64,000 nucleotides of DNA, taken from NCBI RefSeq assembly GCF_006016075.1, contig NZ_CP040093.1, positions 124,001 to 188,000 on the forward strand, given 5' to 3'. The notes under the pieces are model-generated. The model was not told the origin of the DNA and made no database searches. It saw nothing but the letters and a program-made list of their open reading frames with translations. Within the stretch, counting starts at the first letter, position 1, and each line of letters opens with the position of its first letter. A program made the translations under genes and the position numbers. Below, piece after piece: positions 1-64,000 of this stretch. Source of the stretch: Caloramator sp. E03 (GTDB lineage Bacteria > Bacillota > Clostridia > Clostridiales > Caloramatoraceae).

Positions 1-273
1 TTGTTGCATCATACACCCGCATACAGCTATTATAATTTCAGGTCTTTTTTCCTTTAGTTTTTTTAGCCTCCCAACATTACCGTAAACTTTAAGCTCTGCA
101 TGCTCTCTAACACAGCATGTATTAAATATAATAACATCTGCCAAGTTAACATCCTGTGTATTAGTATATCCAAGGCCTTTTAATAAGCCAGCGAGTTTTT
201 CAGAATCTTCTTCATTCATCTGACATCCATAGGTTTCTATGAAATATGACTTGTTCTTATGAATTTTTTCCAA
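1..273 (-). CDS. miaB: MiaB, tRNA methylthiotransferase (N-terminal part, runs off the window)
   Basis: The first 91 residues of a MiaB-type radical-SAM methylthiotransferase, which adds the 2-methylthio group to i6A37 of tRNAs. The visible part is the N-terminal UPF0004 domain. It carries the three cysteines for the auxiliary iron-sulfur cluster in the family contexts [22 protein letters not shown] and VCGCMM. The radical-SAM and TRAM domains lie beyond the left edge. I chose the TTG at 273 because GAAGGG sits 9 bases upstream. An in-frame ATG at 309 lacks a good ribosome binding site. Identity is firm for the family; MiaB rather than a paralogue is supported by the GCQMN and NTCxVRE motifs. 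Confidence 0.88.
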
Positions 274-390
274 GTTAATCAACCCTTCTACAATATAATA
301 TTTCAACATATTTATTATACACAATCTTGTTTTATTTTGTAAATTATATATTATTATTAGTTTAGTTTACATAAATATATTTATGTTTAT

Positions 391-1053
391 TCACTCTCTA
401 TTTTTCGATTCTAAAACATATTTATTAAGTTTAGATAAATTTATATACCAAAGATATATTACAAATACTATTAATAATACAAAATAATTATATATTCTTG
501 AAAAAAGAATATAGTCATATATTCCATGTAAAATTACAGGTATAAAAAGCGCCTTATAGATATACTCACTTTTATACTTTGAATATTTATATAGGGATAT
601 ATAATATCCCATAGTTATAGCAAATAGCATGTGAGCAGGAACAGATAAAAGTGCTCTTGCAATACCCGTATATAAATAATTAGCTTTAACATTAAAGACA
701 TATAAAATGTTTTCTGCTGTTGCAAAACCAAGAGATGTAAAAACACTATATACAATTCCATCAAGTTTTTCGTTGTAGAATTTGTTGTTAAAAGCAGTTT
801 TCAGAATTATATAGTATTTGAAATATTCTTCCGTTAAGCCAGCAACTATAAATGCCTGAAAAAAAGCATTATCATAATTTGATAAACCTGATAGAAATCT
901 TTCAATAATGTATACCGGGAAAACAGAAAGTATACCATATATAAATAGTTTTGTTAAAAGGGGAGCTGGTTCCCTATCGTATCTATCCTTTTGATAGATA
1001 AAAACTAATAATGCAATTGATGGTGCAAGAGCCAAAGCAATCATTTTAAACAT
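391..1053 (-). CDS. PrsW-family intramembrane metalloprotease
   Basis: A 220-residue, multi-pass membrane protein of the PrsW/Abi-like glutamic or metalloprotease superfamily. Visible family motifs are EEYFKYY around residues 75-81 (the EExxK-like active-site motif), AEN at about 113-115, a histidine in PAHMLFA at 141, and HGIYDY at 176-181. In Bacillus subtilis PrsW cleaves the anti-sigma factor RsiW at site 1; the substrate here is unknown. GAGGTGA lies just upstream of the ATG. It is transcribed divergently from the aminotransferase gene at 1250. No anti-sigma factor or ECF sigma factor is nearby, so its role cannot be read from context. Confidence 0.8.
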   Translation of the reverse strand: MFKMIALALAPSIALLVFIYQKDRYDREPAPLLTKLFIYGILSVFPVYIIERFLSGLSNYDNAFFQAFIVAGLTEEYFKYYIILKTAFNNKFYNEKLDGIVYSVFTSLGFATAENILYVFNVKANYLYTGIARALLSVPAHMLFAITMGYYISLYKYSKYKSEYIYKALFIPVILHGIYDYILFSRIYNYFVLLIVFVIYLWYINLSKLNKYVLESKNRE

Positions 1054-1111
1054 AAAATCACCTCAACTTATTAATTATATGTTTCATATTACAGAATATT
1101 ATAATCAATTA

Positions 1112-1140
1112 TTGTTATATAACTGTTAATTTGCTATAAT
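1112..1140 (+). promoter_or_regulatory. Sigma-A promoter for the first aminotransferase gene
   Basis: TTGTTA at 1112-1117 and TATAAT at 1135-1140 are separated by 17 bases. The predicted start site near 1147 would give a leader of about 100 bases before the ATG at 1250. I see no strong structure in that AT-rich leader. Confidence 0.6.
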
Positions 1141-1249
1141 GTAAATGTAGATTTTGACTAAAAATAAAAATTTATATCAAATCATTATTTATTTTATTTT
1201 TACCTTAAAATTTATTTTAAATTAATTTTATTTGGAGGTGTTTTATTTT

Positions 1250-2431
1250 ATGGCGTTTAGACTAGCTAACAGAATGAACAATCTCAAGGCTTCTGAAATT
1301 CGTGAGCTTTTAAAACTTGCAGAAATGCCTGAGATAATTTCATTTGCAGGAGGTATGCCAGCTCCTGAACTATTCCCTATAAAGGAAATGGAATTTGTTA
1401 CAAAAAAAGTACTTGAAGATGAAGGAAAATTTGCTCTTCAATATGGTCCTACTGAAGGATATAAGCCCCTAAGAAAAATAATTGCTGAACAAAGAATGAT
1501 AGTTTCTGGTGTAAAAGTTGATGAAAGTAATATCCTAATCACAAGTGGCTCACAGCAAGGTCTTGACTTTACAGGAAGAATTTTTCTTGATAAAGATGAT
1601 ATAGTTATCTGTGAAAGTCCAAGTTACTTAGGTGCAATTAATGCATTTAAGGCTTATGAACCTAAGTTTGTTGAAATTCCAATGGACGATGATGGAATGA
1701 TAATGGAGGAACTTGAAAAAGCATTAGAAAAGTATCCTAATGCTAAATTCATATACACTATACCTGATTTCCAAAATCCAACCGGTAAAACCCTTTCTGT
1801 AGATAGAAGAAAAAGAATGGTTGAACTTGCTGAGAAATATAACATTCCAATAATAGAAGATAACCCTTATGGAGAATTAATATATGAAGGTGAAGTTTTA
1901 CCTTCAATTAAAAGTTTTGATAAGAAAGGCTTGGTTGTTTACCTTGGAACTTTCTCAAAAACATTCTGTCCTGGTCTTAGAATTGGTTGGGTATGTGCAG
2001 ACCATGAGATACTATCAAAGTATATAATAGTAAAGCAAGGAGCAGATCTTCAAACAAACTCAATGTCACAAAGAGAAGCTGCAATATTCATGCAAAATTA
2101 TGATTTAAATGAACACGTTAATAAAATAAAACAAGTATATAAGAAGAGACGAGATCTTATGCTTGAAACTATGGAAAAGGAATTTCCAAAGAGCTGTACC
2201 TTCACTCATCCTAAGGGTGGATTATTTACATGGGTTACTCTCCCTGAAGGATTAGATGCTGCTAAAATACTTGAAATATGCTTAAAAGAAAATGTTGCCT
2301 TTGTACCTGGTGGTTCCTTTTTCCCAAATGGAGGTCATGCAAATCATTTTAGGCTTAATTTTTCAAATATGACTGAGGAAAAGATAGTTGAAGGTATTAA
2401 AAGGCTTGGAAAAGTTTTAAGAAGTCTATAA
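1250..2431 (+). CDS. PLP-dependent aminotransferase, 2-aminoadipate/aromatic (LysN/ARO8-like) type
   Basis: A 393-residue fold-type I aminotransferase. The PLP lysine is in GTFSKTFCPGLRIGW (about Lys237), and the family features PDFQNPTGKTL and EDNPYGEL are present. The sequence resembles the multi-substrate LysN/ARO8-like group of stand-alone aminotransferases (related to the MocR catalytic domain but with no GntR-type DNA-binding domain). These usually act on 2-aminoadipate, aromatic or branched-chain amino acids. A TTG at 1232 is also in frame, but GGAGGTG at 1234-1240 places the true start at the ATG at 1250. A hairpin follows the stop, so it is probably monocistronic. The exact substrate cannot be read from sequence. 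Confidence 0.85.
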   Translation: MAFRLANRMNNLKASEIRELLKLAEMPEIISFAGGMPAPELFPIKEMEFVTKKVLEDEGKFALQYGPTEGYKPLRKIIAEQRMIVSGVKVDESNILITSGSQQGLDFTGRIFLDKDDIVICESPSYLGAINAFKAYEPKFVEIPMDDDGMIMEELEKALEKYPNAKFIYTIPDFQNPTGKTLSVDRRKRMVELAEKYNIPIIEDNPYGELIYEGEVLPSIKSFDKKGLVVYLGTFSKTFCPGLRIGWVCADHEILSKYIIVKQGADLQTNSMSQREAAIFMQNYDLNEHVNKIKQVYKKRRDLMLETMEKEFPKSCTFTHPKGGLFTWVTLPEGLDAAKILEICLKENVAFVPGGSFFPNGGHANHFRLNFSNMTEEKIVEGIKRLGKVLRSL

Positions 2432-2455
2432 TTAAATAAGACCACTTTTAATATG

Positions 2456-2490
2456 ATCACCCACCTTTTTAGGTGGGTGATTTGTAAAAT
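2456..2490 (+). terminator. Terminator-like hairpin after the first aminotransferase gene
   Basis: An 11-bp perfect stem (ATCACCCACCT / AGGTGGGTGAT, 2456-2466 with 2471-2481) closes a TTTT loop. The following run (TTGTAAAATT) is a weak U-tract, so termination may be partial and allow some read-through into the next aminotransferase gene. Confidence 0.6.
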
Positions 2491-2524
2491 TAAGAAAATA
2501 ATAAATTAAAGGAGGTTTATTAAT

Positions 2525-3724
2525 ATGGCTAAATTATCCCAAAGAATATTAAACCTGCAGGCCTCACCAATTCGAAAGCTTGCTCCTTTAGCTGACAATG
2601 CTAAAAAAGAAGGGAAAAAAGTATATCATTTAAACATAGGACAACCAGACATACATACTCCTGAAGTTTTCTATGAAGCAATAAAAAATTTTAATGAACC
2701 AGTATTAAAATATAGTGATTCCCATGGTATATCTGAACTAATCGATAGTTTTATAAAATACTATAAAAAATGGGACATCCATTTTGAAAGTGATGAGATA
2801 ATGGTAACAAATGGTGGAAGTGAAGCAATTTTATTTGCTTTAATGGGTGTTTGTGATTATGGCGACAACGTTTTAATACCCGAGCCATTTTATACTAATT
2901 ACAATGGTTTTGCTCAAATCGCAGGTGTTAATGTATCCTCCTTTCTCACAAAAGCTGAAGAAGGTTTCCATTTACCACCTAAATCTGAAATTGTAAAACA
3001 CATAAATGATAAAACAAGAGCAATACTTCTATCAAATCCTGGTAATCCTACTGGAGTTGTATATACAAAAGAAGAAATTAACCTTATTGCTGAAATAGCA
3101 AAAGAATATGATTTATTTATAATAGCTGATGAAGTTTATAGGGAATTTGTTTATGATAACCTTGAATACACAAGCTTTATGAAGGTTACCGGAATAGAAA
3201 AAAGAGTTATTTTAATAGATAGTATATCAAAAAGATATAGTGCTTGTGGTGCAAGGATTGGTCTTGTTGCAAGTAAAAATAAAGAGCTTATTGCAAATAT
3301 TTTAAAACTTTGTCAGTCAAGACTTTGTACTCCAACTATTGAACAGATAGGTGCTGCAAAGCTTATAGATACACCCCAAGAATATTTCTTTGAAGTTAAA
3401 AAAGAATATCAAAAAAGAAGGGATGTTGTTTTCAATGCTTTAAAGGAAATGCCTGGAGTTGTATGCCAAAAGCCAACTGGTGCATTCTATGTTGTTGCTA
3501 AACTGCCAGTAAAAGATGCTGAAGACTTTGTAAAATGGTTATTAACTGATTTTTCAGTCAACAATGAAACTGTAATGCTTGCACCTGCAGCAGGTTTTTA
3601 TTCTACGGAAGGCCTTGGTCTTGATGAAGTAAGAATATCTTACTGTTTAAAGTGTGAAGATTTAGAAAAGGCAATGAATATTTTAAAAGCCGGACTTGAA
3701 GAATATAAAAATACTAAAGAATAA
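2525..3724 (+). CDS. PLP-dependent aminotransferase, aspartate aminotransferase-like (class I)
   Basis: A 399-residue class I aminotransferase. Family landmarks are NIGQPDIHTP near the N-terminus, LSNPGNPTGVVY in the middle, ADEVYREF, and the PLP lysine in DSISKRYSACGARIG (about Lys236). AAAGGAGG stands 8-9 bases before the ATG. It lies 93 bases after another aminotransferase gene in the same direction, separated by a hairpin with a weak U-tract. The two proteins belong to different subgroups, so this is not a recent tandem duplication. Annotated relatives are often called aspartate or general pyridoxal-phosphate aminotransferases; substrate specificity is not resolved. Confidence 0.85.
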   Translation: MAKLSQRILNLQASPIRKLAPLADNAKKEGKKVYHLNIGQPDIHTPEVFYEAIKNFNEPVLKYSDSHGISELIDSFIKYYKKWDIHFESDEIMVTNGGSEAILFALMGVCDYGDNVLIPEPFYTNYNGFAQIAGVNVSSFLTKAEEGFHLPPKSEIVKHINDKTRAILLSNPGNPTGVVYTKEEINLIAEIAKEYDLFIIADEVYREFVYDNLEYTSFMKVTGIEKRVILIDSISKRYSACGARIGLVASKNKELIANILKLCQSRLCTPTIEQIGAAKLIDTPQEYFFEVKKEYQKRRDVVFNALKEMPGVVCQKPTGAFYVVAKLPVKDAEDFVKWLLTDFSVNNETVMLAPAAGFYSTEGLGLDEVRISYCLKCEDLEKAMNILKAGLEEYKNTKE

Positions 3725-3730
3725 TTTTTT

Positions 3731-3752
3731 AGGCAGGGTATATACCCTGCCT
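3731..3752. terminator. Bidirectional terminator between convergent genes
   Basis: A palindrome of two 10-bp arms, AGGCAGGGTA and TACCCTGCCT, with a TA centre. TTTTTT precedes it on the plus strand, serving the minus-strand trpS transcript as A/T flanks, and CTTTAATC follows it. It lies exactly between the stop of the plus-strand aminotransferase gene and the stop of trpS, so it probably serves both. Confidence 0.7.
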
Positions 3753-4742
3753 TTAATCAAAATAGTTTATTTTCATAGCAGCTCTAACTTCACGCATAGT
3801 TTCTTTTGCTATTTCCCTTGCCCTGTTAGTCCCTGATAATAGTATTTCATCTACAACTTTAGGATGAGATTCATAATATGCTCTTTTTTCTCTAAAAGGA
3901 GATATAAACTCATTTATTTTTTCTCCAAGTATTCTCTTACATTCTACACAACCTATCTTTCCACCCTTGCACATTTCTTCTATATTACACTTATCTTCTT
4001 TATTAAATATCCCTTGATATGAAAAAACTGTACAAATATCTGGGTTACCGGGGTCAGATTTTTTAATTCTATTTGGATCTGTAACTGCATTTCTAACTTT
4101 TTTCATAATTTCCTCATAGCTTTCAGAAAGGTAAATAGCATTACCATAGCTTTTACTCATCTTAAGTTTTCCATCAAGCCCTACAAGCCTTGGAACATCT
4201 CCAACTAAAGCTTCAGGTTCAACAAGTACAGGTGCATAAAGCTCATTAAACCTTCTAACAATCTTTCTGCACATTTCAATATGAGGAACTTGGTCCTCCC
4301 CAACTGGCACAAGGTTAGCTTTGCAAAAACTGATATCTGCAGCTTGTGATACTGGATATCCAAGGAAGCCATAAGTTAAATCATCATACCCTCTCTCTTT
4401 TGCTTCAGTTTTTATAGTTGGATTATGCCTTAAGCTATTTACAGAAACAAACATTGAATAATATATGGTAAGTTCTGCAATTTCAGGAATTAAAGATTGT
4501 ACAAAAATAGTTGAAATCTCAGGATCTATACCTACCGATAGATAATCTATAGCTACATTTCTAAGGTTTTCTGATAACATACCCGGATTTTCAAAATGCG
4601 TTGTAAGTGCTTGAACATCAGCAAGTATAATAAAAGTTTCATATTCATGTTGAAGTTTTACTCTGTTTTGAAGGCTACCAAAATAGTGTCCAAGATGAAG
4701 CTTTCCAGTAGTTCTATCACCTGTTAATATTCTTCCTTTCAT
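3753..4742 (-). CDS. trpS: Tryptophanyl-tRNA synthetase
   Basis: Charges tRNA-Trp with tryptophan in the cytoplasm. Class I synthetase signatures are clear: the HIGH-type motif HLGH at residues 16-19 after TGDRTTGKL, and KMSKS at 194-198. The length of 329 residues is normal for bacterial TrpS. An upstream TTG (4751) is in frame, but AAGGAGG stands 9 bases before the ATG at 4742, so I use that start. The gene is preceded by a T-box leader, and its stop abuts a shared terminator. The leader implies that expression rises when uncharged tRNA-Trp accumulates. Confidence 0.97.
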   Translation of the reverse strand: MKGRILTGDRTTGKLHLGHYFGSLQNRVKLQHEYETFIILADVQALTTHFENPGMLSENLRNVAIDYLSVGIDPEISTIFVQSLIPEIAELTIYYSMFVSVNSLRHNPTIKTEAKERGYDDLTYGFLGYPVSQAADISFCKANLVPVGEDQVPHIEMCRKIVRRFNELYAPVLVEPEALVGDVPRLVGLDGKLKMSKSYGNAIYLSESYEEIMKKVRNAVTDPNRIKKSDPGNPDICTVFSYQGIFNKEDKCNIEEMCKGGKIGCVECKRILGEKINEFISPFREKRAYYESHPKVVDEILLSGTNRAREIAKETMREVRAAMKINYFD

Positions 4743-4765
4743 ATAAGACAACCTCCTTAAAATGT

Positions 4766-4990
4766 ATAATAAAAAAACTCCTCATCCATAATGGGACGAG
4801 AAGTTACCCGCGGTACCACCCAAATTAGCATAATGCTCACTTTACCTTTAACGCAGGAATACGGCAATTCTTACTTAATTCAGATGCAGCTCAAGGCCCC
4901 ATTCAGCATTCTATTCGTCCCGGCTCTCACCAAACCCGGTTCGCTTTACGAAGTCGATATGCTTACTATTTCCTATCATAGCTTTAAAAT
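4766..4990 (-). promoter_or_regulatory. T-box riboswitch (tRNA-Trp sensing) upstream of trpS
   Basis: The minus-strand leader contains the diagnostic T-box sequence TTGGGTGGTACCGCGGGTAA, about 4813-4832. It is followed by a terminator hairpin, AACTTCTCGTCC / GGATGAGGAGTT, with two G-U pairs and seven Us (about 4773-4808). Upstream is a stem I region with GAGAGCC-type sequence. A TGG triplet in GCTGAATGGGGCC (around 4899-4911) is the likely Trp specifier, matching the downstream gene. In known T-boxes an uncharged cognate tRNA binds specifier and T-box and stabilises the antiterminator. Confidence 0.92.
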
Positions 4991-4991
4991 A

Positions 4992-5020
4992 ATTTTATAA
5001 TATAAAATAAACTAAAGCAA
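4992..5020 (-). promoter_or_regulatory. Sigma-A promoter of the trpS T-box transcript
   Basis: On the minus strand TTGCTT (5015-5020) and TAAAAT (4992-4997) are spaced by 17 bases. They lie immediately upstream of the T-box leader and just before the end of the GNAT gene. Confidence 0.5.
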
Positions 5021-5022
5021 TA

Positions 5023-5877
5023 TTAATTATTATTTTTTAAAATAATTGAAGCACTTCCATATAAAAACTCAAAACCATATTTTTTATACAAATTTATAGC
5101 CTTTTTATTATTACTATCTACAGTAAGATATAACTTTTCAATTCCGTTTGCTTTGCAACTTTTTATAATTTCATTTAAAAAATAATATCCAAAACCTCTA
5201 CCTTGAAATTCTTGTACTATTCCAAAGTTCACAAGATAATAACTATTCTGTGTCTTAATAATTTGCCCATATCCTATTGGTGATCCTTTATATTCAATAA
5301 AAAAACATAAATTTTTTAGAAACTTACTGCTATTTTCTTCATAAATTACTTCATTTAACGTTAATTCTATTCTATCTTTAACCTTTGAAAAAATGTCATT
5401 TTGCAACATTACTCTAATGTTTTCCTCATGACCTATTTTCATTTTCCTTACAAATAAATCATTACTATTATTATAGTCTATTTCCGTATTTTTACTCAAA
5501 ATATCTAAATACATATATAAATAGTTTTCTTTTATTTTTATATTATAATATTTTTTATACATGCTTATATTTAGTTTTTTATATTTTATTTTTAATTTAT
5601 ACTCGTTATTTTTAAAATCATTTTTTAAAATATAAAGCAACTTAAAAAAAGAAAAAGTTTTGTTTGTTGGAATAACAAAAACTTCATAATCATTATGAAA
5701 AAATAATATGCATTGTAATATATAATTTTCATAAACTAAAAAGCAAGTTTTTTTTAATACATGTTTTATAATGCTTGAATTAAATTCGCTGTGAAAGTTC
5801 GCGTTTTGTGATACATTATTAATTATCCTCTTTATATAAATTATATCTTTAATTTTAGCATTATTAATTGTAAGCAT
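5023..5877 (-). CDS. GNAT-family N-acetyltransferase
   Basis: A 284-residue protein whose last ~130 residues form a GNAT acetyltransferase domain. The acetyl-CoA binding motif A is visible as VQEFQGRGFGYYFLNEII, followed by VDSNNKKAINLYKKYGFE, the classic motif B. The N-terminal half is very AT-rich at the DNA level and shows no domain I recognise. The frame is open further upstream into the MerR gene. GAAGGTG before the ATG at 5877 makes that the better start and leaves a 16-base gap to merR. It is likely cotranscribed with the MerR regulator. The substrate is unknown. Confidence 0.75.
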   Translation of the reverse strand: MLTINNAKIKDIIYIKRIINNVSQNANFHSEFNSSIIKHVLKKTCFLVYENYILQCILFFHNDYEVFVIPTNKTFSFFKLLYILKNDFKNNEYKLKIKYKKLNISMYKKYYNIKIKENYLYMYLDILSKNTEIDYNNSNDLFVRKMKIGHEENIRVMLQNDIFSKVKDRIELTLNEVIYEENSSKFLKNLCFFIEYKGSPIGYGQIIKTQNSYYLVNFGIVQEFQGRGFGYYFLNEIIKSCKANGIEKLYLTVDSNNKKAINLYKKYGFEFLYGSASIILKNNN

Positions 5878-5893
5878 TTTGGCACCTTCATAA

Positions 5894-6430
5894 TTATTTA
5901 TCTTTTTTAAATATTTTTGATAAAAAACCTTTCTTGCGCTCTTTCTCATATTTTAGCTTTTCCTTCAGTTCAATTATTTCATAAGATTTTTGCTTTAGTT
6001 CCATTTTTAATTTCATATTTTCGCTGATAAGTACATCTCTTTCTTTGCTACTAATGTTTTTATTAAGTTCATTTATATTACAATTAATCTCCTGCAATTT
6101 TTCATTAATTATCTTTATTATGTTCTGACTTAAGGGAAGTAAAGAAGCGTCATTGCCATCAAAGGTCAAATCCTTTGCTATTGCAATTTCCTGTAATCCT
6201 TCAAATCTATTATCTTCTAATATTTTTTTAATTTGACCGTTAGTATAACCTTGCTGCTGAAGTTGTCTAATAAAAATTAATTTATCAAATTCTTTTTGAG
6301 TGAAAAACCTTCTGCCATTAACATCCCTTGGTATATTTAGATTGAATTCCTTTTCGTAATATCTAATTACCGAAGCCTTATATCCTGTTTTTTCACAAAC
6401 ATCTTTAAATGTATACGTTATTCCACCCAT
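5894..6430 (-). CDS. MerR-family transcriptional regulator
   Basis: A 178-residue regulator with an N-terminal MerR winged helix: TFKDVCEKTGYKASVIRYYE followed by NGRRFFTQKEFDKLIFIRQL. A lysine- and glutamate-rich C-terminal coiled coil (about residues 110-170) resembles regulators such as RacA-type or other MerR proteins that lack a metal-binding loop. No cysteine cluster for metal sensing is present. An upstream ATG at 6445 is in frame but lacks an SD; the ATG at 6430 follows GGGGTGG. It is probably cotranscribed with the downstream GNAT gene. Its own promoter carries a palindrome over the -10, which suggests autoregulation. Confidence 0.75.
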   Translation of the reverse strand: MGGITYTFKDVCEKTGYKASVIRYYEKEFNLNIPRDVNGRRFFTQKEFDKLIFIRQLQQQGYTNGQIKKILEDNRFEGLQEIAIAKDLTFDGNDASLLPLSQNIIKIINEKLQEINCNINELNKNISSKERDVLISENMKLKMELKQKSYEIIELKEKLKYEKERKKGFLSKIFKKDK

Positions 6431-6510
6431 ATTACCACCCCACATATATATTCTTTAAAATATAATATTTTCCTTCTAAATATGTGGAGTAATCAAATAC
6501 AAAAATATAC

Positions 6511-6551
6511 AACATATTTACATTATATGTTAATCCATTGTCGAATAACAA
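6511..6551 (-). promoter_or_regulatory. merR promoter with overlapping palindrome
   Basis: On the minus strand TTGTTA (6546-6551) and TATAAT (6522-6527) are spaced by 18 bases. A 7-bp inverted repeat, AACATAT-N7-ATATGTT (6511-6531), covers the -10 element. That is a reasonable operator for the regulator it precedes, though MerR proteins more often bind the spacer. Confidence 0.45.
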
Positions 6552-6569
6552 AAAATATTAAAAAACATA

Positions 6570-6598
6570 TTGACTATATCTTCATATCATGATATATT
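6570..6598 (+). promoter_or_regulatory. Promoter of tRNA cluster 1
   Basis: TTGACT (6570-6575), a 17-base spacer and TATATT (6593-6598) lie 31 bases upstream of the tRNA-Glu gene. Confidence 0.7.
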
Positions 6599-6629
6599 AT
6601 ATTTCGTCAGCTATATATTATAACAATGT

Positions 6630-6704
6630 GGCCCCTTGGTCAAGTGGTTAAGACATCGCCCTTTCACGGCGGTAACATGGGTTCGAATCCCGTAGGGGTC
6701 ACCA
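6630..6704 (+). tRNA. tRNA-Glu (anticodon TTC), CCA encoded
   Basis: The acceptor GGCCCCT pairs with AGGGGTC, followed by discriminator A and an encoded CCA. The anticodon loop CTTTCAC gives TTC. The GTTCGAATC T-arm is present. First gene of a Glu-Met-Phe cluster. Confidence 0.96.
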
Positions 6705-6707
6705 CTT

Positions 6708-6784
6708 GGGTCTTTAGCTCAGCTGGCTAGAGCAACCGGCTCATAACCGGTCGGTCCGGGGTTCGAATCCCTGAAGGCCCACCA
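6708..6784 (+). tRNA. tRNA with CAT anticodon (elongator Met, or Ile2), CCA encoded
   Basis: The acceptor GGGTCTT pairs with AAGGCCC, and the CTCATAA loop gives CAT. Position 1-72 is paired and the anticodon stem lacks the initiator GGG/CCC pairs, so this is not initiator tRNA. A CAT anticodon alone does not separate elongator Met from a lysidine-modified Ile tRNA. It is identical to the tRNA at 8112 except at base 4. Confidence 0.9.
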
Positions 6785-6796
6785 TTAAATTAATAC

Positions 6797-6872
6797 GGCC
6801 AGATAGCTCAGTCGGTAGAGCAGTGGACTGAAAATCCTCGTGTCGCTGGTTCGATTCCGGCTCTGGCCACCA
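6797..6872 (+). tRNA. tRNA-Phe (anticodon GAA), CCA encoded
   Basis: The acceptor GGCCAGA pairs with TCTGGCC, with discriminator A and CCA. The anticodon loop CTGAAAA gives GAA. It is followed directly by a strong terminator. Confidence 0.96.
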
Positions 6873-6899
6873 AAAGCAACTTTCAAAGTTGCTTTTTTT
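6872..6899 (+). terminator. Terminator of tRNA cluster 1
   Basis: AAAGCAACTTT pairs with AAGTTGCTTT around a short loop and is followed by Ts. The T-run overlaps the stop region of the minus-strand CotS-like gene, which ends at 6898. Confidence 0.8.
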
Positions 6900-7950
6900 A
6901 TTTATTTAAACCATAATAATTTATAAAGTCCTCTATAAATTTATCCTGCATATCAATATATCTTAAAATTCGATTTAGCTTTTTTAAATATTTTTCATCT
7001 TCCCACTTTTTATGTTTATGATATCTTTTAATTCCTAACTTCCAAAACTTATGAGGAAAAATTATAAAGGCAAGCATTATTTCATATTCTTCCAAAGATA
7101 ATGGATTTACTTTTGAATATTCTAATATTAATTCTTGAGCTTTATTAAAATCCCATGAGTAAATTCTTTTATGCATTATTCTTCTTATAAATTTTGCAAC
7201 ATCGTAAACACAAATATCATAGGTTATACTATCAAAATCAATTAAATATACATTTCCAATATCATCTATTATAATATTTTGATAATAAAAACTATCATGG
7301 CATATACTTTTCTCGTACTTTGCTCTTTTAAGTAAATCATAATATTTAGATTCATCAAGCATTTTAATTGAAATATCCATATATTTAATTGCTCCATCAA
7401 TAGCATTAAAATATTGAATATCAAATATGCTTTTTACTTTTTTATCTTCAATTATCTTTTTAAATTTTAAAAGATCTTGCTTTCTTTTTCTAAGTTCTAA
7501 AGGCCAATTTTTTATCTTGTTTTCTATTTTTATTTCTTTATAATAAAAACCTTTTGATTTTAAATGGAACTCAGCAAGCAATTTAATAGCCATTTTAAGC
7601 TCATCTATATCATATATATTGCATTCTCTACCTTCAATCCATTCTGTCACGTAATATATTGATTTTTTTGTTTTAACATATTCTTTGCCATCTGATGTAA
7701 GTATAAATGATGCTATATTATTAAATCCATTATTATTAAGATATTTAATTAAATGATAATTTTTTATAACTTTTTTATTGCTATGCCTTACTTTCTTTAA
7801 ACAATAACTTTTATTATTGAATTTAATTTTGTATACGTTTCTAATTTTTTCTATACTTTCAGGTTCTATTGCATAGTGCTTTAAAATTTTTTTTACTTTG
7901 CTATATTCATCATAATTTATTTTATTATTAGATTGTAGATTTGATGGCAT
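6898..7950 (-). CDS. CotS-family spore coat / aminoglycoside-phosphotransferase-like kinase
   Basis: A 350-residue protein of the CotS/YtaA/YsxE group within the choline-kinase/APH fold. The catalytic-loop region reads ICHDSFYYQNIIID and the metal-binding motif VYLIDFDS follows (about residues 215-245). The N-terminal lobe has YVTEWIEGREC as the hinge-like segment. In Bacillus CotS is an inner spore coat component, and biochemical activity of the family is mostly undefined. AAGGAGT stands 5 bases before the ATG. The gene lies alone between two oppositely oriented tRNA clusters. It supports a spore-forming host but does not prove sporulation. Confidence 0.75.
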   Translation of the reverse strand: MPSNLQSNNKINYDEYSKVKKILKHYAIEPESIEKIRNVYKIKFNNKSYCLKKVRHSNKKVIKNYHLIKYLNNNGFNNIASFILTSDGKEYVKTKKSIYYVTEWIEGRECNIYDIDELKMAIKLLAEFHLKSKGFYYKEIKIENKIKNWPLELRKRKQDLLKFKKIIEDKKVKSIFDIQYFNAIDGAIKYMDISIKMLDESKYYDLLKRAKYEKSICHDSFYYQNIIIDDIGNVYLIDFDSITYDICVYDVAKFIRRIMHKRIYSWDFNKAQELILEYSKVNPLSLEEYEIMLAFIIFPHKFWKLGIKRYHKHKKWEDEKYLKKLNRILRYIDMQDKFIEDFINYYGLNK

Positions 7951-8067
7951 AAGATACTCCTTACAAATGTTATAATAAAGTATATTTATAATGTTTGTAA
8001 TTTATTACCTGTTTATTTATCATTTATGATAATATATATTATGATATATATTTATTAAAAATATATA

Positions 8068-8096
8068 TTGACATACGCGCAGCTATATTTTATAAT
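8068..8096 (+). promoter_or_regulatory. Consensus sigma-A promoter of tRNA cluster 2
   Basis: A perfect TTGACA (8068-8073), a 17-base spacer and a perfect TATAAT (8091-8096) lie 15 bases upstream of the first tRNA of the cluster. Confidence 0.9.
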
Positions 8097-8111
8097 AAGA
8101 AATATCCGAGA

Positions 8112-8188
8112 GGGCCTTTAGCTCAGCTGGCTAGAGCAACCGGCTCATAACCGGTCGGTCCGGGGTTCGAATCCCTGAAGGCCCACCA
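8112..8188 (+). tRNA. tRNA with CAT anticodon (elongator Met, or Ile2), second copy
   Basis: The same sequence as the copy at 6708 except that base 4 is C instead of T, which turns a T-G pair into C-G (GGGCCTT with AAGGCCC). CCA is encoded. First gene of a Met-Thr-Tyr cluster. Confidence 0.9.
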
Positions 8189-8199
8189 TTTCATAATAC

Positions 8200-8275
8200 G
8201 CCGGCTTAGCTCAATCGGTAGAGCAACTGACTTGTAATCAGTAGGTTATTGGTTCGATTCCGATAGCCGGCTCCA
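8200..8275 (+). tRNA. tRNA-Thr (anticodon TGT), CCA encoded
   Basis: The acceptor GCCGGCT pairs with AGCCGGC, discriminator T, then CCA. The anticodon loop CTTGTAA gives TGT. Confidence 0.96.
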
Positions 8276-8280
8276 TACGA

Positions 8281-8365
8281 GGAGGGATTCCCGAGCGGCC
8301 AAAGGGGGCAGACTGTAAATCTGTTGTCAGTGACTTCGATGGTTCGAATCCATCTCCCTCCACCA
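8281..8365 (+). tRNA. tRNA-Tyr (anticodon GTA), CCA encoded
   Basis: An 85-base class II tRNA with a long variable arm. The acceptor GGAGGGA pairs with TCCCTCC, and the loop CTGTAAA gives GTA. CCA is encoded and is followed by a terminator. Confidence 0.96.
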
Positions 8366-8393
8366 AAGTGCAAGAAAACCTTGCACTTTTTTT
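8365..8393 (+). terminator. Terminator of tRNA cluster 2
   Basis: AAAGTGCAAG pairs with CTTGCACTTT (8365-8374 with 8380-8389) and runs into TTTT, a strong intrinsic terminator for the Met-Thr-Tyr transcript. Confidence 0.85.
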
Positions 8394-8404
8394 ATGCCTT
8401 GTTT

Positions 8405-8468
8405 TAAATAAAAAAATAGCTTCTACTATCGTAGAAGCGGCATAAGGCAAATCTTCCCTTTGAGTTTA
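8405..8468 (-). ncRNA. Candidate short RNA: promoter followed at once by a terminator
   Basis: On the minus strand a sigma-A promoter at 8474-8502 would start transcription near 8467. About 28 bases later comes an 8-bp hairpin, GCTTCTAC-GATA-GTAGAAGC (8419-8438), and then TATTTTTTT. The predicted RNA is about 55-60 nt. TTATGCC just before the hairpin can also pair with GGCATAA beyond the U-run. No real reading frame is present (only ATG plus four codons). This could instead be a leftover attenuator, or the hairpin could end the upstream peptidase transcript. Confidence 0.4.
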
Positions 8469-8473
8469 AATTT

Positions 8474-8502
8474 ATATTACAAAAAATATATAGCTAAGTC
8501 AA
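8474..8502 (-). promoter_or_regulatory. Orphan sigma-A promoter downstream of the M20 gene
   Basis: TTGACT (8497-8502), a 17-base spacer and TAATAT (8474-8479) on the minus strand. The only thing downstream in this orientation is a short hairpin with a U-run, then the antisense strand of the tRNA cluster. Confidence 0.55.
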
Positions 8503-8554
8503 CATATTTATTTCATTTATAGAAGATTATTCCTGCATAACTGTATACAGTATT

Positions 8555-9718
8555 TTATTCTTTTAAGAACTTATATGCAAAAGCTGCCTGTGCTGCACAT
8601 CCGACTATCATACAACTTTCATCGATATCAAAATAGCTTCCATGAGCTGGATTTATAATACCCTTTTCTTCATTCCTACATCCTAATCTGTAATATAAAG
8701 CGGGAATTATTTGTGCATAATAAGCAAAATCTTCTACTCCCATAGAAGGCTTTTCAATTTCGATAAACTCAGCAATTTTATCTTTCTCTATAATATCCTT
8801 AAATAAATTAAACAGCTCATTATCATTTTGAAATGATGGATAACCTTCAATATATTCAAAGCTTGCTTTCCCCCTATACAATTTTGCAGTATTTTCAACA
8901 ATCTCTTTAACTCTTCCTACACAATAATCTCTTAAATCTTTTCCAAGAGTTCTTATTATACCCTCCATAACTACACTTGAACTTATAGCATTAAGTGCAG
9001 TACCTCCATTAATTTTTCCTATTGTTATAATAGCATTGTCAACTGCTGCAATTTCCCTTGAAACAATACCTTGAAGATTATCAATTATTTTTGCAGCTAT
9101 ATATATACTATCAACTCCATCTTCAGGGTGAGCTCCATGGGATCCCTTTCCCCTAACGTTTATTGTAAAAGGATTTGAAGCTGCACATACTACTCCCTTT
9201 TTTACTCCTATTTTACCTAAGCTCATAGTTTCATCTACATGAAGAGCAATTATGGCTTTAACTTTATCTAAGCAACCATATTCTATCATTTCCTTTGCTC
9301 CTCCATAAGTCTCTTCAGCTGGCTGAAATATTAGCCTAACTGTACCATCAAGTTCTTTTTCTATTTCTTTTAATATTGCTGCAGCACCTATTTGAATTGC
9401 AGTATGCCCATCATGACCACAGGCATGCATATATCCTTCAATTTGTGATTTATAAGGTACATCTTTTAAATCAACAACCTCTAAGGCATCCATATCTGCT
9501 CTCAAAGCTACTATTTTATTCTTTTTGGAACCAATATCAGCTATAATACCATTATTATCGTATTTTGTATATTTAATACCAAGTTCTTTTAAATAAGACT
9601 CAACAAGCTCTGTAGTCTTATAAAGCTTATTATCAATTTCAGGATACTTATGAAGGCTTCTTCTTATTGTAACCATCATATCATATACGTTTTTAGCTTT
9701 TTCTAAAAAATTATTCAT
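8555..9718 (-). CDS. M20-family amidohydrolase (N-acyl-amino-acid / hippurate hydrolase type)
   Basis: A 387-residue metallopeptidase of the M20D group, which removes acyl groups from amino acids or their derivatives. Metal ligands are visible in MHACGHDGH (about residues 98-106), PAEETYGG, and HVDE. The dimerisation domain contains GKGSHGAHPEDG. The start codon overlaps the stop of the LD-carboxypeptidase gene by 8 bases, and GGAGGATGG lies within that gene's end, so translation is probably coupled. With an S66 carboxypeptidase as partner, a role in peptide or peptidoglycan-fragment turnover is plausible but inferred only from context. Confidence 0.85.
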   Translation of the reverse strand: MNNFLEKAKNVYDMMVTIRRSLHKYPEIDNKLYKTTELVESYLKELGIKYTKYDNNGIIADIGSKKNKIVALRADMDALEVVDLKDVPYKSQIEGYMHACGHDGHTAIQIGAAAILKEIEKELDGTVRLIFQPAEETYGGAKEMIEYGCLDKVKAIIALHVDETMSLGKIGVKKGVVCAASNPFTINVRGKGSHGAHPEDGVDSIYIAAKIIDNLQGIVSREIAAVDNAIITIGKINGGTALNAISSSVVMEGIIRTLGKDLRDYCVGRVKEIVENTAKLYRGKASFEYIEGYPSFQNDNELFNLFKDIIEKDKIAEFIEIEKPSMGVEDFAYYAQIIPALYYRLGCRNEEKGIINPAHGSYFDIDESCMIVGCAAQAAFAYKFLKE

Positions 9719-10622
9719 TGCTTACACCATCCTCCATAAAATATAGTTTATTATTTTCTATCCTCACCTTTACATTTAACGGTATTGTAATTTTTCTTTT
9801 TTCATGTCCCACTAAAAAGTCATAATATATTGGCAGCTGTATTTTTGAAAAAAAATCAAATATAACTTGATTAAAGGAAAGGCTTTTATCTTTATCTTCA
9901 GCCTCACAATTTGTAAACTGTCCAAGTATAACAGCTTTTACTTTATTAAAAACACCACATAACTTGAGCTGATAGAGCATCCTGTCAATTTTATATGGTT
10001 CTTCATCTATATCCTCAATAAATAATATTTTATCTTTAAATAAATTTTCATAGGCAGTACCCAATAGAGAGCATATCAAACTTAAGTTTCCACCTAAGAT
10101 TCTACCTTCAACATCTTTTTGATTGATTGCATTTAAACTATAAGCTTTTCCTTTGATATTGCCAGTTACGCATTCAATAAATTTTTTAATTGTAAAATCA
10201 TCATTTTCAGATATATCTGATGCTAACATTGGTCCATGAAATGTTACAAGTTTTGTATTTTTAAATATTGCAAAATGTAGTGCCGTTATGTCACTATAAC
10301 CACAAAATATCTTTGGATTATTTCTTATCACATCATAATCAATCATATCAAGTATTCTTATTGTGCCATAGCCTCCCCTAAGGCATATTATTGCATCTAT
10401 ACTCTTGTCCATAAAAAATTTATTTATATCATTTACACGTATTTTATCTTCTCCAGCAAGAAAGCCATGCCTTTGAAAGCAGCTATCTCCTAAAACTACA
10501 TCAAAACCCATCTCTTTTAAAATATTAACTCCTCTTTCTATACTATCTTTATCATAAGCAGGGCTTGCCGGAGCAATTATACCTATTTTACTACCTATCT
10601 TTAACTTCTTTGGTTTTATCAA
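9711..10622 (-). CDS. LD-carboxypeptidase (peptidase family S66)
   Basis: A 303-residue S66 serine peptidase. This family removes the terminal D-amino acid from the L,D bond of muropeptide tetrapeptides, or relatives such as microcin C (MccF-like). Family marks are APASPAYD at the N-terminus, RGGYGTIRIL, the nucleophile region FCGYSDITALH, the glutamate segment IEDIDEEPYKIDRML, and the histidine in VGHEKRK. I take TTG at 10622 as start because GGGAGTGG precedes it; the longer frame to 10667 has no SD. No signal peptide is visible, which fits a cytoplasmic recycling enzyme. It is coupled to the downstream M20 gene. Confidence 0.85.
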   Translation of the reverse strand: MIKPKKLKIGSKIGIIAPASPAYDKDSIERGVNILKEMGFDVVLGDSCFQRHGFLAGEDKIRVNDINKFFMDKSIDAIICLRGGYGTIRILDMIDYDVIRNNPKIFCGYSDITALHFAIFKNTKLVTFHGPMLASDISENDDFTIKKFIECVTGNIKGKAYSLNAINQKDVEGRILGGNLSLICSLLGTAYENLFKDKILFIEDIDEEPYKIDRMLYQLKLCGVFNKVKAVILGQFTNCEAEDKDKSLSFNQVIFDFFSKIQLPIYYDFLVGHEKRKITIPLNVKVRIENNKLYFMEDGVSNE

Positions 10623-10668
10623 ATTACCACTCCCTCTATAAAAATAAATGCTTCCAAAAGGAAGCACC

Positions 10669-11115
10669 CTATGAATAGCATATCAGACTTAATAGCTTTT
10701 TTTCAATATCTTTAATTTTAACATCTTCACTATAGGATAAACAAAGTTTTATAATTCTATATGCTGTTTTAAAATCTTTGTTTATGTAGTATATATATGC
10801 AAGGTTTATGTAGCTATTTATAAATTTAGAATCAAGTTCAATACAATTTAAAAAGCACTCTACTGCTAATTTATAATTATCAGTTTCAAGGTACGCAGTT
10901 CCAAGATTATAATATATTACTGCATTTATAAGTCCATTTTTTATAGCTTCTTTAAAATGATAAATCGCAGAAAAATACTTTTTTTCACAACAGCAACAAA
11001 GACCCATATAGTAATTATAGAGCTTATAATTATCTTTAAAATTTTTTTCTATTAACTTTTTGGCATAATTAATATCATTTTCATTTATAAATTTAATTAT
11101 ATATTTTTCTAACAT
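10669..11115 (-). CDS. Tetratricopeptide-repeat protein
   Basis: A 148-residue protein made of about three to four TPR units; AVIYYNLGTAYLETDNYKLA and SYINLAYIYYINKDFKTAYR are clear A-helix patterns with the usual Gly/Ala/Tyr spacing. TPRs are protein-binding scaffolds, and no enzymatic domain is present. The gene follows the last flagellar gene by 66 bases and precedes the S66 gene by about 45. Its SD, AAAGGAGA, is buried in a perfect 13-bp inverted repeat, so its translation may be controlled. The partner protein is unknown. Confidence 0.7.
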   Translation of the reverse strand: MLEKYIIKFINENDINYAKKLIEKNFKDNYKLYNYYMGLCCCCEKKYFSAIYHFKEAIKNGLINAVIYYNLGTAYLETDNYKLAVECFLNCIELDSKFINSYINLAYIYYINKDFKTAYRIIKLCLSYSEDVKIKDIEKKLLSLICYS

Positions 11116-11120
11116 AGCTT

Positions 11121-11169
11121 TCTCCTTTAAAGTTTCATTTTACTTTTAAATTATATACTTTAAAGGAGA
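11121..11169 (-). promoter_or_regulatory. Inverted repeat sequestering the TPR gene ribosome binding site
   Basis: TCTCCTTTAAAGT (11121-11133) and ACTTTAAAGGAGA (11157-11169) are perfect 13-base complements around a 23-base loop. The inner arm contains the SD of the TPR gene. The loop contains a TATAAT (11150-11155, minus strand) but no good -35. No U-run follows, so it is not a typical terminator. Confidence 0.6.
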
Positions 11170-11181
11170 TTTTTATACCTA

Positions 11182-11925
11182 CTATTTACTTCTTAAATTA
11201 TTAGCAATCTGCCACATTTCATCAGCAGACTTTACAATTCTTGAATTGATTTCAAAGGCTCTTTGTGTAATAAGCATGTCAGTAAGCTCTTTTGGCATAT
11301 CAACGTTCGATTTTTCTATAAATCCCTGCTTTAAAATACCCTTTGCAATTTCAGGATCATTTTGAGCTTTAAAAAGGTTTTCACCACAAGACACTAATTC
11401 ATCCCTATTAACAAAATCATATATATTAATTTTACCAATTGTATCACTATTAGAATATATATTTCCTTCGCTATCTATGTTTATTTTCTCACTTAATTTT
11501 TGTGGATCATAGTTATCAATATCAAGCACATATCCAGATGAATGTACAAAATTTCCGTCTTTATCTATATTAAAAGCACCATCTCTTGTATAATAATAGT
11601 TACCATCTGAGTCCTTTACCCTAAAAAATCCATTACCATCTATTGCGATATCTGATATTTTATTAGTTTCTGTTAATACGCCCTGCTTAAAATCTCTTAC
11701 AATAGTTTCAGCTTTGCTTCCACTTCCTTGAGTGAGCTTATCACGATTACTACTTGTTATTGGAACACCAAGTCTGTCCAATTTATTATACATAATATCT
11801 TCAAAGGCAAGATCATTTTTTTTGTATCCATTAGTATCTACATTGCTTATATTATTTGATATAATATCAAGTTTATTTTGATTAGAATAAAGACCTGATC
11901 TGCCATTCCATAGTATCTTTAACAT
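11182..11925 (-). CDS. flgG: Flagellar basal-body rod protein, FlgG/FlgF family (copy 2)
   Basis: A 247-residue rod/hook-family protein. The N-terminal rod domain reads NKLDIISNNISNVDTNGYKK. The central signature TEISDIAIDGNGFF-like stretch reads ISDIAIDGNGFFRVKDSDG, and the C-terminal heptad region is SNVDMPKELTDMLITQRAFE. Such proteins form the distal rod through which the hook is built. It is the last flagellar gene of the early operon and follows a similar gene by 11 bases. In Gram-positive bacteria two FlgG/FlgF-type proteins commonly stand together; which is the rod and which the transition protein is not resolved here. Confidence 0.85.
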   Translation of the reverse strand: MLKILWNGRSGLYSNQNKLDIISNNISNVDTNGYKKNDLAFEDIMYNKLDRLGVPITSSNRDKLTQGSGSKAETIVRDFKQGVLTETNKISDIAIDGNGFFRVKDSDGNYYYTRDGAFNIDKDGNFVHSSGYVLDIDNYDPQKLSEKINIDSEGNIYSNSDTIGKINIYDFVNRDELVSCGENLFKAQNDPEIAKGILKQGFIEKSNVDMPKELTDMLITQRAFEINSRIVKSADEMWQIANNLRSK

Positions 11926-11936
11926 AATATCACCTC

Positions 11937-12704
11937 TTATTTAACACTTCCAACCTCATTTATTGCCTTCCCAAGAGTTTCATCCATTTGTTGTAATACT
12001 TTTTGGTTTGCCTCATAGCTTCTCATAATCTTTATCATATCTGTAATTATTTCTGTAGCATCAACATTTGATTTTTCAAGATATCCTTGTTTTACATCAG
12101 AGTTTACAATATTAGGTTCAATATCTGAAGTATAATTATTTGAAGAATCCTTTATTAGATTTTGTTTATCATCAAAATTACTAATATAGAACTTTACTAT
12201 ATTATCACCAGTATTAATAGTTCCATCTGATGAAAGTTCAAAATTTAGATCCTTTACACTTATTTCTATTTCATTGTCATTTTCATCTAATCCTAAAACT
12301 TTATATCCTTCCATTGTTGTAAGATAACCTTCTGAATCGATTTTAAACCTTCCATTTCTTGTATAAAACTTATTTCCATCGCCATCAACTACAGTGAAAA
12401 AACCTTCTCCATTAATTGCAAAGTCAAGATTTCTGTTAGTTTCTTCTAATATTCCTTGAGAATAATCAGTTTTAACTTCATCTATTCCCACTGCCATCCC
12501 CAAATTTCCTAAAGGGTTTCTATATCCTTTTCCGTTTATAATCTTATCCCTATTTTCAACCATTACATCTTGAAATGTTTTTAAAGCTATCTTATCTTTT
12601 TTATATCCGGGAGTATTTATATTAGCAGCATCATTACTTAAGTTTTCCTGTTGTATTTGCCTTGTTATCATTCCAGAAGCAGCAATATATAGACCTCTAA
12701 TCAT
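11937..12704 (-). CDS. flgG: Flagellar basal-body rod protein, FlgG/FlgF family (copy 1)
   Basis: A 255-residue rod protein starting MIRGLYIAASGM, the typical FlgF/FlgG opening. It has the EENLSNDAANINTPGYKK-type rod segment, NLDFAINGEGFF in the middle, and KSNVDATEIITDMIKIMRSYEANQK at the C-terminus (here split for reading: KSNVDATEIITDM and IMRSYEANQKVLQ). GAGGTG stands 6 bases before the ATG at 12704; the upstream GTG at 12713 is part of that SD. The gene lies 18 bases after the small membrane-protein gene and 11 bases before the second FlgG-like gene. Exported by the flagellar type III system. Confidence 0.85.
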   Translation of the reverse strand: MIRGLYIAASGMITRQIQQENLSNDAANINTPGYKKDKIALKTFQDVMVENRDKIINGKGYRNPLGNLGMAVGIDEVKTDYSQGILEETNRNLDFAINGEGFFTVVDGDGNKFYTRNGRFKIDSEGYLTTMEGYKVLGLDENDNEIEISVKDLNFELSSDGTINTGDNIVKFYISNFDDKQNLIKDSSNNYTSDIEPNIVNSDVKQGYLEKSNVDATEIITDMIKIMRSYEANQKVLQQMDETLGKAINEVGSVK

Positions 12705-12722
12705 AGTTTGCACCTCAACCTT

Positions 12723-12980
12723 CTATTTTTTATCGCCTTCAAAGTAGGCTTTAATTTCATCGGGATAAATCATTCCCATTTTTCTTGCCATCATTTCAAT
12801 TTTATACTTAGGTATTTGGCTATATGAAAAAGAACTTAAAATTAAGGTAGAAATCATTATTCCAACTCCAAGACCTAATAAGAAATTACTATCTTTAAAT
12901 AAATAACTTATTATTTTTTTTGTTTTCTTAAACCAATCCTTAATAGTACCTCCCCCTTCCCTATCATCAATTTTGAACAT
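12723..12980 (-). CDS. Small membrane protein of the flagellar operon, unknown function
   Basis: Up to 85 residues with one hydrophobic segment (FLLGLGVGIMISTLILSSF, about residues 33-51) flanked by lysine-rich cytoplasmic sequence. A 70-base overlap with the upstream gene is needed if the ATG at 12980 is used; that ATG has only a weak SD. A better SD, GGGGGAGG, lies inside the overlap but is followed only by an ATT codon at about 12947. The true start is therefore uncertain. I do not recognise the family. Its position between fliA and the rod genes suggests a membrane accessory of motility. Confidence 0.5.
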   Translation of the reverse strand: MFKIDDREGGGTIKDWFKKTKKIISYLFKDSNFLLGLGVGIMISTLILSSFSYSQIPKYKIEMMARKMGMIYPDEIKAYFEGDKK

Positions 12981-13312
12981 ATCTCATCTATAGACATTCC
13001 TTTATCATAAAGCTCAAATATAATATCGTTTAAATCTTTTCTTTCTATATCATTATCATTATTTTCGCTTTTTTCATCTTCAGTATCTTTTTTCTCTACA
13101 TATTGTTCAATAATTTCATTTAAAATAATCAAAGAATTTTCTAAATCATTCACTCGGTTTGACAATTCTTTAATCTTTTCTTTCATGGAATTCATATCTT
13201 CAAAAAATTCAAATGAACTAACTTCATTTTTAGAGTTTTCCTTATTTTCAACTCTTTTTCTGATAGCAACATATATAATAATCAGTCCAGAAAGAGTCAA
13301 TATATAAATCAT
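12911..13312 (-). CDS. DUF6115-like membrane-anchored coiled-coil protein
   Basis: A 133-residue protein with one N-terminal membrane helix (IYILTLSGLIIIYVAIRK), an acidic and lysine-rich coiled coil (about 35-95), and a C-terminal helix-turn-helix-like segment, LYDKGMSIDEICSKLMIGKG. This layout, directly after the flagellar sigma factor gene, matches the small YlxL/SwrB-like or DUF6115 proteins of Bacillota fla/che operons. SwrB in Bacillus subtilis promotes flagellar export-gate activity, but homology here is only by layout. AAGGAGA precedes the ATG. The 3' end overlaps the next small gene. Confidence 0.55.
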   Translation of the reverse strand: MIYILTLSGLIIIYVAIRKRVENKENSKNEVSSFEFFEDMNSMKEKIKELSNRVNDLENSLIILNEIIEQYVEKKDTEDEKSENNDNDIERKDLNDIIFELYDKGMSIDEICSKLMIGKGEVLLRIGLRKQKK

Positions 13313-13322
13313 AATAATCTCC

Positions 13323-14051
13323 TTATAAATAATTTAATTTCTTAAGGTTTTCCCTTAGCCTTACAATAGCTCTGCTGTGCAGCTGTGAAACCCTCGATTC
13401 AGAAATATTTAATATTTTACCAATTTCTTTTAAAGTTAACTTTTCAAAATAATATAGATTAAGTATTATCTTATCTTTCTCTGAAAGCATATCTATAGCC
13501 TTTTTTAACATATTTTGCTTTTCATTATCTTCTATTATTACATCCGGCTGAGGGCTTGTACTATCTTTTATAATACTTTTAAACTTTACATCCTCCTCAT
13601 CAGATTTAAAAAGCACTTCATCAAGAGATATGATTGATATGTAATTTATATAGGACTCAATGTTCCTAATCTCTTCAGTTGACATCCCACTATAATTTGA
13701 AAGTTCCTCTTCGGTAGGTTCTCTATTAAGTTTTGTTTCTAATTCATTTTTTAATTGATTAAGATAATTCAATTTAGAAAAAGCACTCTTTGGTATCCAG
13801 CTTATCTTTCTAAGCTCGTCTATAATTGCACCTCTTATTCTTAAGGTAGCATAAGTTTCAAACTTTAAACCCTTTGTAGGATCAAACCGTTCAATAGCAT
13901 CTATTAATCCTATTATGCCAAAACTAATCAAATCCTCATATTCAAGCCCTGGTGGTTTCCCGGCAACAAGCCTTGATGCAATATATTTTACATAAGGCAA
14001 ATATTTTATAATCATCTCTTCCCTTTCATCAAAGTGTTGATAGCATTTCAT
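13323..14051 (-). CDS. fliA: RNA polymerase sigma factor FliA/SigD (sigma-28)
   Basis: A 242-residue sigma-70-family factor of the flagellar type. Region 2 is seen in EYEDLISFGIIGLIDAIERF and FETYATLRIRGAIIDELRK, the latter diagnostic for FliA/SigD/WhiG. Region 4 ends in LTLKEIGKILNISESRVSQL. AGGAGGTG precedes the ATG. The gene sits in the early operon read by sigma-A. Its likely targets are in this window: TAAA-N15-CCGATA-like promoters before flgM, fliC, the nonulosonate operon and flaG. FlgM, encoded at 50762-51040, is the expected anti-sigma partner. Confidence 0.95.
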   Translation of the reverse strand: MKCYQHFDEREEMIIKYLPYVKYIASRLVAGKPPGLEYEDLISFGIIGLIDAIERFDPTKGLKFETYATLRIRGAIIDELRKISWIPKSAFSKLNYLNQLKNELETKLNREPTEEELSNYSGMSTEEIRNIESYINYISIISLDEVLFKSDEEDVKFKSIIKDSTSPQPDVIIEDNEKQNMLKKAIDMLSEKDKIILNLYYFEKLTLKEIGKILNISESRVSQLHSRAIVRLRENLKKLNYL

Positions 14052-14062
14052 AGCTTCACCTC

Positions 14063-14731
14063 CTACTTAAACAGCTTACTTTGTTCACGAAGCTTATCAA
14101 AAATAAATTTTATTATTTTATCCCTTAATCTTTCATCTATTTTTTCATACCTTAATGCTATTTTATAATTTTTACCAGCTTCATCATAATCACACCTTAC
14201 TACTTTACATAATACATTAATTTCATCAGGTACTTTGATTGAAAGTAAAATAAAATCATTATGCTTTGCACTTTTTTTAGATATTATTTTTACTCCTCCA
14301 CCACTTATATCAATAGTTACTGTTTTTTCTAGGTTTTTAAAATATCCAATAGGAACATCAGCTAAATCTATATATACTCTATTTTCAGGTAATATAAAAT
14401 ACTTTACATCCATAACAATTGGAAGTCTAAAATATTCTCTCCTTTGAACTCTTTCAATTACCTCAGGAAAACTTAACATTGCAAGCTGAATATTTTTTTC
14501 CTTCGTTTTTCCTAAAACAACTGAACGGCATTTAAATACTTCTTTTTCGTTTGCTATGTAGTATTCAATTATACTACCTATATGAATCATCATATATTTG
14601 CTTCCAGAAATAGGCATACCAATGAGTATGTATTCATTTTTTATATCCTGAATACTGCTCTTATACGTTATGTCATTTTCAATTATTTCTAAATTTTGAT
14701 TGACATTTAATTTGATTTTATAATCCAACAT
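14063..14731 (-). CDS. PilZ-domain c-di-GMP receptor, YcgR/MotI-like flagellar brake
   Basis: A 222-residue two-domain protein: an N-terminal YcgR-N-type beta domain (about 1-95) and a C-terminal PilZ domain. Both c-di-GMP binding motifs are present, QRREYFRLP (RxxxR, about residue 97) and DISGGGV ((D/N)xSxxG, about 140). Homologues bind c-di-GMP and slow or disengage the motor, through MotA in Bacillus (MotI/DgrA). It stands between flhG and fliA with 6-11 base gaps, so it is made with the basal body. Which motor component it touches here is not known. Confidence 0.85.
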   Translation of the reverse strand: MLDYKIKLNVNQNLEIIENDITYKSSIQDIKNEYILIGMPISGSKYMMIHIGSIIEYYIANEKEVFKCRSVVLGKTKEKNIQLAMLSFPEVIERVQRREYFRLPIVMDVKYFILPENRVYIDLADVPIGYFKNLEKTVTIDISGGGVKIISKKSAKHNDFILLSIKVPDEINVLCKVVRCDYDEAGKNYKIALRYEKIDERLRDKIIKFIFDKLREQSKLFK

Positions 14732-14737
14732 AACATA

Positions 14738-15595
14738 TCACCCTAAAAACTTTAATATTTTACTTATATATTCCTTAACAGTTGAGTTTTTATTTTTTTC
14801 TTCTTGCCCCAATATTTCTGATGATATTCTATAAATGCACAGTCCTGCTTCACATTTTGGATACAAAGATATAAAAGGTCTTTGTTCTTTTACTGCAAGT
14901 CTTACCTTTGAGTCCTCAACAATATAGCCAAGGTATTTAACCTCTCTTCCTAAAAATGCCTTTACTGTTTTAAAAAGTTTATCAAAAGTATCACGCCCTT
15001 CAATTATATTTCTTGTTCTGTTTACAATAATTCCTATATTGCTTTTTATTCCTTCATTAATTAATATCTTAATAAGACTATAGGCATCAGTTAATGCTGA
15101 AGGCTCAGGATTTGTTACAACTATTATTTCATCTGCAAACTCTAAAAGTGTTAAGGATGTTTTAGACAATCCTGCCCCCATATCTATAATCAAAATATCT
15201 GTATCCTGAATCTTAGAAAATTCATTTACGATTATTTTTCTTTTTTCATCATTAAGCTCAAAAAGCCCACTTATCCCAGATCCACCTGGAATTATCTTAA
15301 CTCCTTCATCAGTTAATGCATATACATCATCTATAGTCTTGTTATTATATAAAATATCATAAATTGTATATTTTGTTTTTATTCCAAACAATATATCAAC
15401 ATTTGCCATACCAAAATCAGCATCAAGTATTGTTACTTTAAGGCCTCGTTTACTTAGGGCAATTCCAAGATTAATTGCAACATTTGTTTTGCCAACGCCA
15501 CCTTTTCCACTTGATATAGCAATTACTTTAAATTTATTTGAACTATTTTGTTTTCTATTTTTTATCAAATTCCTTAAATTTGAAGCCTGATCCAT
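14738..15595 (-). CDS. flhG: FlhG (FleN/YlxH), MinD-like ATPase controlling flagellar number
   Basis: A 285-residue ParA/MinD-type ATPase. The deviant Walker A motif SSGKGGVGKTN is at about 29-38, the switch region VTILDADFGMANVDILFG follows, and LIIDMGAG is the Walker B-like motif. FlhG works with FlhF to set number and position of flagella and in other species contacts FliM/FliY during C-ring assembly. An N-terminal DQAxxLR segment (MDQASNLRNLI) matches the FlhF-GTPase-activating motif of FlhG proteins. The start codon overlaps the flhF stop by one base. Confidence 0.93.
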   Translation of the reverse strand: MDQASNLRNLIKNRKQNSSNKFKVIAISSGKGGVGKTNVAINLGIALSKRGLKVTILDADFGMANVDILFGIKTKYTIYDILYNNKTIDDVYALTDEGVKIIPGGSGISGLFELNDEKRKIIVNEFSKIQDTDILIIDMGAGLSKTSLTLLEFADEIIVVTNPEPSALTDAYSLIKILINEGIKSNIGIIVNRTRNIIEGRDTFDKLFKTVKAFLGREVKYLGYIVEDSKVRLAVKEQRPFISLYPKCEAGLCIYRISSEILGQEEKNKNSTVKEYISKILKFLG

Positions 15596-16656
15596 TAGTT
15601 ATCATCTCCCAGTACCAGTTTCAATAGCCTATCTTTGTTTGCTTCTTCAATATCTTCAGGTACATTTTGTCCTGTAGTAATAAATGAAATTGGTACATTC
15701 CCATAAAAGCAGCTTGTTAATATTGATCCATAAGTAAGCGTTTCATCGACCTTTGTTAATATTAAGCTGTTATAATTTACAGTCTTATAATTTTCAATAA
15801 TCTTTTTAATGTCGCCTTGCTTTGTAGTCATGCTAAGAACAAGATGAACTATATCAGCATTAATCGTTTCAACATATTTTCTAGTTTCTGATATCTGCAT
15901 CATGTTTTTACAATTTCTTCCTGTAGTATCTATTAAAATAACATCACATTCCTTCATTTCATCAATTGCCTTAGGAATGTCCTTTATTGAAAGGGCAACT
16001 TTAAAAGGGATTCCAAGGATATCAGAGTAAGTTTTTAACTGTTCAACAGCTCCAATCCTATAAGTGTCAATTGTTATAAGCCCCACCTTTTTTTGTTGAT
16101 ATAAACTATACATACTTGCAATTTTTGCTATGGTTGTTGTCTTGCCAACACCTGTTGGCCCTATAAAAACCTGAAGCCTGCAATCTTTTTTTTCATTAAT
16201 TTTAATTATCTTTTCAATTATTAATTTAATTTCTTTTTCAATTTTTTTGCTACTAAGCTTTTTATTTCCATTATTTTCTTTAATGGCATTATAAATATCT
16301 TCTATTATTTCTATTGGTATATCATTTTCTAAAAGCCTTTGCTTAGTTTTACTTCTATCTTGAGTCTTTATTTTAGATTGCTCCTTTTGGCCTAAAAGAG
16401 ATGCCATCATCTCCTTTAACTCGTTTATTTCCTTTTGAAGACTTTCATTTTTATCTTTATCAGAGTTTTCCTTACTTTTTTTAGATTTATCATCAGCAGC
16501 AGCCGTAACTTCAATTTTTTTAGGTTTTATAAAACCTATTATTCCTTTCTGTCTTATCTTCCTTTGACTTACTATTACAGCATCATTGCCAAGTTCATAT
16601 CTTATCCTTGTCATAGCTTCATTCATATTATCAACAATGTATCTTTTAATTATCAT
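15595..16656 (-). CDS. flhF: FlhF, SRP-type GTPase for flagellar placement
   Basis: A 353-residue GTPase related to Ffh/FtsY. Residues 1-80 form the basic FlhF-specific B domain beginning MIIKRYIVDNMNEAM. A helical N domain follows. The G domain has the P-loop GPTGVGKTTTIAKIA, LITIDTYRIGAVEQL, and DTTGRN. FlhF recruits early flagellar components to the assembly site, and its GTP hydrolysis is stimulated by FlhG. Start and stop overlap the neighbouring flhA and flhG genes by 1-4 bases, so the three are translationally linked. Confidence 0.95.
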   Translation of the reverse strand: MIIKRYIVDNMNEAMTRIRYELGNDAVIVSQRKIRQKGIIGFIKPKKIEVTAAADDKSKKSKENSDKDKNESLQKEINELKEMMASLLGQKEQSKIKTQDRSKTKQRLLENDIPIEIIEDIYNAIKENNGNKKLSSKKIEKEIKLIIEKIIKINEKKDCRLQVFIGPTGVGKTTTIAKIASMYSLYQQKKVGLITIDTYRIGAVEQLKTYSDILGIPFKVALSIKDIPKAIDEMKECDVILIDTTGRNCKNMMQISETRKYVETINADIVHLVLSMTTKQGDIKKIIENYKTVNYNSLILTKVDETLTYGSILTSCFYGNVPISFITTGQNVPEDIEEANKDRLLKLVLGDDN

Positions 16657-18713
16657 ATAGCCACCATCCCTACGGTTTCTATTTGTACATCAGTTGGTAT
16701 TTCATTCATTGATAATACTGTAAGATTTTGAAATACAATCTCTGTTAGTTTTCTAAATACAGGTCTTATCCTTGGGGAACATAGTACAACTGGTTGTCCA
16801 TTATTAAAATTGCTTGTTTCTATGCACATTTTAATCGACTCAAATATCCTTTTAGTTGTATCCGGATCAAGGGCAGGATAGGAACCTTGATATGTTTTTT
16901 GTATACTATCTCCAATTAACTGCTCAATTTCAGGATGAAGTGTCAGTACTCTTATACAATTATTTTCATCAACAAGATTTTTGCATATAGTTCTTCCTAA
17001 GGAAAACCTTACATATTCTGTTAAAAGCTCAACATCCTTTGTATTTACGCCGTTATCCGCTAAAGTTTCAAATATTGTTACAAGATCTCTAATTGGAACT
17101 CTCTCCTTAAGTAAGTTTTGAAGAACCTTCTGTATTTCACCTAAAGTTAATATGTTAGGTATAAGCTCTTCTACAACTGCACTATAGTTTTCTTTAAGAT
17201 TATCAATTAGCATTTTAACTTCCTGTCTTCCTAAAAGCTCATAGGAATGACTTTTTATTATTTCAGTTAAATGGGTAACAAGCACTGTAGTTGGATCAAC
17301 AACAGTTATTCCATTAAATTCAGCTTCTTCCTTCCTACTTTCAGGAATCCAAACCGCTGGTAGGCCAAATGTAGGTTCAACTGTCTTTATACCATCTATA
17401 TTAATTCCTTCCCCTGTTGCATCTATTGCAAGATAGTGGTTACAAAATATTTCACCTTTTCCAACAGGTATGCCTTTTATTTTTATACAATACTCATTTG
17501 TTGCAAGCTGAAGGTTATCTCTAATTCTTATAGGTTGAACTATTATTCCCATTTCAATTGCACATTGACGCCTTACTCCTGCAATTCTATCAAGCAAGTC
17601 ACCACCATTTGCCATATCTGCTAGAGGTATAAGGCCATAACCTATTTCTATTTCAAGAGGTTCTACATTTAAAAGATGAATAACATTTTCTGGTTCACTT
17701 TTTTCAACTTTCGTATTTTTTGTCATCGCAACTTCTTTAATAGCCTCTTTTTGTTTCTCTTCTTTTATTAAAAAGTATGATAGTCCTCCACAAAGTACTG
17801 ACATAAATAAAAATGCAGCCTTTGGTAATGATGGAATAAGTGATAATAAAAATAGTATGCCCGATGAGATTGCAAGCACCTTTGGATAAGATGTTATCTG
17901 CTTTGTAAATTCCTTACCAAATGAAGTATCACTTGCTGATCTTGTAACAATAATACCAGACGCAGTTGATATAAGTAGTGCAGGTATCTGGCTTACAAGA
18001 CCATCACCAACAGTTAGCAGCGCATATCTTGTCAATGCTTCCATAGCTGACATATTATGAAATAAAATCCCTATTACTATACCTCCTAAAATATTTATAA
18101 CAACTATAACAATACCGGCTATAGCATCGCCTTTAACGAATTTACTTGCTCCATCCATTGCTCCATAAAAGTCAGCTTCCAGCTGAAGCTTTTTTCTCCT
18201 GTCCTTTGCTTCTGCTTCACTTATAATTCCTGCATTAAGGTCTGCATCAATGCTCATCTGCTTCCCTGGCATTGCATCAAGTGTAAACCTTGCAGCAACT
18301 TCAGCAACTCTTCCAGCACCATTAGTTATTACAACAAATTGAATAATAACTATAATTATAAATAATATAAATCCAACAACATAGTTTCCACCTACAACAA
18401 AATTTCCAAAGGCTTCTATTATCTTTCCTCCTTGAGCTTGTCCTAAAATAAGCCTTGTAGAGGAAATGTTAAGCCCTAATCTGAAAAGGGTTGTAATAAG
18501 GAGGAGTGTCGGGAATATTGAAAACTCCAAAACTTCAGTTGTAAACATTGTAAGAAGCATTATCGTTAATGAAAAGGAAAGATTAAAAGCAAGCAATATA
18601 TCAAGCATCCACGTTTTAAGTGGTATTATTATCATAAGTACTATTAAGATAACTGCAACTGCAACTATAATATCTGTGCTTTTAGAAAGATTAAATTTTT
18701 TGTCATTAGCCAT
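16653..18713 (-). CDS. flhA: FlhA, flagellar export gate protein
   Basis: A 686-residue FHIPEP-family protein. Residues 1-330 hold about eight membrane helices, and the signature MPGKQMSIDADLNAG lies in the cytoplasmic loop between them. The C-terminal half is the cytosolic ring domain that docks chaperone-substrate complexes and FliI/FliJ. It forms the nonameric export gate with FlhB. Spacing is 11 bases from fliR-flhB and a 4-base overlap with flhF. Length and motif order are normal for the family. Confidence 0.97.
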   Translation of the reverse strand: MANDKKFNLSKSTDIIVAVAVILIVLMIIIPLKTWMLDILLAFNLSFSLTIMLLTMFTTEVLEFSIFPTLLLITTLFRLGLNISSTRLILGQAQGGKIIEAFGNFVVGGNYVVGFILFIIIVIIQFVVITNGAGRVAEVAARFTLDAMPGKQMSIDADLNAGIISEAEAKDRRKKLQLEADFYGAMDGASKFVKGDAIAGIVIVVINILGGIVIGILFHNMSAMEALTRYALLTVGDGLVSQIPALLISTASGIIVTRSASDTSFGKEFTKQITSYPKVLAISSGILFLLSLIPSLPKAAFLFMSVLCGGLSYFLIKEEKQKEAIKEVAMTKNTKVEKSEPENVIHLLNVEPLEIEIGYGLIPLADMANGGDLLDRIAGVRRQCAIEMGIIVQPIRIRDNLQLATNEYCIKIKGIPVGKGEIFCNHYLAIDATGEGINIDGIKTVEPTFGLPAVWIPESRKEEAEFNGITVVDPTTVLVTHLTEIIKSHSYELLGRQEVKMLIDNLKENYSAVVEELIPNILTLGEIQKVLQNLLKERVPIRDLVTIFETLADNGVNTKDVELLTEYVRFSLGRTICKNLVDENNCIRVLTLHPEIEQLIGDSIQKTYQGSYPALDPDTTKRIFESIKMCIETSNFNNGQPVVLCSPRIRPVFRKLTEIVFQNLTVLSMNEIPTDVQIETVGMVAI

Positions 18714-18724
18714 TTACTTCACCC

Positions 18725-20548
18725 TCAATTATTTTTAATGCTGTAAATATAAGCAATAATTTCTGCAACCGCCTGATAAAGTTCATAAGGAATTACATCA
18801 TCAATTTCTACCTTTGAATAAATAGTCCTTGCAAGATCCTTATTTTCAACTATAGGAACATTATTTTTTTTTGCAATTTCTTTTATTTTTTGTGCTACAA
18901 GATCACAGCCCTTTGCAACAACCCTTGGAGCTGGATCCTTTTCCCTTTCATACCTTAGTGCAACAGCAAAATGAGTAGGATTTGTAATTACAACCGTTGC
19001 TTTGGGAACCTCATGCATCATTCTTCTCATTGCAAGCTCCCTTTGCTTTTGCTTAATTCTTGACTTTATCTGAGGATCTCCTTCCATCTGTTTTAACTCT
19101 TCTTTTACTTCTTGTTTTGTCATCCTTAAATCCTTTTTATACTGCCTTTTTTGAAATATATAATCAAATATCCCGATTGCAAACAGAAAAATTACAAGTC
19201 TTACAAGCTGTGCATCAACTATGCTTTTAACAAAAGGATATATACCATTTGGATTAAGATCTGATGTTTTTAAAATGTCACTCAACTTTGTTTTTATATA
19301 ACTAAAAACTACATAAGATATTATTCCAATTTTTAAAATCGATTTTATAAGTTCAAAATAAGTCCTTTTATTAAAAAATCTTTTCATTCCCTCAATAGGA
19401 TTAATTCTTTCAAATTTAAATTTTAAACTCTCATTAGTTAATATCAAACCCATTTGTGAAATATTTGCTATGATACCAAGTAACATAACCGTAAATACTA
19501 TTGGCATTGCAGCTAAAAAACCGTTTTTTAATCCAAATAAAACTACATTATTAAGTTTTTGAATACTTAAATCTTCCTTAGTTATATATTTAAAGCTTTG
19601 TATTAAAAAATTTCTTCCGTTTTTATAATATAATTCTCCAATAATAGATAAAAGTATTGTAACTCCAAGAAGAATAATTGCTGAATTTAAATCTATGCTC
19701 TTTGGAACTTGTCCTTTCTTTTTGGCCTCCTGCAATTTTTTTGCTGTGGGCTCTTCAGTTTTATCGTCAGATGCAAATAGCATTATAAAAGGTATGGCAT
19801 TTAGTATTTTTATAAAATTACCTGACATATTTTCAAAAACTTTTACATAAATATGTAAAAGCCCCGGCAATATTGCAGATATTACTGTAATTCCAACTAA
19901 AATTTTTGCAGGAAGACTTAACATAAAAATATTAAGCTGCGGTACCGTCCTTGATAGAAGACCTAAGGTAAAATCAGTAATAAAAATCACAATAACAATA
20001 GGTGCTGCAAGCTGCATAGCAATATAAAAGCTTTTTGAAAAAATGCTAATAAGTACAGGAAAATAATTTAAGTTTATTACACTTTTGCCTATAGGAACTA
20101 CTTCAAAGCTTTTTATAATTGCCGATATAATGATATGATGAAAATTAAAAGTTAAAAAAATTATTATTGCAAACCAATTAAAAAATCTTTCAAGAGGTGT
20201 AGAATTTCCCGCAGTTGATGGATCATAATATTGGGACATTGAAAAGCCTATTGTAAAATCCATAAGCTGCGCTGAAACCCTCACAGCATTAAATATTAAA
20301 GTTGCTACATAACCAATTAAAACCCCTATAAATATCTCTATTGCAACTGAAATTACAAGCTCTGTTAGAGTATGAGGTATATAAAATTCAGTAGAATTAA
20401 TTGTTGGTGATATTATAAGTCCTATTGATAAAGAAAGCCCAACTTTTAAAAGTGCTGGTATTTGTCTTACTGAAAATATAGGCGAAGATACAAGCATAGA
20501 GACTATCCTTACTGTTGACAATAAATAAACTATAAAATTTTGTTCCAT
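18725..20548 (-). CDS. fliR-flhB: FliR-FlhB fusion, flagellar export gate
   Basis: A single 607-residue frame. Residues 1 to about 255 are FliR, with several membrane helices and the usual ending near LNAIPFIML. The rest, starting at DDKTEEPTAKKLQEAKKKGQ, is a complete FlhB with four membrane helices. The FlhB self-cleavage motif NPTH is at 523-526 in VVITNPTHFAVALRYE, so switching of substrate specificity should work. Natural FliR-FlhB fusions are known in Clostridium and are functional. There is no internal stop, frameshift or SD at the junction. No separate fliR or flhB gene exists in the window. Confidence 0.95.
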   Translation of the reverse strand: MEQNFIVYLLSTVRIVSMLVSSPIFSVRQIPALLKVGLSLSIGLIISPTINSTEFYIPHTLTELVISVAIEIFIGVLIGYVATLIFNAVRVSAQLMDFTIGFSMSQYYDPSTAGNSTPLERFFNWFAIIIFLTFNFHHIIISAIIKSFEVVPIGKSVINLNYFPVLISIFSKSFYIAMQLAAPIVIVIFITDFTLGLLSRTVPQLNIFMLSLPAKILVGITVISAILPGLLHIYVKVFENMSGNFIKILNAIPFIMLFASDDKTEEPTAKKLQEAKKKGQVPKSIDLNSAIILLGVTILLSIIGELYYKNGRNFLIQSFKYITKEDLSIQKLNNVVLFGLKNGFLAAMPIVFTVMLLGIIANISQMGLILTNESLKFKFERINPIEGMKRFFNKRTYFELIKSILKIGIISYVVFSYIKTKLSDILKTSDLNPNGIYPFVKSIVDAQLVRLVIFLFAIGIFDYIFQKRQYKKDLRMTKQEVKEELKQMEGDPQIKSRIKQKQRELAMRRMMHEVPKATVVITNPTHFAVALRYEREKDPAPRVVAKGCDLVAQKIKEIAKKNNVPIVENKDLARTIYSKVEIDDVIPYELYQAVAEIIAYIYSIKNN

Positions 20549-20556
20549 TAAATCAC

Positions 20557-20826
20557 CTATCTTACAATAAGGGTTATATAACTGAACATTTCCTGAATAA
20601 ATTTAACCAATGTCTTAAGCATCCATGCTCCAAATACCAGAAAAAGCACTATAGATGTCAATATCTTTGGTACAAAAGTTAAAGTCTGCTCTTGAATTTG
20701 TGTTGCAGCTTGAAAAATTCCAACCAAAAGTCCAATAACCATAGAAGCTATTAATACTGGTGCTGCAATTTTGACTGCCGTAATTATTGCTTGTTTCCCT
20801 ATTGCTAACACAAAGGACTCTGTCAT
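20557..20826 (-). CDS. fliQ: FliQ, flagellar export gate subunit
   Basis: An 89-residue protein with two membrane helices (about 15-38 and 50-75), the normal size and shape of FliQ. The segment TAVKIAAPVLIASMVIGLL with QAATQIQEQTLTFVPKI is typical. FliP, FliQ and FliR build the helical core of the type III gate. The genes are in the order fliP-fliQ-fliR, with gaps of about 10 bases. Confidence 0.95.
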   Translation of the reverse strand: MTESFVLAIGKQAIITAVKIAAPVLIASMVIGLLVGIFQAATQIQEQTLTFVPKILTSIVLFLVFGAWMLKTLVKFIQEMFSYITLIVR

Positions 20827-20836
20827 AAAATTCCTC

Positions 20837-21601
20837 CTAAATGAAACTTTGGATTAAAGCCTTAACAATAAGATGCCACCCATCTGCAAGAACGAAAAGC
20901 AGAATCTTAAAAGGAAGGGATATAGTTACCGGTGGAAGCATAAACATCCCCATAGACATTAAAATACTTGCTACCACCATGTCAATTACAATAAAAGGAA
21001 CATATATCAAAAATCCCATTTGAAAAGCGGTTTTAAGCTCACTTATAACAAAAGAGGGTATTAAAATCTTAAAGGGTACTTCATACCTATCCTTTGGCTT
21101 TTCTATATTTGCAGCTGTATAAAACAAAGCTATATCCTTTTCACGGGTTTGCTTTAGCATAAAATCCTTAATCGGTTTGCTACCTATTTCAATGGCCTTA
21201 TCCTGAGTAATCTCTCCTTTTAAGTATGGCTGTATAGCCTCATTATTAACCTTTGTATAAACTGGAGACATTATAAATATAGTCATAAAAAGTGCAAGTC
21301 CAATCAATATTTGATTTGGAGGAGATTGCTGTGTTGAAAGCGCATTCCTCACAAACCCAAAAACAATTATTATCCTTGTAAAAGAAGTCATCATAAGAAC
21401 CATTGCAGGTATAAAAGTTAAAGAAGTTAAAAGTAATAATAGCTTTATATTATCAACATATTCCTTTGGAGTCTTTGAACTATCAACTGATAATGTAACC
21501 TTAGGTATTTGTATATTATTTGGTTCAGCATAAGCTGTTACACAAATTAGTAATGTGAACATTAAAACAAAGTATATTATTTTATTTAGCCTTCTATTCA
21601 T
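20837..21601 (-). CDS. fliP: FliP, flagellar export gate subunit
   Basis: A 254-residue protein with a cleavable-type N-terminal signal (positively charged MNRRLNK, then hydrophobic to about residue 25, ending TAYAEPN). The family core FTRIIIVFGFVRNALSTQQSPPNQILIGLALF (quoted parts: FTRIIIVFGFVRNAL and QQSPPNQILIGLALF) is present, with the C-terminal segment MGMFMLPPVTISLPFKI. It pentamerises as the export pore. It overlaps fliO by 8 bases and lies 10 bases before fliQ. Confidence 0.96.
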   Translation of the reverse strand: MNRRLNKIIYFVLMFTLLICVTAYAEPNNIQIPKVTLSVDSSKTPKEYVDNIKLLLLLTSLTFIPAMVLMMTSFTRIIIVFGFVRNALSTQQSPPNQILIGLALFMTIFIMSPVYTKVNNEAIQPYLKGEITQDKAIEIGSKPIKDFMLKQTREKDIALFYTAANIEKPKDRYEVPFKILIPSFVISELKTAFQMGFLIYVPFIVIDMVVASILMSMGMFMLPPVTISLPFKILLFVLADGWHLIVKALIQSFI

Positions 21602-21932
21602 TATTGCTCTTCCTCTTTAGAAAATTTAATTTGATTATATCACTCTTATAGGAATTATCTTTATAATTAGATATAGCATCCTTATCAAGCTCTAATAATA
21701 TCTTAACTTCATTATTCGTATTTGATATAACATACACTTTATCTAATATAGATACAACTGATATAAAAACATTTTGAGAAAGGTTTGTTCTTTCATAAAC
21801 TTTAATTATCCTTCCACTATTTACATTTTTTATATATTTACTTCCGAACCTGAAAACTCCATATATTAAAAAGATAATCATCGGAAGTAAAATTATAATC
21901 TTTAATGCATCTAAAGCAAAACTATAGTCCAT
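21594..21932 (-). CDS. fliO: FliO/FliZ-family flagellar membrane protein
   Basis: A 112-residue protein with one N-terminal membrane helix (LKIIILLPMIIFLIYGVFRF) and a small basic cytosolic domain. FliO is poorly conserved in sequence, so the call rests on length, topology and position directly before fliP, with which it overlaps by 8 bases. FliO assists assembly and stability of the FliP ring. In Gram-positive bacteria this gene is often named fliZ. Confidence 0.8.
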   Translation of the reverse strand: MDYSFALDALKIIILLPMIIFLIYGVFRFGSKYIKNVNSGRIIKVYERTNLSQNVFISVVSILDKVYVISNTNNEVKILLELDKDAISNYKDNSYKSDIIKLNFLKRKSNNE

Positions 21933-21947
21933 TCAATCACCTGCAAA

Positions 21948-22382
21948 CTATTGAATTATTATATCGTAAAAATATACATGTGTAACTACTGGATCTCCTA
22001 GAACATCGTTTATTTGTTTTAAAAGCTCATCCCTGATTTTATTAAGCCCATCCTTTTGAAAATCACTGGATTTTTTTGTTCTAAGATATGAATTTATCTT
22101 ATCCCTTATTTGAGGCATAACAGCATTTATATCATTCTCTGCACCTTTTTTAGTATAACCAAGGCTAATTTTTGTTTTTAAATAAACTCTTGTATCTTCA
22201 TCAGCTAAATTAACTATTATATCATCTACTGAAACAGTACTTTCTACAACTTTTTGAGGCTGATTTTTAGCCTTTAATTTAGAATAGTAGCTATATCCAA
22301 AAAATGCTGCAATGCCTACTGCAATTACTAAAAGTATTATAAGAAGAATCATAATAATCTTATTGCTCTTTTTATCGCTCAT
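21948..22382 (-). CDS. fliL: FliL, basal-body-associated stator regulator
   Basis: A 144-residue protein with a single N-terminal membrane helix (IIMILLIILLVIAVGIAAFF) and an extracytoplasmic domain with the FliL pattern VSVDDIIVNLADEDTRVYLK and IRDKINSYLRTK. FliL forms rings around stator units and increases motor torque in other species. Its ATG overlaps the motB stop, coupling it to the stator genes. Confidence 0.93.
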   Translation of the reverse strand: MSDKKSNKIIMILLIILLVIAVGIAAFFGYSYYSKLKAKNQPQKVVESTVSVDDIIVNLADEDTRVYLKTKISLGYTKKGAENDINAVMPQIRDKINSYLRTKKSSDFQKDGLNKIRDELLKQINDVLGDPVVTHVYFYDIIIQ

Positions 22383-23131
22383 TTTTTATTCTCCTTCTCT
22401 GATGTAACTATTAGTATATTAACTCTCCTATTCTTTTGCCTTCCCTCTGCTGTTGAATTTGTATCTATGGGCTTAAATTCCCCACAGCCTACAGCCATAA
22501 ATTTTGTTGGATTTAGCTTCCTTACCTCTGTAAAATACCTCACTACCTTTACAGCCCTATCTGTGGAAAGTTCCCAGTTAGTCTGATAGTATCCTCTATT
22601 TATAGGGACGTTATCTGTATGTCCTTCTACTATTACTTCATTTGGGAAACTACTTAAAAGCTCAGATATCTTTTCAAGAAGTGGAAAGCTCTCTTTTTTT
22701 ATTTGTGCACTTCCAGAATCAAATAAAATCTTTTCCTGAAGCTCAATAACTACTCCTCTTGCATCTTGTTTTATACTTACTTTACCTTGTAGCTTATTAG
22801 CCTTTATAAAATTTTCTACTTGCTTGTATATTTTCTCTGTTTCATTTATTTTTACATTATCTAAGCTTATATCCCCACTGCTATCTTTTTCTAAAGCTGG
22901 ATTAGCCTCTACAGGGGTTGGAGCAATGTTACCTCCATTTACTATGTAGCCTGACGTTGCTCCAAAGGATTTTGCAAGGGACATAGCTATTGCCTTAAAT
23001 TTAATATTATCAATCTGTGAAAAGGAATAAAGAAGTACGAAAAATGTTAATATTAAAGTTACCATATCTGAATATGTAGTAAGCCATTCCTGGCTTATCT
23101 GCTTTTTTTCAACTTCCTTCTTCTTACTCAT
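22379..23131 (-). CDS. motB: MotB, stator subunit anchoring to peptidoglycan
   Basis: A 250-residue protein with one membrane helix starting TYSDMVTLILTFFVLLYSF. The proton- or ion-binding aspartate is Asp22 in this motif. A plug/linker region follows, then an OmpA-like peptidoglycan-binding domain (about 120-240) with EVIVEGHTDNVPI and ELSTDRAVKVVRYF. The pair with MotA overlaps by 8 bases. Ion specificity (proton or sodium) cannot be decided safely from this sequence. Confidence 0.96.
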   Translation of the reverse strand: MSKKKEVEKKQISQEWLTTYSDMVTLILTFFVLLYSFSQIDNIKFKAIAMSLAKSFGATSGYIVNGGNIAPTPVEANPALEKDSSGDISLDNVKINETEKIYKQVENFIKANKLQGKVSIKQDARGVVIELQEKILFDSGSAQIKKESFPLLEKISELLSSFPNEVIVEGHTDNVPINRGYYQTNWELSTDRAVKVVRYFTEVRKLNPTKFMAVGCGEFKPIDTNSTAEGRQKNRRVNILIVTSEKENKK

Positions 23132-23951
23132 TTTCAGTCACCATGCTTCCCTGCTGGTTTTCTTTAATCATCTTAAGTTTTTCTACAGGGGATAAATATG
23201 TCTTTAGCTTGTCCTCAACAATCCTTGGGTTAACTCCTGCTTGTATCGATAATATTCCCTCTAACATCATCTCCCTAATCTTTGCTTCCTTTTCACTTTT
23301 AAGCTCAAGCTTTCCTGCTAAAGGTCCAAATATAAAGTTAGCCATTACTGAACCATAGAAAGAAGTTATTATAGCTTTACTCATACCAGGCCCTAAAGCT
23401 TTTGGATCGTTTAAATTTGCAAGCATCTGAACAAGTCCTATTAAAGTTCCTATCATTCCATAGGCTGGTCCATAACCTGCCCATGATTTTAATATATTTA
23501 TTCCTTCTGAATGCCTTCTTTGCATTTCATAAGTTTCAAGCTCCAATATTTCTCTTATAGTTTCAGGTTCTATTCCATCAACTACCATTTGAATTCCATT
23601 TTTCAAGAAATCATCATCTATATTTTGAATTTCATCCTCAAGGGATAACAATCCTTCTCTTCTTGCCTTTTTTGACAACTCAACAAACTTATTAATAATT
23701 TCTAATTGTGGTATGCTTTTATCAAAGAATGCATTTTTTATCATGGCTGGAAGCTTTTTAACAGCTTCCAGCGGATATGCAATAAGTATTGTAAAAAAGG
23801 AACCTCCAACAGTTATAAAAATCGAAGGCAAATCCCAAAACAGTTTAAGACCGCTTAATGTTATCTTTCCATTATTCATAGCCATACCAATTAATATAAC
23901 AATAAACCCAAGCCCTAGTCCTATTGTTGTTGATATGTCCTTTTTCTTCAT
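23124..23951 (-). CDS. motA: MotA, flagellar stator protein
   Basis: A 275-residue membrane protein with four helices and a large cytoplasmic loop. Conserved features include GTLIGLVQMLANLNDPKALG and GPAYGMIGTLIG in helix 3, and SFYGSVMANFIFGPLAGKL in helix 4. The cytoplasmic loop touches FliG and produces torque. It starts 4 bases inside the end of flbD and overlaps motB, forming a flbD-motA-motB-fliL block. Confidence 0.96.
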   Translation of the reverse strand: MKKKDISTTIGLGLGFIVILIGMAMNNGKITLSGLKLFWDLPSIFITVGGSFFTILIAYPLEAVKKLPAMIKNAFFDKSIPQLEIINKFVELSKKARREGLLSLEDEIQNIDDDFLKNGIQMVVDGIEPETIREILELETYEMQRRHSEGINILKSWAGYGPAYGMIGTLIGLVQMLANLNDPKALGPGMSKAIITSFYGSVMANFIFGPLAGKLELKSEKEAKIREMMLEGILSIQAGVNPRIVEDKLKTYLSPVEKLKMIKENQQGSMVTENE

Positions 23952-24151
23952 TTTATTACCTCCGGATTGCCTATTGTATATCTTCTTTTAAATTCTACTA
24001 TCCTATTTATTATTTCCTCCGGAGTTTCCATTACAACAAACTTCTTTCCAGTTGTAAGAGTAATTACCGTATCCGGAGTAACTTCTATTTTCTCAATCAA
24101 ATCATTATTTAAATAAAATATTTTGTGATTAAAACCTGTAAGCATAATCAT
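23948..24151 (-). CDS. flbD: FlbD-family small flagellar protein
   Basis: A 67-residue protein of the FlbD/SwrD type: MLTGFNHKIFYLNNDLIEKI followed by TPDTVITLTTGKKFVV and an EEIINRIVEFKRR helix. In Bacillus subtilis the homologue SwrD raises motor power by supporting stator function. Here the gene is fused by a 4-base overlap to motA, which fits a stator role. AGAGGTT lies before the ATG at 24151; a second ATG two codons on is also possible. Confidence 0.9.
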   Translation of the reverse strand: MIMLTGFNHKIFYLNNDLIEKIEVTPDTVITLTTGKKFVVMETPEEIINRIVEFKRRYTIGNPEVIK

Positions 24152-24165
24152 AAATTATAACCTCT

Positions 24166-25056
24166 TTATCTCTTTAAATTAAGCAGTTCCTGGAGCATCT
24201 CATCTGAGGTAGTAATTGTTCTTGAATTTGCCTGAAAGGCTCTGCTTGTTATTATCATTTCAGTAAATTCATTTGCAAGATCAACATTGGACATTTCAAG
24301 CAGCCCTTGCTGTATGTTGCCATAGCCTGATGATGTTGCAGTACCAAATTCGGCAGCTCCTGAGTTTGATGATTCTTTATATGAATTTCCACCAAGTTTT
24401 GTTAAACCAGCAGGATTCTGAAAATTAGCAAGTGTTATTATACCTACTTCTACTGTTTTATCCCCATAAATCGCCTTAATCTTGCCATCCTGATCTATAC
24501 TAAAACTTGTCAATTTAGAATCAACTCCATCAACAGACGCTTCAAGAGGAATTCTTATATTATCCAAACTAGAAATAGGATTTGGAACTGTTATAGCAGC
24601 TGACGAACTTAGATTTGGAGGACTTGCTGTAATATTACTTGCTGTAAGCCCCATTACATGATAACCTTCTGATGTTACTAGATATCCATTCTTATCTATT
24701 GAAAAAGAACCATCTCTCGTATACCTTGTCTCATTTCCATCAGAAATTACAAAAAAGCCATTTCCTTCAATAGCAAGGTCTGTTGATCTGCCAGTTGACT
24801 GAAGTGCACCCTGATTCATATTTGTATCAACTGCTGCTATTGCAACGCCAAGTCCTACCTGCTTTGGATTTATTCCACCTTTTCCACTAGCTGAATCACT
24901 TGCACCTTGAAGAGTTTGATTTAACATATCTTTAAATGTTACCCTTGCACCTTTAAAAGCAGTTGTATTAACATTAGCAATATTGTTTCCTATAACATCA
25001 AGCTTTGTCTGCTGATTTCTCATTCCACTTACACCTGAAAAAAGTGATCTTAACAT
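24166..25056 (-). CDS. flgE: FlgE, flagellar hook protein
   Basis: A 296-residue hook-family protein beginning MLRSLFSGVSGMRNQQTKLD with the rod signature NNIANVNTTAFKGARVTF. The centre carries TDLAIEGNGFFVIS, and the C-terminus ends SNVDLANEFTEMIITSRAFQ. At 296 residues it is a short hook protein; the variable outer domain is reduced. It follows fliK, flgD and the TIGR02530-type gene, the standard hook gene order. A GC-rich leader of about 70 bases separates it from the previous gene in an operon otherwise packed within 20 bases. Confidence 0.92.
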   Translation of the reverse strand: MLRSLFSGVSGMRNQQTKLDVIGNNIANVNTTAFKGARVTFKDMLNQTLQGASDSASGKGGINPKQVGLGVAIAAVDTNMNQGALQSTGRSTDLAIEGNGFFVISDGNETRYTRDGSFSIDKNGYLVTSEGYHVMGLTASNITASPPNLSSSAAITVPNPISSLDNIRIPLEASVDGVDSKLTSFSIDQDGKIKAIYGDKTVEVGIITLANFQNPAGLTKLGGNSYKESSNSGAAEFGTATSSGYGNIQQGLLEMSNVDLANEFTEMIITSRAFQANSRTITTSDEMLQELLNLKR

Positions 25057-25128
25057 ATTAACCCTCCTAAATATTTAATTTGCCGCTTCAGTCGTTCCAC
25101 GGCAGGGCCTCCCATAAAGGGTCCAGCC
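25057..25128 (-). promoter_or_regulatory. Candidate structured leader RNA of flgE
   Basis: Between the upstream stop codon and the flgE SD the minus strand can fold two ways. Stem 1 pairs GGCTGGACC with GGCCCTGCC (7 of 9 positions, 25101-25128). Stem 2 pairs TGCCG with CGGCA (25081-25104). The arms share TGCC, so they exclude each other. GGA triplets lie in both loops (ATGGGAGG and GTGGAACG) and in the SD TAGGAGGG. GC content is far above the surroundings. I do not match it to a riboswitch class I know. Confidence 0.55.
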
Positions 25129-25496
25129 TATAAAATCATTGCGCTATCAATGTTTGTAAATACATTTTCTTTAATATTATCATTATCAACAGCTGTAATT
25201 ATGGTATTATTTCTTATACTTGTTATAAAAGCAATGTTATTATATAAAATTAATGCATCCTTCCCACCTTTACTTTTAATTTTTTCAACTGCTGATTTTA
25301 AATTTTCTATATCTTTTTCTGTAAGGTTTATATTTCTATCTCTAAGCCTGTCCATTGCATGAGCAGAAAATTTTAATTCCTTATTAACTTCAACTTTTTC
25401 AAGAATCTTTGAAAACTCTATTGCTTTATTAATTTTTTTATTAATATCATAACTATTGATGTTATTATTTTCTATTCTATTTATCACTTTCTGCAT
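25128..25496 (-). CDS. Flagellar operon protein, TIGR02530 type
   Basis: A protein of about 122 residues that matches the small flagellar-operon family TIGR02530, found between flgD and flgE in many Clostridia and Bacilli. The conserved core is SAHAMDRLRDRNINLTEKD followed by SKGGKDALILYNNIAFI. Its function is undefined; position suggests a part in hook assembly or export. The start overlaps flgD; ATG at 25496 and GTG at 25487 are both possible, the latter better spaced from GGTG. The stop codon abuts the structured flgE leader. Confidence 0.8.
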   Translation of the reverse strand: MQKVINRIENNNINSYDINKKINKAIEFSKILEKVEVNKELKFSAHAMDRLRDRNINLTEKDIENLKSAVEKIKSKGGKDALILYNNIAFITSIRNNTIITAVDNDNIKENVFTNIDSAMIL

Positions 25497-25899
25497 CACC
25501 TACACCTACAACATCATCAATGCTATATTGGTTACTATCAGTTATAAGATATATATTGTCATTTCCTATTTTAACTGATTTTACAATTTCATTTACCGTT
25601 GTTGCGTTTCCACTGCTATCATAAGTTGAAAATTCAACATTTTTGCCAATAAGCATTGCACCTTCTGTAAATTTTTGAAGTAGCAACATTTTTTCAAAAT
25701 TAGAATTTAAATTCTGCATCTGTTCAAGTGCTGTAAACTGTGCAAGCTGCGATATGTATTCTGTGTTATCTGTTGCATTCAATGGATCCTGGTTTGAAAG
25801 TTCTACTGTTAAAATTTTTAAGAATGCATCTTTATCGACAATGTTATTAGTTACAGTTCTTGTAGTACTTACATTTGAACTTACACTACTAACTTCCAT
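25477..25899 (-). CDS. flgD: FlgD, hook capping scaffold
   Basis: A 140-residue FlgD. The conserved N-terminal export and cap segment is visible: NIVDKDAFLKILTVELSNQD, then NTEYISQLAQFTALEQMQNL. The C-terminal Ig/tudor hook-cap region is shortened, as in many Gram-positive FlgDs. It caps the growing hook and is removed on completion. It is 12 bases after fliK and overlaps the TIGR02530-type gene. Confidence 0.93.
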   Translation of the reverse strand: MEVSSVSSNVSTTRTVTNNIVDKDAFLKILTVELSNQDPLNATDNTEYISQLAQFTALEQMQNLNSNFEKMLLLQKFTEGAMLIGKNVEFSTYDSSGNATTVNEIVKSVKIGNDNIYLITDSNQYSIDDVVGVGDAESDK

Positions 25900-25911
25900 A
25901 CTAATAACCTC

Positions 25912-27141
25912 CTATACCAATATACTAAAACCCTCCTGAGACATTTCTTTTTTATCTTCCTGCTGAAATTCAATAAATTTATCAGAATTTCTTTTATCAT
26001 GAGAAAAATTTTTATTCTGATGATTTGCATAGCTATCATCGCTTGCAACACTAACTGAAATATTATTTAAATTAATGTTATTATTTTTAAGATCATTTTT
26101 TAACGTTTCTATTTGATTAATAATCATATTTGCAACTTCTTTTTTATCAGTGATTATATTTCCGTTAATTTCTCCTTTTTCAAGTACAACCTTTACAACT
26201 ACTTCTCCAAGGTCTTCAGGTTTTAATTTTACCCTAACCTCAGTAAAACCTGGCAGCTTCAATGTCTTAAACTTTTCAACAATAACCTCAGTTATATCGC
26301 TTTCATTTTTTATAATATAAGTATTTTTGTCTAATAAGGCATCTTTATCGTCTACTTTGACTGAATTATGTAAAATTTGTGGCGACATTTTACCTTCTTC
26401 TTTAACTTCATTACTTGTTTTAAGAATAATTTTTTCATTATTTATTTCTTTTTCTTGTTTATTTTTATTTAATCCAAAATCTTTTATATCTGTATCTGTT
26501 GTTGTTGATTTAAGTAAATTATCAGAAGCATTTTTATTAATATTTTTTGTTAAACCATTTTTAGTTTTATCTTGATTTAAATCTAAGCTATTTTTATCAG
26601 TGAGTATATTTACAGTATTATTTTTATTCCCATAAGCATTTCCTTCAGCTTTTTCCTCTATAAAACTTAATAGAGTATTAATGCTATTATTTAAATCACT
26701 TTTCTTTTCATCAATGCCTAATTCCTTTAAAAACATATTAAGTTCATCAATTGCATTTACATTTACGTTTGTATTTGTATTTGCGTTTATATTTGTATCT
26801 GTATTTTCTATATTGGTCTTAGAAGCACTAATAATTAAATTAAATTCATTTTTTAAATCCAAAATACTCTCCATGTTTTTATCTTGTAACTTAAATTGAT
26901 TTAAAAAAGATACTATTCCTATTTCATTTAATAAATCAGCTTGACATGAATTAGTATTTTCTACATCACTGCTTTGGTTAACTTCTGTATTTAGGCTAAT
27001 TTGCTGATTTTGTTGATTTACTAAAAAAAGATTTGCAATAAGTGAGCTAAAAAGTTCACTTAATAAGTCCTCTGATATTTTAGTATCTTTTTGCAAAAAA
27101 CTCTTTACATCAGAAAAGCTGTTAACTGCATTAATATCCAC
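25912..27141 (-). CDS. fliK: FliK, hook-length control protein
   Basis: A 409-residue protein with a long, asparagine-, aspartate- and lysine-rich low-complexity middle (including a run of NT/NV repeats around residues 115-130). A conserved C-terminal Flg_hook domain contains VRVKLKPEDLGEVVVKVVLE and the export-switch region NGNIITDKKEVANMI (split for reading). FliK measures the hook and tells FlhB to switch substrates. A longer frame starts at 27159, but AAAGGAGG points to the GTG at 27141 (MDINAVNS). Confidence 0.9.
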   Translation of the reverse strand: MDINAVNSFSDVKSFLQKDTKISEDLLSELFSSLIANLFLVNQQNQQISLNTEVNQSSDVENTNSCQADLLNEIGIVSFLNQFKLQDKNMESILDLKNEFNLIISASKTNIENTDTNINANTNTNVNVNAIDELNMFLKELGIDEKKSDLNNSINTLLSFIEEKAEGNAYGNKNNTVNILTDKNSLDLNQDKTKNGLTKNINKNASDNLLKSTTTDTDIKDFGLNKNKQEKEINNEKIILKTSNEVKEEGKMSPQILHNSVKVDDKDALLDKNTYIIKNESDITEVIVEKFKTLKLPGFTEVRVKLKPEDLGEVVVKVVLEKGEINGNIITDKKEVANMIINQIETLKNDLKNNNINLNNISVSVASDDSYANHQNKNFSHDKRNSDKFIEFQQEDKKEMSQEGFSILV

Positions 27142-27145
27142 ATCC

Positions 27146-27583
27146 TCACCTCCTTTCATTTCTTATATATGAAAATAATGCAAAGTCATCATTTAAACTC
27201 TGCTCTTTTTTGTTTTCATAGAAATTGAACTCTTCTTTTGCTTTTTCTTTAAGTTTTTCAAGTACCTTTCTATCAGATATAGATTTTAATAGTTCTTCCT
27301 TTGCTTTTTCCATGCTATCCTTTGCTTTTAATAAATTTTGTCTTTGAATATCTATTGAATTTTCAAGATAGCTTAAATACCTTGAATAATTAATACAGTC
27401 TATTCCTGTTTTTAACTCTCCTTTTTTCTTTTGAGCTTCATCTTTTCTTTCTATTAGCTCATTTAATCTTTTTTCTTGAATTAAATAATTTTTAAACATC
27501 TTTACAAACTCATTCTTCTTTTTTTCTTCAACTTCAATTTTGAAGTTCAGTACATTTTGAAATTTAAATTTGAATTTTTCCAT
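27146..27583 (-). CDS. fliJ: FliJ, flagellar export chaperone/coiled-coil protein
   Basis: A 145-residue, nearly all-helical coiled-coil protein rich in Lys and Glu, beginning MEKFKFKFQNVLNFKIEVEE, the typical FliJ opening. FliJ sits in the FliI hexamer and links the ATPase to FlhA, and also recycles chaperones. It lies 8 bases after fliI and ends 4 bases inside the longer fliK frame. Identification is by length, coiled coil and position, since FliJ is poorly conserved. Confidence 0.88.
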   Translation of the reverse strand: MEKFKFKFQNVLNFKIEVEEKKKNEFVKMFKNYLIQEKRLNELIERKDEAQKKKGELKTGIDCINYSRYLSYLENSIDIQRQNLLKAKDSMEKAKEELLKSISDRKVLEKLKEKAKEEFNFYENKKEQSLNDDFALFSYIRNERR

Positions 27584-27591
27584 TTAATCAC

Positions 27592-28893
27592 CTATCCTAT
27601 TGAGGTAATTCTCCTATATGTCTCTTCAAAAGAGGAGTATTCATTTATACCTTGTTTTAAAAATGCCTCAATGTCGCCAATTATATTTATGGATTTATCT
27701 ATTTTAGAATTTGTCCCCTTTTGGTATGCACCAATATTTATAAGATCTTCTGAATCTTTGTATGTAGCCATTATATCTCTTAATTCCCCGGCTTTTAATT
27801 TCAATTTCTCATCAGCTATTTCAGGCATAAGCCTCGAGATACTTGCTAATACATCAATAGCTGGAAAATGGTTTTTATTAGCAAGTTTTCTTGATAAAAC
27901 AATATGTCCATCAAGTATACCTCTTACAGCATCAGCTATTGGCTCATTTAAATCATCACCATCAACAAGAACTGTATAAAAAGCTGTAATTGATCCTTTA
28001 TCGGAATTTCCTGATCGTTCCATAAGCCTTGGAAGCATTGCAAAAACTGAAGGCGTATAACCTTTTGTTGCAGGAGGCTCCCCAACTGTAAGACCAACTT
28101 CTCTTTGTGCCATAGCAAACCTTGTTACAGAATCCATCATAAGCATTACTTTAAGTCCTTTATCCCTAAAATATTCAGCAACAGCAGTAGCTGTAAATGC
28201 CCCTTTAAGCCTTAAAAGTGGAGGTTGATCTGAAGTTGCAACAATTACAACAGATTTTTTAAGCCCTTCTTCTCCTAAATCCTTTTCTATAAATTCTCTG
28301 ACTTCTCTTCCCCTTTCACCAATAAGACCAATGACGTTAACATCTGCATCACTATATCTTGCTATCATTCCAAGAAGTGTACTTTTACCAACACCACTTC
28401 CTGCGAATATTCCAATCCTTTGGCCAATACCACAAGTTAAAAAACCGTCAATAGCTCTAATTCCTGTTGACATTATAGTATCAATTCTTTTCCTTAAAAG
28501 AGGATTGGGTGGATCATTATCCAATGGATATTCACTATCATATTCAAATACATCATCCTTCATAGGTCTTCCAAGTCCGTCAAGAACTTTACCTAAAAGT
28601 TTACTTCCTGTCTTAACACTTAAAACCTTCCCAGTTGCTTCAACAGGGCAGCCTGCTGCAACTCCCGATAAATCTCCTAAAGGCATCAAAATTATAACAT
28701 TATCTCTAAAACCTACAACTTCTGCTAAAACTTCTTTAGATGCAGTATGTATCTTGCAAAGCTCCCCAACAAAAGATTGAATTCCTTCAACCTCAATAGT
28801 TAGCCCAACAACTTTTTTTACCTTTCCTGTTAGCTTTATTGTATTTATGTTTTTTAATTTATTTGATATTTTATTAAAATCAATGCTAATCAT
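27592..28893 (-). CDS. fliI: FliI, flagellum-specific ATPase
   Basis: A 433-residue F1-beta-like ATPase driving type III export. The Walker A motif is GIFAGSGVGKSTLLG, and the Walker B region reads GLKVMLMMDSVTRFAMAQRE. The export-ATPase signature GEPPATKGYTPSVFAMLP follows. The longest frame starts at 28905, but GAGGGAAAGT precedes the ATG at 28893 and gives MISIDFNKI; the start overlaps the fliH stop by 8 bases. Confidence 0.97.
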   Translation of the reverse strand: MISIDFNKISNKLKNINTIKLTGKVKKVVGLTIEVEGIQSFVGELCKIHTASKEVLAEVVGFRDNVIILMPLGDLSGVAAGCPVEATGKVLSVKTGSKLLGKVLDGLGRPMKDDVFEYDSEYPLDNDPPNPLLRKRIDTIMSTGIRAIDGFLTCGIGQRIGIFAGSGVGKSTLLGMIARYSDADVNVIGLIGERGREVREFIEKDLGEEGLKKSVVIVATSDQPPLLRLKGAFTATAVAEYFRDKGLKVMLMMDSVTRFAMAQREVGLTVGEPPATKGYTPSVFAMLPRLMERSGNSDKGSITAFYTVLVDGDDLNEPIADAVRGILDGHIVLSRKLANKNHFPAIDVLASISRLMPEIADEKLKLKAGELRDIMATYKDSEDLINIGAYQKGTNSKIDKSINIIGDIEAFLKQGINEYSSFEETYRRITSIG

Positions 28894-29653
28894 ACTTTCC
28901 CTCATACAGATTTTTTAAAATGATGTCAAGTTGTACATCAATCCTTCCATCTAAAAATCCAGAAGGAGTTTCTGCAGTCATGCTTCCCTGCTCAATCTGA
29001 GGATCAGCTAAAACAATAATATTATTATGATCTTCTACATAAATTCCAAGCTCTTCTTTACGGCTCTTTATTACATTAAAATCTAATGGGTTTACCCTTA
29101 GTATTATCTGCTTTTTATCAATAGCTTTTGATATTAAGGATTCTGCTATTTTATATACAGCATCAGTATTAATTGCTAACTCAGATTTTATAACATGTTT
29201 TGCAATATCAACAGCAAGATTTATTATATCCTTTTCAAACTTTTTAATATAATTTTTTCCTTCCTCATGACAGCTTTTAAGAAAAGCTATGCCATCTTCC
29301 CTCATATTTTCACATTCTCTATTTGCTTCATTAACTCCATACTCATATCCTTGGCTGTAGCCATCTTTATATCCATCTTGGTATCCATTTTCTCTTGCTT
29401 CTTTAATTATTTCTTCATATTTTATTTTTGCTGACTCTATAATATTTTTTGCCTCTTTTTGGGCTTCATCTAATATTTTATTTTTCTCTAAATTTATTTC
29501 CTCAAGTATAACCTTTTCAATTTCTTCAATTTTAAAACTATTATCGTTATTGTTTATCTTAATTTGTTCATAAATAGTTTCTATAACAGGTGGTGTTATA
29601 AGAACATCATTAATTGTTTCTGTTGATTTAATAATTTTATACGATGATTGCAT
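28886..29653 (-). CDS. fliH: FliH, negative regulator of the export ATPase
   Basis: A 255-residue protein with an Glu/Lys-rich coiled coil (about 45-110) containing short glycine-spaced repeats, NGYQDGYKDGYSQGYEYG, a hallmark of FliH-type GxxxG segments. The C-terminal globular domain (about 130-255) includes LRVNPLDFNVIKS. FliH dimers bind FliI and dock it to the C ring through FliN/FliY. The start ATG at 29653 follows AAGGGGTGG and lies 17 bases inside fliG. Confidence 0.92.
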   Translation of the reverse strand: MQSSYKIIKSTETINDVLITPPVIETIYEQIKINNNDNSFKIEEIEKVILEEINLEKNKILDEAQKEAKNIIESAKIKYEEIIKEARENGYQDGYKDGYSQGYEYGVNEANRECENMREDGIAFLKSCHEEGKNYIKKFEKDIINLAVDIAKHVIKSELAINTDAVYKIAESLISKAIDKKQIILRVNPLDFNVIKSRKEELGIYVEDHNNIIVLADPQIEQGSMTAETPSGFLDGRIDVQLDIILKNLYEGKYD

Positions 29654-30647
29654 CTTCACCACCCCTTGATATTACTATCTCTCCAGCGTCATCAAGACGC
29701 CTTATAATTGCAACAATAGCCTGCTGTGCCTTTTCTACATCAACAAGCCTTACAGGTCCCATAAACTCTATATCTTCCTTTAGAGTTTGTGCTGCACGCT
29801 TTGACATATTGTTATATATAACCTGTGCAACTTCTTCTGAAGAACCTTTTATAGCAAGGGCTAAATCCTTCATATCTACTTCCCTTAAAACTCTTTGTAT
29901 TGATATATTATCAAGGGTTATAATATCTTCAAATATAAACATGCTCTCTCTAATCTTTTCAGCAAGCTCAGGTTGTTCCCTATCTAGTTCTTCAAGTATG
30001 GTTTTTTCCGTCCCTCTATCTACATTATTTAAAATATCAACAAGAGCTGGAACCCCTCCAATTGTTGCAATATCTGCTCTTATAACATTAGACAATTTTT
30101 TCTCAAGTATTTCTTCAACTTCCTCTATAACAATTGGTGAAGTATTACTCATAGTTGCAATTCTCTTTGCTACATCAACCTGAAGTTCCTCTGGAAGCCC
30201 TGAGATTATTTGTGCAGCTTTATCAGATTGAAGATAGCATAAAATAAGTGCTATTGTTTGAGGATGCTCATTCATAATTACATTAAGAAGCTGATGAGCA
30301 TCTGCTTTTCTTGCAATTCCAAAGGGCCTATACTGCTGTGTTATTTCTGTAACCTTTTCTATAATCTCCAAAGCCCTTTGAGCACCAAGAGCTCTACTTA
30401 ATAGATTCTTAGCATATTCAAAACCGCCTTCAAGTATGTAGTCCTTTGCTTTATTTAAATCAACAAATTCCTTTAAAACTTCCTCTTTAACTTCCTTTTT
30501 AACTTTTGGCATATTTGCTATTTCAAATGTAATTTTCTGCAATTCATTTTCTGGCAATTTTTTTAATATTGGAGCTGATGCATCAGGCCCAAGTGTAATA
30601 AAAAGTATTGCTGCTTTTTGAACACCTGTTAGTTTTTCCCTTGCCAT
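29637..30647 (-). CDS. fliG: FliG, rotor/switch protein
   Basis: A 336-residue rotor protein with N, middle and C domains of normal length. The start MAREKLTGVQKAAILFITLG and the middle-domain segment NEHPQTIALILCYLQSDKA (EHPQ motif) are typical. The C-terminal torque helix contains the charged stretch MKDLALAIKGSSEEVAQVIY. FliG binds FliF, FliM/FliY and the MotA loop. It overlaps fliH and follows fliF by 4 bases. Confidence 0.97.
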   Translation of the reverse strand: MAREKLTGVQKAAILFITLGPDASAPILKKLPENELQKITFEIANMPKVKKEVKEEVLKEFVDLNKAKDYILEGGFEYAKNLLSRALGAQRALEIIEKVTEITQQYRPFGIARKADAHQLLNVIMNEHPQTIALILCYLQSDKAAQIISGLPEELQVDVAKRIATMSNTSPIVIEEVEEILEKKLSNVIRADIATIGGVPALVDILNNVDRGTEKTILEELDREQPELAEKIRESMFIFEDIITLDNISIQRVLREVDMKDLALAIKGSSEEVAQVIYNNMSKRAAQTLKEDIEFMGPVRLVDVEKAQQAIVAIIRRLDDAGEIVISRGGEDAIIV

Positions 30648-30651
30648 ATCA

Positions 30652-32226
30652 TCACCTCTCGTCCTCTGAAAGCCAAGTCTTTATAACTTCAACTACTTGG
30701 TCTGGTTTCTTACTTGCATATTGTTTAATCTCCTTTTCAATGTCCATTCTATCTTCTTCCTCTTCTAATACAGGTTCATATATTGGTGGTTGCTTTTTAA
30801 TTACATCATCTCCAACCACAACATCTATTATTGGCTTAGGTTGTAAATCTTCATCTTTTTTGCTTTTTTTCAACTTCCTTGTAATGAATATTATTAATGC
30901 TATAAGTAGTATCCCTGCTCCAGAAGCCATTCCTATAGTTGTATAAAGCTTTATTTTCTTTTCTCTTGCCTCTTGCTCCTGCATTAGCTTTAGCTGTTCT
31001 TCTTGTTTTTCTTTTAAATCATTATTAAAGGGCATAGCCTCAATACTTATTTGGTCTCCTCTTTTTTCATCATAACCTGTAGCTGCTGCAACAATATTCT
31101 TAATCTGATTTCTTTCTGTATTATTAATATTTCCATCAATTAGAACAGAAACTGTCATACGCCTAACTTCACCAGGTGCTTTTATTGTTTTTTCTTCAGT
31201 CTGACCTATTTCATAATTAGTTGTTTCTTCTTCCCTATTAGTACTTGATGATTGATTTGTTGTACTATTTGTAGTATTTGTCATAAAGTTATCAATTGGG
31301 CTTGTTCCACTATTATTACCTGTCGAATCATTTGAAGTCTCTTTTATTTTTGATTGACTTCTTATTATTGAATCTTTATCATATTTAATTGTTGTTACCT
31401 GCTTTGAATCAAAATCAAGATCAGCATTTACCTTTACAGAAACTTTGTCATATCCGAAAACATCACCAAGTATTTTTTTAAGATCATTTTGGAGGCTGCT
31501 TTCAAACTGTTTTTCAATATCCCTTTGCTTAAATGCTGAAACCGTACCAGAATTTACATCATCAAATATATTTTCACTTAAAAGGTTCATATTGCTATCA
31601 ATTACTTCAACATTTTCTTTAGGAAGATTTTTAACACTACCTGATACTAAAGCAATTATTGCTTTAACCTGAGCCTGTGATAGAGTACTTGTCCCTTTAA
31701 GTTTTAAAGCAACAGAAGCCCTTGCATTTTCACTTTCCCTTGCAAACACAGTATCATCTGGAAGAACAAGCATAACTCTTGCCTTTTCAACTTCATCAAA
31801 GCTCATTATTGTCTTTGCAAGTTCGTCCTGTAATGCTCTTTGATACATTACCTTAGCCTCAGTATCTGTAACTCCAAATTTACTTTCATCAAATAGCGCC
31901 CATCCCTTACCATTTGATGGTAAATATCCATCAGAGAGTACTGAAATTCTAAGTTCATCAACCTTGTCCTTTGGTACAAGTATTGTATTCCCTTCTACTT
32001 TATATGAAATTTTATCGCTCTTTAATTTTTCAATTATTTTTGAAGCATCTTGAGCATCAACATCTGTAAAAAGTGTAGAATATGTAACTCTATTAAAATA
32101 TGTAAAAAGCAATATTAAAGAAAATATGATTCCAAAAGCAGTTATTGTTATTAATATTTTTTTGTTTACACTAAGATTGTTCCATTTTTCCTTGAGCTTA
32201 TTAAAAATATCCTGTATTTTATTCAT
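30652..32226 (-). CDS. fliF: FliF, MS-ring protein
   Basis: A 524-residue protein with membrane helices near both ends (about 26-46 and 430-452). Between them are ring-building motifs with YSTLFTDVDAQDASKIIEKL, RALQDELAKTIMSFDEVEKA and SVALKLKG. The last ~30 residues (after DRMDIEKEIKQYASKKPDQV) bind FliG. It forms the MS ring, the base on which the motor and export gate assemble. GTG at 32235 is in frame, but AAGGAG spacing supports the ATG at 32226. Confidence 0.96.
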   Translation of the reverse strand: MNKIQDIFNKLKEKWNNLSVNKKILITITAFGIIFSLILLFTYFNRVTYSTLFTDVDAQDASKIIEKLKSDKISYKVEGNTILVPKDKVDELRISVLSDGYLPSNGKGWALFDESKFGVTDTEAKVMYQRALQDELAKTIMSFDEVEKARVMLVLPDDTVFARESENARASVALKLKGTSTLSQAQVKAIIALVSGSVKNLPKENVEVIDSNMNLLSENIFDDVNSGTVSAFKQRDIEKQFESSLQNDLKKILGDVFGYDKVSVKVNADLDFDSKQVTTIKYDKDSIIRSQSKIKETSNDSTGNNSGTSPIDNFMTNTTNSTTNQSSSTNREEETTNYEIGQTEEKTIKAPGEVRRMTVSVLIDGNINNTERNQIKNIVAAATGYDEKRGDQISIEAMPFNNDLKEKQEEQLKLMQEQEAREKKIKLYTTIGMASGAGILLIALIIFITRKLKKSKKDEDLQPKPIIDVVVGDDVIKKQPPIYEPVLEEEEDRMDIEKEIKQYASKKPDQVVEVIKTWLSEDER

Positions 32227-32244
32227 TTCCTGCACTCCTTAGGG

Positions 32245-32529
32245 CTATATCTGCATTTTCATAATTTCCTGATATGCATCTACAAGTTTATTTCTTAGTT
32301 GAACAGTAAGCTCTAAAGCAAGCTTTGCCTCTTCCGTTGCAATCATAACCTCATGTAAATCCTTTACATCCCCTTTAATCATATCAATCGTTGCATTTTC
32401 AGCATTAATTTGAATATCATTTACTTTATCTAAATAATTTTTTAAATAATCTTCGAAGCCTAAATTGTTATTCTGATTTTTACTTTGTATTTCTGGAATA
32501 CTGTATGTAGAAATTGCATCAATCCTCAT
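32245..32529 (-). CDS. fliE: FliE, MS ring-rod junction protein
   Basis: A 94-residue FliE with the conserved C-terminal half: LHEVMIATEEAKLALELTVQ and RNKLVDAYQEIMKMQI. It joins the MS ring to the rod and is one of the first exported proteins. Order flgB-flgC-fliE-fliF with gaps under 20 bases is the classic early block. Confidence 0.96.
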   Translation of the reverse strand: MRIDAISTYSIPEIQSKNQNNNLGFEDYLKNYLDKVNDIQINAENATIDMIKGDVKDLHEVMIATEEAKLALELTVQLRNKLVDAYQEIMKMQI

Positions 32530-32534
32530 ATAAT

Positions 32535-32966
32535 CTACCTTCCTATCTCTAAAGCTTTAAGTGCCATCTGCTTTTCAGAATTAATCGCTGTAACATTTGC
32601 CTCATAAGCTCTTGATGAAGCTATAAGATCAACCATTTCATTTAAAATATCAACATTTGGCATAGTAACATATCCATTACTATCTGCATCTGGATGAGAT
32701 GGATCATAGACTTTTTTTAATGGACTTTGATCATCAGTTATTTTCCCAACTTTAACACCATTCATCTTATCTTCATATCTTCCTGTTTTTTTGTTTATTT
32801 CTCTTGATAGGTTTTCTTCAAAGGAAACAACTTTTCTTCTATATGGCTCACCAGTTGAAGTTCTTGTAGTTTCAGCATTAGCAATGTTGTTAGCTACAAG
32901 ATCCATTCTTAACCTTTCAGCTGAAAGACCACTTGCACTTATTCTAAAAGCTGAAAAAATATTCAT
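32535..32966 (-). CDS. flgC: FlgC, proximal rod protein
   Basis: A 143-residue rod protein starting [20 protein letters not shown] with [11 protein letters not shown] and [20 protein letters not shown]; the last is the FlgC-type C-terminal motif. It lies 15 bases after flgB. It is exported by the flagellar type III system to form the proximal rod. Confidence 0.96.
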
Positions 32967-32981
32967 TATTATTTCCCCCCA

Positions 32982-33380
32982 TCATTTAATAACAAGTCTT
33001 CTCATTGAAATTCGTGAATTAGCTTGGTTTATAAGAGCATTATATAAAATAGTATTTGTTGCAAGGTTTACCATCTCATTATCAATGTCAACGTTATTTC
33101 CATCTGTTCTCATTGATGTGCTTTTGTCTTTTACAACATCATAATTTAGATTTGACAGACTATTTCCTTTTTTAATATGTTTTTCGTTTGTAGTAGCAAG
33201 ATCAATACTCCTATTTTCAAGAGCATCATTTAATTTATCTTCAAACACTACCCTACTTGCTTTAAAACCCTTTGTATTTACATTTGCTATATTGTTTGCT
33301 ATAACCCTTCCTCTTTCAGAAGATGCATCTAGACTTTTTTTTAGCAAGCTATATGATATTTCATCAATTTTCTCCACCAT
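32982..33380 (-). CDS. flgB: FlgB, proximal rod protein (first gene of the early operon)
   Basis: A 132-residue FlgB: ANNIANVNTKGFKASRVVFE at about 28-47 and DNEMVNLATNTILYNALINQ near the C-terminus are typical. It opens the 22-kb early operon. AAGGAG precedes the ATG, and a sigma-A promoter (TTGACA-N17-TAAATT) lies 46 bases further upstream. Confidence 0.96.
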   Translation of the reverse strand: MVEKIDEISYSLLKKSLDASSERGRVIANNIANVNTKGFKASRVVFEDKLNDALENRSIDLATTNEKHIKKGNSLSNLNYDVVKDKSTSMRTDGNNVDIDNEMVNLATNTILYNALINQANSRISMRRLVIK

Positions 33381-33425
33381 AACACATATCTCCTTATAAA
33401 TAGTAATTTTTTCTACCTAAATACT

Positions 33426-33454
33426 AATTTATTACATAAATATCTATATGTCAA
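33426..33454 (-). promoter_or_regulatory. Sigma-A promoter of the early flagellar operon
   Basis: TTGACA (33449-33454), a 17-base spacer and TAAATT (33426-33431) on the minus strand, upstream of flgB and downstream of the fliS terminator. No sigma-28 motif is seen here, as expected for the operon that encodes FliA. The flanking ~100 bases are almost pure A/T. Confidence 0.75.
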
Positions 33455-33554
33455 TAATTTTACATTAATTTTAATATTTATCTCTTTGCTATTTTAATAT
33501 TTTTTTTTATAATATTTATATTTATATTAAAATATAACTAACTGTTTTATAAAA

Positions 33555-33580
33555 TAAAAAACCCAAGCTTTCAGCTTGAG
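33555..33580 (-). terminator. Terminator after fliS
   Basis: On the minus strand CTCAAGCT pairs with AGCTTGGG (one G-U) around a GAA loop, followed by TTTTTTATTTT. It separates the flaG-fliS transcript from the flgB operon promoter. Confidence 0.85.
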
Positions 33581-33596
33581 CCATACTAAATTATAT

Positions 33597-33980
33597 TTAT
33601 TCTTTTATTTTTTTATATGCCTCCTCAAATGTTTCTTTTAAATCCTCAGCAAAATTAAGAACCTCTTGAGCAATATCCTTGTCTTTCTTTATGTTTGCCT
33701 CAACAAGCCGTCTATACATATAATCATATAATGCCATTAATGATTTTGAAATTTCTCCTCCAACTTCCATATTAAGTGTTGACATAAACTCTAATATTAT
33801 ATTTTGTGCTTTTATAAAGTTAGTGTTTGATTTGGATATATTTTTTTCTTCTAATCCGATTATACCCTGTTTTATAAATCTTACAAGGCCATCATAAAGC
33901 ATTAACAAAAGCTTTTCCTTCGATGCTGTGTTCACACTATTCTGCTGATAAATATTTAAAGCATTCGAACCTTTTAGCAT
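33597..33980 (-). CDS. fliS: FliS, flagellin export chaperone
   Basis: A 127-residue four-helix chaperone. The opening NIYQQNSVNTASKEKLLLML (YQQN motif) followed by YDGLVRFIKQGI is diagnostic. FliS binds the C-terminus of flagellin and keeps it unfolded for export; in Bacillota it also affects FliW/CsrA feedback indirectly by holding flagellin. It is the last gene of a flaG-unknown-fliS transcript and ends at a strong terminator. Confidence 0.96.
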   Translation of the reverse strand: MLKGSNALNIYQQNSVNTASKEKLLLMLYDGLVRFIKQGIIGLEEKNISKSNTNFIKAQNIILEFMSTLNMEVGGEISKSLMALYDYMYRRLVEANIKKDKDIAQEVLNFAEDLKETFEEAYKKIKE

Positions 33981-33991
33981 ATAACCCTCCC

Positions 33992-34348
33992 CTAACCTTT
34001 CATATCAATAATATTTCCAGTTTCATTTTTTATTGATTCAAAAAGTGAATCAATATCATCTATTTCTACTTCAATTAATTCTTTATCTTCACTATCTTTT
34101 ATTTTTAATATTATTTTATCTTCATTTATTTTATATTGAAATTTTAAATTATATTTAGAAAGAAAAAAACCAAACTGCCTTGCAGCTTTTTCCTGTTTCT
34201 CCTTATTAAACCTTTCCTCTTTTTTTCTATTTTCTCTTTGTATCTGAGAACCTTTTATCTGATGAACAATCCTGTCTATAACTTTATATTCAATTTGCTT
34301 AATCGTTATTGGTTCAATCTTATCAAGCGTAATTGGATTAATAGGCAT
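33992..34348 (-). CDS. Uncharacterised small protein between flaG and fliS
   Basis: A 118-residue protein without signal peptide or membrane helix. The first 35 residues (PINPITLDKIEPITIKQIEY) carry a repeated I-P/I-T pattern, followed by a highly charged Arg/Lys/Glu segment (about 38-58). The rest looks like a small alpha/beta domain with YKINEDKIILKIKDSEDKE. I do not recognise the family. Spacing of 5 and 11 bases to flaG and fliS shows cotranscription under the sigma-28 promoter, so a late filament or chaperone-related role is likely by context only. Confidence 0.7.
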   Translation of the reverse strand: MPINPITLDKIEPITIKQIEYKVIDRIVHQIKGSQIQRENRKKEERFNKEKQEKAARQFGFFLSKYNLKFQYKINEDKIILKIKDSEDKELIEVEIDDIDSLFESIKNETGNIIDMKG

Positions 34349-34353
34349 ATAAC

Positions 34354-34713
34354 CTACCTCTTTTCATCTACAAAAATTCCACAGACTTCCCAGAGCTTTG
34401 CAACCATATCAAGTATCTTTTCAGGTGGAATCTCTTTTAAAACTTCACCTGTTTCATCATCAATTATTTTTACCATAACATCCTTTGTTCTTTCATGAAT
34501 CTGGAACTGTAAATGTGTATTATTTTTAAAAAGAACTTTGTTAGCTTTATCTACTGCTGATTGGAGCTCTCTTTTATTTATTATCTTTTCAGAATCAACT
34601 TCTGTATCAATATTTTGATTGTTATTCAAGCTACTCATATTTTGCATGTTAAGTACCTGGTTAGAATCAGTTACCGAAATATTGATATTTGAAGAGATTT
34701 TTGCTAAATTCAT
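34354..34713 (-). CDS. flaG: FlaG family protein
   Basis: A 119-residue FlaG. The conserved C-terminal half is present: NTHLQFQIHERTKDVMVKII and DDETGEVLKEIPPEKILDMV. FlaG affects filament length in other bacteria, usually encoded next to fliD/fliS. The asparagine-rich N-terminus is variable, as usual. It is preceded by a sigma-28-type promoter at 34743-34769. Confidence 0.92.
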   Translation of the reverse strand: MNLAKISSNINISVTDSNQVLNMQNMSSLNNNQNIDTEVDSEKIINKRELQSAVDKANKVLFKNNTHLQFQIHERTKDVMVKIIDDETGEVLKEIPPEKILDMVAKLWEVCGIFVDEKR

Positions 34714-34742
34714 ACCATCACCCCTAATTTTTTCTAATCTAA

Positions 34743-34769
34743 GTATCGGTAAACTAATTTTTATCTTTA
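34743..34769 (-). promoter_or_regulatory. Sigma-28 promoter of flaG-fliS
   Basis: On the minus strand TAAA (34766-34769), 15 bases and ACCGATAC (34743-34750), close to the FliA/SigD consensus TAAA-N15-GCCGATAA. It lies 30 bases before the flaG ATG. Confidence 0.75.
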
Positions 34770-34887
34770 GGGATGATACAAAATTTTAATTGATTTAAAT
34801 TTATTATAATTCATTGCTCTATTTAAACCATCCATCGTTGCTTATAATAACAGATAATTTATGTTATTTTAGTTTTAAAAATTAATC

Positions 34888-35994
34888 TTAAATATTCCTT
34901 AAAACTTCACAAATCTTTTTAATTTCTTCCTTTTTTAATGAAACTGAACTTGGTAGATTAATTCCCTTTAAACTTACTTCATCTGTAATACTTAAATCTC
35001 CACATCTACAATTTTTATAGGGTGGCATTGTGTGAACAGGAATAAAGAATGGTCTTGTTTCAATTCCTTCTTCGAACATTATTTTTATAAGTTCATCCCT
35101 TGAAACAGGAAAACCATCTTCAATCAAAATTGAATATAACCAAAATACATTCCTGGTTTGTGATTTTTCAATTGGTAAAGTAATATTTTCAATACCTTTA
35201 AGAAGTTCATAATAAAAAGATGCATTCTCTCTTTTAATTTTTATATATTCTTCAATATTTTCAAGCTGTGCACATCCCATAGCTGCCAAAATATTAGGCA
35301 TTCTAAAGTTAAATCCTATATCTGTATGATAAAATCCTTTATTCTCCAATGTTACTTTAGATTGTGTTGATAAAAATTTAGCCTTCTTACCTAATTGCTC
35401 ATCATTGGTTACAAGCATTCCACCTGCACCTGTTGTTATAAGTTTATTACCATTAAAGCTAAAGCATCCAATATGTCCAATAGTTCCAGTATGTTTTCCT
35501 TTATATATTGAGCCTAAGCTTTCTGTTGCATCCTCTATAACATACAAATTATATTTATTTGCAATCTCCATAACCTTGTCCATATCAACAATATTACCGT
35601 AGATATGAACCGGTAATATTGCCTTTGTTTTTGGTGTTATAAGTTCTTCTATCTTGTCTGCGTCCATAACGAATGTATCTCTGCATATATCTACAAAAAC
35701 AGGTTCTGCACCTACATACTTTACTGCATTAACAGGTGCAATAAATGTCATAGATGGAACTATAACCTCATCACCTTCACCAATTCCAAGAACCTCTAAA
35801 GCTAAATGAAGTGCTGAAGTACCATTTACAGTTACAACAGCACTTTTAGAACCAACGAACTTTGCAAAATCTCTTTCAAACTTATCTACATAGCTTCCAA
35901 CAGAAGATACCCAATTTGTATCTAAACATTCCTTTATATATTTCCATTCATTTCCCTTTATCTCTGGCACGCAAAGAGGAATCAATTTATTCAT
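34888..35994 (-). CDS. legC: LegC-type sugar aminotransferase (DegT/DnrJ/EryC1 family)
   Basis: A 368-residue PLP aminotransferase of the DegT family, start MNKLIPLCVPEIKGNEWKYI as in LegC enzymes. The PLP lysine is in GCFSFNGNKLITTGAGGML, and HIYGNIVDMDKV and VIEDATESLGS are further marks. In the Campylobacter legionaminic acid pathway LegC aminates the 4-keto sugar nucleotide made by LegB. It is the last gene of the seven-gene operon; no strong terminator follows. Family is certain; LegC versus another C4-aminotransferase is inferred from the operon. Confidence 0.82.
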   Translation of the reverse strand: MNKLIPLCVPEIKGNEWKYIKECLDTNWVSSVGSYVDKFERDFAKFVGSKSAVVTVNGTSALHLALEVLGIGEGDEVIVPSMTFIAPVNAVKYVGAEPVFVDICRDTFVMDADKIEELITPKTKAILPVHIYGNIVDMDKVMEIANKYNLYVIEDATESLGSIYKGKHTGTIGHIGCFSFNGNKLITTGAGGMLVTNDEQLGKKAKFLSTQSKVTLENKGFYHTDIGFNFRMPNILAAMGCAQLENIEEYIKIKRENASFYYELLKGIENITLPIEKSQTRNVFWLYSILIEDGFPVSRDELIKIMFEEGIETRPFFIPVHTMPPYKNCRCGDLSITDEVSLKGINLPSSVSLKKEEIKKICEVLRNI

Positions 35995-36009
35995 CTCCCT
36001 TTTAATTTT

Positions 36010-37002
36010 TTAAACATTATATATATTCGTCTTATATAAATGCAAATTATTTTTTAACCACTCAATTGTTTCTTTTAATCCTTCCTCTAAAGTATACCTT
36101 GGCATCCAACCTGTTAACTCCTTTATCTTTGTATTATCAGCCCAAAGCCTATTAACTTCGCTTTTTTCTGGTCTTATTCTTTCTTCATCACATACAATCT
36201 CAACTTTTCTTCCAATTATATTAATTATTTTCTTCACTAAATCTCCAATTGAAATCTCATAGTTTGAACCTGCATTAATAACCTCACCAATTGTATTTTC
36301 ACATTCTGCAACCTTTATAAATGCCTCAACTGTATCCTTTACATAATTAAAATCCCTTGTTGGTGTTAAGCTTCCCAGCTTAATTTTACTGGCACCAGAT
36401 AATATTTGAGTTATTATGGTTGGAATAACTGCCCTTGCAGATTGTCTTGGACCATAAGTGTTAAATGGTCTTAATGTTACAACAGGTAAATTATAACTCC
36501 TATAATAACTTTCAGCTATTTTATCTGCACTAATTTTTGATGCAGAATATGGAGATTGCCCCTGAAGAGGATGTTTTTCATCAATTGGTACATATAGTGC
36601 TGTACCATAGGTTTCTGAAGTGGATGTATGAACCACTTTCTGTACATCATATTCTCTACAAGCTTCTAATACATTAGTTGTTCCTTCTACATTAGTTTTT
36701 ATGTATGCCATAGGGGATACATAAGAATACGGTATCGCAATAAGTGCAGCAAGATGAAAAACTACCTCTTGCCCATTAATTATCTTTTTCATACCGTCAT
36801 ATTCCCTTATATCTCCCAAAACCACATTTATATTGTCTTTTACATTTTTATCAAAGGTTTCAATCCAACCCCAATTATTAAAGGAATTATATTGTACAAG
36901 AGCTGTTACATCAGCCCCTAATTCAACTAATCTTTCTGTTAAATGGCTGCCTATAAACCCTTCTGCTCCTGTTATTAAAACTTTTTTGCCCTTTAAGTCC
37001 AT
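36010..37002 (-). CDS. legB: LegB-type NAD-dependent sugar-nucleotide 4,6-dehydratase
   Basis: A 330-residue short-chain dehydrogenase/epimerase. The NAD-binding motif ITGAEGFIGSHLTERL (GxxGxxG) is at about 10-25. The catalytic segment VHTSTSETYGTALYVPIDE with PYSASKISADK (YxxxK) is in the middle. The group includes GDP-GlcNAc 4,6-dehydratase of legionaminic acid synthesis and related CDP/UDP enzymes. It stands directly before the LegC aminotransferase (15-base gap), the natural next step. Nucleotide specificity is inferred from the PtmE-like guanylyltransferase in the same operon. Confidence 0.8.
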   Translation of the reverse strand: MDLKGKKVLITGAEGFIGSHLTERLVELGADVTALVQYNSFNNWGWIETFDKNVKDNINVVLGDIREYDGMKKIINGQEVVFHLAALIAIPYSYVSPMAYIKTNVEGTTNVLEACREYDVQKVVHTSTSETYGTALYVPIDEKHPLQGQSPYSASKISADKIAESYYRSYNLPVVTLRPFNTYGPRQSARAVIPTIITQILSGASKIKLGSLTPTRDFNYVKDTVEAFIKVAECENTIGEVINAGSNYEISIGDLVKKIINIIGRKVEIVCDEERIRPEKSEVNRLWADNTKIKELTGWMPRYTLEEGLKETIEWLKNNLHLYKTNIYNV

Positions 37003-37016
37003 CTATATCTTCTCCT

Positions 37017-37658
37017 TTATACCTTTGTTTTTATAATCTTAGCAGGAACTCCAACAGCGACTTTATTATCACCAATATTATCAATCACTACAGCCCCTGC
37101 ACCAATGGTAGTATTTTCACCAATATTGATACTATGTATAACTGTTGCACCAATACCTATATGTACATTATTACCAATTTTACAATTACCTCCTAATTTT
37201 GCACCAGGGGATATATGACAATTATCTCCAATAATACAATCGTGTTCTATTATAGAAGATGTATTTATTATTGAATTTTTGCCTACATAAGCATTAGCAT
37301 TAACAACTGCATTTGCCATTATGCAAACTCCTTCTTCAATTGAAGCATAAGGTGAAACTATTGAATTTTTATGTATAAGTGTTGGAACTTTAAATCCTAT
37401 TTGTTTAAGCTTTTTATATAATTCATATCTAAATGCTAAATTATCTATTGAACCAAGCGAAACAAAGGCATATTCTACGCCTTTGTTAAATAAATCCTGC
37501 AAAACTTCATCATCACCTATTATAGGTATTCCAAGCAAATTACCACATATATTTGATTTATCTGTAATTCCTACTATTTCAAACTCTTCAATACTTTTTA
37601 TAATGTCTATAATAACCTTACAATGCCCACCTGCGCCTACTAAAACAATTTTTTTCAT
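37017..37658 (-). CDS. NeuD/PglD-family sugar O/N-acetyltransferase (LegH-like)
   Basis: A 213-residue protein with an N-terminal nucleotide-fold domain, KKIVLVGAGGHCKVIIDIIK, and a C-terminal left-handed beta-helix of hexapeptide repeats (from about residue 95: GVCIMANAVVNANAYVGKNS and later GENTTIGAGAVV). The catalytic-type histidine lies in IEHDCIIGDNCHISPGA. In the legionaminic pathway LegH acetylates the 4-amino group; NeuD acts on sialic acid oxygen. I start at the ATG at 37658, with GTGAG just upstream; a longer frame to 37670 exists. Confidence 0.8.
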   Translation of the reverse strand: MKKIVLVGAGGHCKVIIDIIKSIEEFEIVGITDKSNICGNLLGIPIIGDDEVLQDLFNKGVEYAFVSLGSIDNLAFRYELYKKLKQIGFKVPTLIHKNSIVSPYASIEEGVCIMANAVVNANAYVGKNSIINTSSIIEHDCIIGDNCHISPGAKLGGNCKIGNNVHIGIGATVIHSINIGENTTIGAGAVVIDNIGDNKVAVGVPAKIIKTKV

Positions 37659-37671
37659 AATACTCACCATA

Positions 37672-38823
37672 TTAAAAAGTTAATTTTTTTTCTAAAAGCC
37701 TTTTATCCAACTTTATACTTTTTAACTTTTCAACAATTTTTATACTTGTTGTACCATCCCCAAAAATGTTGTTAACATAATCAAGATTCTTTTTAAATTT
37801 ATCGTCATAAAGTGCAATATTAATTGCATTTTGTATTTCTATAACTGAATAATTGCAATCTATCACATTACCGCATCTTAATCTACCCTTTTGTCTATTT
37901 CCTATATTAATAACAGGTTTTTTAAATATAGGTGTTTCTATAATACCACTTGATGAATTACCTATTACTAAATCACAATTTTTAATTAAGCTTAAATATT
38001 TTTTTTGACCTAAGCTATGAAAAATATATGCATTTCTTTGATTTTTAACAAACTCATTTATTTTATCTATAATTATTTTGCTTCCAAAATCAGCATTAGG
38101 ATATGTAAATATATAATTAGCATCAAACTTTTGTATTGTTTTTAGTAAATTATCTATTTGCTCTACTGTATTTTCTACTTCAAGTGTTACAGGATGATAT
38201 GTTATTAGAAATGTTAACTTATCTAAATTAACATTTAATTCCTCTTCTAACTCACTTTTATCTAACAATTCCATCCTCATAATATTTTCTATTCCTGCTT
38301 GCCCAACATTAAATACTCTCCACTCTTCTTCACCCATTTTTATTATTCTTTCTCTATAATATTCAGCCCCTGCAAAATGAATATGTGCCATCTTTGTTAT
38401 TGCATGCCTTATTTGCTCATCGACAGCACCTTCTGTTGATTCCCCTCCATTCATGTGAGCAATAGGAATGTTCATCATCATTGCACAAGTTGCTGCTATA
38501 AAAGTTTCATACCTATCACCAAGTATTAATAAAATATCTGGTTTTAATCTATCAAAAGCTTGTGCCATTTGTATAAGTTCTAATCCCATTGACTTTACTA
38601 TAGCACTCTTATTTTTAGAACTTATAAGCATATCTATCTCTTCATCAATTTTAAACCCATCTTTTTTTATTTGCTCAACTGTATATCCATACTCTGGACA
38701 AAGATGATTTCCTGTAACTATAAGTTGAAGTTCTAAATCTTTATCTTCCTGTATCCTCTTCATAGTCCAGTATAATAATCCATATTCTGACCTTGTTCCT
38801 GTTACAACAAGTATTTTTCGCAT
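37672..38823 (-). CDS. neuC: NeuC/LegG-type hydrolysing UDP/GDP-sugar 2-epimerase
   Basis: A 383-residue enzyme of the hydrolysing UDP-GlcNAc 2-epimerase (NeuC) family. It has TGTRSEYGLLYWTMKRIQED at the start, LGDRYETFIAATCAMMMNIP, the HMNGGESTEGAVDEQIRHAI segment, and GNSSSGIIETPIFKKPVINI near the C-terminus. In legionaminic synthesis LegG releases the free 2,4-diacetamido hexose for condensation with PEP. It lies 9 bases after the synthase gene. Confidence 0.88.
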   Translation of the reverse strand: MRKILVVTGTRSEYGLLYWTMKRIQEDKDLELQLIVTGNHLCPEYGYTVEQIKKDGFKIDEEIDMLISSKNKSAIVKSMGLELIQMAQAFDRLKPDILLILGDRYETFIAATCAMMMNIPIAHMNGGESTEGAVDEQIRHAITKMAHIHFAGAEYYRERIIKMGEEEWRVFNVGQAGIENIMRMELLDKSELEEELNVNLDKLTFLITYHPVTLEVENTVEQIDNLLKTIQKFDANYIFTYPNADFGSKIIIDKINEFVKNQRNAYIFHSLGQKKYLSLIKNCDLVIGNSSSGIIETPIFKKPVINIGNRQKGRLRCGNVIDCNYSVIEIQNAINIALYDDKFKKNLDYVNNIFGDGTTSIKIVEKLKSIKLDKRLLEKKLTF

Positions 38824-38831
38824 AAGCTCAC

Positions 38832-39857
38832 CTACTTAATCATATCAAATGTAATTACTTCATCCTTTTGGATATTTTTAATTGCTATTTTACCTAATAT
38901 CATATCTATATATACAGGACTTAATCCCTTTTCTGGCCTTTTAAATGTCAAGTTTTCAAGGCTCAATTTTTCTCCAGCTTCAATTTCTCTTTTTGCAACT
39001 ATGGATTTTCTTGCTGAAAACCTTGTATTTTCCTCATTTATATTACATCTTTTTATTCCGTCTCCCATTGCTTTTTCAATATTTCTTATACTTCGTACCA
39101 TATTTTTTAACTCTTTAGGATTTAATGATGCCCTGTGATCTGGTCCTTCCATATCTTTATCAAGTGTAAAGTGTTTTTCAATAACTACTGCACCCAAAGA
39201 AGCTGCAGCAATAGGAACTTCTATTCCTATTGTGTGGTCTGAATATCCAACAGGTAATTTAAAAGCATCCTTTAATGTAACCATTGCTTTTAAATTAACA
39301 TCTTCATAGTCTGTCGGATAATTTGATGTACAATGTAATAAAATTATTTTATCATTTCCTTCTTGCTTTATTGAATTAACAGCACATTCAACCTCTGCTA
39401 AATTCGCCATACCTGTTGAAATTATCATAGGTTTATTAAGTTTTGCTATATATCTTAAAAGTGGAATGTTTGTCAAATCCCCTGAACTTATTTTATATAA
39501 ATCTAAACTTAGTTTTTCTAATAAATCAACACTTTCAAAATCAAATGGAGTAGAAATAAAGATTAATTCCTTTTCTTCTGCATATTTTTTTAAAATAACA
39601 TGGTCTTCAAATGATAGTTCAAATTTTTTTAGCATTTCATATTGTGTACCTCTTCCAGTGGTATTTACTTGATAATTTGCCTTAGGTGCATCCTTTGTAA
39701 CTAGGTTTTCTGCCTTAAATGTTTGAAATTTAACTGCATCAGCACCTGCTTCCTTTGCAACATCAATTAATTTTTTTGCTATTTCTAAACTTCCATTATG
39801 ATTAACTCCTGCTTCTGCAATAACAAAACATTTATTTTGGTTAAATAATCTTTCCAT
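38832..39857 (-). CDS. neuB: NeuB-family nonulosonic acid synthase (LegI-like)
   Basis: A 341-residue synthase that condenses a hexose derivative with phosphoenolpyruvate. It has CFVIAEAGVNHNGSLEIAKK near the N-terminus, DAVKFQTFKAENLVTKDAPK, the metal and PEP site region GYSDHTIGIEVPIAAASLGA, EKHFTLDKDMEGPDH, and a C-terminal SAF antifreeze-like domain (VAKREIEAGEKLSLENLTFK). Sialic, legionaminic and pseudaminic synthases share this fold; LegI is preferred because of the LegB/LegC/PtmE neighbours. Overlaps the cytidylyltransferase gene by 17 bases. Confidence 0.9.
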   Translation of the reverse strand: MERLFNQNKCFVIAEAGVNHNGSLEIAKKLIDVAKEAGADAVKFQTFKAENLVTKDAPKANYQVNTTGRGTQYEMLKKFELSFEDHVILKKYAEEKELIFISTPFDFESVDLLEKLSLDLYKISSGDLTNIPLLRYIAKLNKPMIISTGMANLAEVECAVNSIKQEGNDKIILLHCTSNYPTDYEDVNLKAMVTLKDAFKLPVGYSDHTIGIEVPIAAASLGAVVIEKHFTLDKDMEGPDHRASLNPKELKNMVRSIRNIEKAMGDGIKRCNINEENTRFSARKSIVAKREIEAGEKLSLENLTFKRPEKGLSPVYIDMILGKIAIKNIQKDEVITFDMIK

Positions 39858-40563
39858 AGTTATCTGCTCCTTGCTTTAATATAAACTCAGCAAATTTAAA
39901 ATCAATTTCATCATCAATGTCTACTGATGAAATTTTATCCATAATTATAGGAACTGTATTATCTGTGTACCAATTCTTATTTTTTAATATTATTCCAACT
40001 TTCGCTATATAAATTGCTCCATTTAACCTATAAACAATAGGCAAATCCTGCCGCCTTGCATAAAACTTGTTATCATTTAAGTAATCAACCATTTTCCCAT
40101 TCTTTATAACCTTCATCCAATAGGGATTAACTTCACTTTCACACACACTAACAGCAGAATCTGCATCTTTATTATACATCTCTAAAATTGCCTCATCTAT
40201 TTGCTTTGAATTTCTTAAAGGTGATGTACATTGAAGGCACATCACATAGTCAAAATTATAGTTTTCATCATTTAATAAATAATTTATAGCATGAATTATT
40301 GGTTCAATTCCGGGGGTATCATCCTGTGCAAGTTCCTTTGGTCTAAAAAAAGGGACTTCTGCACCAAAAGACTTAGAAATCTCTGCTATTTCTAAGTCTT
40401 CAGTTGAAACAATAACTCTATCTACATATTTACTTTTTAAAGCTTCTTCTATTGTATATGCGATAAGCGGTTTTCCATTTAAATTTTTTATATTTTTTCT
40501 TGGAATTCCTTTTGATCCACCTCTTGCTGGTATAATTGCTACAACACATTTATTTCCTATCAT
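39841..40563 (-). CDS. CMP-nonulosonate cytidylyltransferase (NeuA/LegF family)
   Basis: A 240-residue NeuA-type enzyme activating the nonulosonate with CTP. The nucleotide-binding motif is VAIIPARGGSKGIPRKNIKN, followed by NGKPLIAYTIEEAL and the QCTSPLRNSKQIDEAI segment with the metal aspartates near the C-terminus (SSVDIDDEIDFKFAE). It is the final soluble enzyme; the CMP-sugar would feed the Maf glycosyltransferase at 42044-43765. GAAGGATG precedes the ATG. Confidence 0.88.
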   Translation of the reverse strand: MIGNKCVVAIIPARGGSKGIPRKNIKNLNGKPLIAYTIEEALKSKYVDRVIVSTEDLEIAEISKSFGAEVPFFRPKELAQDDTPGIEPIIHAINYLLNDENYNFDYVMCLQCTSPLRNSKQIDEAILEMYNKDADSAVSVCESEVNPYWMKVIKNGKMVDYLNDNKFYARRQDLPIVYRLNGAIYIAKVGIILKNKNWYTDNTVPIIMDKISSVDIDDEIDFKFAEFILKQGADNYGKII

Positions 40564-40567
40564 AAAA

Positions 40568-41635
40568 TCATCCTTCTTTTTCCACTGATATTAATTTATA
40601 TATATCCTCATTGATTTTGTTGTAATCTTCAAGCCTTCCTATATCCATCCAATAATCATTTATTTCATAATATCCAACCTTCATATCTTTTTCTATACAG
40701 CTATTTATTAGATCTGTTATTTCAAAATAGGAGTCCTCAGGAATAAAATCAATCACAGCCGGCGATAAACAATAGATCCCCCCATTTATTAAAAATTCAA
40801 CATTTGGTTTTTCTTTTAACGCTTTTATTCTATTATTATCTACATCAATAACTCCATATGGTACTTCAAATAAATATTTTCTTACTCCAACTGTTATATC
40901 AAAACTATTTTCTTTGTGGTACTTCATCATTGAATCAACATTTAAATTAGTAAATATATCTCCATTAATAACAAAAAAATCATCATCAATAAATTCTCTG
41001 CATAATTTTATTCCTCCAGCAGTACCTAAACGTTTTTTTTCTTTAACATAGTTTATTCTTACACCATAAGCTATCCCATCTTGAAAATAATTTTCAATTA
41101 TTTCCGACTTATAATTTAAAGATAATAAAAATTTATTATACCCATACTGTTTGAAATTGTTTATTATATGAAAAAGAAGAGGATCATTGCCTACCTTTAA
41201 CATTGGTTTTGGAACTTCTTTTGTAAGATCCTTAAGTCTTGTACCTAATCCTCCTGCCATAATAACAACTATATTTTTTTTCCCAACAGGAAGGAGAATA
41301 TCATTAATAGTTATTAAATCAATAACTATATTATTTTCATCTACAATAGGAATATCTTTAACAGCCTTTTTAATAAATAAATCTTTAATTTCGCTTCTTG
41401 TCATATTTGAATTTGCTGCTATGGGGTTATAGTGTGCTATTTTTTCTACAGATTCATCTAAAGATATTCCATTTAAAATTCCACGTCTAATATCTCCATC
41501 AGTTATTGTTGCAAGGAGCTTTTTTTCATCATCAACCAATAAGACTATACCTTTGGCTCCTAAATCTAATTTTTTTAATGCATCCTTAATTGAATCATTC
41601 TTATAAACAAGTAATTTATCTATGTTGTTTTTCAT
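40568..41635 (-). CDS. PtmE-like sugar-phosphate nucleotidyltransferase with N-terminal CBS pair
   Basis: A 355-residue protein: two CBS motifs (about 5-120, with GDIRRGILNGISLDESVEKI and RSEIKDLFIKKAVKDIPIVD) followed by an NTP-transferase domain. The latter starts VVIMAGGLGTRLKDLTKEVP and has FFVINGDIFTNLNVDSM. This architecture is that of PtmE, the glucosamine-1-phosphate guanylyltransferase that opens the GDP-sugar legionaminic route in Campylobacter. CBS pairs often bind adenine nucleotides, so activity may respond to energy status. It is the first gene of the operon, preceded by a sigma-28-type promoter. Confidence 0.8.
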   Translation of the reverse strand: MKNNIDKLLVYKNDSIKDALKKLDLGAKGIVLLVDDEKKLLATITDGDIRRGILNGISLDESVEKIAHYNPIAANSNMTRSEIKDLFIKKAVKDIPIVDENNIVIDLITINDILLPVGKKNIVVIMAGGLGTRLKDLTKEVPKPMLKVGNDPLLFHIINNFKQYGYNKFLLSLNYKSEIIENYFQDGIAYGVRINYVKEKKRLGTAGGIKLCREFIDDDFFVINGDIFTNLNVDSMMKYHKENSFDITVGVRKYLFEVPYGVIDVDNNRIKALKEKPNVEFLINGGIYCLSPAVIDFIPEDSYFEITDLINSCIEKDMKVGYYEINDYWMDIGRLEDYNKINEDIYKLISVEKEG

Positions 41636-41669
41636 TTTTATCAGTCCTTTAAAAAAACTTTCATTTTAT

Positions 41670-41696
41670 TTATCGTATTAAAATATTCATTCTTTA
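41670..41696 (-). promoter_or_regulatory. Sigma-28 promoter of the nonulosonate biosynthesis operon
   Basis: On the minus strand TAAA (41693-41696), 15 bases and TACGATAA (41670-41677). The -10 is nearly identical to that of the flgM promoter (TACGATAT), with the same 15-base spacing. It lies in the 65-base gap before the PtmE-like gene. Confidence 0.7.
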
Positions 41697-41700
41697 TCTT

Positions 41701-42057
41701 TTATATGTTACTCAAAGTTCTATTTATAATATCGTAAAATATTTCAACCTGAGGCATAAGCTCAAATTCAACAACATCAGCAACATATAATAAATCCAAG
41801 TTATTATATCCATCAATATATTTTTGTATTTTTTCCTGTATTTGTTTTAAATCAAGCTTTTCACCAATAATTCTAGAAGCATAAACTGAAACTTCTAAAA
41901 CCCAGTTAAATCCTTCTAAAATATTTTTAAAATATGTTTCTATATCAATTAAGTTCCTTTCTGAAATATTGATTACCATTTTGTTCATCCCACTATAAAG
42001 CTTTTCACAATAGCCTACAGCTTCAGATAGTATTTCTATATTTTCATTTTGATTCAT
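41701..42057 (-). CDS. Uncharacterised helical protein downstream of the Maf glycosyltransferase
   Basis: A 118-residue, probably all-helical acidic protein with no signal, membrane segment or recognised domain. Two parts look like amphipathic helices: ILSEAVGYCEKLYSGMNKMV and LQIQEKIQKYIDGYNNLDLL-like sequence (read as KQIQEKIQKYIDGYNNLDLL). GGAGG lies inside the end of the maf gene, and the frames overlap by 14 bases, so the two are translationally coupled. This tight pairing suggests a partner or chaperone of the glycosyltransferase, but nothing in the sequence proves it. Confidence 0.7.
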   Translation of the reverse strand: MNQNENIEILSEAVGYCEKLYSGMNKMVINISERNLIDIETYFKNILEGFNWVLEVSVYASRIIGEKLDLKQIQEKIQKYIDGYNNLDLLYVADVVEFELMPQVEIFYDIINRTLSNI

Positions 42058-43765
42058 TAATCAATTCCTCCAGCTTTTTTATTATTTCTTCTATATGCGG
42101 CAGTGCATATTCTATGCAAGAATTTATATTTTCATATAATACCTTCCCTTTTTCAGCTACAAACTTAATATGCTCAACTTCATCGTTGAAATTGCCAATC
42201 TTTTTATCATAAAAGGCAATATCTATTTCTTTTATTATAGGTGCAAATAATGTATTAATAAGTAAAAACTCTCTCTGCTTCTTATTAAATTTTTCATCGA
42301 TATAATCTAATTTTTTTAGACTTTTTCTATAGCTTTTATAATCGTTATAATATTTATAAAGTAAATTTTTATTTTCAAATACTGCTTCTTCTGCCATTTT
42401 CTTTGCCTTTATTAATTCATTTAGGTTTTCTTTTAAATTTTTTATGACCAAAGCAATATCTTCATTTCTTTTTTTATATTGTTTTATGTAGCTTTTATCA
42501 ATCTTATTGTCTTTAAACTGTTCAATAACTTCACTAAGCTTCATAACCTTTGTTCCTTCAATATTAGCGCCGCCTTCAGTGGCATTAATATATGTCCTGT
42601 CATCAAAATGTTTAATAAATTCCTCAAAACTTTTTCTAAAAGAATCTAATCCATAGGATGTTGGTACTTCATTTCCATATATATCCTTTACAAAAAGATC
42701 ATATTTATCAGGCTGTATTTTTTCTCCTTCTATAGTAGCATTCTTTGCATGGATTTGATTGTTAGTATATGCCAAATCCTGTCCAATAAATATTATAGGA
42801 TTGCATCCTAAATAGTGAGCAATTGCAGTACATGAATGAGCTACAGAACCGCCTTGATATAATAAGTCCGTTTTAAAATCTCCTAATTTACAGCTTATTT
42901 GATAAAATGTTGGAGAAGAAAAATATATTTTTTTACCTTTATATTCTTTTATTATATTTTTATTTGCCCCTTCGCTGTAAAATAGTGGTGTATCATAATT
43001 TAATGCTTCCTTTGATACTTTATACATTGCTTCACTTCCATCTATTACACATGCAAAATCGCATTTTATACCTTCTCTTTGCAATGTACTTAATGTTCTT
43101 ATTCCTGTTATAATAATAAAATTATCTTCATTGCCTTTAAGTAAATTAATATTTTTTTCTAAAGAAGGCCCTGCTGATACAATTATAGCAGGTTTATCTT
43201 TATAAACATTTTTATATTCATCAAGTTTTTCATCAATAAGGACTGATGGAAGATTGTATATGTAATTTTCAAACCAATCCTTTGAAAACACTATCCTTGT
43301 ATTTTCATTTATTGTTTTATCCATTACATAGTCCTTTATCATCTCTTTCAAATTGTAAACATCATTTGGAAATACCAAATCGTAATTTGAAAAAATAATA
43401 AATTCAATAAATCTTTTATCTATTGAATTTTTAAGTTCATTTTTGAAACTATTACTGTCCAAAGACAATACTTTAATGTTTAAATTAGTTTTTGATATAT
43501 TCTCTTCTAAAATTTCTTTTAATTCTTTTGTTGGTTCTATAAAAATAATATCTCTTTCTTTAAATTCATCAATATATTCATAAATCCACTTTCCACCTGA
43601 TGAACCAAAAATAATTATTTTATAGTTTTTATTTACGGGTAAAAACTTATTTCTGAAATTCTCAATTTCCCTTCTCATATTATACTTACTGCCTAAATAG
43701 ATACTTCTATCTTTATAATTTATTTTAATCACTTCTATATTGTCAAAACTATTTTCTATTACCAT
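42044..43765 (-). CDS. Motility-associated factor (Maf) flagellin glycosyltransferase, DUF115 type
   Basis: A 573-residue protein of the Maf/MptE-like family that transfers nonulosonic acids onto flagellin Ser/Thr in the cytoplasm. The DUF115 core shows KPAIIVSAGPSLEKNINLLK (about residue 195), CDFACVIDGSEAMYKVS, YQGGSVAHSCTAIAHYLGCN and PIIFIGQDLAYTNNQIHAK. The C-terminal ~150 residues are helical. GAAAGGGG precedes the ATG. It begins 19 bases after the fliC terminator region with no clear promoter of its own, so it probably relies on read-through from fliC. CMP-activated sugar would come from the adjacent operon. Confidence 0.88.
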   Translation of the reverse strand: MVIENSFDNIEVIKINYKDRSIYLGSKYNMRREIENFRNKFLPVNKNYKIIIFGSSGGKWIYEYIDEFKERDIIFIEPTKELKEILEENISKTNLNIKVLSLDSNSFKNELKNSIDKRFIEFIIFSNYDLVFPNDVYNLKEMIKDYVMDKTINENTRIVFSKDWFENYIYNLPSVLIDEKLDEYKNVYKDKPAIIVSAGPSLEKNINLLKGNEDNFIIITGIRTLSTLQREGIKCDFACVIDGSEAMYKVSKEALNYDTPLFYSEGANKNIIKEYKGKKIYFSSPTFYQISCKLGDFKTDLLYQGGSVAHSCTAIAHYLGCNPIIFIGQDLAYTNNQIHAKNATIEGEKIQPDKYDLFVKDIYGNEVPTSYGLDSFRKSFEEFIKHFDDRTYINATEGGANIEGTKVMKLSEVIEQFKDNKIDKSYIKQYKKRNEDIALVIKNLKENLNELIKAKKMAEEAVFENKNLLYKYYNDYKSYRKSLKKLDYIDEKFNKKQREFLLINTLFAPIIKEIDIAFYDKKIGNFNDEVEHIKFVAEKGKVLYENINSCIEYALPHIEEIIKKLEELINESK

Positions 43766-43783
43766 TTTTTACCCCTTTCTTAA

Positions 43784-43814
43784 AAAAAGAACCAAGAATA
43801 TCTTGGTTCTTTTT
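43784..43814 (-). terminator. Terminator after fliC
   Basis: AGAACCAAGA (43788-43797) pairs with TCTTGGTTCT (43801-43810) around a 3-base loop. On the minus strand the hairpin is followed by seven Ts, of which four also extend the stem. It lies right after the flagellin stop and just before the maf SD. Confidence 0.85.
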
Positions 43815-43818
43815 AAAA

Positions 43819-44634
43819 CTATCTTAATAACTGAAGAACTTGCTGTGGAAGCTGATTTGCCTGAGCAAGCATAGCCTGTGCAGCCTGCTGGAGAATGCTG
43901 TTCTTTGAGTAAGCCATCATTTCCTTAGCCATATCAACATCTCTGATTCTGCTTTCAGCAGCCTGTAAGTTTTCAGATGAAGTATTCAAGTTAGCTATTG
44001 TATGTTCAAGCCTGTTCTGATATGATCCGAGCTTTGCTCTTTCACTTGATACTTTATTAATAGCTGCATTTATTTTATCAATTTGTCCAGTAATGCTAGC
44101 TGCACTTGTTGTTACATCTATTCCATCAACACTTAAAGCTGCTGCATCCATAGTTGCAATTGCTAATGTAATAGTTTGTCCACTATTTGCACCAACCTGG
44201 AATACTACGTTACTTGCTGTACCAGTTAATAATTTCTTTGTGTTAAATTCAGTCTGGCTTGCAATCCTGTTGATTTCATTTTTTAACTGGCTGATTTCCA
44301 ACTGTATCTGGCTTCTATCAGCTGAAACATTTGTATCATTAGTTGCCTGTACTGCAAGCTCTCTCATTCTTTGAAGTATTGAGTGGGTTTCATTTAAAGC
44401 ACCTTCTGCTGTCTGAATAAGTGAAACTCCATCCTGAGCATTTCTTGAAGCCTGATCAAGCCCTCTGATTTGAGCTCTCATCTTTTCTGATATAGCAAGA
44501 CCTGCAGCATCGTCTCCAGCCCTATTTATTCTAAGACCTGAAGAAAGCTTTTCCATTGATTTAGCTGCTGCATTAACATTGATTGACATATTTCTGTGTG
44601 CATTCATTGCATTAAGATTGTGATTGATTATCAT
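43819..44634 (-). CDS. fliC: Flagellin
   Basis: A 271-residue flagellin consisting of the conserved D0/D1 ends and only a short middle. N-terminal marks are [20 protein letters not shown] and [20 protein letters not shown]; the C-terminus ends [20 protein letters not shown]. The central region (about 135-190) is short but Ser/Thr/Ala-rich, giving possible O-glycosylation sites for the adjacent Maf enzyme. The gene has its own sigma-28 promoter, a 110-base leader with hairpins including a CsrA-like site, and its own terminator. It is the only flagellin gene in the window. Confidence 0.97.
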
Positions 44635-44641
44635 TTGTTTT

Positions 44642-44716
44642 CCCTCCTTGAATTTTTAGTAAGCTTCCCTGCTTACATTTATAATTTTAATTAGTCTTAT
44701 GGCCACTCGACTAATT
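44642..44716 (-). promoter_or_regulatory. fliC leader with CsrA-type binding hairpin
   Basis: On the minus strand GTAAGC-AGGGAA-GCTTAC (44659-44676) is a 6-bp hairpin with GGA in its loop, 9 bases upstream of the spacer to the SD AAGGAGGG (44642-44649), which contains a second GGA. A further stem, AATTAGTC / GACTAATT (44689-44696 with 44709-44716), lies upstream. This two-site layout matches CsrA control of the hag mRNA in Bacillus, where FliW releases CsrA. Confidence 0.6.
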
Positions 44717-44752
44717 TTTTATTAGCTTTAAAGCTCTTATCTTACACTTTAT

Positions 44753-44779
44753 TAATCGGAATTATTTTTAATAACTTTA
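44753..44779 (-). promoter_or_regulatory. Sigma-28 promoter of fliC
   Basis: On the minus strand TAAA (44776-44779), 15 bases and TCCGATTA (44753-44760), close to the FliA consensus. The predicted start near 44747 gives a leader of about 110 bases. Confidence 0.8.
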
Positions 44780-44797
44780 TATAAAAAATATATTTTT

Positions 44798-45130
44798 TTA
44801 TAATCTTTGACTTAAAATGTAAGGTTCTGACTGAATTTTATTGTATGTACTATTTACCTGATCTCTTTTAACTGCTTTATCTAAATTTTCTTTTGCAAGA
44901 TTCTTTTTTGTGTTTATTAAAGATATCATTTCTTGTTCAAGTTCATATAATCCAAGACTATAAGATATTCTCTTAAATTCTTCTTGAGTATACTTAAATC
45001 TTTTTATCTTATTTATTACTTCTTCTCTTTCCTTAATTAATGATTTTAAATCATAGTTATCATTTTCTAAACATTTTATAATCTCTAATGTTTTATTTTT
45101 GTACTGATTTAAAAGTTCATTTAAATCCAT
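44798..45130 (-). CDS. FliT-like flagellar export chaperone candidate
   Basis: A 110-residue, all-helical, charged protein (NELLNQYKNKTLEIIKCLEN, then KSLIKEREEVINKIKRFKYT). It lies directly downstream of fliD, where Gram-positive genomes usually place the FliD chaperone FliT. Sequence similarity in this family is low, so the call rests on size, helical pattern and position. The frame opens earlier (45166), but AAAGGTGA before the ATG at 45130 is the better start; the next fliC promoter begins about 20 bases after its end. Confidence 0.65.
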   Translation of the reverse strand: MDLNELLNQYKNKTLEIIKCLENDNYDLKSLIKEREEVINKIKRFKYTQEEFKRISYSLGLYELEQEMISLINTKKNLAKENLDKAVKRDQVNSTYNKIQSEPYILSQRL

Positions 45131-45152
45131 AAAATTATCACCTTTAAAATAA

Positions 45153-47114
45153 TTAAGATATTCCAAGCTGCTGATATAGCCAGCTCATCTGAGAGTTTAA
45201 CTCTTCCATTGCAGTTTCAAGGCTTGAAAACTGATCATAATATTTTTCCTTATCATCAGAATATTTCTGGTTTAGCTTCTGTATTAAAATACTTTGTCTG
45301 TATATTTGATCTGGAAATGTATTCGAACCAGTTGAACCATATATACTGTAATCATTCTGCTTATTTGCCATTTTTGTAAGTATCGCTGAATTTGATGTTA
45401 CTCCTGCCACTCCAACATTTTTTACTATTATGTCGTTTATTCTTTGGAATATACCTTGGTTCTTATACTTAGTATTAGAGTCCGCATCACTTGAATATTT
45501 GCAAAAAAGATTTGCAATTTTTTCACCATTCTCTTTTAATGCATTTTTTAATATTTCTTCTCCACCATCTATAAATTCAATTTTCCCTTCCTTTGTTGAA
45601 TCAAGCCCAAGGGTTTTTGAATTAAAACTAATTCCTGCTCCTTCTACGGCATCGTAGAAGGCTCTTCTCATGCTTACAAGAAGATTTTGAAGATTGGTAT
45701 CGTTTCTTAAAATACCCTGCTTCGCTTTTTCCTCCCATTTTTCTATGTCATCCTCTGACATTTCTTTCTTCTGGGCATCTGTAAGAGGTGAATAATCATA
45801 ATCCCTCTTTTCATTTAATATAGTATATATTTTATCTACAATACTGTTATATCCGTCGATGAAATCCTTTATTTTGTTAAATACTGTATCAACATTCTGG
45901 GTTATTGTAATATCTGTACTACCTGTTCCTGTAAGATTATAGGTAACATTATTAATTGTGAAACTATTATTGCTTTGGGTTATTGTTGTTGCAGTTCCTC
46001 CTGGTGAAGTTATTGTAACTTTTGCATCCTGCCCTTGGGAAGCTGATCCATATACATTTCCAGATAGATTTGTTGATAAATTTAATGAAGATAGCAAATC
46101 GGTATCTGTATCTGAATATCCGCTCATACTTTTAATTACCTTTAAAGCTGATGTGCTTCCTGTGTTTGCATTTTGAATTACAAACTGTCCCGATAACTGG
46201 TCATATTTTGCAGTTACCTTATTTGAAGTAGCTGTTGAAATTGCATCAATAACATCTTTTATCTTTTTAGTACCATCTGAATTGTCTATTGTAATTGATA
46301 TATCTGTACCGTTGTAGTTTAAGTTCAAATACATTATTTTGTTTGTATTAGAATTTAAATCCGTCAGCTTTGTATTTATTGATGGAGTTATAATACTTCT
46401 GCTTCCAAAGCCTGTCCCTCCATCATCTGTAATTTTAGTACTGCCACTTATAGAATTAAGCCTTATGTATGTTCCTGAAGAATCTAATAGAAGAGATGCT
46501 GATATTTTCCCTTTTAAATTTGAATCAGCTGTTATTTTAGAATTTATAAGACTTATTAAGTCATCCATTGAGCCTGAAAAATCAGAATCAATAGTTATGC
46601 TTGTATCCGAACTTCCATCTGAATTTATGTCAAATTGTATCGTCTTACCATTCCAGTCAGTACTGCTGCTTATTTTAGCCTGAGTAAAAAGTGAATTTCC
46701 ACTAATACTTGCAGCTTTTGCTGTCTGAAGAACATTAACACTATAAGTTCCTTCAACAGCACCTGTTGTAGCCGTTGCACTTGCAACTCCGGATACAGTT
46801 GATACAGCATCAAAAGCAGAATAATTCTTTGAGGAAAGCATATTTGAGGATGATAAGGATGAATTTAAATATTTATTTTGAAATGTTTTTATTTCAGAGA
46901 TTATGTCCTTATATGTTTCCTGCTTCCATTGAAGAATCTGAAGATCCTGCTTTGCTCTATTTATTTTTGCCTGATCGTAATAAAGCATTTTTTCAACTAT
47001 GCTATCAACATCAAGGCCTGTTGAAAGACCAGTTATCCTTAAAGTAGAACTGCTTGTTGATACATTAATAGATGTTGAACTTGATGATGAACTTGTAGAA
47101 GAAACACTGCTCAC
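45153..47114 (-). CDS. fliD: FliD, filament cap protein (HAP2)
   Basis: A 653-residue cap protein. It starts with a serine-rich stretch, then LRITGLSTGLDVDSIVEKML, the standard FliD N-terminus, and KQDLQILQWKQETYKDIIS-like coiled coil (read as AKQDLQILQWKQETYKDI). The middle is a large Ser/Thr/Asn-rich variable domain; the C-terminus SSLETAMEELNSQMSWLYQQ is typical. The start is GTG with AAGGAGGG 8 bases upstream. It is placed between csrA and the FliT-like gene. Confidence 0.95.
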   Translation of the reverse strand: MSSVSSTSSSSSSTSINVSTSSSTLRITGLSTGLDVDSIVEKMLYYDQAKINRAKQDLQILQWKQETYKDIISEIKTFQNKYLNSSLSSSNMLSSKNYSAFDAVSTVSGVASATATTGAVEGTYSVNVLQTAKAASISGNSLFTQAKISSSTDWNGKTIQFDINSDGSSDTSITIDSDFSGSMDDLISLINSKITADSNLKGKISASLLLDSSGTYIRLNSISGSTKITDDGGTGFGSRSIITPSINTKLTDLNSNTNKIMYLNLNYNGTDISITIDNSDGTKKIKDVIDAISTATSNKVTAKYDQLSGQFVIQNANTGSTSALKVIKSMSGYSDTDTDLLSSLNLSTNLSGNVYGSASQGQDAKVTITSPGGTATTITQSNNSFTINNVTYNLTGTGSTDITITQNVDTVFNKIKDFIDGYNSIVDKIYTILNEKRDYDYSPLTDAQKKEMSEDDIEKWEEKAKQGILRNDTNLQNLLVSMRRAFYDAVEGAGISFNSKTLGLDSTKEGKIEFIDGGEEILKNALKENGEKIANLFCKYSSDADSNTKYKNQGIFQRINDIIVKNVGVAGVTSNSAILTKMANKQNDYSIYGSTGSNTFPDQIYRQSILIQKLNQKYSDDKEKYYDQFSSLETAMEELNSQMSWLYQQLGIS

Positions 47115-47139
47115 TTATATCTCCCTCCTTTGCTTGAGA

Positions 47140-47352
47140 TTATTTTATCTTATTTATAAATTCCTCTATATTTTTTGTTGATTCAATATTTTCATCTCTA
47201 ACTTCATTTATAAGCTCTTTTCTTAATATCTTTATGCTTTTTGGAGCATTAATCCCTACTTTAATCACACCTTCTCCAATTTCAAGTATGCAAACCTCTA
47301 TTTCTTCACCTATCAATACAGATTCTCCTTCTTTTCTTGATACTATAAGCAT
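47140..47352 (-). CDS. csrA: CsrA, translational repressor
   Basis: A 70-residue CsrA/RsmA beginning MLIVSRKEGESVLIG, with GEGVIKVGINAPKSIKILRK in the core that forms the RNA-binding beta-strands. It binds GGA motifs near ribosome binding sites; in Bacillus it represses hag and is antagonised by FliW. A candidate target, the fliC leader, is 2.5 kb downstream, and GGA-rich flgE leader is a second candidate. The start overlaps fliW by 10 bases. Confidence 0.97.
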   Translation of the reverse strand: MLIVSRKEGESVLIGEEIEVCILEIGEGVIKVGINAPKSIKILRKELINEVRDENIESTKNIEEFINKIK

Positions 47353-47762
47353 ACTATCTCCTGCCTTATTTTATAATTAGTATTTGATAATATTATTTGC
47401 TTTCCCTTCTTTTTTAATGAATTAATTACGATAGGTGCAAGAAGATTTGCAGTTATTTTATCCTGTCTTATTGTAAGTACATTATATACTAATACATCTT
47501 CTTCTTTTTCTATTTCAAGGCAGTCAACTTCATCATCAGATAATTCAATCTGATAATCATTAAAATAATCCCAAGGATTTATAATTACAAGACATACATC
47601 TTTGCTTTCCGTGCTTTGAAGGCATTTTAATGTAGATTTACTTTCCAAATCAAGAATTATGAATTTTTTATATTCTTCAAACCCAGGTATTCCACTATTA
47701 AATGTTATGATATCATTATCATCTATTATTATTTCGCCAAAAAATTTCGTATATATTTTCAT
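47343..47762 (-). CDS. fliW: FliW, flagellin-binding CsrA antagonist
   Basis: A 139-residue FliW. Marks are TFNSGIPGFEEYKKFIILDL and VCLVIINPWDYFNDYQIELS, with NLLAPIVINSLKKKGKQIIL near the end. FliW sequesters CsrA until flagellin titrates it away, linking flagellin translation to secretion. An ATG at 47771 is in frame, but the SD TTAGGATG favours the ATG at 47762. It overlaps csrA by 10 bases, so the two are made together. Confidence 0.95.
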   Translation of the reverse strand: MKIYTKFFGEIIIDDNDIITFNSGIPGFEEYKKFIILDLESKSTLKCLQSTESKDVCLVIINPWDYFNDYQIELSDDEVDCLEIEKEEDVLVYNVLTIRQDKITANLLAPIVINSLKKKGKQIILSNTNYKIRQEIVCL

Positions 47763-47772
47763 ATTAATCATC

Positions 47773-48648
47773 CTAACTTAAAAAATCTAAAATACTTTGC
47801 TGTAGTATTTGAGCACCAACCTTAAGAGAAGCAGTATAAACACTGCTCATTGTACTATACTCCATATATTTTTCAGCAATATCAATATCTTGAGTCTTTG
47901 AAAGAAGCTCTGTCATGTTATACGTTTCTTCCTCATTCTTGCTGCTCATAGCCTCAAGCCTGTTTGACTTTGCACCAACTTCAGCCCTTAAAATTAAAAC
48001 TTTATCGATTTCATCATCAATATCATCTAAATAATCTCCAGGTGAATTACCACTCCCAAGGTCGTTAGAAATCTTAGAAACAACACTAAATATATCCAAT
48101 AATTTATTTCCTGTTACTGCAATATCCATTGTTACGCCCTGTGAAAACTCTCTTAAAAGTCCATTAGTTGAGCCGTTATATTTAATACCTGATGATTCTG
48201 TTGAATCAGCTTCAAAGGGAGGATTGGTAGTCTTGTCCCCACCAAATATGTATCTTCCATCGTATGCAGTATTTCCTATCTGCATAATTTGTTCCTTTAG
48301 CTGGTCTATTTCCTTTTGAATAGCCTGCCTTTGTGTTGCATCATATGTATCTGTACTACCTTGTACAACAAGCTCCCTTATTCTTTGGAGGGAATCATTT
48401 ATTTGTGCTAATGCCTCATCAGTTGTTTCAAGCCATCCAAGACCTTCATCTATATTGGATTTGTATCTTTCATTTGCAGAAATACTGCTGCTTAGCTCCA
48501 TAGACCTTGCAACTTTAAATGGATCATCAGATGGCCTTTTAATTTCTTTTCCTGATGAGAGCTGCTCCTGATATTTTTTCATATTCTGCAAATTGTTTTT
48601 TAAATCGCTAAGATATCCCTTTACAAGAACCTTATTTGTTATTCTCAT
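47773..48648 (-). CDS. flgL: FlgL, hook-filament junction protein 2 (HAP3)
   Basis: A 291-residue flagellin-fold junction protein with MRITNKVLVKGYLSDLKNNL, SSGKEIKRPSDDPFKVARSM and IDQLKEQIMQIGNTAYDGRY; the last fragment with GRYIFGGDKTTNPPF is specific for FlgL. The C-terminus SLKVGAQILQQSILDFLS is D0-like. It is 10 bases after flgK, and a FliW-CsrA pair follows. Confidence 0.95.
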   Translation of the reverse strand: MRITNKVLVKGYLSDLKNNLQNMKKYQEQLSSGKEIKRPSDDPFKVARSMELSSSISANERYKSNIDEGLGWLETTDEALAQINDSLQRIRELVVQGSTDTYDATQRQAIQKEIDQLKEQIMQIGNTAYDGRYIFGGDKTTNPPFEADSTESSGIKYNGSTNGLLREFSQGVTMDIAVTGNKLLDIFSVVSKISNDLGSGNSPGDYLDDIDDEIDKVLILRAEVGAKSNRLEAMSSKNEEETYNMTELLSKTQDIDIAEKYMEYSTMSSVYTASLKVGAQILQQSILDFLS

Positions 48649-48658
48649 TATAATTCAC

Positions 48659-50320
48659 CTACCTTTTTATAAGCCCATTTACAACAACATCAAGGAGCTC
48701 ATCTATTACGCTTATCATCTTTGCATTTGCCTGATATGCCCTTTGAAACTGAATCATATTTGTAATTTCTTCATCAATTGATACTCCGGATATTGATTCT
48801 TTTCTTGTTTCAAGCTGTGAAAGCAGTGCTTCCTGATTTGTTACCATTCTTTCTGCTTCCTGGCTTGATACACCAAGGGAAGTAATTGTGCTTTTAAAGT
48901 AATTATCTATTGTCATTCCCTTTGAATTACCTTTTATTGTTAAATTTGTACTGTCAAAGCTAACATCATTAATAAAATCATCTCTAACTTTAATACTTAG
49001 TATATCCATTTTTAAATTTCTTATCTGACTTATTAAAAGTGCCCTCTCACCATTTCCTTCACTGTAATTTGAATCACTTGTATCAATAACCTTTCCTGCA
49101 TTTATTTTCTTGGGGTCATCAAGTATATCCTGGCTTACTTTAATAACAGCAGCAGGCTCCTCTGCAGTTTCAGCACTAGCATCAAAGAAATCAATCCCTA
49201 CACCATTATCTGAATGTATCGTATTTACTGCTATTGCAAGCGACCTTGCAAGATTATTAAGCTGAATTTTATATTCCTCTATTTCTTTATTTATACTTTC
49301 ATATCCATTTAAACTTCCATTATTAAACTTAGCAGGAGATATGTCACTTATATTTAAAGTACCGTTTTTTTCATAATTTGTTTTATCATAAAATAGGATT
49401 TGTGTATCCTTATATTTATCTTTATCAATTCCACTAATTGTAACTTTTTTATTTGGATCTCCATTGATATATATTTCCATATTATATTTTGTTGGATCTG
49501 AACTATCAGCTTCAATTTTATTTATATAAGCAACCCCATAATTTATTGATCCATCTTTTAATAGTATCTGTTCATCTACACTTCCATCATCTTTTACAAT
49601 ATTAGCATTAATTTGTATTCCTTTATAATTAGTTTCATCAACACTAAAGCTAAACATTTCTGATAGCTGGTCAAGAAGCAAATCACGCCTGTCAAGCAAA
49701 TCATTAGGCTGCTGTCCTGTTATTGAAACAGCTTTTATCTGCACATTTAAATCCTGTATTTGAGTTAAGATACTATTTACTTCAAAAATCTTCTGCTGAA
49801 TGATGCTTGAAGCATTAGACTGCATAGTACAAAGCTGCTCATAGTTATGATTGATAGCTGTACATAAAGAATCTGCATTTTGTGCAACAAGAGTCCTTGC
49901 AGTTGAATTAGGCTCAGGGGTATTAGAAAGCTGGCTCCATGAATCCCAAAAATTACTTAGCATAGTTGAAAGCCCTGTATCTGATGGTTCAGTAAAAATT
50001 GATTCAATCTCCGATAAAAACTGTTGCCTTGCTTCATATTTACCAAGGGTTGAATTTTCTTTTCTTATTTGGCTGTCAAGAAACACATCCCGTGATCTTG
50101 TAATGCTTGCAACTTCAACTCCAGTTCCAAGCTGACCTGGCTCTGCCGCAGTAGTTAAAGATGGCATACCAAAGGGCTGAGTTGTTTTTAAATTTGCTCT
50201 TTGAACAGAATATCCTTCCGTATTTGCATTGGAAATATTATGTGCAACTACATTCAAAGCAGTCTGCTGTGCAAACATTCCCCTTTTAGTTATATTAAAA
50301 GTATTAAAAAGCCCGCTCAT
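48659..50320 (-). CDS. flgK: FlgK, hook-filament junction protein 1 (HAP1)
   Basis: A 553-residue FlgK. It begins SGLFNTFNITKRGMFAQQTA with VVAHNISNANTEGYSVQRAN, and has RRDLLLDQLSEMFSFSVDET (NDLLDRRD motif). It ends EEITNMIQFQRAYQANAKMI, the C-terminal D0 motif. It connects hook and filament with FlgL. AGGAGGAA is before the ATG; the gap to flgN is 10 bases. Confidence 0.96.
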   Translation of the reverse strand: MSGLFNTFNITKRGMFAQQTALNVVAHNISNANTEGYSVQRANLKTTQPFGMPSLTTAAEPGQLGTGVEVASITRSRDVFLDSQIRKENSTLGKYEARQQFLSEIESIFTEPSDTGLSTMLSNFWDSWSQLSNTPEPNSTARTLVAQNADSLCTAINHNYEQLCTMQSNASSIIQQKIFEVNSILTQIQDLNVQIKAVSITGQQPNDLLDRRDLLLDQLSEMFSFSVDETNYKGIQINANIVKDDGSVDEQILLKDGSINYGVAYINKIEADSSDPTKYNMEIYINGDPNKKVTISGIDKDKYKDTQILFYDKTNYEKNGTLNISDISPAKFNNGSLNGYESINKEIEEYKIQLNNLARSLAIAVNTIHSDNGVGIDFFDASAETAEEPAAVIKVSQDILDDPKKINAGKVIDTSDSNYSEGNGERALLISQIRNLKMDILSIKVRDDFINDVSFDSTNLTIKGNSKGMTIDNYFKSTITSLGVSSQEAERMVTNQEALLSQLETRKESISGVSIDEEITNMIQFQRAYQANAKMISVIDELLDVVVNGLIKR

Positions 50321-50330
50321 GCTATTCCTC

Positions 50331-50762
50331 CTATACCTTGGTAGTAAAAACGTTTACTACTTTACCGTTTTCTATTTTACCACTGTTTCCGTAAGTGATA
50401 ACATTTTTATTTGGATTTAAAGCCGAAGTAATCATTTTTATATAATTCAAAGACTGTTTTGTTAAAACCATATTTGTTTCTTCTTTTTCCTTAATTGATT
50501 TAACAATAGATTTTAATTTATCAACTTTATCCTTATCTAAAATGCCTTCTGTTACTAGTTCTTCTGCTGTTTTTTCTTTATATATGCTTATTCTAATCTT
50601 TTCAATTTCAACTATCTTCCTTGCAATTTCCTTTTTCTCTTCAATAATCTTTGGAAGTTCACTTGCTTTATCTTTTATCAATACATCCTTCTCAACATCA
50701 AGAAGGCTATCAAGGCTTAATAGAATCTCGATTTGTTTTTTAACAATCTCATTAATATCCAT
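50331..50762 (-). CDS. flgN: FlgN, chaperone for FlgK and FlgL
   Basis: A 143-residue helical protein, LLSLDSLLDVEKDVLIKDKA and the YIKMITSALNPN C-terminal-type segment, matching FlgN-family chaperones. Sequence is poorly conserved, so position between flgM and flgK is important evidence. The first base of its ATG is shared with the flgM stop codon. Confidence 0.88.
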   Translation of the reverse strand: MDINEIVKKQIEILLSLDSLLDVEKDVLIKDKASELPKIIEEKKEIARKIVEIEKIRISIYKEKTAEELVTEGILDKDKVDKLKSIVKSIKEKEETNMVLTKQSLNYIKMITSALNPNKNVITYGNSGKIENGKVVNVFTTKV

Positions 50763-51040
50763 TATTTATCACATTCCTTTATATATTCCATTATACTTTT
50801 AGCAAGTTCCTCAGCATTAAAATTATAATTACCTTCATCTATAAGTCTTTTTATTTCATCAACTCTTCCATTTTTAATTTCTGTATTTTTAGCTAAATCT
50901 ATATACTTTTGTAATTCTCTTCCTTCTTTTGATATTTCTATACAGTCATTTAAACTTATTTTATTTTCATTTGTCTTAGATATATTTAAATTTTTAGAAT
51001 AAATATTAATAACCCTGTTTATATTCATATCAATCTTCAT
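50762..51040 (-). CDS. flgM: FlgM, anti-sigma-28 factor
   Basis: A 92-residue FlgM. The C-terminal helical region VDEIKRLIDEGNYNFNAEEL followed by AKSIMEYIKECDK is the conserved FliA-binding part; the N-terminus is an unfolded stretch with MNINRVINIYSKN. FlgM holds FliA inactive until it is exported through the finished hook. It is the first gene of the late operon and has a sigma-28 promoter, so FliA activity drives its own inhibitor. Confidence 0.93.
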   Translation of the reverse strand: MKIDMNINRVINIYSKNLNISKTNENKISLNDCIEISKEGRELQKYIDLAKNTEIKNGRVDEIKRLIDEGNYNFNAEELAKSIMEYIKECDK

Positions 51041-51081
51041 GGAATCCCTCCTATAGATCGATTATCTTAATTATATTCATA

Positions 51082-51108
51082 ATATCGTATATTTTATAAT
51101 AAACTTTA
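51082..51108 (-). promoter_or_regulatory. Sigma-28 promoter of the flgM late operon
   Basis: On the minus strand TAAA (51105-51108), 15 bases and TACGATAT (51082-51089). It sits directly after the fliY terminator hairpin and about 40 bases before the flgM ATG. Confidence 0.75.
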
Positions 51109-51145
51109 TAAAGAGCCTGCAAGTTATTTCCCTTGCAGACTCTTT
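51109..51145 (-). terminator. Terminator overlapping the end of fliY
   Basis: AAGAGTCTGCAAG pairs with CTTGCAGGCTCTT (one G-U) around a loop that contains the fliY stop codon TAA. Only a short T-run follows (TTTAT), and that run leads directly into the -35 TAAA of the flgM promoter. Confidence 0.65.
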
Positions 51146-52200
51146 ACTCTGTCAGCATTACTAATTATGCTTGTTATTCTAACTCCAAAGTTTTCATCGA
51201 TTACAACAACTTCCCCTAATGCAACCTTTTTACCATTAACAAGTATTTCAACAGGCTCTTCAGTTAACTTATCAAGTTCAACTAACGAGCCTGGTCCCAT
51301 TTCAAGAATTTCCTTAATTGTCTTTTTACTTCTTCCAAGAACTACAGATATCTCAAGCGGGACATCAAGTATCAAATCTATGTTCTGCTTTTCGTGATTT
51401 GAAAGAGGTGTAAGTGGAGCAAATTTTGCCTTTTGCACATTAACCTGAGGCTCTATTTTTATCTCTTCTTCTTCAATTTCATAATTCTTATCATTTGGAG
51501 CTGAATTATTGGTAGCTTTATGTTCTCCTCCATTTATTGCAGCCTCATCACTTGCCCCTCCTGTCATCTTATCAACAATACTTCTTGCTGTTTCTATTGA
51601 TAATAAAAGCATAATCTGGCTATCGAGAAGATTTTCAATCGTTAACCTAAAAGCAATTTCAACTATATCTTCATCTGGATCCACATTATCAGATAAGGTT
51701 TTTGAATTATCATCCCATATTCTTGCAGTTGGAGGAGATATATTTACAGGAAGATTTAACATTGTTGAAAGAGATGTTGCTGCTGAACCTATCATCTGAT
51801 TCATAGCCTCTGAAACTGCACTTATTTCTATTTCCGAAAGTGTACTTCCTGTGTTTTCCCCACTGCCCCCCATCATTATATCTGCTATAACTGCCGCATC
51901 AGTTAACTTTATAAGTAAAAGGTTAGCACCTTTAAGATTTTCTGTATATAAAACTTCAAGAGATACTATTGGTACCTCAAATCTTTCTTTTATTTTATTA
52001 ATAGATGTTATACTTACCTTTGGCGTTGTAATATTTACCATTTTCCCAAGTATAGTTGAAAGAGCAGTTGATGCAGAACCCATGGCAATATTACCTACTT
52101 CCCCCAAAAGATCCTTATCACTATCGGATAGAGGGGAAGGTTTACTTACATTTCCAAGTAGTGCATCAATTTCTTCTTGAGAAAGCAAACCATCATACAT
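51124..52200 (-). CDS. fliY: FliY, rotor switch protein with CheC-like phosphatase and FliN domains
   Basis: A 358-residue fusion-type switch protein. It starts with a FliM-like CheY-P binding peptide (LLSQEEIDALLG), followed by a CheC-type domain with two phosphatase-like sites, GEVGNIAMGSASTAL and EAMNQMIGSAATSL. A charged linker (about 225-260) leads to a C-terminal SpoA/FliN domain: LDVPLEISVVLGRSKKTIKE. FliY builds the C ring with FliM and FliG and removes phosphate from CheY-P. No separate fliN is present. The start ATG overlaps the fliM stop (frame from 52212 also open). Confidence 0.95.
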   Translation of the reverse strand: MYDGLLSQEEIDALLGNVSKPSPLSDSDKDLLGEVGNIAMGSASTALSTILGKMVNITTPKVSITSINKIKERFEVPIVSLEVLYTENLKGANLLLIKLTDAAVIADIMMGGSGENTGSTLSEIEISAVSEAMNQMIGSAATSLSTMLNLPVNISPPTARIWDDNSKTLSDNVDPDEDIVEIAFRLTIENLLDSQIMLLLSIETARSIVDKMTGGASDEAAINGGEHKATNNSAPNDKNYEIEEEEIKIEPQVNVQKAKFAPLTPLSNHEKQNIDLILDVPLEISVVLGRSKKTIKEILEMGPGSLVELDKLTEEPVEILVNGKKVALGEVVVIDENFGVRITSIISNADRVKSLQGK

Positions 52201-53182
52201 TATCTTCCACATCCTTACCGATTATTTTTGCAATTTGTATTCCTATTTTTTTGCCTATAGTACCAGGATATACTTTAAAGTGATGACATCCTTCAATATA
52301 GTAATCTAACATGTCATTTGTTTTTTTATCTAAAGTTATACAGTCACCTACTGATAAAGATAAAAAATCTTCAACTGTAATATAGCTTTTGCCAAGTTGA
52401 GCAAAAGTGTCAACCTTAACCCCCATAATATTGGCCTGCATCATACTCTTATTTTCAACATCTTCTCTTCCTGTAACAGATGTTTTATATTGTATTATAA
52501 GTTTGTCCATATATTTTTCTAATGAAATATATGGAATACACATATTTAAAAAGCTTTGATTTTGTCCTATTTCAACTGACATTGTAACAAGCGCAACAGG
52601 CTCATTTGGTGCCATCACCTGATTTAATACAGGATTTGTTTCAAGGTTTTCAAATTTAACATCAACATCTATTATATCTTCCCATGCCATCTTTAAATTT
52701 TCAAGGAGCTTTAAATTTATTTTTTTCATTATGTTCTTTTCAATTTCAGTAAATTCTCTAATCTTTATTATGTTTTTACCGCTTCCTCCAAATAGTATTT
52801 CTAAAATTTGAAACACAAACTGCGGCCCTGTTTCAAACATCATTATTCCCGTAAAAGGCTCCAAAAAGAAACTTATAAGTATTGTTGGATTTGGAATTGA
52901 ATGTATAAATTCCTCAAATGTTATTTGTTCAGTTGAAATAACCTTAATCTGCACAGAGCTTCTAAGGTGTGCAGTAAGATAATTTGAAGCAATCCTTGCA
53001 AAGTTATCATGAACCATTTCAATAGTTCTTATATGTTCCTTAGAAAACTTATTTGGTCTTTTAAAATCGTACTTCCTAACCTTTTGCTTTTCTTCAAGAC
53101 CATGTTCTTCAAGGTTTAGTTCACCTGATGATAAGGCTGACAGCAGGGCATCTATTTCGTTTTGTGATAAAATTTCACCCAT
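52193..53182 (-). CDS. fliM: FliM, flagellar motor switch protein
   Basis: A 329-residue C-ring protein. The N-terminal CheY-P-binding peptide LSQNEIDALLSAL is intact. The middle CheC-like domain includes RRPNKFSKEHIRTIEMVHDN-like sequence (here KRPNKFSKEHIRTIEMVHD), and the C-terminal SpoA domain has SVGDCITLDKKTNDMLDYYI. It binds FliG and FliY and changes rotation on CheY-P binding. It overlaps fliY and is 10 bases after cheW. Confidence 0.96.
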   Translation of the reverse strand: MGEILSQNEIDALLSALSSGELNLEEHGLEEKQKVRKYDFKRPNKFSKEHIRTIEMVHDNFARIASNYLTAHLRSSVQIKVISTEQITFEEFIHSIPNPTILISFFLEPFTGIMMFETGPQFVFQILEILFGGSGKNIIKIREFTEIEKNIMKKINLKLLENLKMAWEDIIDVDVKFENLETNPVLNQVMAPNEPVALVTMSVEIGQNQSFLNMCIPYISLEKYMDKLIIQYKTSVTGREDVENKSMMQANIMGVKVDTFAQLGKSYITVEDFLSLSVGDCITLDKKTNDMLDYYIEGCHHFKVYPGTIGKKIGIQIAKIIGKDVEDNV

Positions 53183-53192
53183 ACTATTCCCC

Positions 53193-53588
53193 CTATCTTA
53201 AAACTAGCGTTTCTCCTTTTAACAGAGTTACAATATATTCATTAAAATTTATAACTCCTTTAACATATTCATTATCATTATCAACATTTTCTATCATATC
53301 ATCAGATATTTCTACAACCTCTTCTACTCCATCAACAATAAATCCCGCCTTTTCATCATCAATCTCAACAACTATTATATTTTCTTCTTGTCCTTGTTCT
53401 TCAATATTCATAAATGCCTTAAGATCTATTATTGTTATAATACTTCCTCTAAGGTTTGCCAAACCCTTTACATAATAGGGTGCAGTTGGAACCTTCGTTA
53501 TCCCCATCATCTTTTCAATTCCATGTACTATATCTGTTTCTAATGCATATCTCTCATTTCCTAAAGTAAAAATTACAATCTGCATCAT
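53193..53588 (-). CDS. cheW: CheW-type chemotaxis coupling protein (copy 2)
   Basis: A 131-residue CheW domain: FTLGNERYALETDIVHGIEK, VPTAPYYVKGLANLRGSIIT and the AGFIVDGVEEVVEIS segment. CheW bridges receptors and CheA. A second, less similar CheW gene opens the operon (58893). AGAGGTGG supports the tandem ATGs at 53588 and 53585; the longer TTG frame overlaps cheY. It lies between cheY and fliM, so signalling and motor switch genes are contiguous. Confidence 0.92.
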   Translation of the reverse strand: MMQIVIFTLGNERYALETDIVHGIEKMMGITKVPTAPYYVKGLANLRGSIITIIDLKAFMNIEEQGQEENIIVVEIDDEKAGFIVDGVEEVVEISDDMIENVDNDNEYVKGVINFNEYIVTLLKGETLVLR

Positions 53589-53595
53589 ACCACCT

Positions 53596-53955
53596 CTATC
53601 CAAGTACTTTCTTTAAAGCTTCAAGTACCCTCTCTGGCTGGAATGGCTTTACTATAAAATCTCTTGCACCAGATTTTATAGCCTCCATTACCATGGCCTG
53701 TTGTCCCATTGCTGAGCACATAATAATTTTTGCATTAGGATCTATTGCCTTTATCTGCTTAACAGCTTGTATTCCATCCATTTCAGGCATAGTTATATCC
53801 ATCGTTACTATATCTGGTTTTTCTGTTTTATATATTTCAATGGCTTTAATTCCATTAGAAGCTTCTCCTGCTATTTCATAGCCATTTTTAGTTAAAATAT
53901 CCTTTAACATCATTCTCATAAATGCTGCATCATCTACAATTAAAACTTTTGGCAT
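53596..53955 (-). CDS. cheY: CheY, chemotaxis response regulator
   Basis: A 119-residue receiver domain without an output domain. Acidic pocket residues are Asp8 and Asp9 (VLIVDDAAFMR). The phosphoacceptor is Asp53 in DIVTMDITMPEMDG. The Thr/Ser at MCSAMGQ and the Lys in FIVKPFQPERV complete the site. CheA~P phosphorylates it; it then binds FliM/FliY, and CheC and FliY dephosphorylate it. Confidence 0.96.
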   Translation of the reverse strand: MPKVLIVDDAAFMRMMLKDILTKNGYEIAGEASNGIKAIEIYKTEKPDIVTMDITMPEMDGIQAVKQIKAIDPNAKIIMCSAMGQQAMVMEAIKSGARDFIVKPFQPERVLEALKKVLG

Positions 53956-53969
53956 TTTTTATCCTCCTT

Positions 53970-54566
53970 TTATAATCCAAGATTATTTAATATTTTTTTT
54001 AATGATCCAGGCTTTGGTATAAAGAAAAAATTAGTTTCTTTTTCAGTTCCATCTTGAATAAAATTTGTATCAATAGATAAAACATAGTCACTATATTGTT
54101 CAGCATCTAAAAATGTACTACTAAGTATCGCCCCAAGCATGTCCATTGTTATTGCCGGAACGGAAGTAAGAAGGCTTAATCCTGTTAATCTACTAATAGC
54201 ATTTATATAAGAATTTCCCATAATATTTCCTATTTCCTGATAAGCTGAAATATATATATCTTCAGTTACATCATCAAAACCTGCAAGAAGCATTTTAGTA
54301 ATATCCTTTGCTGTTTCATTATTCATTACAAAGAGTATGTTACCAGGGGCATCTCCATATACCTTTAACATTACAGCAATAACAGGCTCCTCTTCTTTTC
54401 CGGCTTCTTCAATTGTAGTTTCAAAGGGAAGTATGTTAACTTTTGGCACAGTCATATCAATCTTTTTATTTAGCATTTGGGATAGAGCCGTTGCTGCATT
54501 ACCTGAGCCAATGTTCCCCACTTCCTTTAAAGCATCAATCTGTATTTCATTTAAATTTCTTTCCAA
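53970..54566 (-). CDS. cheC: CheC, CheY-P phosphatase
   Basis: A 198-residue CheC with both catalytic E/N pairs: LKEVGNIGSGNAATALSQML and YQEIGNIMGNSYINAISRL. CheC in Bacillus dephosphorylates CheY-P and binds CheD, forming a feedback on receptor deamidation; cheD is in the same operon. The frame extends to 54596, but GTAGGTGAT and the TTG at 54566 (MERNLNEIQID) make a better start, 14 bases inside the end of cheA. Confidence 0.93.
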   Translation of the reverse strand: MERNLNEIQIDALKEVGNIGSGNAATALSQMLNKKIDMTVPKVNILPFETTIEEAGKEEEPVIAVMLKVYGDAPGNILFVMNNETAKDITKMLLAGFDDVTEDIYISAYQEIGNIMGNSYINAISRLTGLSLLTSVPAITMDMLGAILSSTFLDAEQYSDYVLSIDTNFIQDGTEKETNFFFIPKPGSLKKILNNLGL

Positions 54567-54579
54567 TTTATCACCTACT

Positions 54580-56550
54580 TTACACAAATGCTGCAACGTT
54601 TAGTATCAATGTTACAAGACCATCCCCAAGTATCGTAGCACCTACATATTCTTTTAAGCTTTGCAATGTCCTTCCTATTTGTTTTATTACTATTTCCTGC
54701 TGACCCAAAAGAGAATCAACTAAAAGCCCTGCTGTTTTATCCCCTACCTTCACAATAACTATATATTTTTGCTTCAAATCTTCTTCCATCAAATTTAATT
54801 TCTTTGAGAGATTTATAACCGGAATTATATTATCCCTATATACTATAACATCCTTTTTATTTGTCTTTTTGATTTCATCTACATTCATAGTTATAACTTT
54901 TTCAATAAAACCAAGGGATATTGCAAAAGTTTCTCCTCCTACTTTAACAAGAAGTGCTTGGATTATGGATAATGTCAGCGGCAGCCTTATAATAAAGGCT
55001 GTACCTTTATTTGGCTCACTCATTACATCAACAGTTCCTCCAAGTGAGGAAATCTTAGTCCTAACAACATCCATTCCAACTCCTCTTCCTGATATATCGG
55101 TAACTTTATCGCTTGTACTAAACCCCTGCATAAATATGAGATTCCTAATATCTGCTGTACTCATTCCCTCTATATCTATCCCTAACTTTTTAGCCTTATT
55201 TTTAATTTTATCTATATCAAGGCCTCTTCCATCATCTTCAACCTTTATTACAGCTTTATTACCCTCTTGATATGCCATAAGCTTTATAATTCCCTTTGGG
55301 CTCTTTCCTTTTTTAATTCTTTCTTCAACAGGTTCAATTCCATGATCAGCTGCATTTCTTATAAGGTGCATTATTGGTTCACCAATTTCATCAATAACTG
55401 TCCTGTCAAGTTCTGTATCCTCACCCTCAATGATAAGCTCAATATCCTTATTTAATTCCTTTGAAAGGTCTCTTACTGTTCTTGGAAATCTGTTAAATAC
55501 CTTTTCAATTGGAAGCATCCTGACCTTCATAACAAGATCCTGAAGATCTGATGTTATTCTCCCCACCTGCTCTAGTGTTTCATGAAGTTCTGTCATTTTT
55601 AAATCGCTACTTATCTGCTCAAGCCTTGTTCTATGCATTACAAGTTCCCCGACAAGGTTCATAAACTTATCTAGCCTTTCAAGATCTACTCTAATTGACT
55701 GATGAGACTTTTTACTTATTTTTTCCTCATCTTTATCCTTATTTTTATTACCATTCTCTTCAATGTTTTCAGCTTCAACATCTAAAGTTGCAGCTGTCTC
55801 AGCTTTTATTTTACTTTCTAACTCAACTACTTCAACTTTTTCTATCTCTGAAATATTCTTAACAAGTTTTTTAATATCATCTATCTTCTTTTCAGTAATA
55901 AGTATAATACTAAACTCCCTATCAAAATTTTCCTGTTCTAAATCCTCAACAGAAGGAACAACTTTAATAAGTTCTCCTGCTTCTTCTAATGTTTTATAAA
56001 CCAAAAATGCCCTTGCTGATTTTAAAACACAATCTTTATAAAGAGTAGTATCAACCTTATATATATTATAGTTTTTACTTTTTGCTTGCCTAATAATTTC
56101 ATTGTCGTACTCATTAAGTTCATATACTATATTGTTTGTATCATTTTTTTCTTTTTCCTCTGTAGCTGAACCTATATTATATACGTTATCAAGCATATCA
56201 ATCAATTCTTTTGTATCGAAATTTTTATTGTCACCATTTTGGATATTGTTAATCATATTTTCAAGAGCATCAACACACTTAAAAAGTACGCTTATAATAT
56301 CTGATGTAACTTTTAACTCATCATTTCTAAATTTATCAAGAACATTTTCCATCTTATGAGTAAGATCTGCAATATCATTAAAGCCCATACTACCAGCCAT
56401 ACCTTTTAAAGTATGAGCAGCTCTAAATATAGAATTAATTGTTTCCTTCTCATCAGGATTTTTTTCAAGAGCCAAAATACCATCATTAAGGTATTGCAAA
56501 TTTTCAACAGACTCTTCAAGAAACATATCAAGATATTGGGACATATCCAT
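54580..56550 (-). CDS. cheA: CheA, chemotaxis histidine kinase
   Basis: A 656-residue multidomain kinase. The HPt domain has phospho-His46 in FRAAHTLKGMAGSMGF. A CheY-binding P2-like region spans about 180-260, an acidic linker follows, then the P3 dimerisation segment (VDLERLDKFMNLVGELVMHR). The ATPase domain shows IRNAADHGIEPVEERIKKGK and SGRGVGMDVVRTKISSLGG, and P5 is CheW-like. A longer frame opens at 56655, but GGGAGG selects the ATG at 56550, one base after the cheR stop. Confidence 0.97.
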   Translation of the reverse strand: MDMSQYLDMFLEESVENLQYLNDGILALEKNPDEKETINSIFRAAHTLKGMAGSMGFNDIADLTHKMENVLDKFRNDELKVTSDIISVLFKCVDALENMINNIQNGDNKNFDTKELIDMLDNVYNIGSATEEKEKNDTNNIVYELNEYDNEIIRQAKSKNYNIYKVDTTLYKDCVLKSARAFLVYKTLEEAGELIKVVPSVEDLEQENFDREFSIILITEKKIDDIKKLVKNISEIEKVEVVELESKIKAETAATLDVEAENIEENGNKNKDKDEEKISKKSHQSIRVDLERLDKFMNLVGELVMHRTRLEQISSDLKMTELHETLEQVGRITSDLQDLVMKVRMLPIEKVFNRFPRTVRDLSKELNKDIELIIEGEDTELDRTVIDEIGEPIMHLIRNAADHGIEPVEERIKKGKSPKGIIKLMAYQEGNKAVIKVEDDGRGLDIDKIKNKAKKLGIDIEGMSTADIRNLIFMQGFSTSDKVTDISGRGVGMDVVRTKISSLGGTVDVMSEPNKGTAFIIRLPLTLSIIQALLVKVGGETFAISLGFIEKVITMNVDEIKKTNKKDVIVYRDNIIPVINLSKKLNLMEEDLKQKYIVIVKVGDKTAGLLVDSLLGQQEIVIKQIGRTLQSLKEYVGATILGDGLVTLILNVAAFV

Positions 56551-56551
56551 A

Positions 56552-57328
56552 TTAATTACCTCCCGGTTTTTGGTATATAAATGTTCCAGCTTTTTCAAAA
56601 CCAAGCTCTCTGTAATTGAAAATACTCTCTGTTGCCCCAACAAATAGTAGAGCACCAGGCTTCATGCTATTATAAAATTTCTTATATATTTTATCCTTTG
56701 TTTCCTGTGTAAAATATATAACAACATTTCTACACACTATAAGATCAAAATTTGATTCGTAGCTTTCTAAAATCAAATCATGCCTTTTAAATCTTACCCT
56801 CTGTTTTATGTAATCGCTTATAATGTAATTTCCATTTTCTATTTTAAAATATTTATCTATCAAATCCTTGTCTACATTTTTTACATCGTTTTTTGTATAT
56901 ATTCCTTTTTTAGCAACCTCAAGTATTGTTGTATCTATATCAGTTGCAAGTATATCATGTATTTTGTTTGGAGTTAACCTATCCATAATAATTGAAAGGG
57001 TATATGGCTCTGCTCCATTAGAGCAAGCAGCACTCCATATCTTTAAAATATTTTTTTCAGGTTTTAATATGTCCTTAATTTTTTTCTCAAGTTCTAAAAA
57101 CATTTCTTTATTTCTAAAAAACTCTGAAACATTTATAGTCAAATAATCCTTAAACTTTTTGTTAATATTTAAATCTTTTTTTAATATATGTATAAAATCC
57201 TCTGTACTTTCAGCACCAACCCTTGACATAAAACTTTCTACTCTTCTTATAAGCTGCTTTGACTTATATGCTTTAAGGTCAACTCCATATTCCTTTAATA
57301 CATAATCATCTATCTTAGCAAAATCCAT
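56552..57328 (-). CDS. cheR: CheR, chemoreceptor methyltransferase
   Basis: A 258-residue SAM-dependent glutamate methyltransferase. The helical N-terminal domain contains INVSEFFRNKEMFLELEKKI, and the SAM site has IWSAACSNGAEPYTLSIIMD (motif I). ATDIDTTILEVAKKG and FDLIVCRNVVIYFTQETKDK complete the core. It adds methyl groups to receptor glutamates, opposing CheB. No receptor gene is in the window. It lies 1 base before cheA and 1 base after cheB. Confidence 0.95.
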   Translation of the reverse strand: MDFAKIDDYVLKEYGVDLKAYKSKQLIRRVESFMSRVGAESTEDFIHILKKDLNINKKFKDYLTINVSEFFRNKEMFLELEKKIKDILKPEKNILKIWSAACSNGAEPYTLSIIMDRLTPNKIHDILATDIDTTILEVAKKGIYTKNDVKNVDKDLIDKYFKIENGNYIISDYIKQRVRFKRHDLILESYESNFDLIVCRNVVIYFTQETKDKIYKKFYNSMKPGALLFVGATESIFNYRELGFEKAGTFIYQKPGGN

Positions 57329-57329
57329 T

Positions 57330-58385
57330 TTAAACCCTCCTGACCATGTTAATAATTTTATCAGCTATTTTGCCATCAGGAAGGACCTCATCAACACATC
57401 CAGTTTCAAAAGCAGCCTTTGGCATACCATAAACTATCGATGTAGCTTCATCCTGAGCTATAACATATCCTCCCAATGATTTTATAAACTTAACTCCTTC
57501 AGCTCCGTCTTTCCCCATGCCTGTAAATATACAACATAATATGTTTCCTTTATAATATTCCCCAGCAGAAATAAAAAGCTTATCGACGGCTGGTCTTACT
57601 CCATGAATTGGAGGAGATAAATCAAGATGAATTTTTTCATTTTTTACCATAAGATGATATCCTCCTGGGGCAATATATACAATGTTATTTAAAACATCTT
57701 CATTATCCTTTGCTTCAACAACTTTAATTAAACTATTTTTATCAAGCCTTTCAGCAAAAGCCTTAGTAAAACCTTGTGGCATGTGCTGTACAACAAAAAC
57801 AGGAACTCCTAAATCATTAGGAAGTTTAGTTATCACATCATATAAAACTCTCGGCCCACCAGTTGAGGCTCCAAGTAGTACAGCATTTATTTTGTTTGTC
57901 TTATATTTACTTACATTAGAAGTGATTTCAATTCTATCTGATGTATTATATAATAAATTTTGTCTTTTTTTTCTCGCATTAAACGAAAACTTAGCATATC
58001 TTATCTTTTCTATAAGCTCGTCTTTTACCTTTTCGATGTCTAAAGAAATAGATCCTGATGGCTTTTGAACAAAATCAAAAGCTCCATTGTATAATGCTTC
58101 AATCGTAGCCTTTGATCCATCGTAAGTTAAGCTACTTAACATTATAACCTGTATTCCTTCAATACTTTTAATTTCTTTTAATGCCTCAAGACCATTTACC
58201 TTAGGCATTTCAATATCTAATGTTACAACATCTGGCTTTAAACTTTTTGCTTTACTTATTGCCTCCTCTCCATTCTTTGCAGTATCAATAACTTTCATGT
58301 CAGGCTGGCTATTTAGCATATCTGAGATCATTTTTCTCATGAACGCCGAATCATCAACCACAAGAACCTTTATGTAATCTATCAT
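57330..58385 (-). CDS. cheB: CheB, receptor methylesterase/deamidase response regulator
   Basis: A 351-residue protein: receiver domain (1-120) with Asp57 in DVVTLDIEMPKVNG, a linker, and a catalytic domain with the triad Ser in LGASTGGPRV, His in VVQHMPQGFT and Asp in FTGMGKDGAEGVKF. CheA phosphorylates the receiver and frees the esterase, which removes methyl groups from receptors. Gaps to cheD and cheR are 2 and 1 bases. Confidence 0.96.
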   Translation of the reverse strand: MIDYIKVLVVDDSAFMRKMISDMLNSQPDMKVIDTAKNGEEAISKAKSLKPDVVTLDIEMPKVNGLEALKEIKSIEGIQVIMLSSLTYDGSKATIEALYNGAFDFVQKPSGSISLDIEKVKDELIEKIRYAKFSFNARKKRQNLLYNTSDRIEITSNVSKYKTNKINAVLLGASTGGPRVLYDVITKLPNDLGVPVFVVQHMPQGFTKAFAERLDKNSLIKVVEAKDNEDVLNNIVYIAPGGYHLMVKNEKIHLDLSPPIHGVRPAVDKLFISAGEYYKGNILCCIFTGMGKDGAEGVKFIKSLGGYVIAQDEATSIVYGMPKAAFETGCVDEVLPDGKIADKIINMVRRV

Positions 58386-58387
58386 AT

Positions 58388-58876
58388 CTACAACTCCTTT
58401 ATTTCTCTACCTACCGTCCTTATATATACCTTCATAGTATCAGACTCAACAATCATGGTTCTTCCAAAGTTTCCACCTAAATCCTCTGCTAAAATAGGTA
58501 TGTTATACTCTTCAAGTACTTTTTTAACAGCTACCCCGTTTCTTACACCAATATCCATAATTGAATTTTTATCGGGGAATGAAAACATACTTGCTCCACC
58601 TGCAATCTTAGATTTTAGATATCGCTCTTTGGCACCCATTTGTTTTAATTTATCTATTAATATTGGTATCGCCTTATCTGCAAACTTCATTGGATTGCTC
58701 TGATTAGTAAAGCCACTACTATCTGGAAGCATTATATGTGCAAGACCTGCTACTTTATTAACACTATCATAAATAGCAATTCCCACACAAGAACCAAGCC
58801 CCAAAGTTATAAGCCTGTCTGGAGGAGTTGCAACATTTAAATCACCTATTCCTACCTTAATTTCCCTAACCTCCAT
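58388..58876 (-). CDS. cheD: CheD, receptor glutamine deamidase
   Basis: A 162-residue CheD with the catalytic cysteine in LGLGSCVGIAIYD and histidine in AGLAHIMLPDS. The SKIAGGASMF stretch and GGNFGRTMIVESD near the end are typical. CheD deamidates receptor glutamines and is regulated by CheC binding; both genes are in this operon, an adaptation set shared by Bacillus and Clostridia. Confidence 0.95.
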   Translation of the reverse strand: MEVREIKVGIGDLNVATPPDRLITLGLGSCVGIAIYDSVNKVAGLAHIMLPDSSGFTNQSNPMKFADKAIPILIDKLKQMGAKERYLKSKIAGGASMFSFPDKNSIMDIGVRNGVAVKKVLEEYNIPILAEDLGGNFGRTMIVESDTMKVYIRTVGREIKEL

Positions 58877-58892
58877 AATATCTCTCCATCTA

Positions 58893-59354
58893 TTACTGCA
58901 TTATTGAATTTAAAACATTTATATCATCTTTTGAAAGAATATTTTCAGTATTAATTAATATAATTATCCTCTCATTTAATTTTACAATACCACTTACATA
59001 TTTGTTCGTTATTCCTTTTACAATATCTGGTGCATCCTCAATAATATCTCCATTAATATCAGTAACTTCTGAGACATTATCAACAATAAGTCCTGCCTTT
59101 TTATCTGCATTTTTAACAACTATTATCTTCTTATCGGAATTTGTATTTGTTTCATTAAGATTAAATCTTTTTATAACATCTATAATTGGTATTATTTTCC
59201 CTTCATATTTTATTACTCCTTTAACATAAGAAGGAGCCTCTGGAACTTTAACTGGCTCTGTATATCCGAGTATTCTCTCAACTTGAAAAATATCTGTTGC
59301 AAACTCTTCTCCATTAATACTAAACACTACAATCTTTCTTTCCTTTGACATCAT
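58893..59354 (-). CDS. cheW: CheW-type coupling protein (copy 1)
   Basis: A 153-residue CheW: FSINGEEFATDIFQVERILG, VPEAPSYVKGVIKYEGKIIP and KAGLIVDNVSEVTDINGDII. It differs clearly from the CheW at 53193 in length and sequence, so the two may serve different receptor groups, or one may be CheV-like without its receiver domain. The start is one of two adjacent ATGs (59354 or 59351) after AGAGGTG. It follows the DUF342 gene by 8 bases. Confidence 0.92.
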   Translation of the reverse strand: MMSKERKIVVFSINGEEFATDIFQVERILGYTEPVKVPEAPSYVKGVIKYEGKIIPIIDVIKRFNLNETNTNSDKKIIVVKNADKKAGLIVDNVSEVTDINGDIIEDAPDIVKGITNKYVSGIVKLNERIIILINTENILSKDDINVLNSIMQ

Positions 59355-59362
59355 ATCACCTC

Positions 59363-61243
59363 TTATAACTTAAATTTTTCAATTGTAATTTCCCCATTTT
59401 TTACATAAGCTTTAAGCTGTTTACAAGGATATTCTATCCTATAACTGGACTCACCAAAATATAATATTGTATTTTGATAAACAACTTGTGCTTCTATAAT
59501 GCCATCAAAAGATGTTTTTAAAACTGTTATAATTCCTGCTTGTGATCCTACCTCTGCAAGTTTTATAAAGTTTTTAGCATAAACTTGTCCTCCTCTATAA
59601 ACCCCTGAATATCCATTGTAAACAACGCTATTACCAGCAAATATATTTGTATTATAACAGCCTTTTCCTTTAATCTCTACATCATTTGTTGCATATATTT
59701 CGCTATTTTGACAATAATACAATGTTACATTTGCTAAATTATCTTCAAATTTATAAGAATTGATGAAATTTCTTAGAAATTCATTAAATTGATTTAATAT
59801 ATTACAATTTGAAATTGATTCCCTTTCAATCAAGTAATATAAATTAATGCATCTATTCCAGACATCACAAAAATTATCCTCAAAAAAGTTTTCAACAATA
59901 AATTTATTATGCTTTAAAATTTTTTCTTTTTCTGGTTTGAATTGAGATTCAAGAAGTATTTTAATAGCATGTACAATTTTTATATTTGAATTAAACTTTC
60001 CTGATTCCTCTAATTCATGCCAAATTTTTTTTATCTTTTCTATAAACTCACTAAAATCATTTAAATATTCAATAGCCAAACTATCATTTAATTGCTTCTC
60101 ACCTGCTTTTATAGTACTTGATATAACACTTTTACCTATTTTTATATTCCCTCCAGCAAAAATTTGCGCATCTTCCACATCATCCATTATCATAACTTCT
60201 TTGCCGGCTCTTATTTTCATTCCTTCCCTGACACTACCCTTTATAACTATATTACCTTTAAATTCAATGTTTCCAGTTTTTAAATTAACATCTCCATTAA
60301 CTATATGTACAGGATTTACAGATATCCTTTCATTTTTAAGGGTTGGCATACCTTTTGTTTGTGAAATTGCCCTATTTCCGTTATCTAAAACCTCACATCC
60401 TGAACCTTTTATTATTTTTTGAATCTTTCTTTTTCTTGGGAGTATTATATTACCATAAACGTCATAACCAACTTTCCCATCCTTGCCTTCCTGCCTTACA
60501 GCAAGGAGTTGTCCTTCTTCAACACATTCTATCTCTCCTATATTGTAATAATCGACTTTTCCATTCTTTTCTACAGGTGTTATTATATCTTCAGTCATAA
60601 AAAAATATTTTATTGTATCATCTACCGGTTCTATAGGCGTAGTACCTTTAGCTATTAGTACTTCTCCTCCCTCATCAAGTACTTTAGCTATATTTTCCCA
60701 TTGTATGCCATACTTTATCTTCTTTTGTAAAATAATATTCTCTACATCTTCCTTTGTATATTTTTCAGGAAATTCTTCAATAAATTTTTCTGCTTCTATT
60801 AGAAGTTCACTACTTGGTTCTTTATCCTTTAACTTATATACCACTTTAGGCTGATATAATATTTTTAAAAATGCCTGCATATTATCCTTTGAAACATCTA
60901 TTTCAATATTTCTTTTAGCCTCTTTATTTTCTACTTCTATAATTATTTCGTCAGTTTCTTTAACATTAGTTTTGTTCGTAATAACTTTATTATTTACAAT
61001 AACTTTTACACCTTCACCAGGTATAATAGAAGGCAAAAGCTCTTTAGGATAATAAACTATTTTACCTTCTTTTATGCCTATCTGCCCTTTTTCTTTAAAG
61101 CCCTTTAACTCTATTGCTACCTGCTTTTTAAACAAGCTATTTTTTTGTTCAATTATTTCATAAATCATCTCATCTACATTTCTGTTTGTATCCTTCTTTG
61201 CATTTTCTAATGCCTCTTCAAGGGTTTTTCCTAAATATTTCAT
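59363..61243 (-). CDS. DUF342 / FapA-family protein with Jag-N-like N-terminus
   Basis: A 626-residue protein. Residues 1-50 (LGKTLEEALENAKKDTNRNV) look like a Jag-N module, then come mixed segments. The central part (about 180-390) is the DUF342/FapA core with glycine-rich beta-solenoid sequence: GDVNLKTGNIEFKGNIVIKG and AQIFAGGNIKIGKSVISSTI. A helical insertion follows (390-500), then more solenoid (NVEIKGKGCYNTNIFAGNSV-like: NDVEIKGKGCYNTNIFAGNS). It heads the chemotaxis operon 8 bases before cheW. FapA proteins are linked to flagella and cell poles in some bacteria; function here is unknown. GGGGGAA precedes the ATG. Confidence 0.75.
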   Translation of the reverse strand: MKYLGKTLEEALENAKKDTNRNVDEMIYEIIEQKNSLFKKQVAIELKGFKEKGQIGIKEGKIVYYPKELLPSIIPGEGVKVIVNNKVITNKTNVKETDEIIIEVENKEAKRNIEIDVSKDNMQAFLKILYQPKVVYKLKDKEPSSELLIEAEKFIEEFPEKYTKEDVENIILQKKIKYGIQWENIAKVLDEGGEVLIAKGTTPIEPVDDTIKYFFMTEDIITPVEKNGKVDYYNIGEIECVEEGQLLAVRQEGKDGKVGYDVYGNIILPRKRKIQKIIKGSGCEVLDNGNRAISQTKGMPTLKNERISVNPVHIVNGDVNLKTGNIEFKGNIVIKGSVREGMKIRAGKEVMIMDDVEDAQIFAGGNIKIGKSVISSTIKAGEKQLNDSLAIEYLNDFSEFIEKIKKIWHELEESGKFNSNIKIVHAIKILLESQFKPEKEKILKHNKFIVENFFEDNFCDVWNRCINLYYLIERESISNCNILNQFNEFLRNFINSYKFEDNLANVTLYYCQNSEIYATNDVEIKGKGCYNTNIFAGNSVVYNGYSGVYRGGQVYAKNFIKLAEVGSQAGIITVLKTSFDGIIEAQVVYQNTILYFGESSYRIEYPCKQLKAYVKNGEITIEKFKL

Positions 61244-61262
61244 TTAAATTCCCCCATTTTAT

Positions 61263-61271
61263 ATTATAACA
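61263..61271 (-). promoter_or_regulatory. Extended -10 promoter of the chemotaxis operon
   Basis: On the minus strand TGTTATAAT gives an extended -10 (TGnTATAAT, 61263-61271) about 13 bases before the DUF342 SD; no convincing -35 is seen. About 40 bases upstream is the inverted repeat ATTTCG-GT-CGAAAT (about 61300-61313), a possible operator. A poor sigma-28 match nearby has the wrong spacing. Confidence 0.5.
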
Positions 61272-61361
61272 AAATAAAATTTTTCTTTATATATGTATAT
61301 TTCGGTCGAAATCAAAAAAAAATTAGTTTAATCTCTCATATTTCTTATAAGCAAAATAAAA

Positions 61362-61385
61362 GCCTGCAAGGTTTACTTGTCAGGC
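61362..61385 (-). terminator. Terminator after the DedA-PAP2 gene
   Basis: On the minus strand GCCTGACAAG pairs with CTTGCAGGC (one bulged A) and runs into TTTTATTTTG. Confidence 0.75.
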
Positions 61386-61399
61386 AATAAATTTTATTA

Positions 61400-62698
61400 T
61401 TACTTTTTTACTTCTCCTTTATAAATAAGAATCCTATGGATTGCTATACTACTTGATGCAAAGAGGATACCTGCAGTCCATCCGGCAATAACATCGCTTG
61501 GGTAGTGTACTCCAAGATATATTCGGCTAAATCCAAGAAAAAATGCAGTAATAATTAAAATTAAAGAAAAAACATAAAATTTACTTTTTTTCAATTTTAA
61601 AGCAAACAAGATATATATTAAAACTATACTCCAGCACAAAAATATCATTGCATGTCCACTTGGGAAACTATAACCACTAGCTTTAACAAGCCAATTTCCT
61701 ATTGGTCTTTTTCTTTTAAAAATCTGCTTTAAAAATTCATTAAAAAGCCATACCCCAATAGTATTAATTGCAAAATATAATGACAGCTTTTTTTTATTAA
61801 AATAGATTAGCAATAATACAACAATTATAGTCAATATAATCATATTATAAAAATTACCTAAAGCCGTTATAGCTATAAAGATTTTGTTTAAGCTCTCGCT
61901 CCTATTTTGTATAGCAATGTTCAATAATTTAATATCAAAGTTCCAACTTCCTCTTTCAAAATAATCCTCTCCAAGCTCAAGAAATGCAAACAGAGCAATA
62001 AAAGATATTGATATTGATGAATATAATATAAAAGCTGCTTCATCATATTTTTTATATTTTTTATGAAATGTGCTTAATCTGTTTGTAAACATCTTAATTT
62101 TATTTATTATTCTGTTATTAATTAAATTCGTATTTACATTTATTTTTTTAACAGCATAATATATTAAAATAATTAACAAGGTCAAAGTAAATGTTATTAA
62201 TTCAAAGTAATTTGTCATGTAATATTTAGCAGTATCCCCATAAAAGAAAATTATAAAGCCTTCAAGAAAAAACCTTGCACCTCTTCCAATCAGTGATGAC
62301 AATGTAAATATAGAAAGTTTAACTCCAAAGGCTCCTGCAGATATTGTAAAGATTTTATAAGGTATAGGAGTAAATCCAGCTATTCCAACAGCCCATCCTC
62401 CATACTTTTTAAAATAGCTTTCAACCTTTTTTATTTTATCATCTTTAAAAAGTTTTTTAAGAAGAGGTTTACCAAATTTTCTTCCAAGATAATGCCCAAA
62501 AATTCCTCCAAAAGTTGAAGATATAGTGGTCAAAAGTGCATATATTATTGCAAGGCTTCTATTCATAAAAGCCATCGGAAGCAAAAGTACATCAGGAGGT
62601 ATAGGAAAAAAGGTTGATTCAGCAAAGGCTAAAGATATAAGCCCTATAATTCCGTAGGATTGAACTAATTCAACAAAGCGGTTTAAAAATTCATTCAA
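61400..62698 (-). CDS. DedA-PAP2 fusion: membrane transport/flippase-like domain plus lipid phosphatase
   Basis: A 432-residue membrane protein with two recognisable parts. Residues 1 to ~190 are a DedA/VTT (SNARE-associated) domain: FAESTFFPIPPDVLLLPMAF and GHYLGRKFGKPLLKKLF, with GFTPIPYKIFTISAGAF. Residues ~220-432 are a PAP2 phosphatase with all three motifs: KQIFKRKRPIGN (KxxxxxxRP), SGYSFPSGHAM (PSGH) and FSRIYLGVHYPSD (SRxxxxxHxxxD). DedA proteins move phospholipid or undecaprenyl phosphate; PAP2 removes phosphate from lipid pyrophosphates. I start at the TTG at 62698, 8 bases after GGAGG. Confidence 0.85.
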   Translation of the reverse strand: MNEFLNRFVELVQSYGIIGLISLAFAESTFFPIPPDVLLLPMAFMNRSLAIIYALLTTISSTFGGIFGHYLGRKFGKPLLKKLFKDDKIKKVESYFKKYGGWAVGIAGFTPIPYKIFTISAGAFGVKLSIFTLSSLIGRGARFFLEGFIIFFYGDTAKYYMTNYFELITFTLTLLIILIYYAVKKINVNTNLINNRIINKIKMFTNRLSTFHKKYKKYDEAAFILYSSISISFIALFAFLELGEDYFERGSWNFDIKLLNIAIQNRSESLNKIFIAITALGNFYNMIILTIIVVLLLIYFNKKKLSLYFAINTIGVWLFNEFLKQIFKRKRPIGNWLVKASGYSFPSGHAMIFLCWSIVLIYILFALKLKKSKFYVFSLILIITAFFLGFSRIYLGVHYPSDVIAGWTAGILFASSSIAIHRILIYKGEVKK

Positions 62699-62773
62699 TA
62701 AAATCACCTCCTGCTAATTATATCAAATTAATTTAAAAATTTCATTTATATTGCATCCATGTTTACAAAAAAG

Positions 62774-62800
62774 CAAAAAACACTACGAGTAAACGTAGTG
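62774..62800 (-). terminator. Terminator of the RNase P RNA gene
   Basis: CACTACG (62781-62787) pairs with CGTAGTG (62794-62800). On the minus strand the hairpin is followed by TTTTTTGCTTTTTTG. Confidence 0.85.
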
Positions 62801-62811
62801 TATAAGGCAAT

Positions 62812-63185
62812 AGAATTGAGTAAGCCTATAAGCCGAGTTCTGTATTTGATGGTCATCTATCTAGGCTGTATGTTACCATACAGCTCAAGCAACCTTACCC
62901 GAAAGCACGCCGGGCCAGCGTTAAATGCTTTCCTATTTGGTCTTGCTCCAGGTGGGGTTTACAGAGCCACACTGTCGCCAGTGTGCTGGTGAGCTCTTAC
63001 CTCACCTTTCCACCCTTGCCAGGCAGCTAAGCTGCACTCATCAGCCAATGCTGATTCTGGCGGTATATCTCTGTTGCACTTTCCTTAGAGTCGCCTCCAC
63101 TGGGGGTTACCCAGCACCCTGCCCTATGGAGCTCGGACTTTCCTCTCCCGCATACGCGGCAGCGACCATCTGGCTTACTCAATTA
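62812..63185 (-). ncRNA. rnpB: RNase P RNA (bacterial class)
   Basis: About 370 nt on the minus strand. The P1 helix is a perfect 13-bp pairing of AATTGAGTAAGCC at the 5' end with GGCTTACTCAATT at the 3' end. Conserved core sequences are visible: GAGAGGAAAGTCCGAGCTCC near the 5' end, GAGGCGACTCTAAGG, and GGTAAGAGCTCACC (P10-12 region), plus the 3' segment ACAGAACTCGGCTTATAG. It processes the 5' ends of tRNAs. Confidence 0.96.
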
Positions 63186-63221
63186 ATCATTGCTGTTCAA
63201 ATATATAAACTCCAGGATTAA

Positions 63222-63250
63222 ATAATACAATATTTTAAGTAAAAAGTAAA
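63222..63250 (-). promoter_or_regulatory. Sigma-A promoter of rnpB
   Basis: On the minus strand TTTACT, a 17-base spacer and TATTAT (-10 at 63222-63227). The predicted start near 63215 leaves a leader of about 30 bases that would be removed on maturation. Confidence 0.55.
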
Positions 63251-63288
63251 TACATAAATATTATAACTTTAGTCAAATAATGTAATAA

Positions 63289-63999
63289 TCATTCATTTAC
63301 ATATAGAATAACTCCACAGTGAGGACATTTTGTAATCTTTCTTTTATCCTTTGCATCGCTTATTATAGCAGTAGGAATGTCTATTCCGCAACCAGAACAT
63401 ATTTCCCCATTTAGTAAACACATACCATAACCTTTAATATTTTTTATTCTCTCATATTCTTCAATAAATACAGGCATAATTTTTTCTGTTATAAGCTCTC
63501 TTTTTTCATTCAGTATCTTTATCCTTTCATTTACATCATTTAAAAGCCTCATATATTCTTCTCTAAGCAAATTATAGCTTTCTTTAACCTCATTTCCCTT
63601 TTTTAATAGCTTTTCTTTTTCTACCTTCATTGCATCTAATTTTTCCATATAATTATATACTCTTTCTTCTTTCTCATTAATATCAGCCTTTTTATTTTCT
63701 AAAAGCTTCTGGCATGCATCTATAGTTTTTAAACTGTTACTTGAATAAAGTCTTTCTTCTGCTTCCTTAACTTCCTTATTTAAACTTTCAATATCCTTTA
63801 ATGTATCTTTTATTAAATTTTCAAGTTCCTTAATGTTTCTATTTATCTGATTGTATTCGTTCTTATAATTCTCATAAGTTTCTTTGTAGTATCTTATTTT
63901 TATAGCTGTTGCCTTTATGTTCTTATCCTTTTCAATATCCTTTAATTCTTCATCAATTCTTGATACTTCAAACAATAAATCTAAATCCACTAGCATCAC
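63289..63999 (-). CDS. C4-type zinc-ribbon coiled-coil protein (CdsZ/zf-RING_7 family), start near the window edge
   Basis: About 235 residues. A long coiled coil (about 20-180, many Lys/Glu heptads such as NQINRNIKELENLIKDTLKD) leads to a C-terminal zinc ribbon with two CxxC pairs, EICSGCGID and TKCPHCGVI. This is the widespread CdsZ/zf-RING_7 family, often encoded just after a Nif3/YqfO-type gene; its function is poorly defined. The ATG at 63996 and GTG at 63999 lie at the edge, so the SD cannot be seen and the gene could begin outside the window. Confidence 0.8.
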   Translation of the reverse strand: MMLVDLDLLFEVSRIDEELKDIEKDKNIKATAIKIRYYKETYENYKNEYNQINRNIKELENLIKDTLKDIESLNKEVKEAEERLYSSNSLKTIDACQKLLENKKADINEKEERVYNYMEKLDAMKVEKEKLLKKGNEVKESYNLLREEYMRLLNDVNERIKILNEKRELITEKIMPVFIEEYERIKNIKGYGMCLLNGEICSGCGIDIPTAIISDAKDKRKITKCPHCGVILYVNE

Positions 64000-64000
64000 T

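Follow-up and report, generated by a model that had tools for sequence, protein, structure and literature searches.

Mutation of sigD in C. difficile 630 lowers expression of the glycosylation genes CD0241-CD0244, alongside the late flagellar genes, 11- to 50-fold (PMC3865298). In the parts of that study drawn on here, the authors detected no SigD promoter adjacent to these genes and proposed that they are co-transcribed with fliC; the SigD consensus is given as TAAA-N13-16-GCCGATAW, with TAAA and CG 15 to 18 bases apart. A start for CD0241 was later mapped in a C. difficile start-site map (PMC7438776). A 2026 survey has fliD and flgB on either side of the flagellar hypervariable regions, or glycosylation islands, of Clostridium (PMC13317340). 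The portions of the Plesiomonas (PMC4481668) and Shewanella (PMC3120886) reports consulted here are silent on sigma-28 promoters of such sugar genes, and among the titles and abstract openings of the open-licence literature we found no clostridial legionaminic-acid operon with a described sigma-28 promoter.

We analyzed 64,000 nucleotides of the Caloramator sp. E03 genome (NZ_CP040093.1, positions 124,001 to 188,000; hereafter the window), in which a comparable island is flanked by fliD (45153-47114) and flgB (32982-33380). The sigma-28 factor and its anti-sigma factor are both encoded in the window, and the genes concerned are as follows.

13323..14051, minus strand: fliA/sigD, sigma-28 factor (NCBIfam FliA/WhiG subfamily model above cut-off; sigma-70 regions 2, 3 and 4)
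34888..40563, minus strand: CMP-sugar synthetase (LegF/PseF-like), NeuB-like (LegI), NeuC-like (LegG), NeuD-like (LegH), LegB and LegC genes (Pfam)
40568..41635, minus strand: CBS plus nucleotidyltransferase gene (PtmE/LegX-like), first gene of the sugar operon (Pfam PF00571, PF00483)
41701..42057, minus strand: 118-aa ORF 3' of maf and overlapping its end (without a Pfam family; relative in C. paridis at 59%)
42044..43765, minus strand: maf, flagellin glycosyltransferase (Pfam PF01973; NCBIfam PseD domain model below cut-off)
43819..44634, minus strand: hag, flagellin (Pfam PF00669, PF00700)
50762..51040, minus strand: flgM, anti-sigma-28 factor (Pfam PF04316 above cut-off; NCBIfam 39.5 against a cut-off of 40.75)

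The seven sugar genes (41635-34888) are tightly packed, neighbors overlapping or lying no more than 16 nt apart. NCBIfam models for NeuB, NeuC, NeuD, LegB and LegC score above cut-off. The CMP-sugar synthetase matches Pfam PF02348, and its NCBIfam PseF score lies below cut-off (191.0 against 205.7). For the CBS/NTP-transferase gene no NCBIfam equivalog lies above cut-off among the matches listed; it is called PtmE/LegX on the basis of its domains, the initial annotation and the part of PMC13317340 used here. The set comprises LegB dehydratase, LegC aminotransferase, acetyltransferase, hydrolysing epimerase, synthase and CMP transferase, and by gene content it is the CMP-legionaminic acid pathway, with that sugar as the predicted product. 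The 118-aa ORF is perhaps a GlfM-like partner of Maf, a name taken from the same part of PMC13317340.

A gap of 65 nt (41636-41700) separates the 118-aa ORF from the CBS/NTP-transferase gene and contains two elements read directly from its sequence.

41670..41696, minus strand: sigma-28-type promoter, with -35 TAAA at 41696..41693, a 15-nt spacer and -10 TACGATAA at 41677..41670
41645..41650, minus strand: ribosome-binding-site-like AAAGGA, 9 nt 5' of the ATG of the CBS gene

The minus strand from 41696 to 41670 reads TAAAGAATGAATATTTTAATACGATAA, that is, TAAA, 15 nt and TACGATAA, so that the motif reported in the initial annotation in the gap preceding the PtmE-like gene is indeed there. The same annotation had likened it to the flgM promoter, and direct reading of both agrees: the spacers are the same and the -10 elements differ in the last base alone. 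The site thus combines a -35 TAAA, the CGATAW core in the -10 and a spacer of about 15, as expected of sigma-28 promoters. Its -10 opens with TA, as does that of the flgM site here, where the consensus has GC. From this site we infer a transcription start at about 41663. A seven-codon frame, MKVFLKD (41632-41662), starts 3' of the promoter and 5' of the CBS gene, whose ribosome-binding site it overlaps; no ribosome-binding site of its own is visible in the gap sequence, and the frame is probably due to chance.

We constructed a weight matrix from 13 sites preceding flagellin genes of relatives, none of them from this genome (the relatives-only matrix). Two training sites from locus L081, which were repeat-like and had poor leave-one-out scores, were excluded from later matrices. 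With the relatives-only matrix, the following further sites were found in the window.

34743..34769, minus strand: sigma-28-type site of flaG, directly 3' of the sugar operon (score 13.3)
44753..44779, minus strand: sigma-28-type site of hag (score 19.0)
51082..51108, minus strand: sigma-28-type site of flgM, TAAAGTTTATTATAAAATATACGATAT (score 17.1)

When both strands of the window were scanned, the 41696..41670 site ranked third with 16.2, after those of hag and flgM, and the fourth-best position (1380-1406, plus strand) reached 13.6. In Markov sequence, matches of at least 16.2 are expected 0.33 times per Mb with the dinucleotide composition of the window and 1.7 times per Mb with that of the gap. 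The gene list leaves 16 gaps of at least 40 nt on the minus strand (6,592 nt; some contain plus-strand genes), and four of them have a site scoring at least 13, namely those preceding flaG, the sugar operon, hag and flgM. No such site was present with this matrix in the gap 5' of flgB, an early gene. Since the flaG site lies directly 3' of the sugar operon, sigma-28-type sites frame the stretch running from hag to flaG.

The bare motif is common in the genome. TAAA-N17-CGATAW, which has the exact spacing of our site, matches 37 times in 2.98 Mb, mostly inside ORFs (all 37 were inspected), and spacers of N16, N17 and N18 are about equally frequent (23, 37 and 33 sites; 93 in total by hand count), against 265 genome sites for a reversed control pattern. 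We therefore rejected the idea that rarity of the exact motif would suffice by itself. Three of the six exact-spacing sites scoring at least 16.2 are within ORFs, so chance matches of this strength do exist, and the weight of 41696..41670 comes from the match together with its position in a gap. Only five of the 37 exact-spacing sites lie within 100 nt 5' of a long same-strand ORF: those of the sugar operon and flgM, which are the two present in the window, and three elsewhere (G000:C1:1088005, 1986831 and 1959631), of which two precede MCP-domain ORFs and one a Crp-like regulator. One of the MCP-domain ORFs also has a haem-NO-binding domain, and its sigma-28-like site overlaps an antisense 223-aa ORF. 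Searching the genome with a strict pattern that requires GTTT and GCCGATAA gave no hits.

We then compared the locus with its relatives. Scanning of a named genome collection gave 8 loci, an order-level search of 225 genomes gave matches in 36 (the present genome counted), and a class-level search of 391 genomes added one further distant relative, at the cut-off. Forty-three loci were annotated, and the 12 distinct ones with maf just 5' of the CBS gene were used. L015, L016, L019 and L021 were treated as duplicates of L073, L075, L076 and L077; L074 and L022, which have no maf match, were left out, as were the 25 loci L083-L107, in which hag-maf-CBS linkage was not seen (L085 has two maf genes and a more distant CBS gene). 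A matched hag was present in 11 of the 12; for L080, which has none, the region was begun arbitrarily 433 nt 5' of the maf ORF. In L073 and L076 the maf starts were taken later than those in the ORF list, whereby the L076 sigma-28 site is counted as 5' of maf.

None of the 12 relatives has a site scoring at least 11 in the gap 5' of the CBS gene, and positional conservation of the gap site was rejected on this set. Conservation in place does not define a promoter, but it is expected of one that is old and essential. Weaker sites 5' of the CBS gene in L075 (7.4, P 0.11), L076 (7.8, P 0.07) and L079 (10.3, P 0.07) were not counted as support. In L075 and L079, CTAAGTTT-N11-T[TA]CGATAA, a weaker sigma-28-like form, lies in the CBS gap, either inside a hairpin terminator or 3' of one.

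A site of at least 11 does lie between hag and the sugar genes in seven of the 12 relatives, 5' of maf in six (L017, L076, L078, L080, L081 and L082) and inside the maf ORF in one (L020). The opposite strand has three such sites in 152,566 nt, which gives 0.62 expected in the 31,352 nt examined, against the seven observed. The Poisson probability of at least seven sites, 4e-6, is a flattering figure, both because the matrix was partly trained on the flagellin promoters of these loci and because the hag-to-CBS region was picked after some of the sites had already been seen. A TCAAG form is present 5' of maf in L081 and L082. In C. paridis, a sigma-28-type site lies just 3' of LegC (L015 from 12845) and 5' of a flagellin-like ORF.

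C. paridis (L015/L073) is the closest relative with the same gene order, its CBS protein being 75% identical. Our hag is 86% identical to that of C. paridis, against 77% for the best match in its own family apart from itself. In two other genomes of the genus, CBS and maf have no close match and a comparable cluster is absent. The island (34888-43765) agrees best with C. paridis in gene order and identity, and the genus mates lack close CBS and maf genes, which suggests that it was exchanged between lineages.

Between hag and maf, folding predicts one further element.

43782..43814, minus strand: hairpin with a T-run (-16.2 kcal/mol)

This hairpin is probably an intrinsic terminator. A simple terminator scan did not list it; its T-run is partly paired within the stem. 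Hairpins with a T-run are present between hag and maf in 10 of the 12 relatives, eight by an energy of -13.5 or lower and two (L073 and L076) by eye. A matrix scan revealed no sigma-28 site between hag and maf in this genome.

Taken together, the evidence favors a working sigma-28 (SigD/FliA) promoter at 41696..41670, starting transcription near 41663 and driving the seven-gene legionaminic-acid operon as a class III unit; we put the probability of this reading, which is drawn from sequence, at roughly 0.75. The proposal of a sigma-28-type promoter in the initial annotation is thus well supported, by a score like those of hag and flgM, by strong sites in four gaps, by the presence of fliA and flgM, and by the lack of a 9/12 sigma-70 match in the gap.

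The main alternative is that the match arose by chance and that the sugar genes are transcribed only by sigma-28 read-through from hag that crosses a leaky hairpin, maf and the 118-aa gene, in which case they would still be class III. All these genes are on the same strand and 3' of the hag promoter, and neither folding nor the terminator scan found a hairpin terminator in the gap 5' of the sugar genes. In line with read-through, C. paridis has no sigma-28 site 5' of its CBS gene despite an identical hag-maf-118-aa-CBS order, and it and four other relatives (L073, L075, L077, L018 and L079) have no site of at least 11 anywhere from hag to the CBS gene; the co-transcription with fliC proposed for C. 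difficile (PMC3865298, in the part considered) would be a precedent. However, the energy of the hag-maf hairpin indicates a stable structure, and a match of this quality is improbable in a 65-nt gap: simulated gaps of the same composition reached the score of the site with P ~0.0003, by a matrix that included five sites of this genome without the 41696..41670 site itself. We therefore regard read-through as the sole source of sugar-gene transcripts as unlikely.

Very improbable is constitutive transcription of the sugar genes from a housekeeping sigma-A promoter in or 5' of the gap: two 9/12 sigma-70-like matches do lie on the minus strand in the 118-aa gene (41899-41870 and 41816-41787), no more than about 270 nt 5' of the CBS start, but the 18 such matches in 41600-44800 are not enriched over a shuffle mean of 19.9, and the gap itself (41636-41700) has none of at least 9/12, its best being 8/12.

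With a sigma-28 promoter at 41696..41670, expression of the island might proceed as follows. Many hag transcripts would halt at the hag-maf hairpin, and some would pass into maf and the 118-aa gene. The internal promoter would then restart transcription, adding expression for the sugar enzymes in a FliA-dependent manner. FlgM holds FliA until the hook-basal body is finished, and is then exported. Release of FliA by FlgM at completion of the hook-basal body would thus raise sugar supply together with flagellin. The relatives may often restart by means of a sigma-28 promoter 5' of maf, whereas here the restart would lie 3' of maf and 5' of the sugar pathway.

The initial annotation had further suggested that, were the promoter real, the sugar genes would form a class III operon and not a constitutive cluster, tying sugar supply to completion of the hook, a link that would follow from the general mechanism of FlgM export. 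Class III control is likely, although it does not depend on the 41696..41670 site, as the genes also lie 3' of the sigma-28 promoter of hag. Class III control of the sugar genes is accordingly likelier than the promoter itself, because read-through from hag and a promoter of their own would both give FliA dependence. A simple prediction follows from the promoter: with read-through from hag blocked, loss of fliA should still lower sugar-gene transcripts.

Making either flagellin or its sugar in the absence of the other would be wasteful. A sigma-28 promoter 5' of the pathway would explain how sugar supply matches filament growth in an island exchanged between species. More tentatively, a terminator after the flagellin gene and a movable sigma-28 restart promoter could be a general arrangement of clostridial glycosylation islands, with the promoter 5' of maf in certain species and, in our genome, separating maf from the sugar pathway; we consider this possible rather than probable. 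If it is true, the position of the restart promoter would determine how much transferase and sugar enzyme is made relative to flagellin, and the island would bring its class III control along to whatever site it inserts into.

Within the window, the 41696..41670 site resembles those of hag and flgM in its TAAAG, its 15-nt spacer, its CGAT core and its position in the gap just 5' of a gene. Unlike them, it precedes predicted sugar enzymes and not a flagellar structural or regulatory gene. The locus is like the Clostridium islands of the 2026 survey in its location between fliD and flgB and in its flagellin, maf and legionaminic-acid set, as far as the part of that survey used here describes them (PMC13317340); the survey covers gene content, and the word "promoter" is absent from its main text. 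The regulatory idea is close to the published C. difficile case. There the glycosylation genes likewise lie 3' of the flagellin gene, and they are class III; the 41696..41670 site fits the consensus from the considered part of PMC3865298. Unlike in C. difficile, for which that part reports no promoter of their own, the glycosylation genes here have a strong candidate site directly 5' of the sugar pathway.
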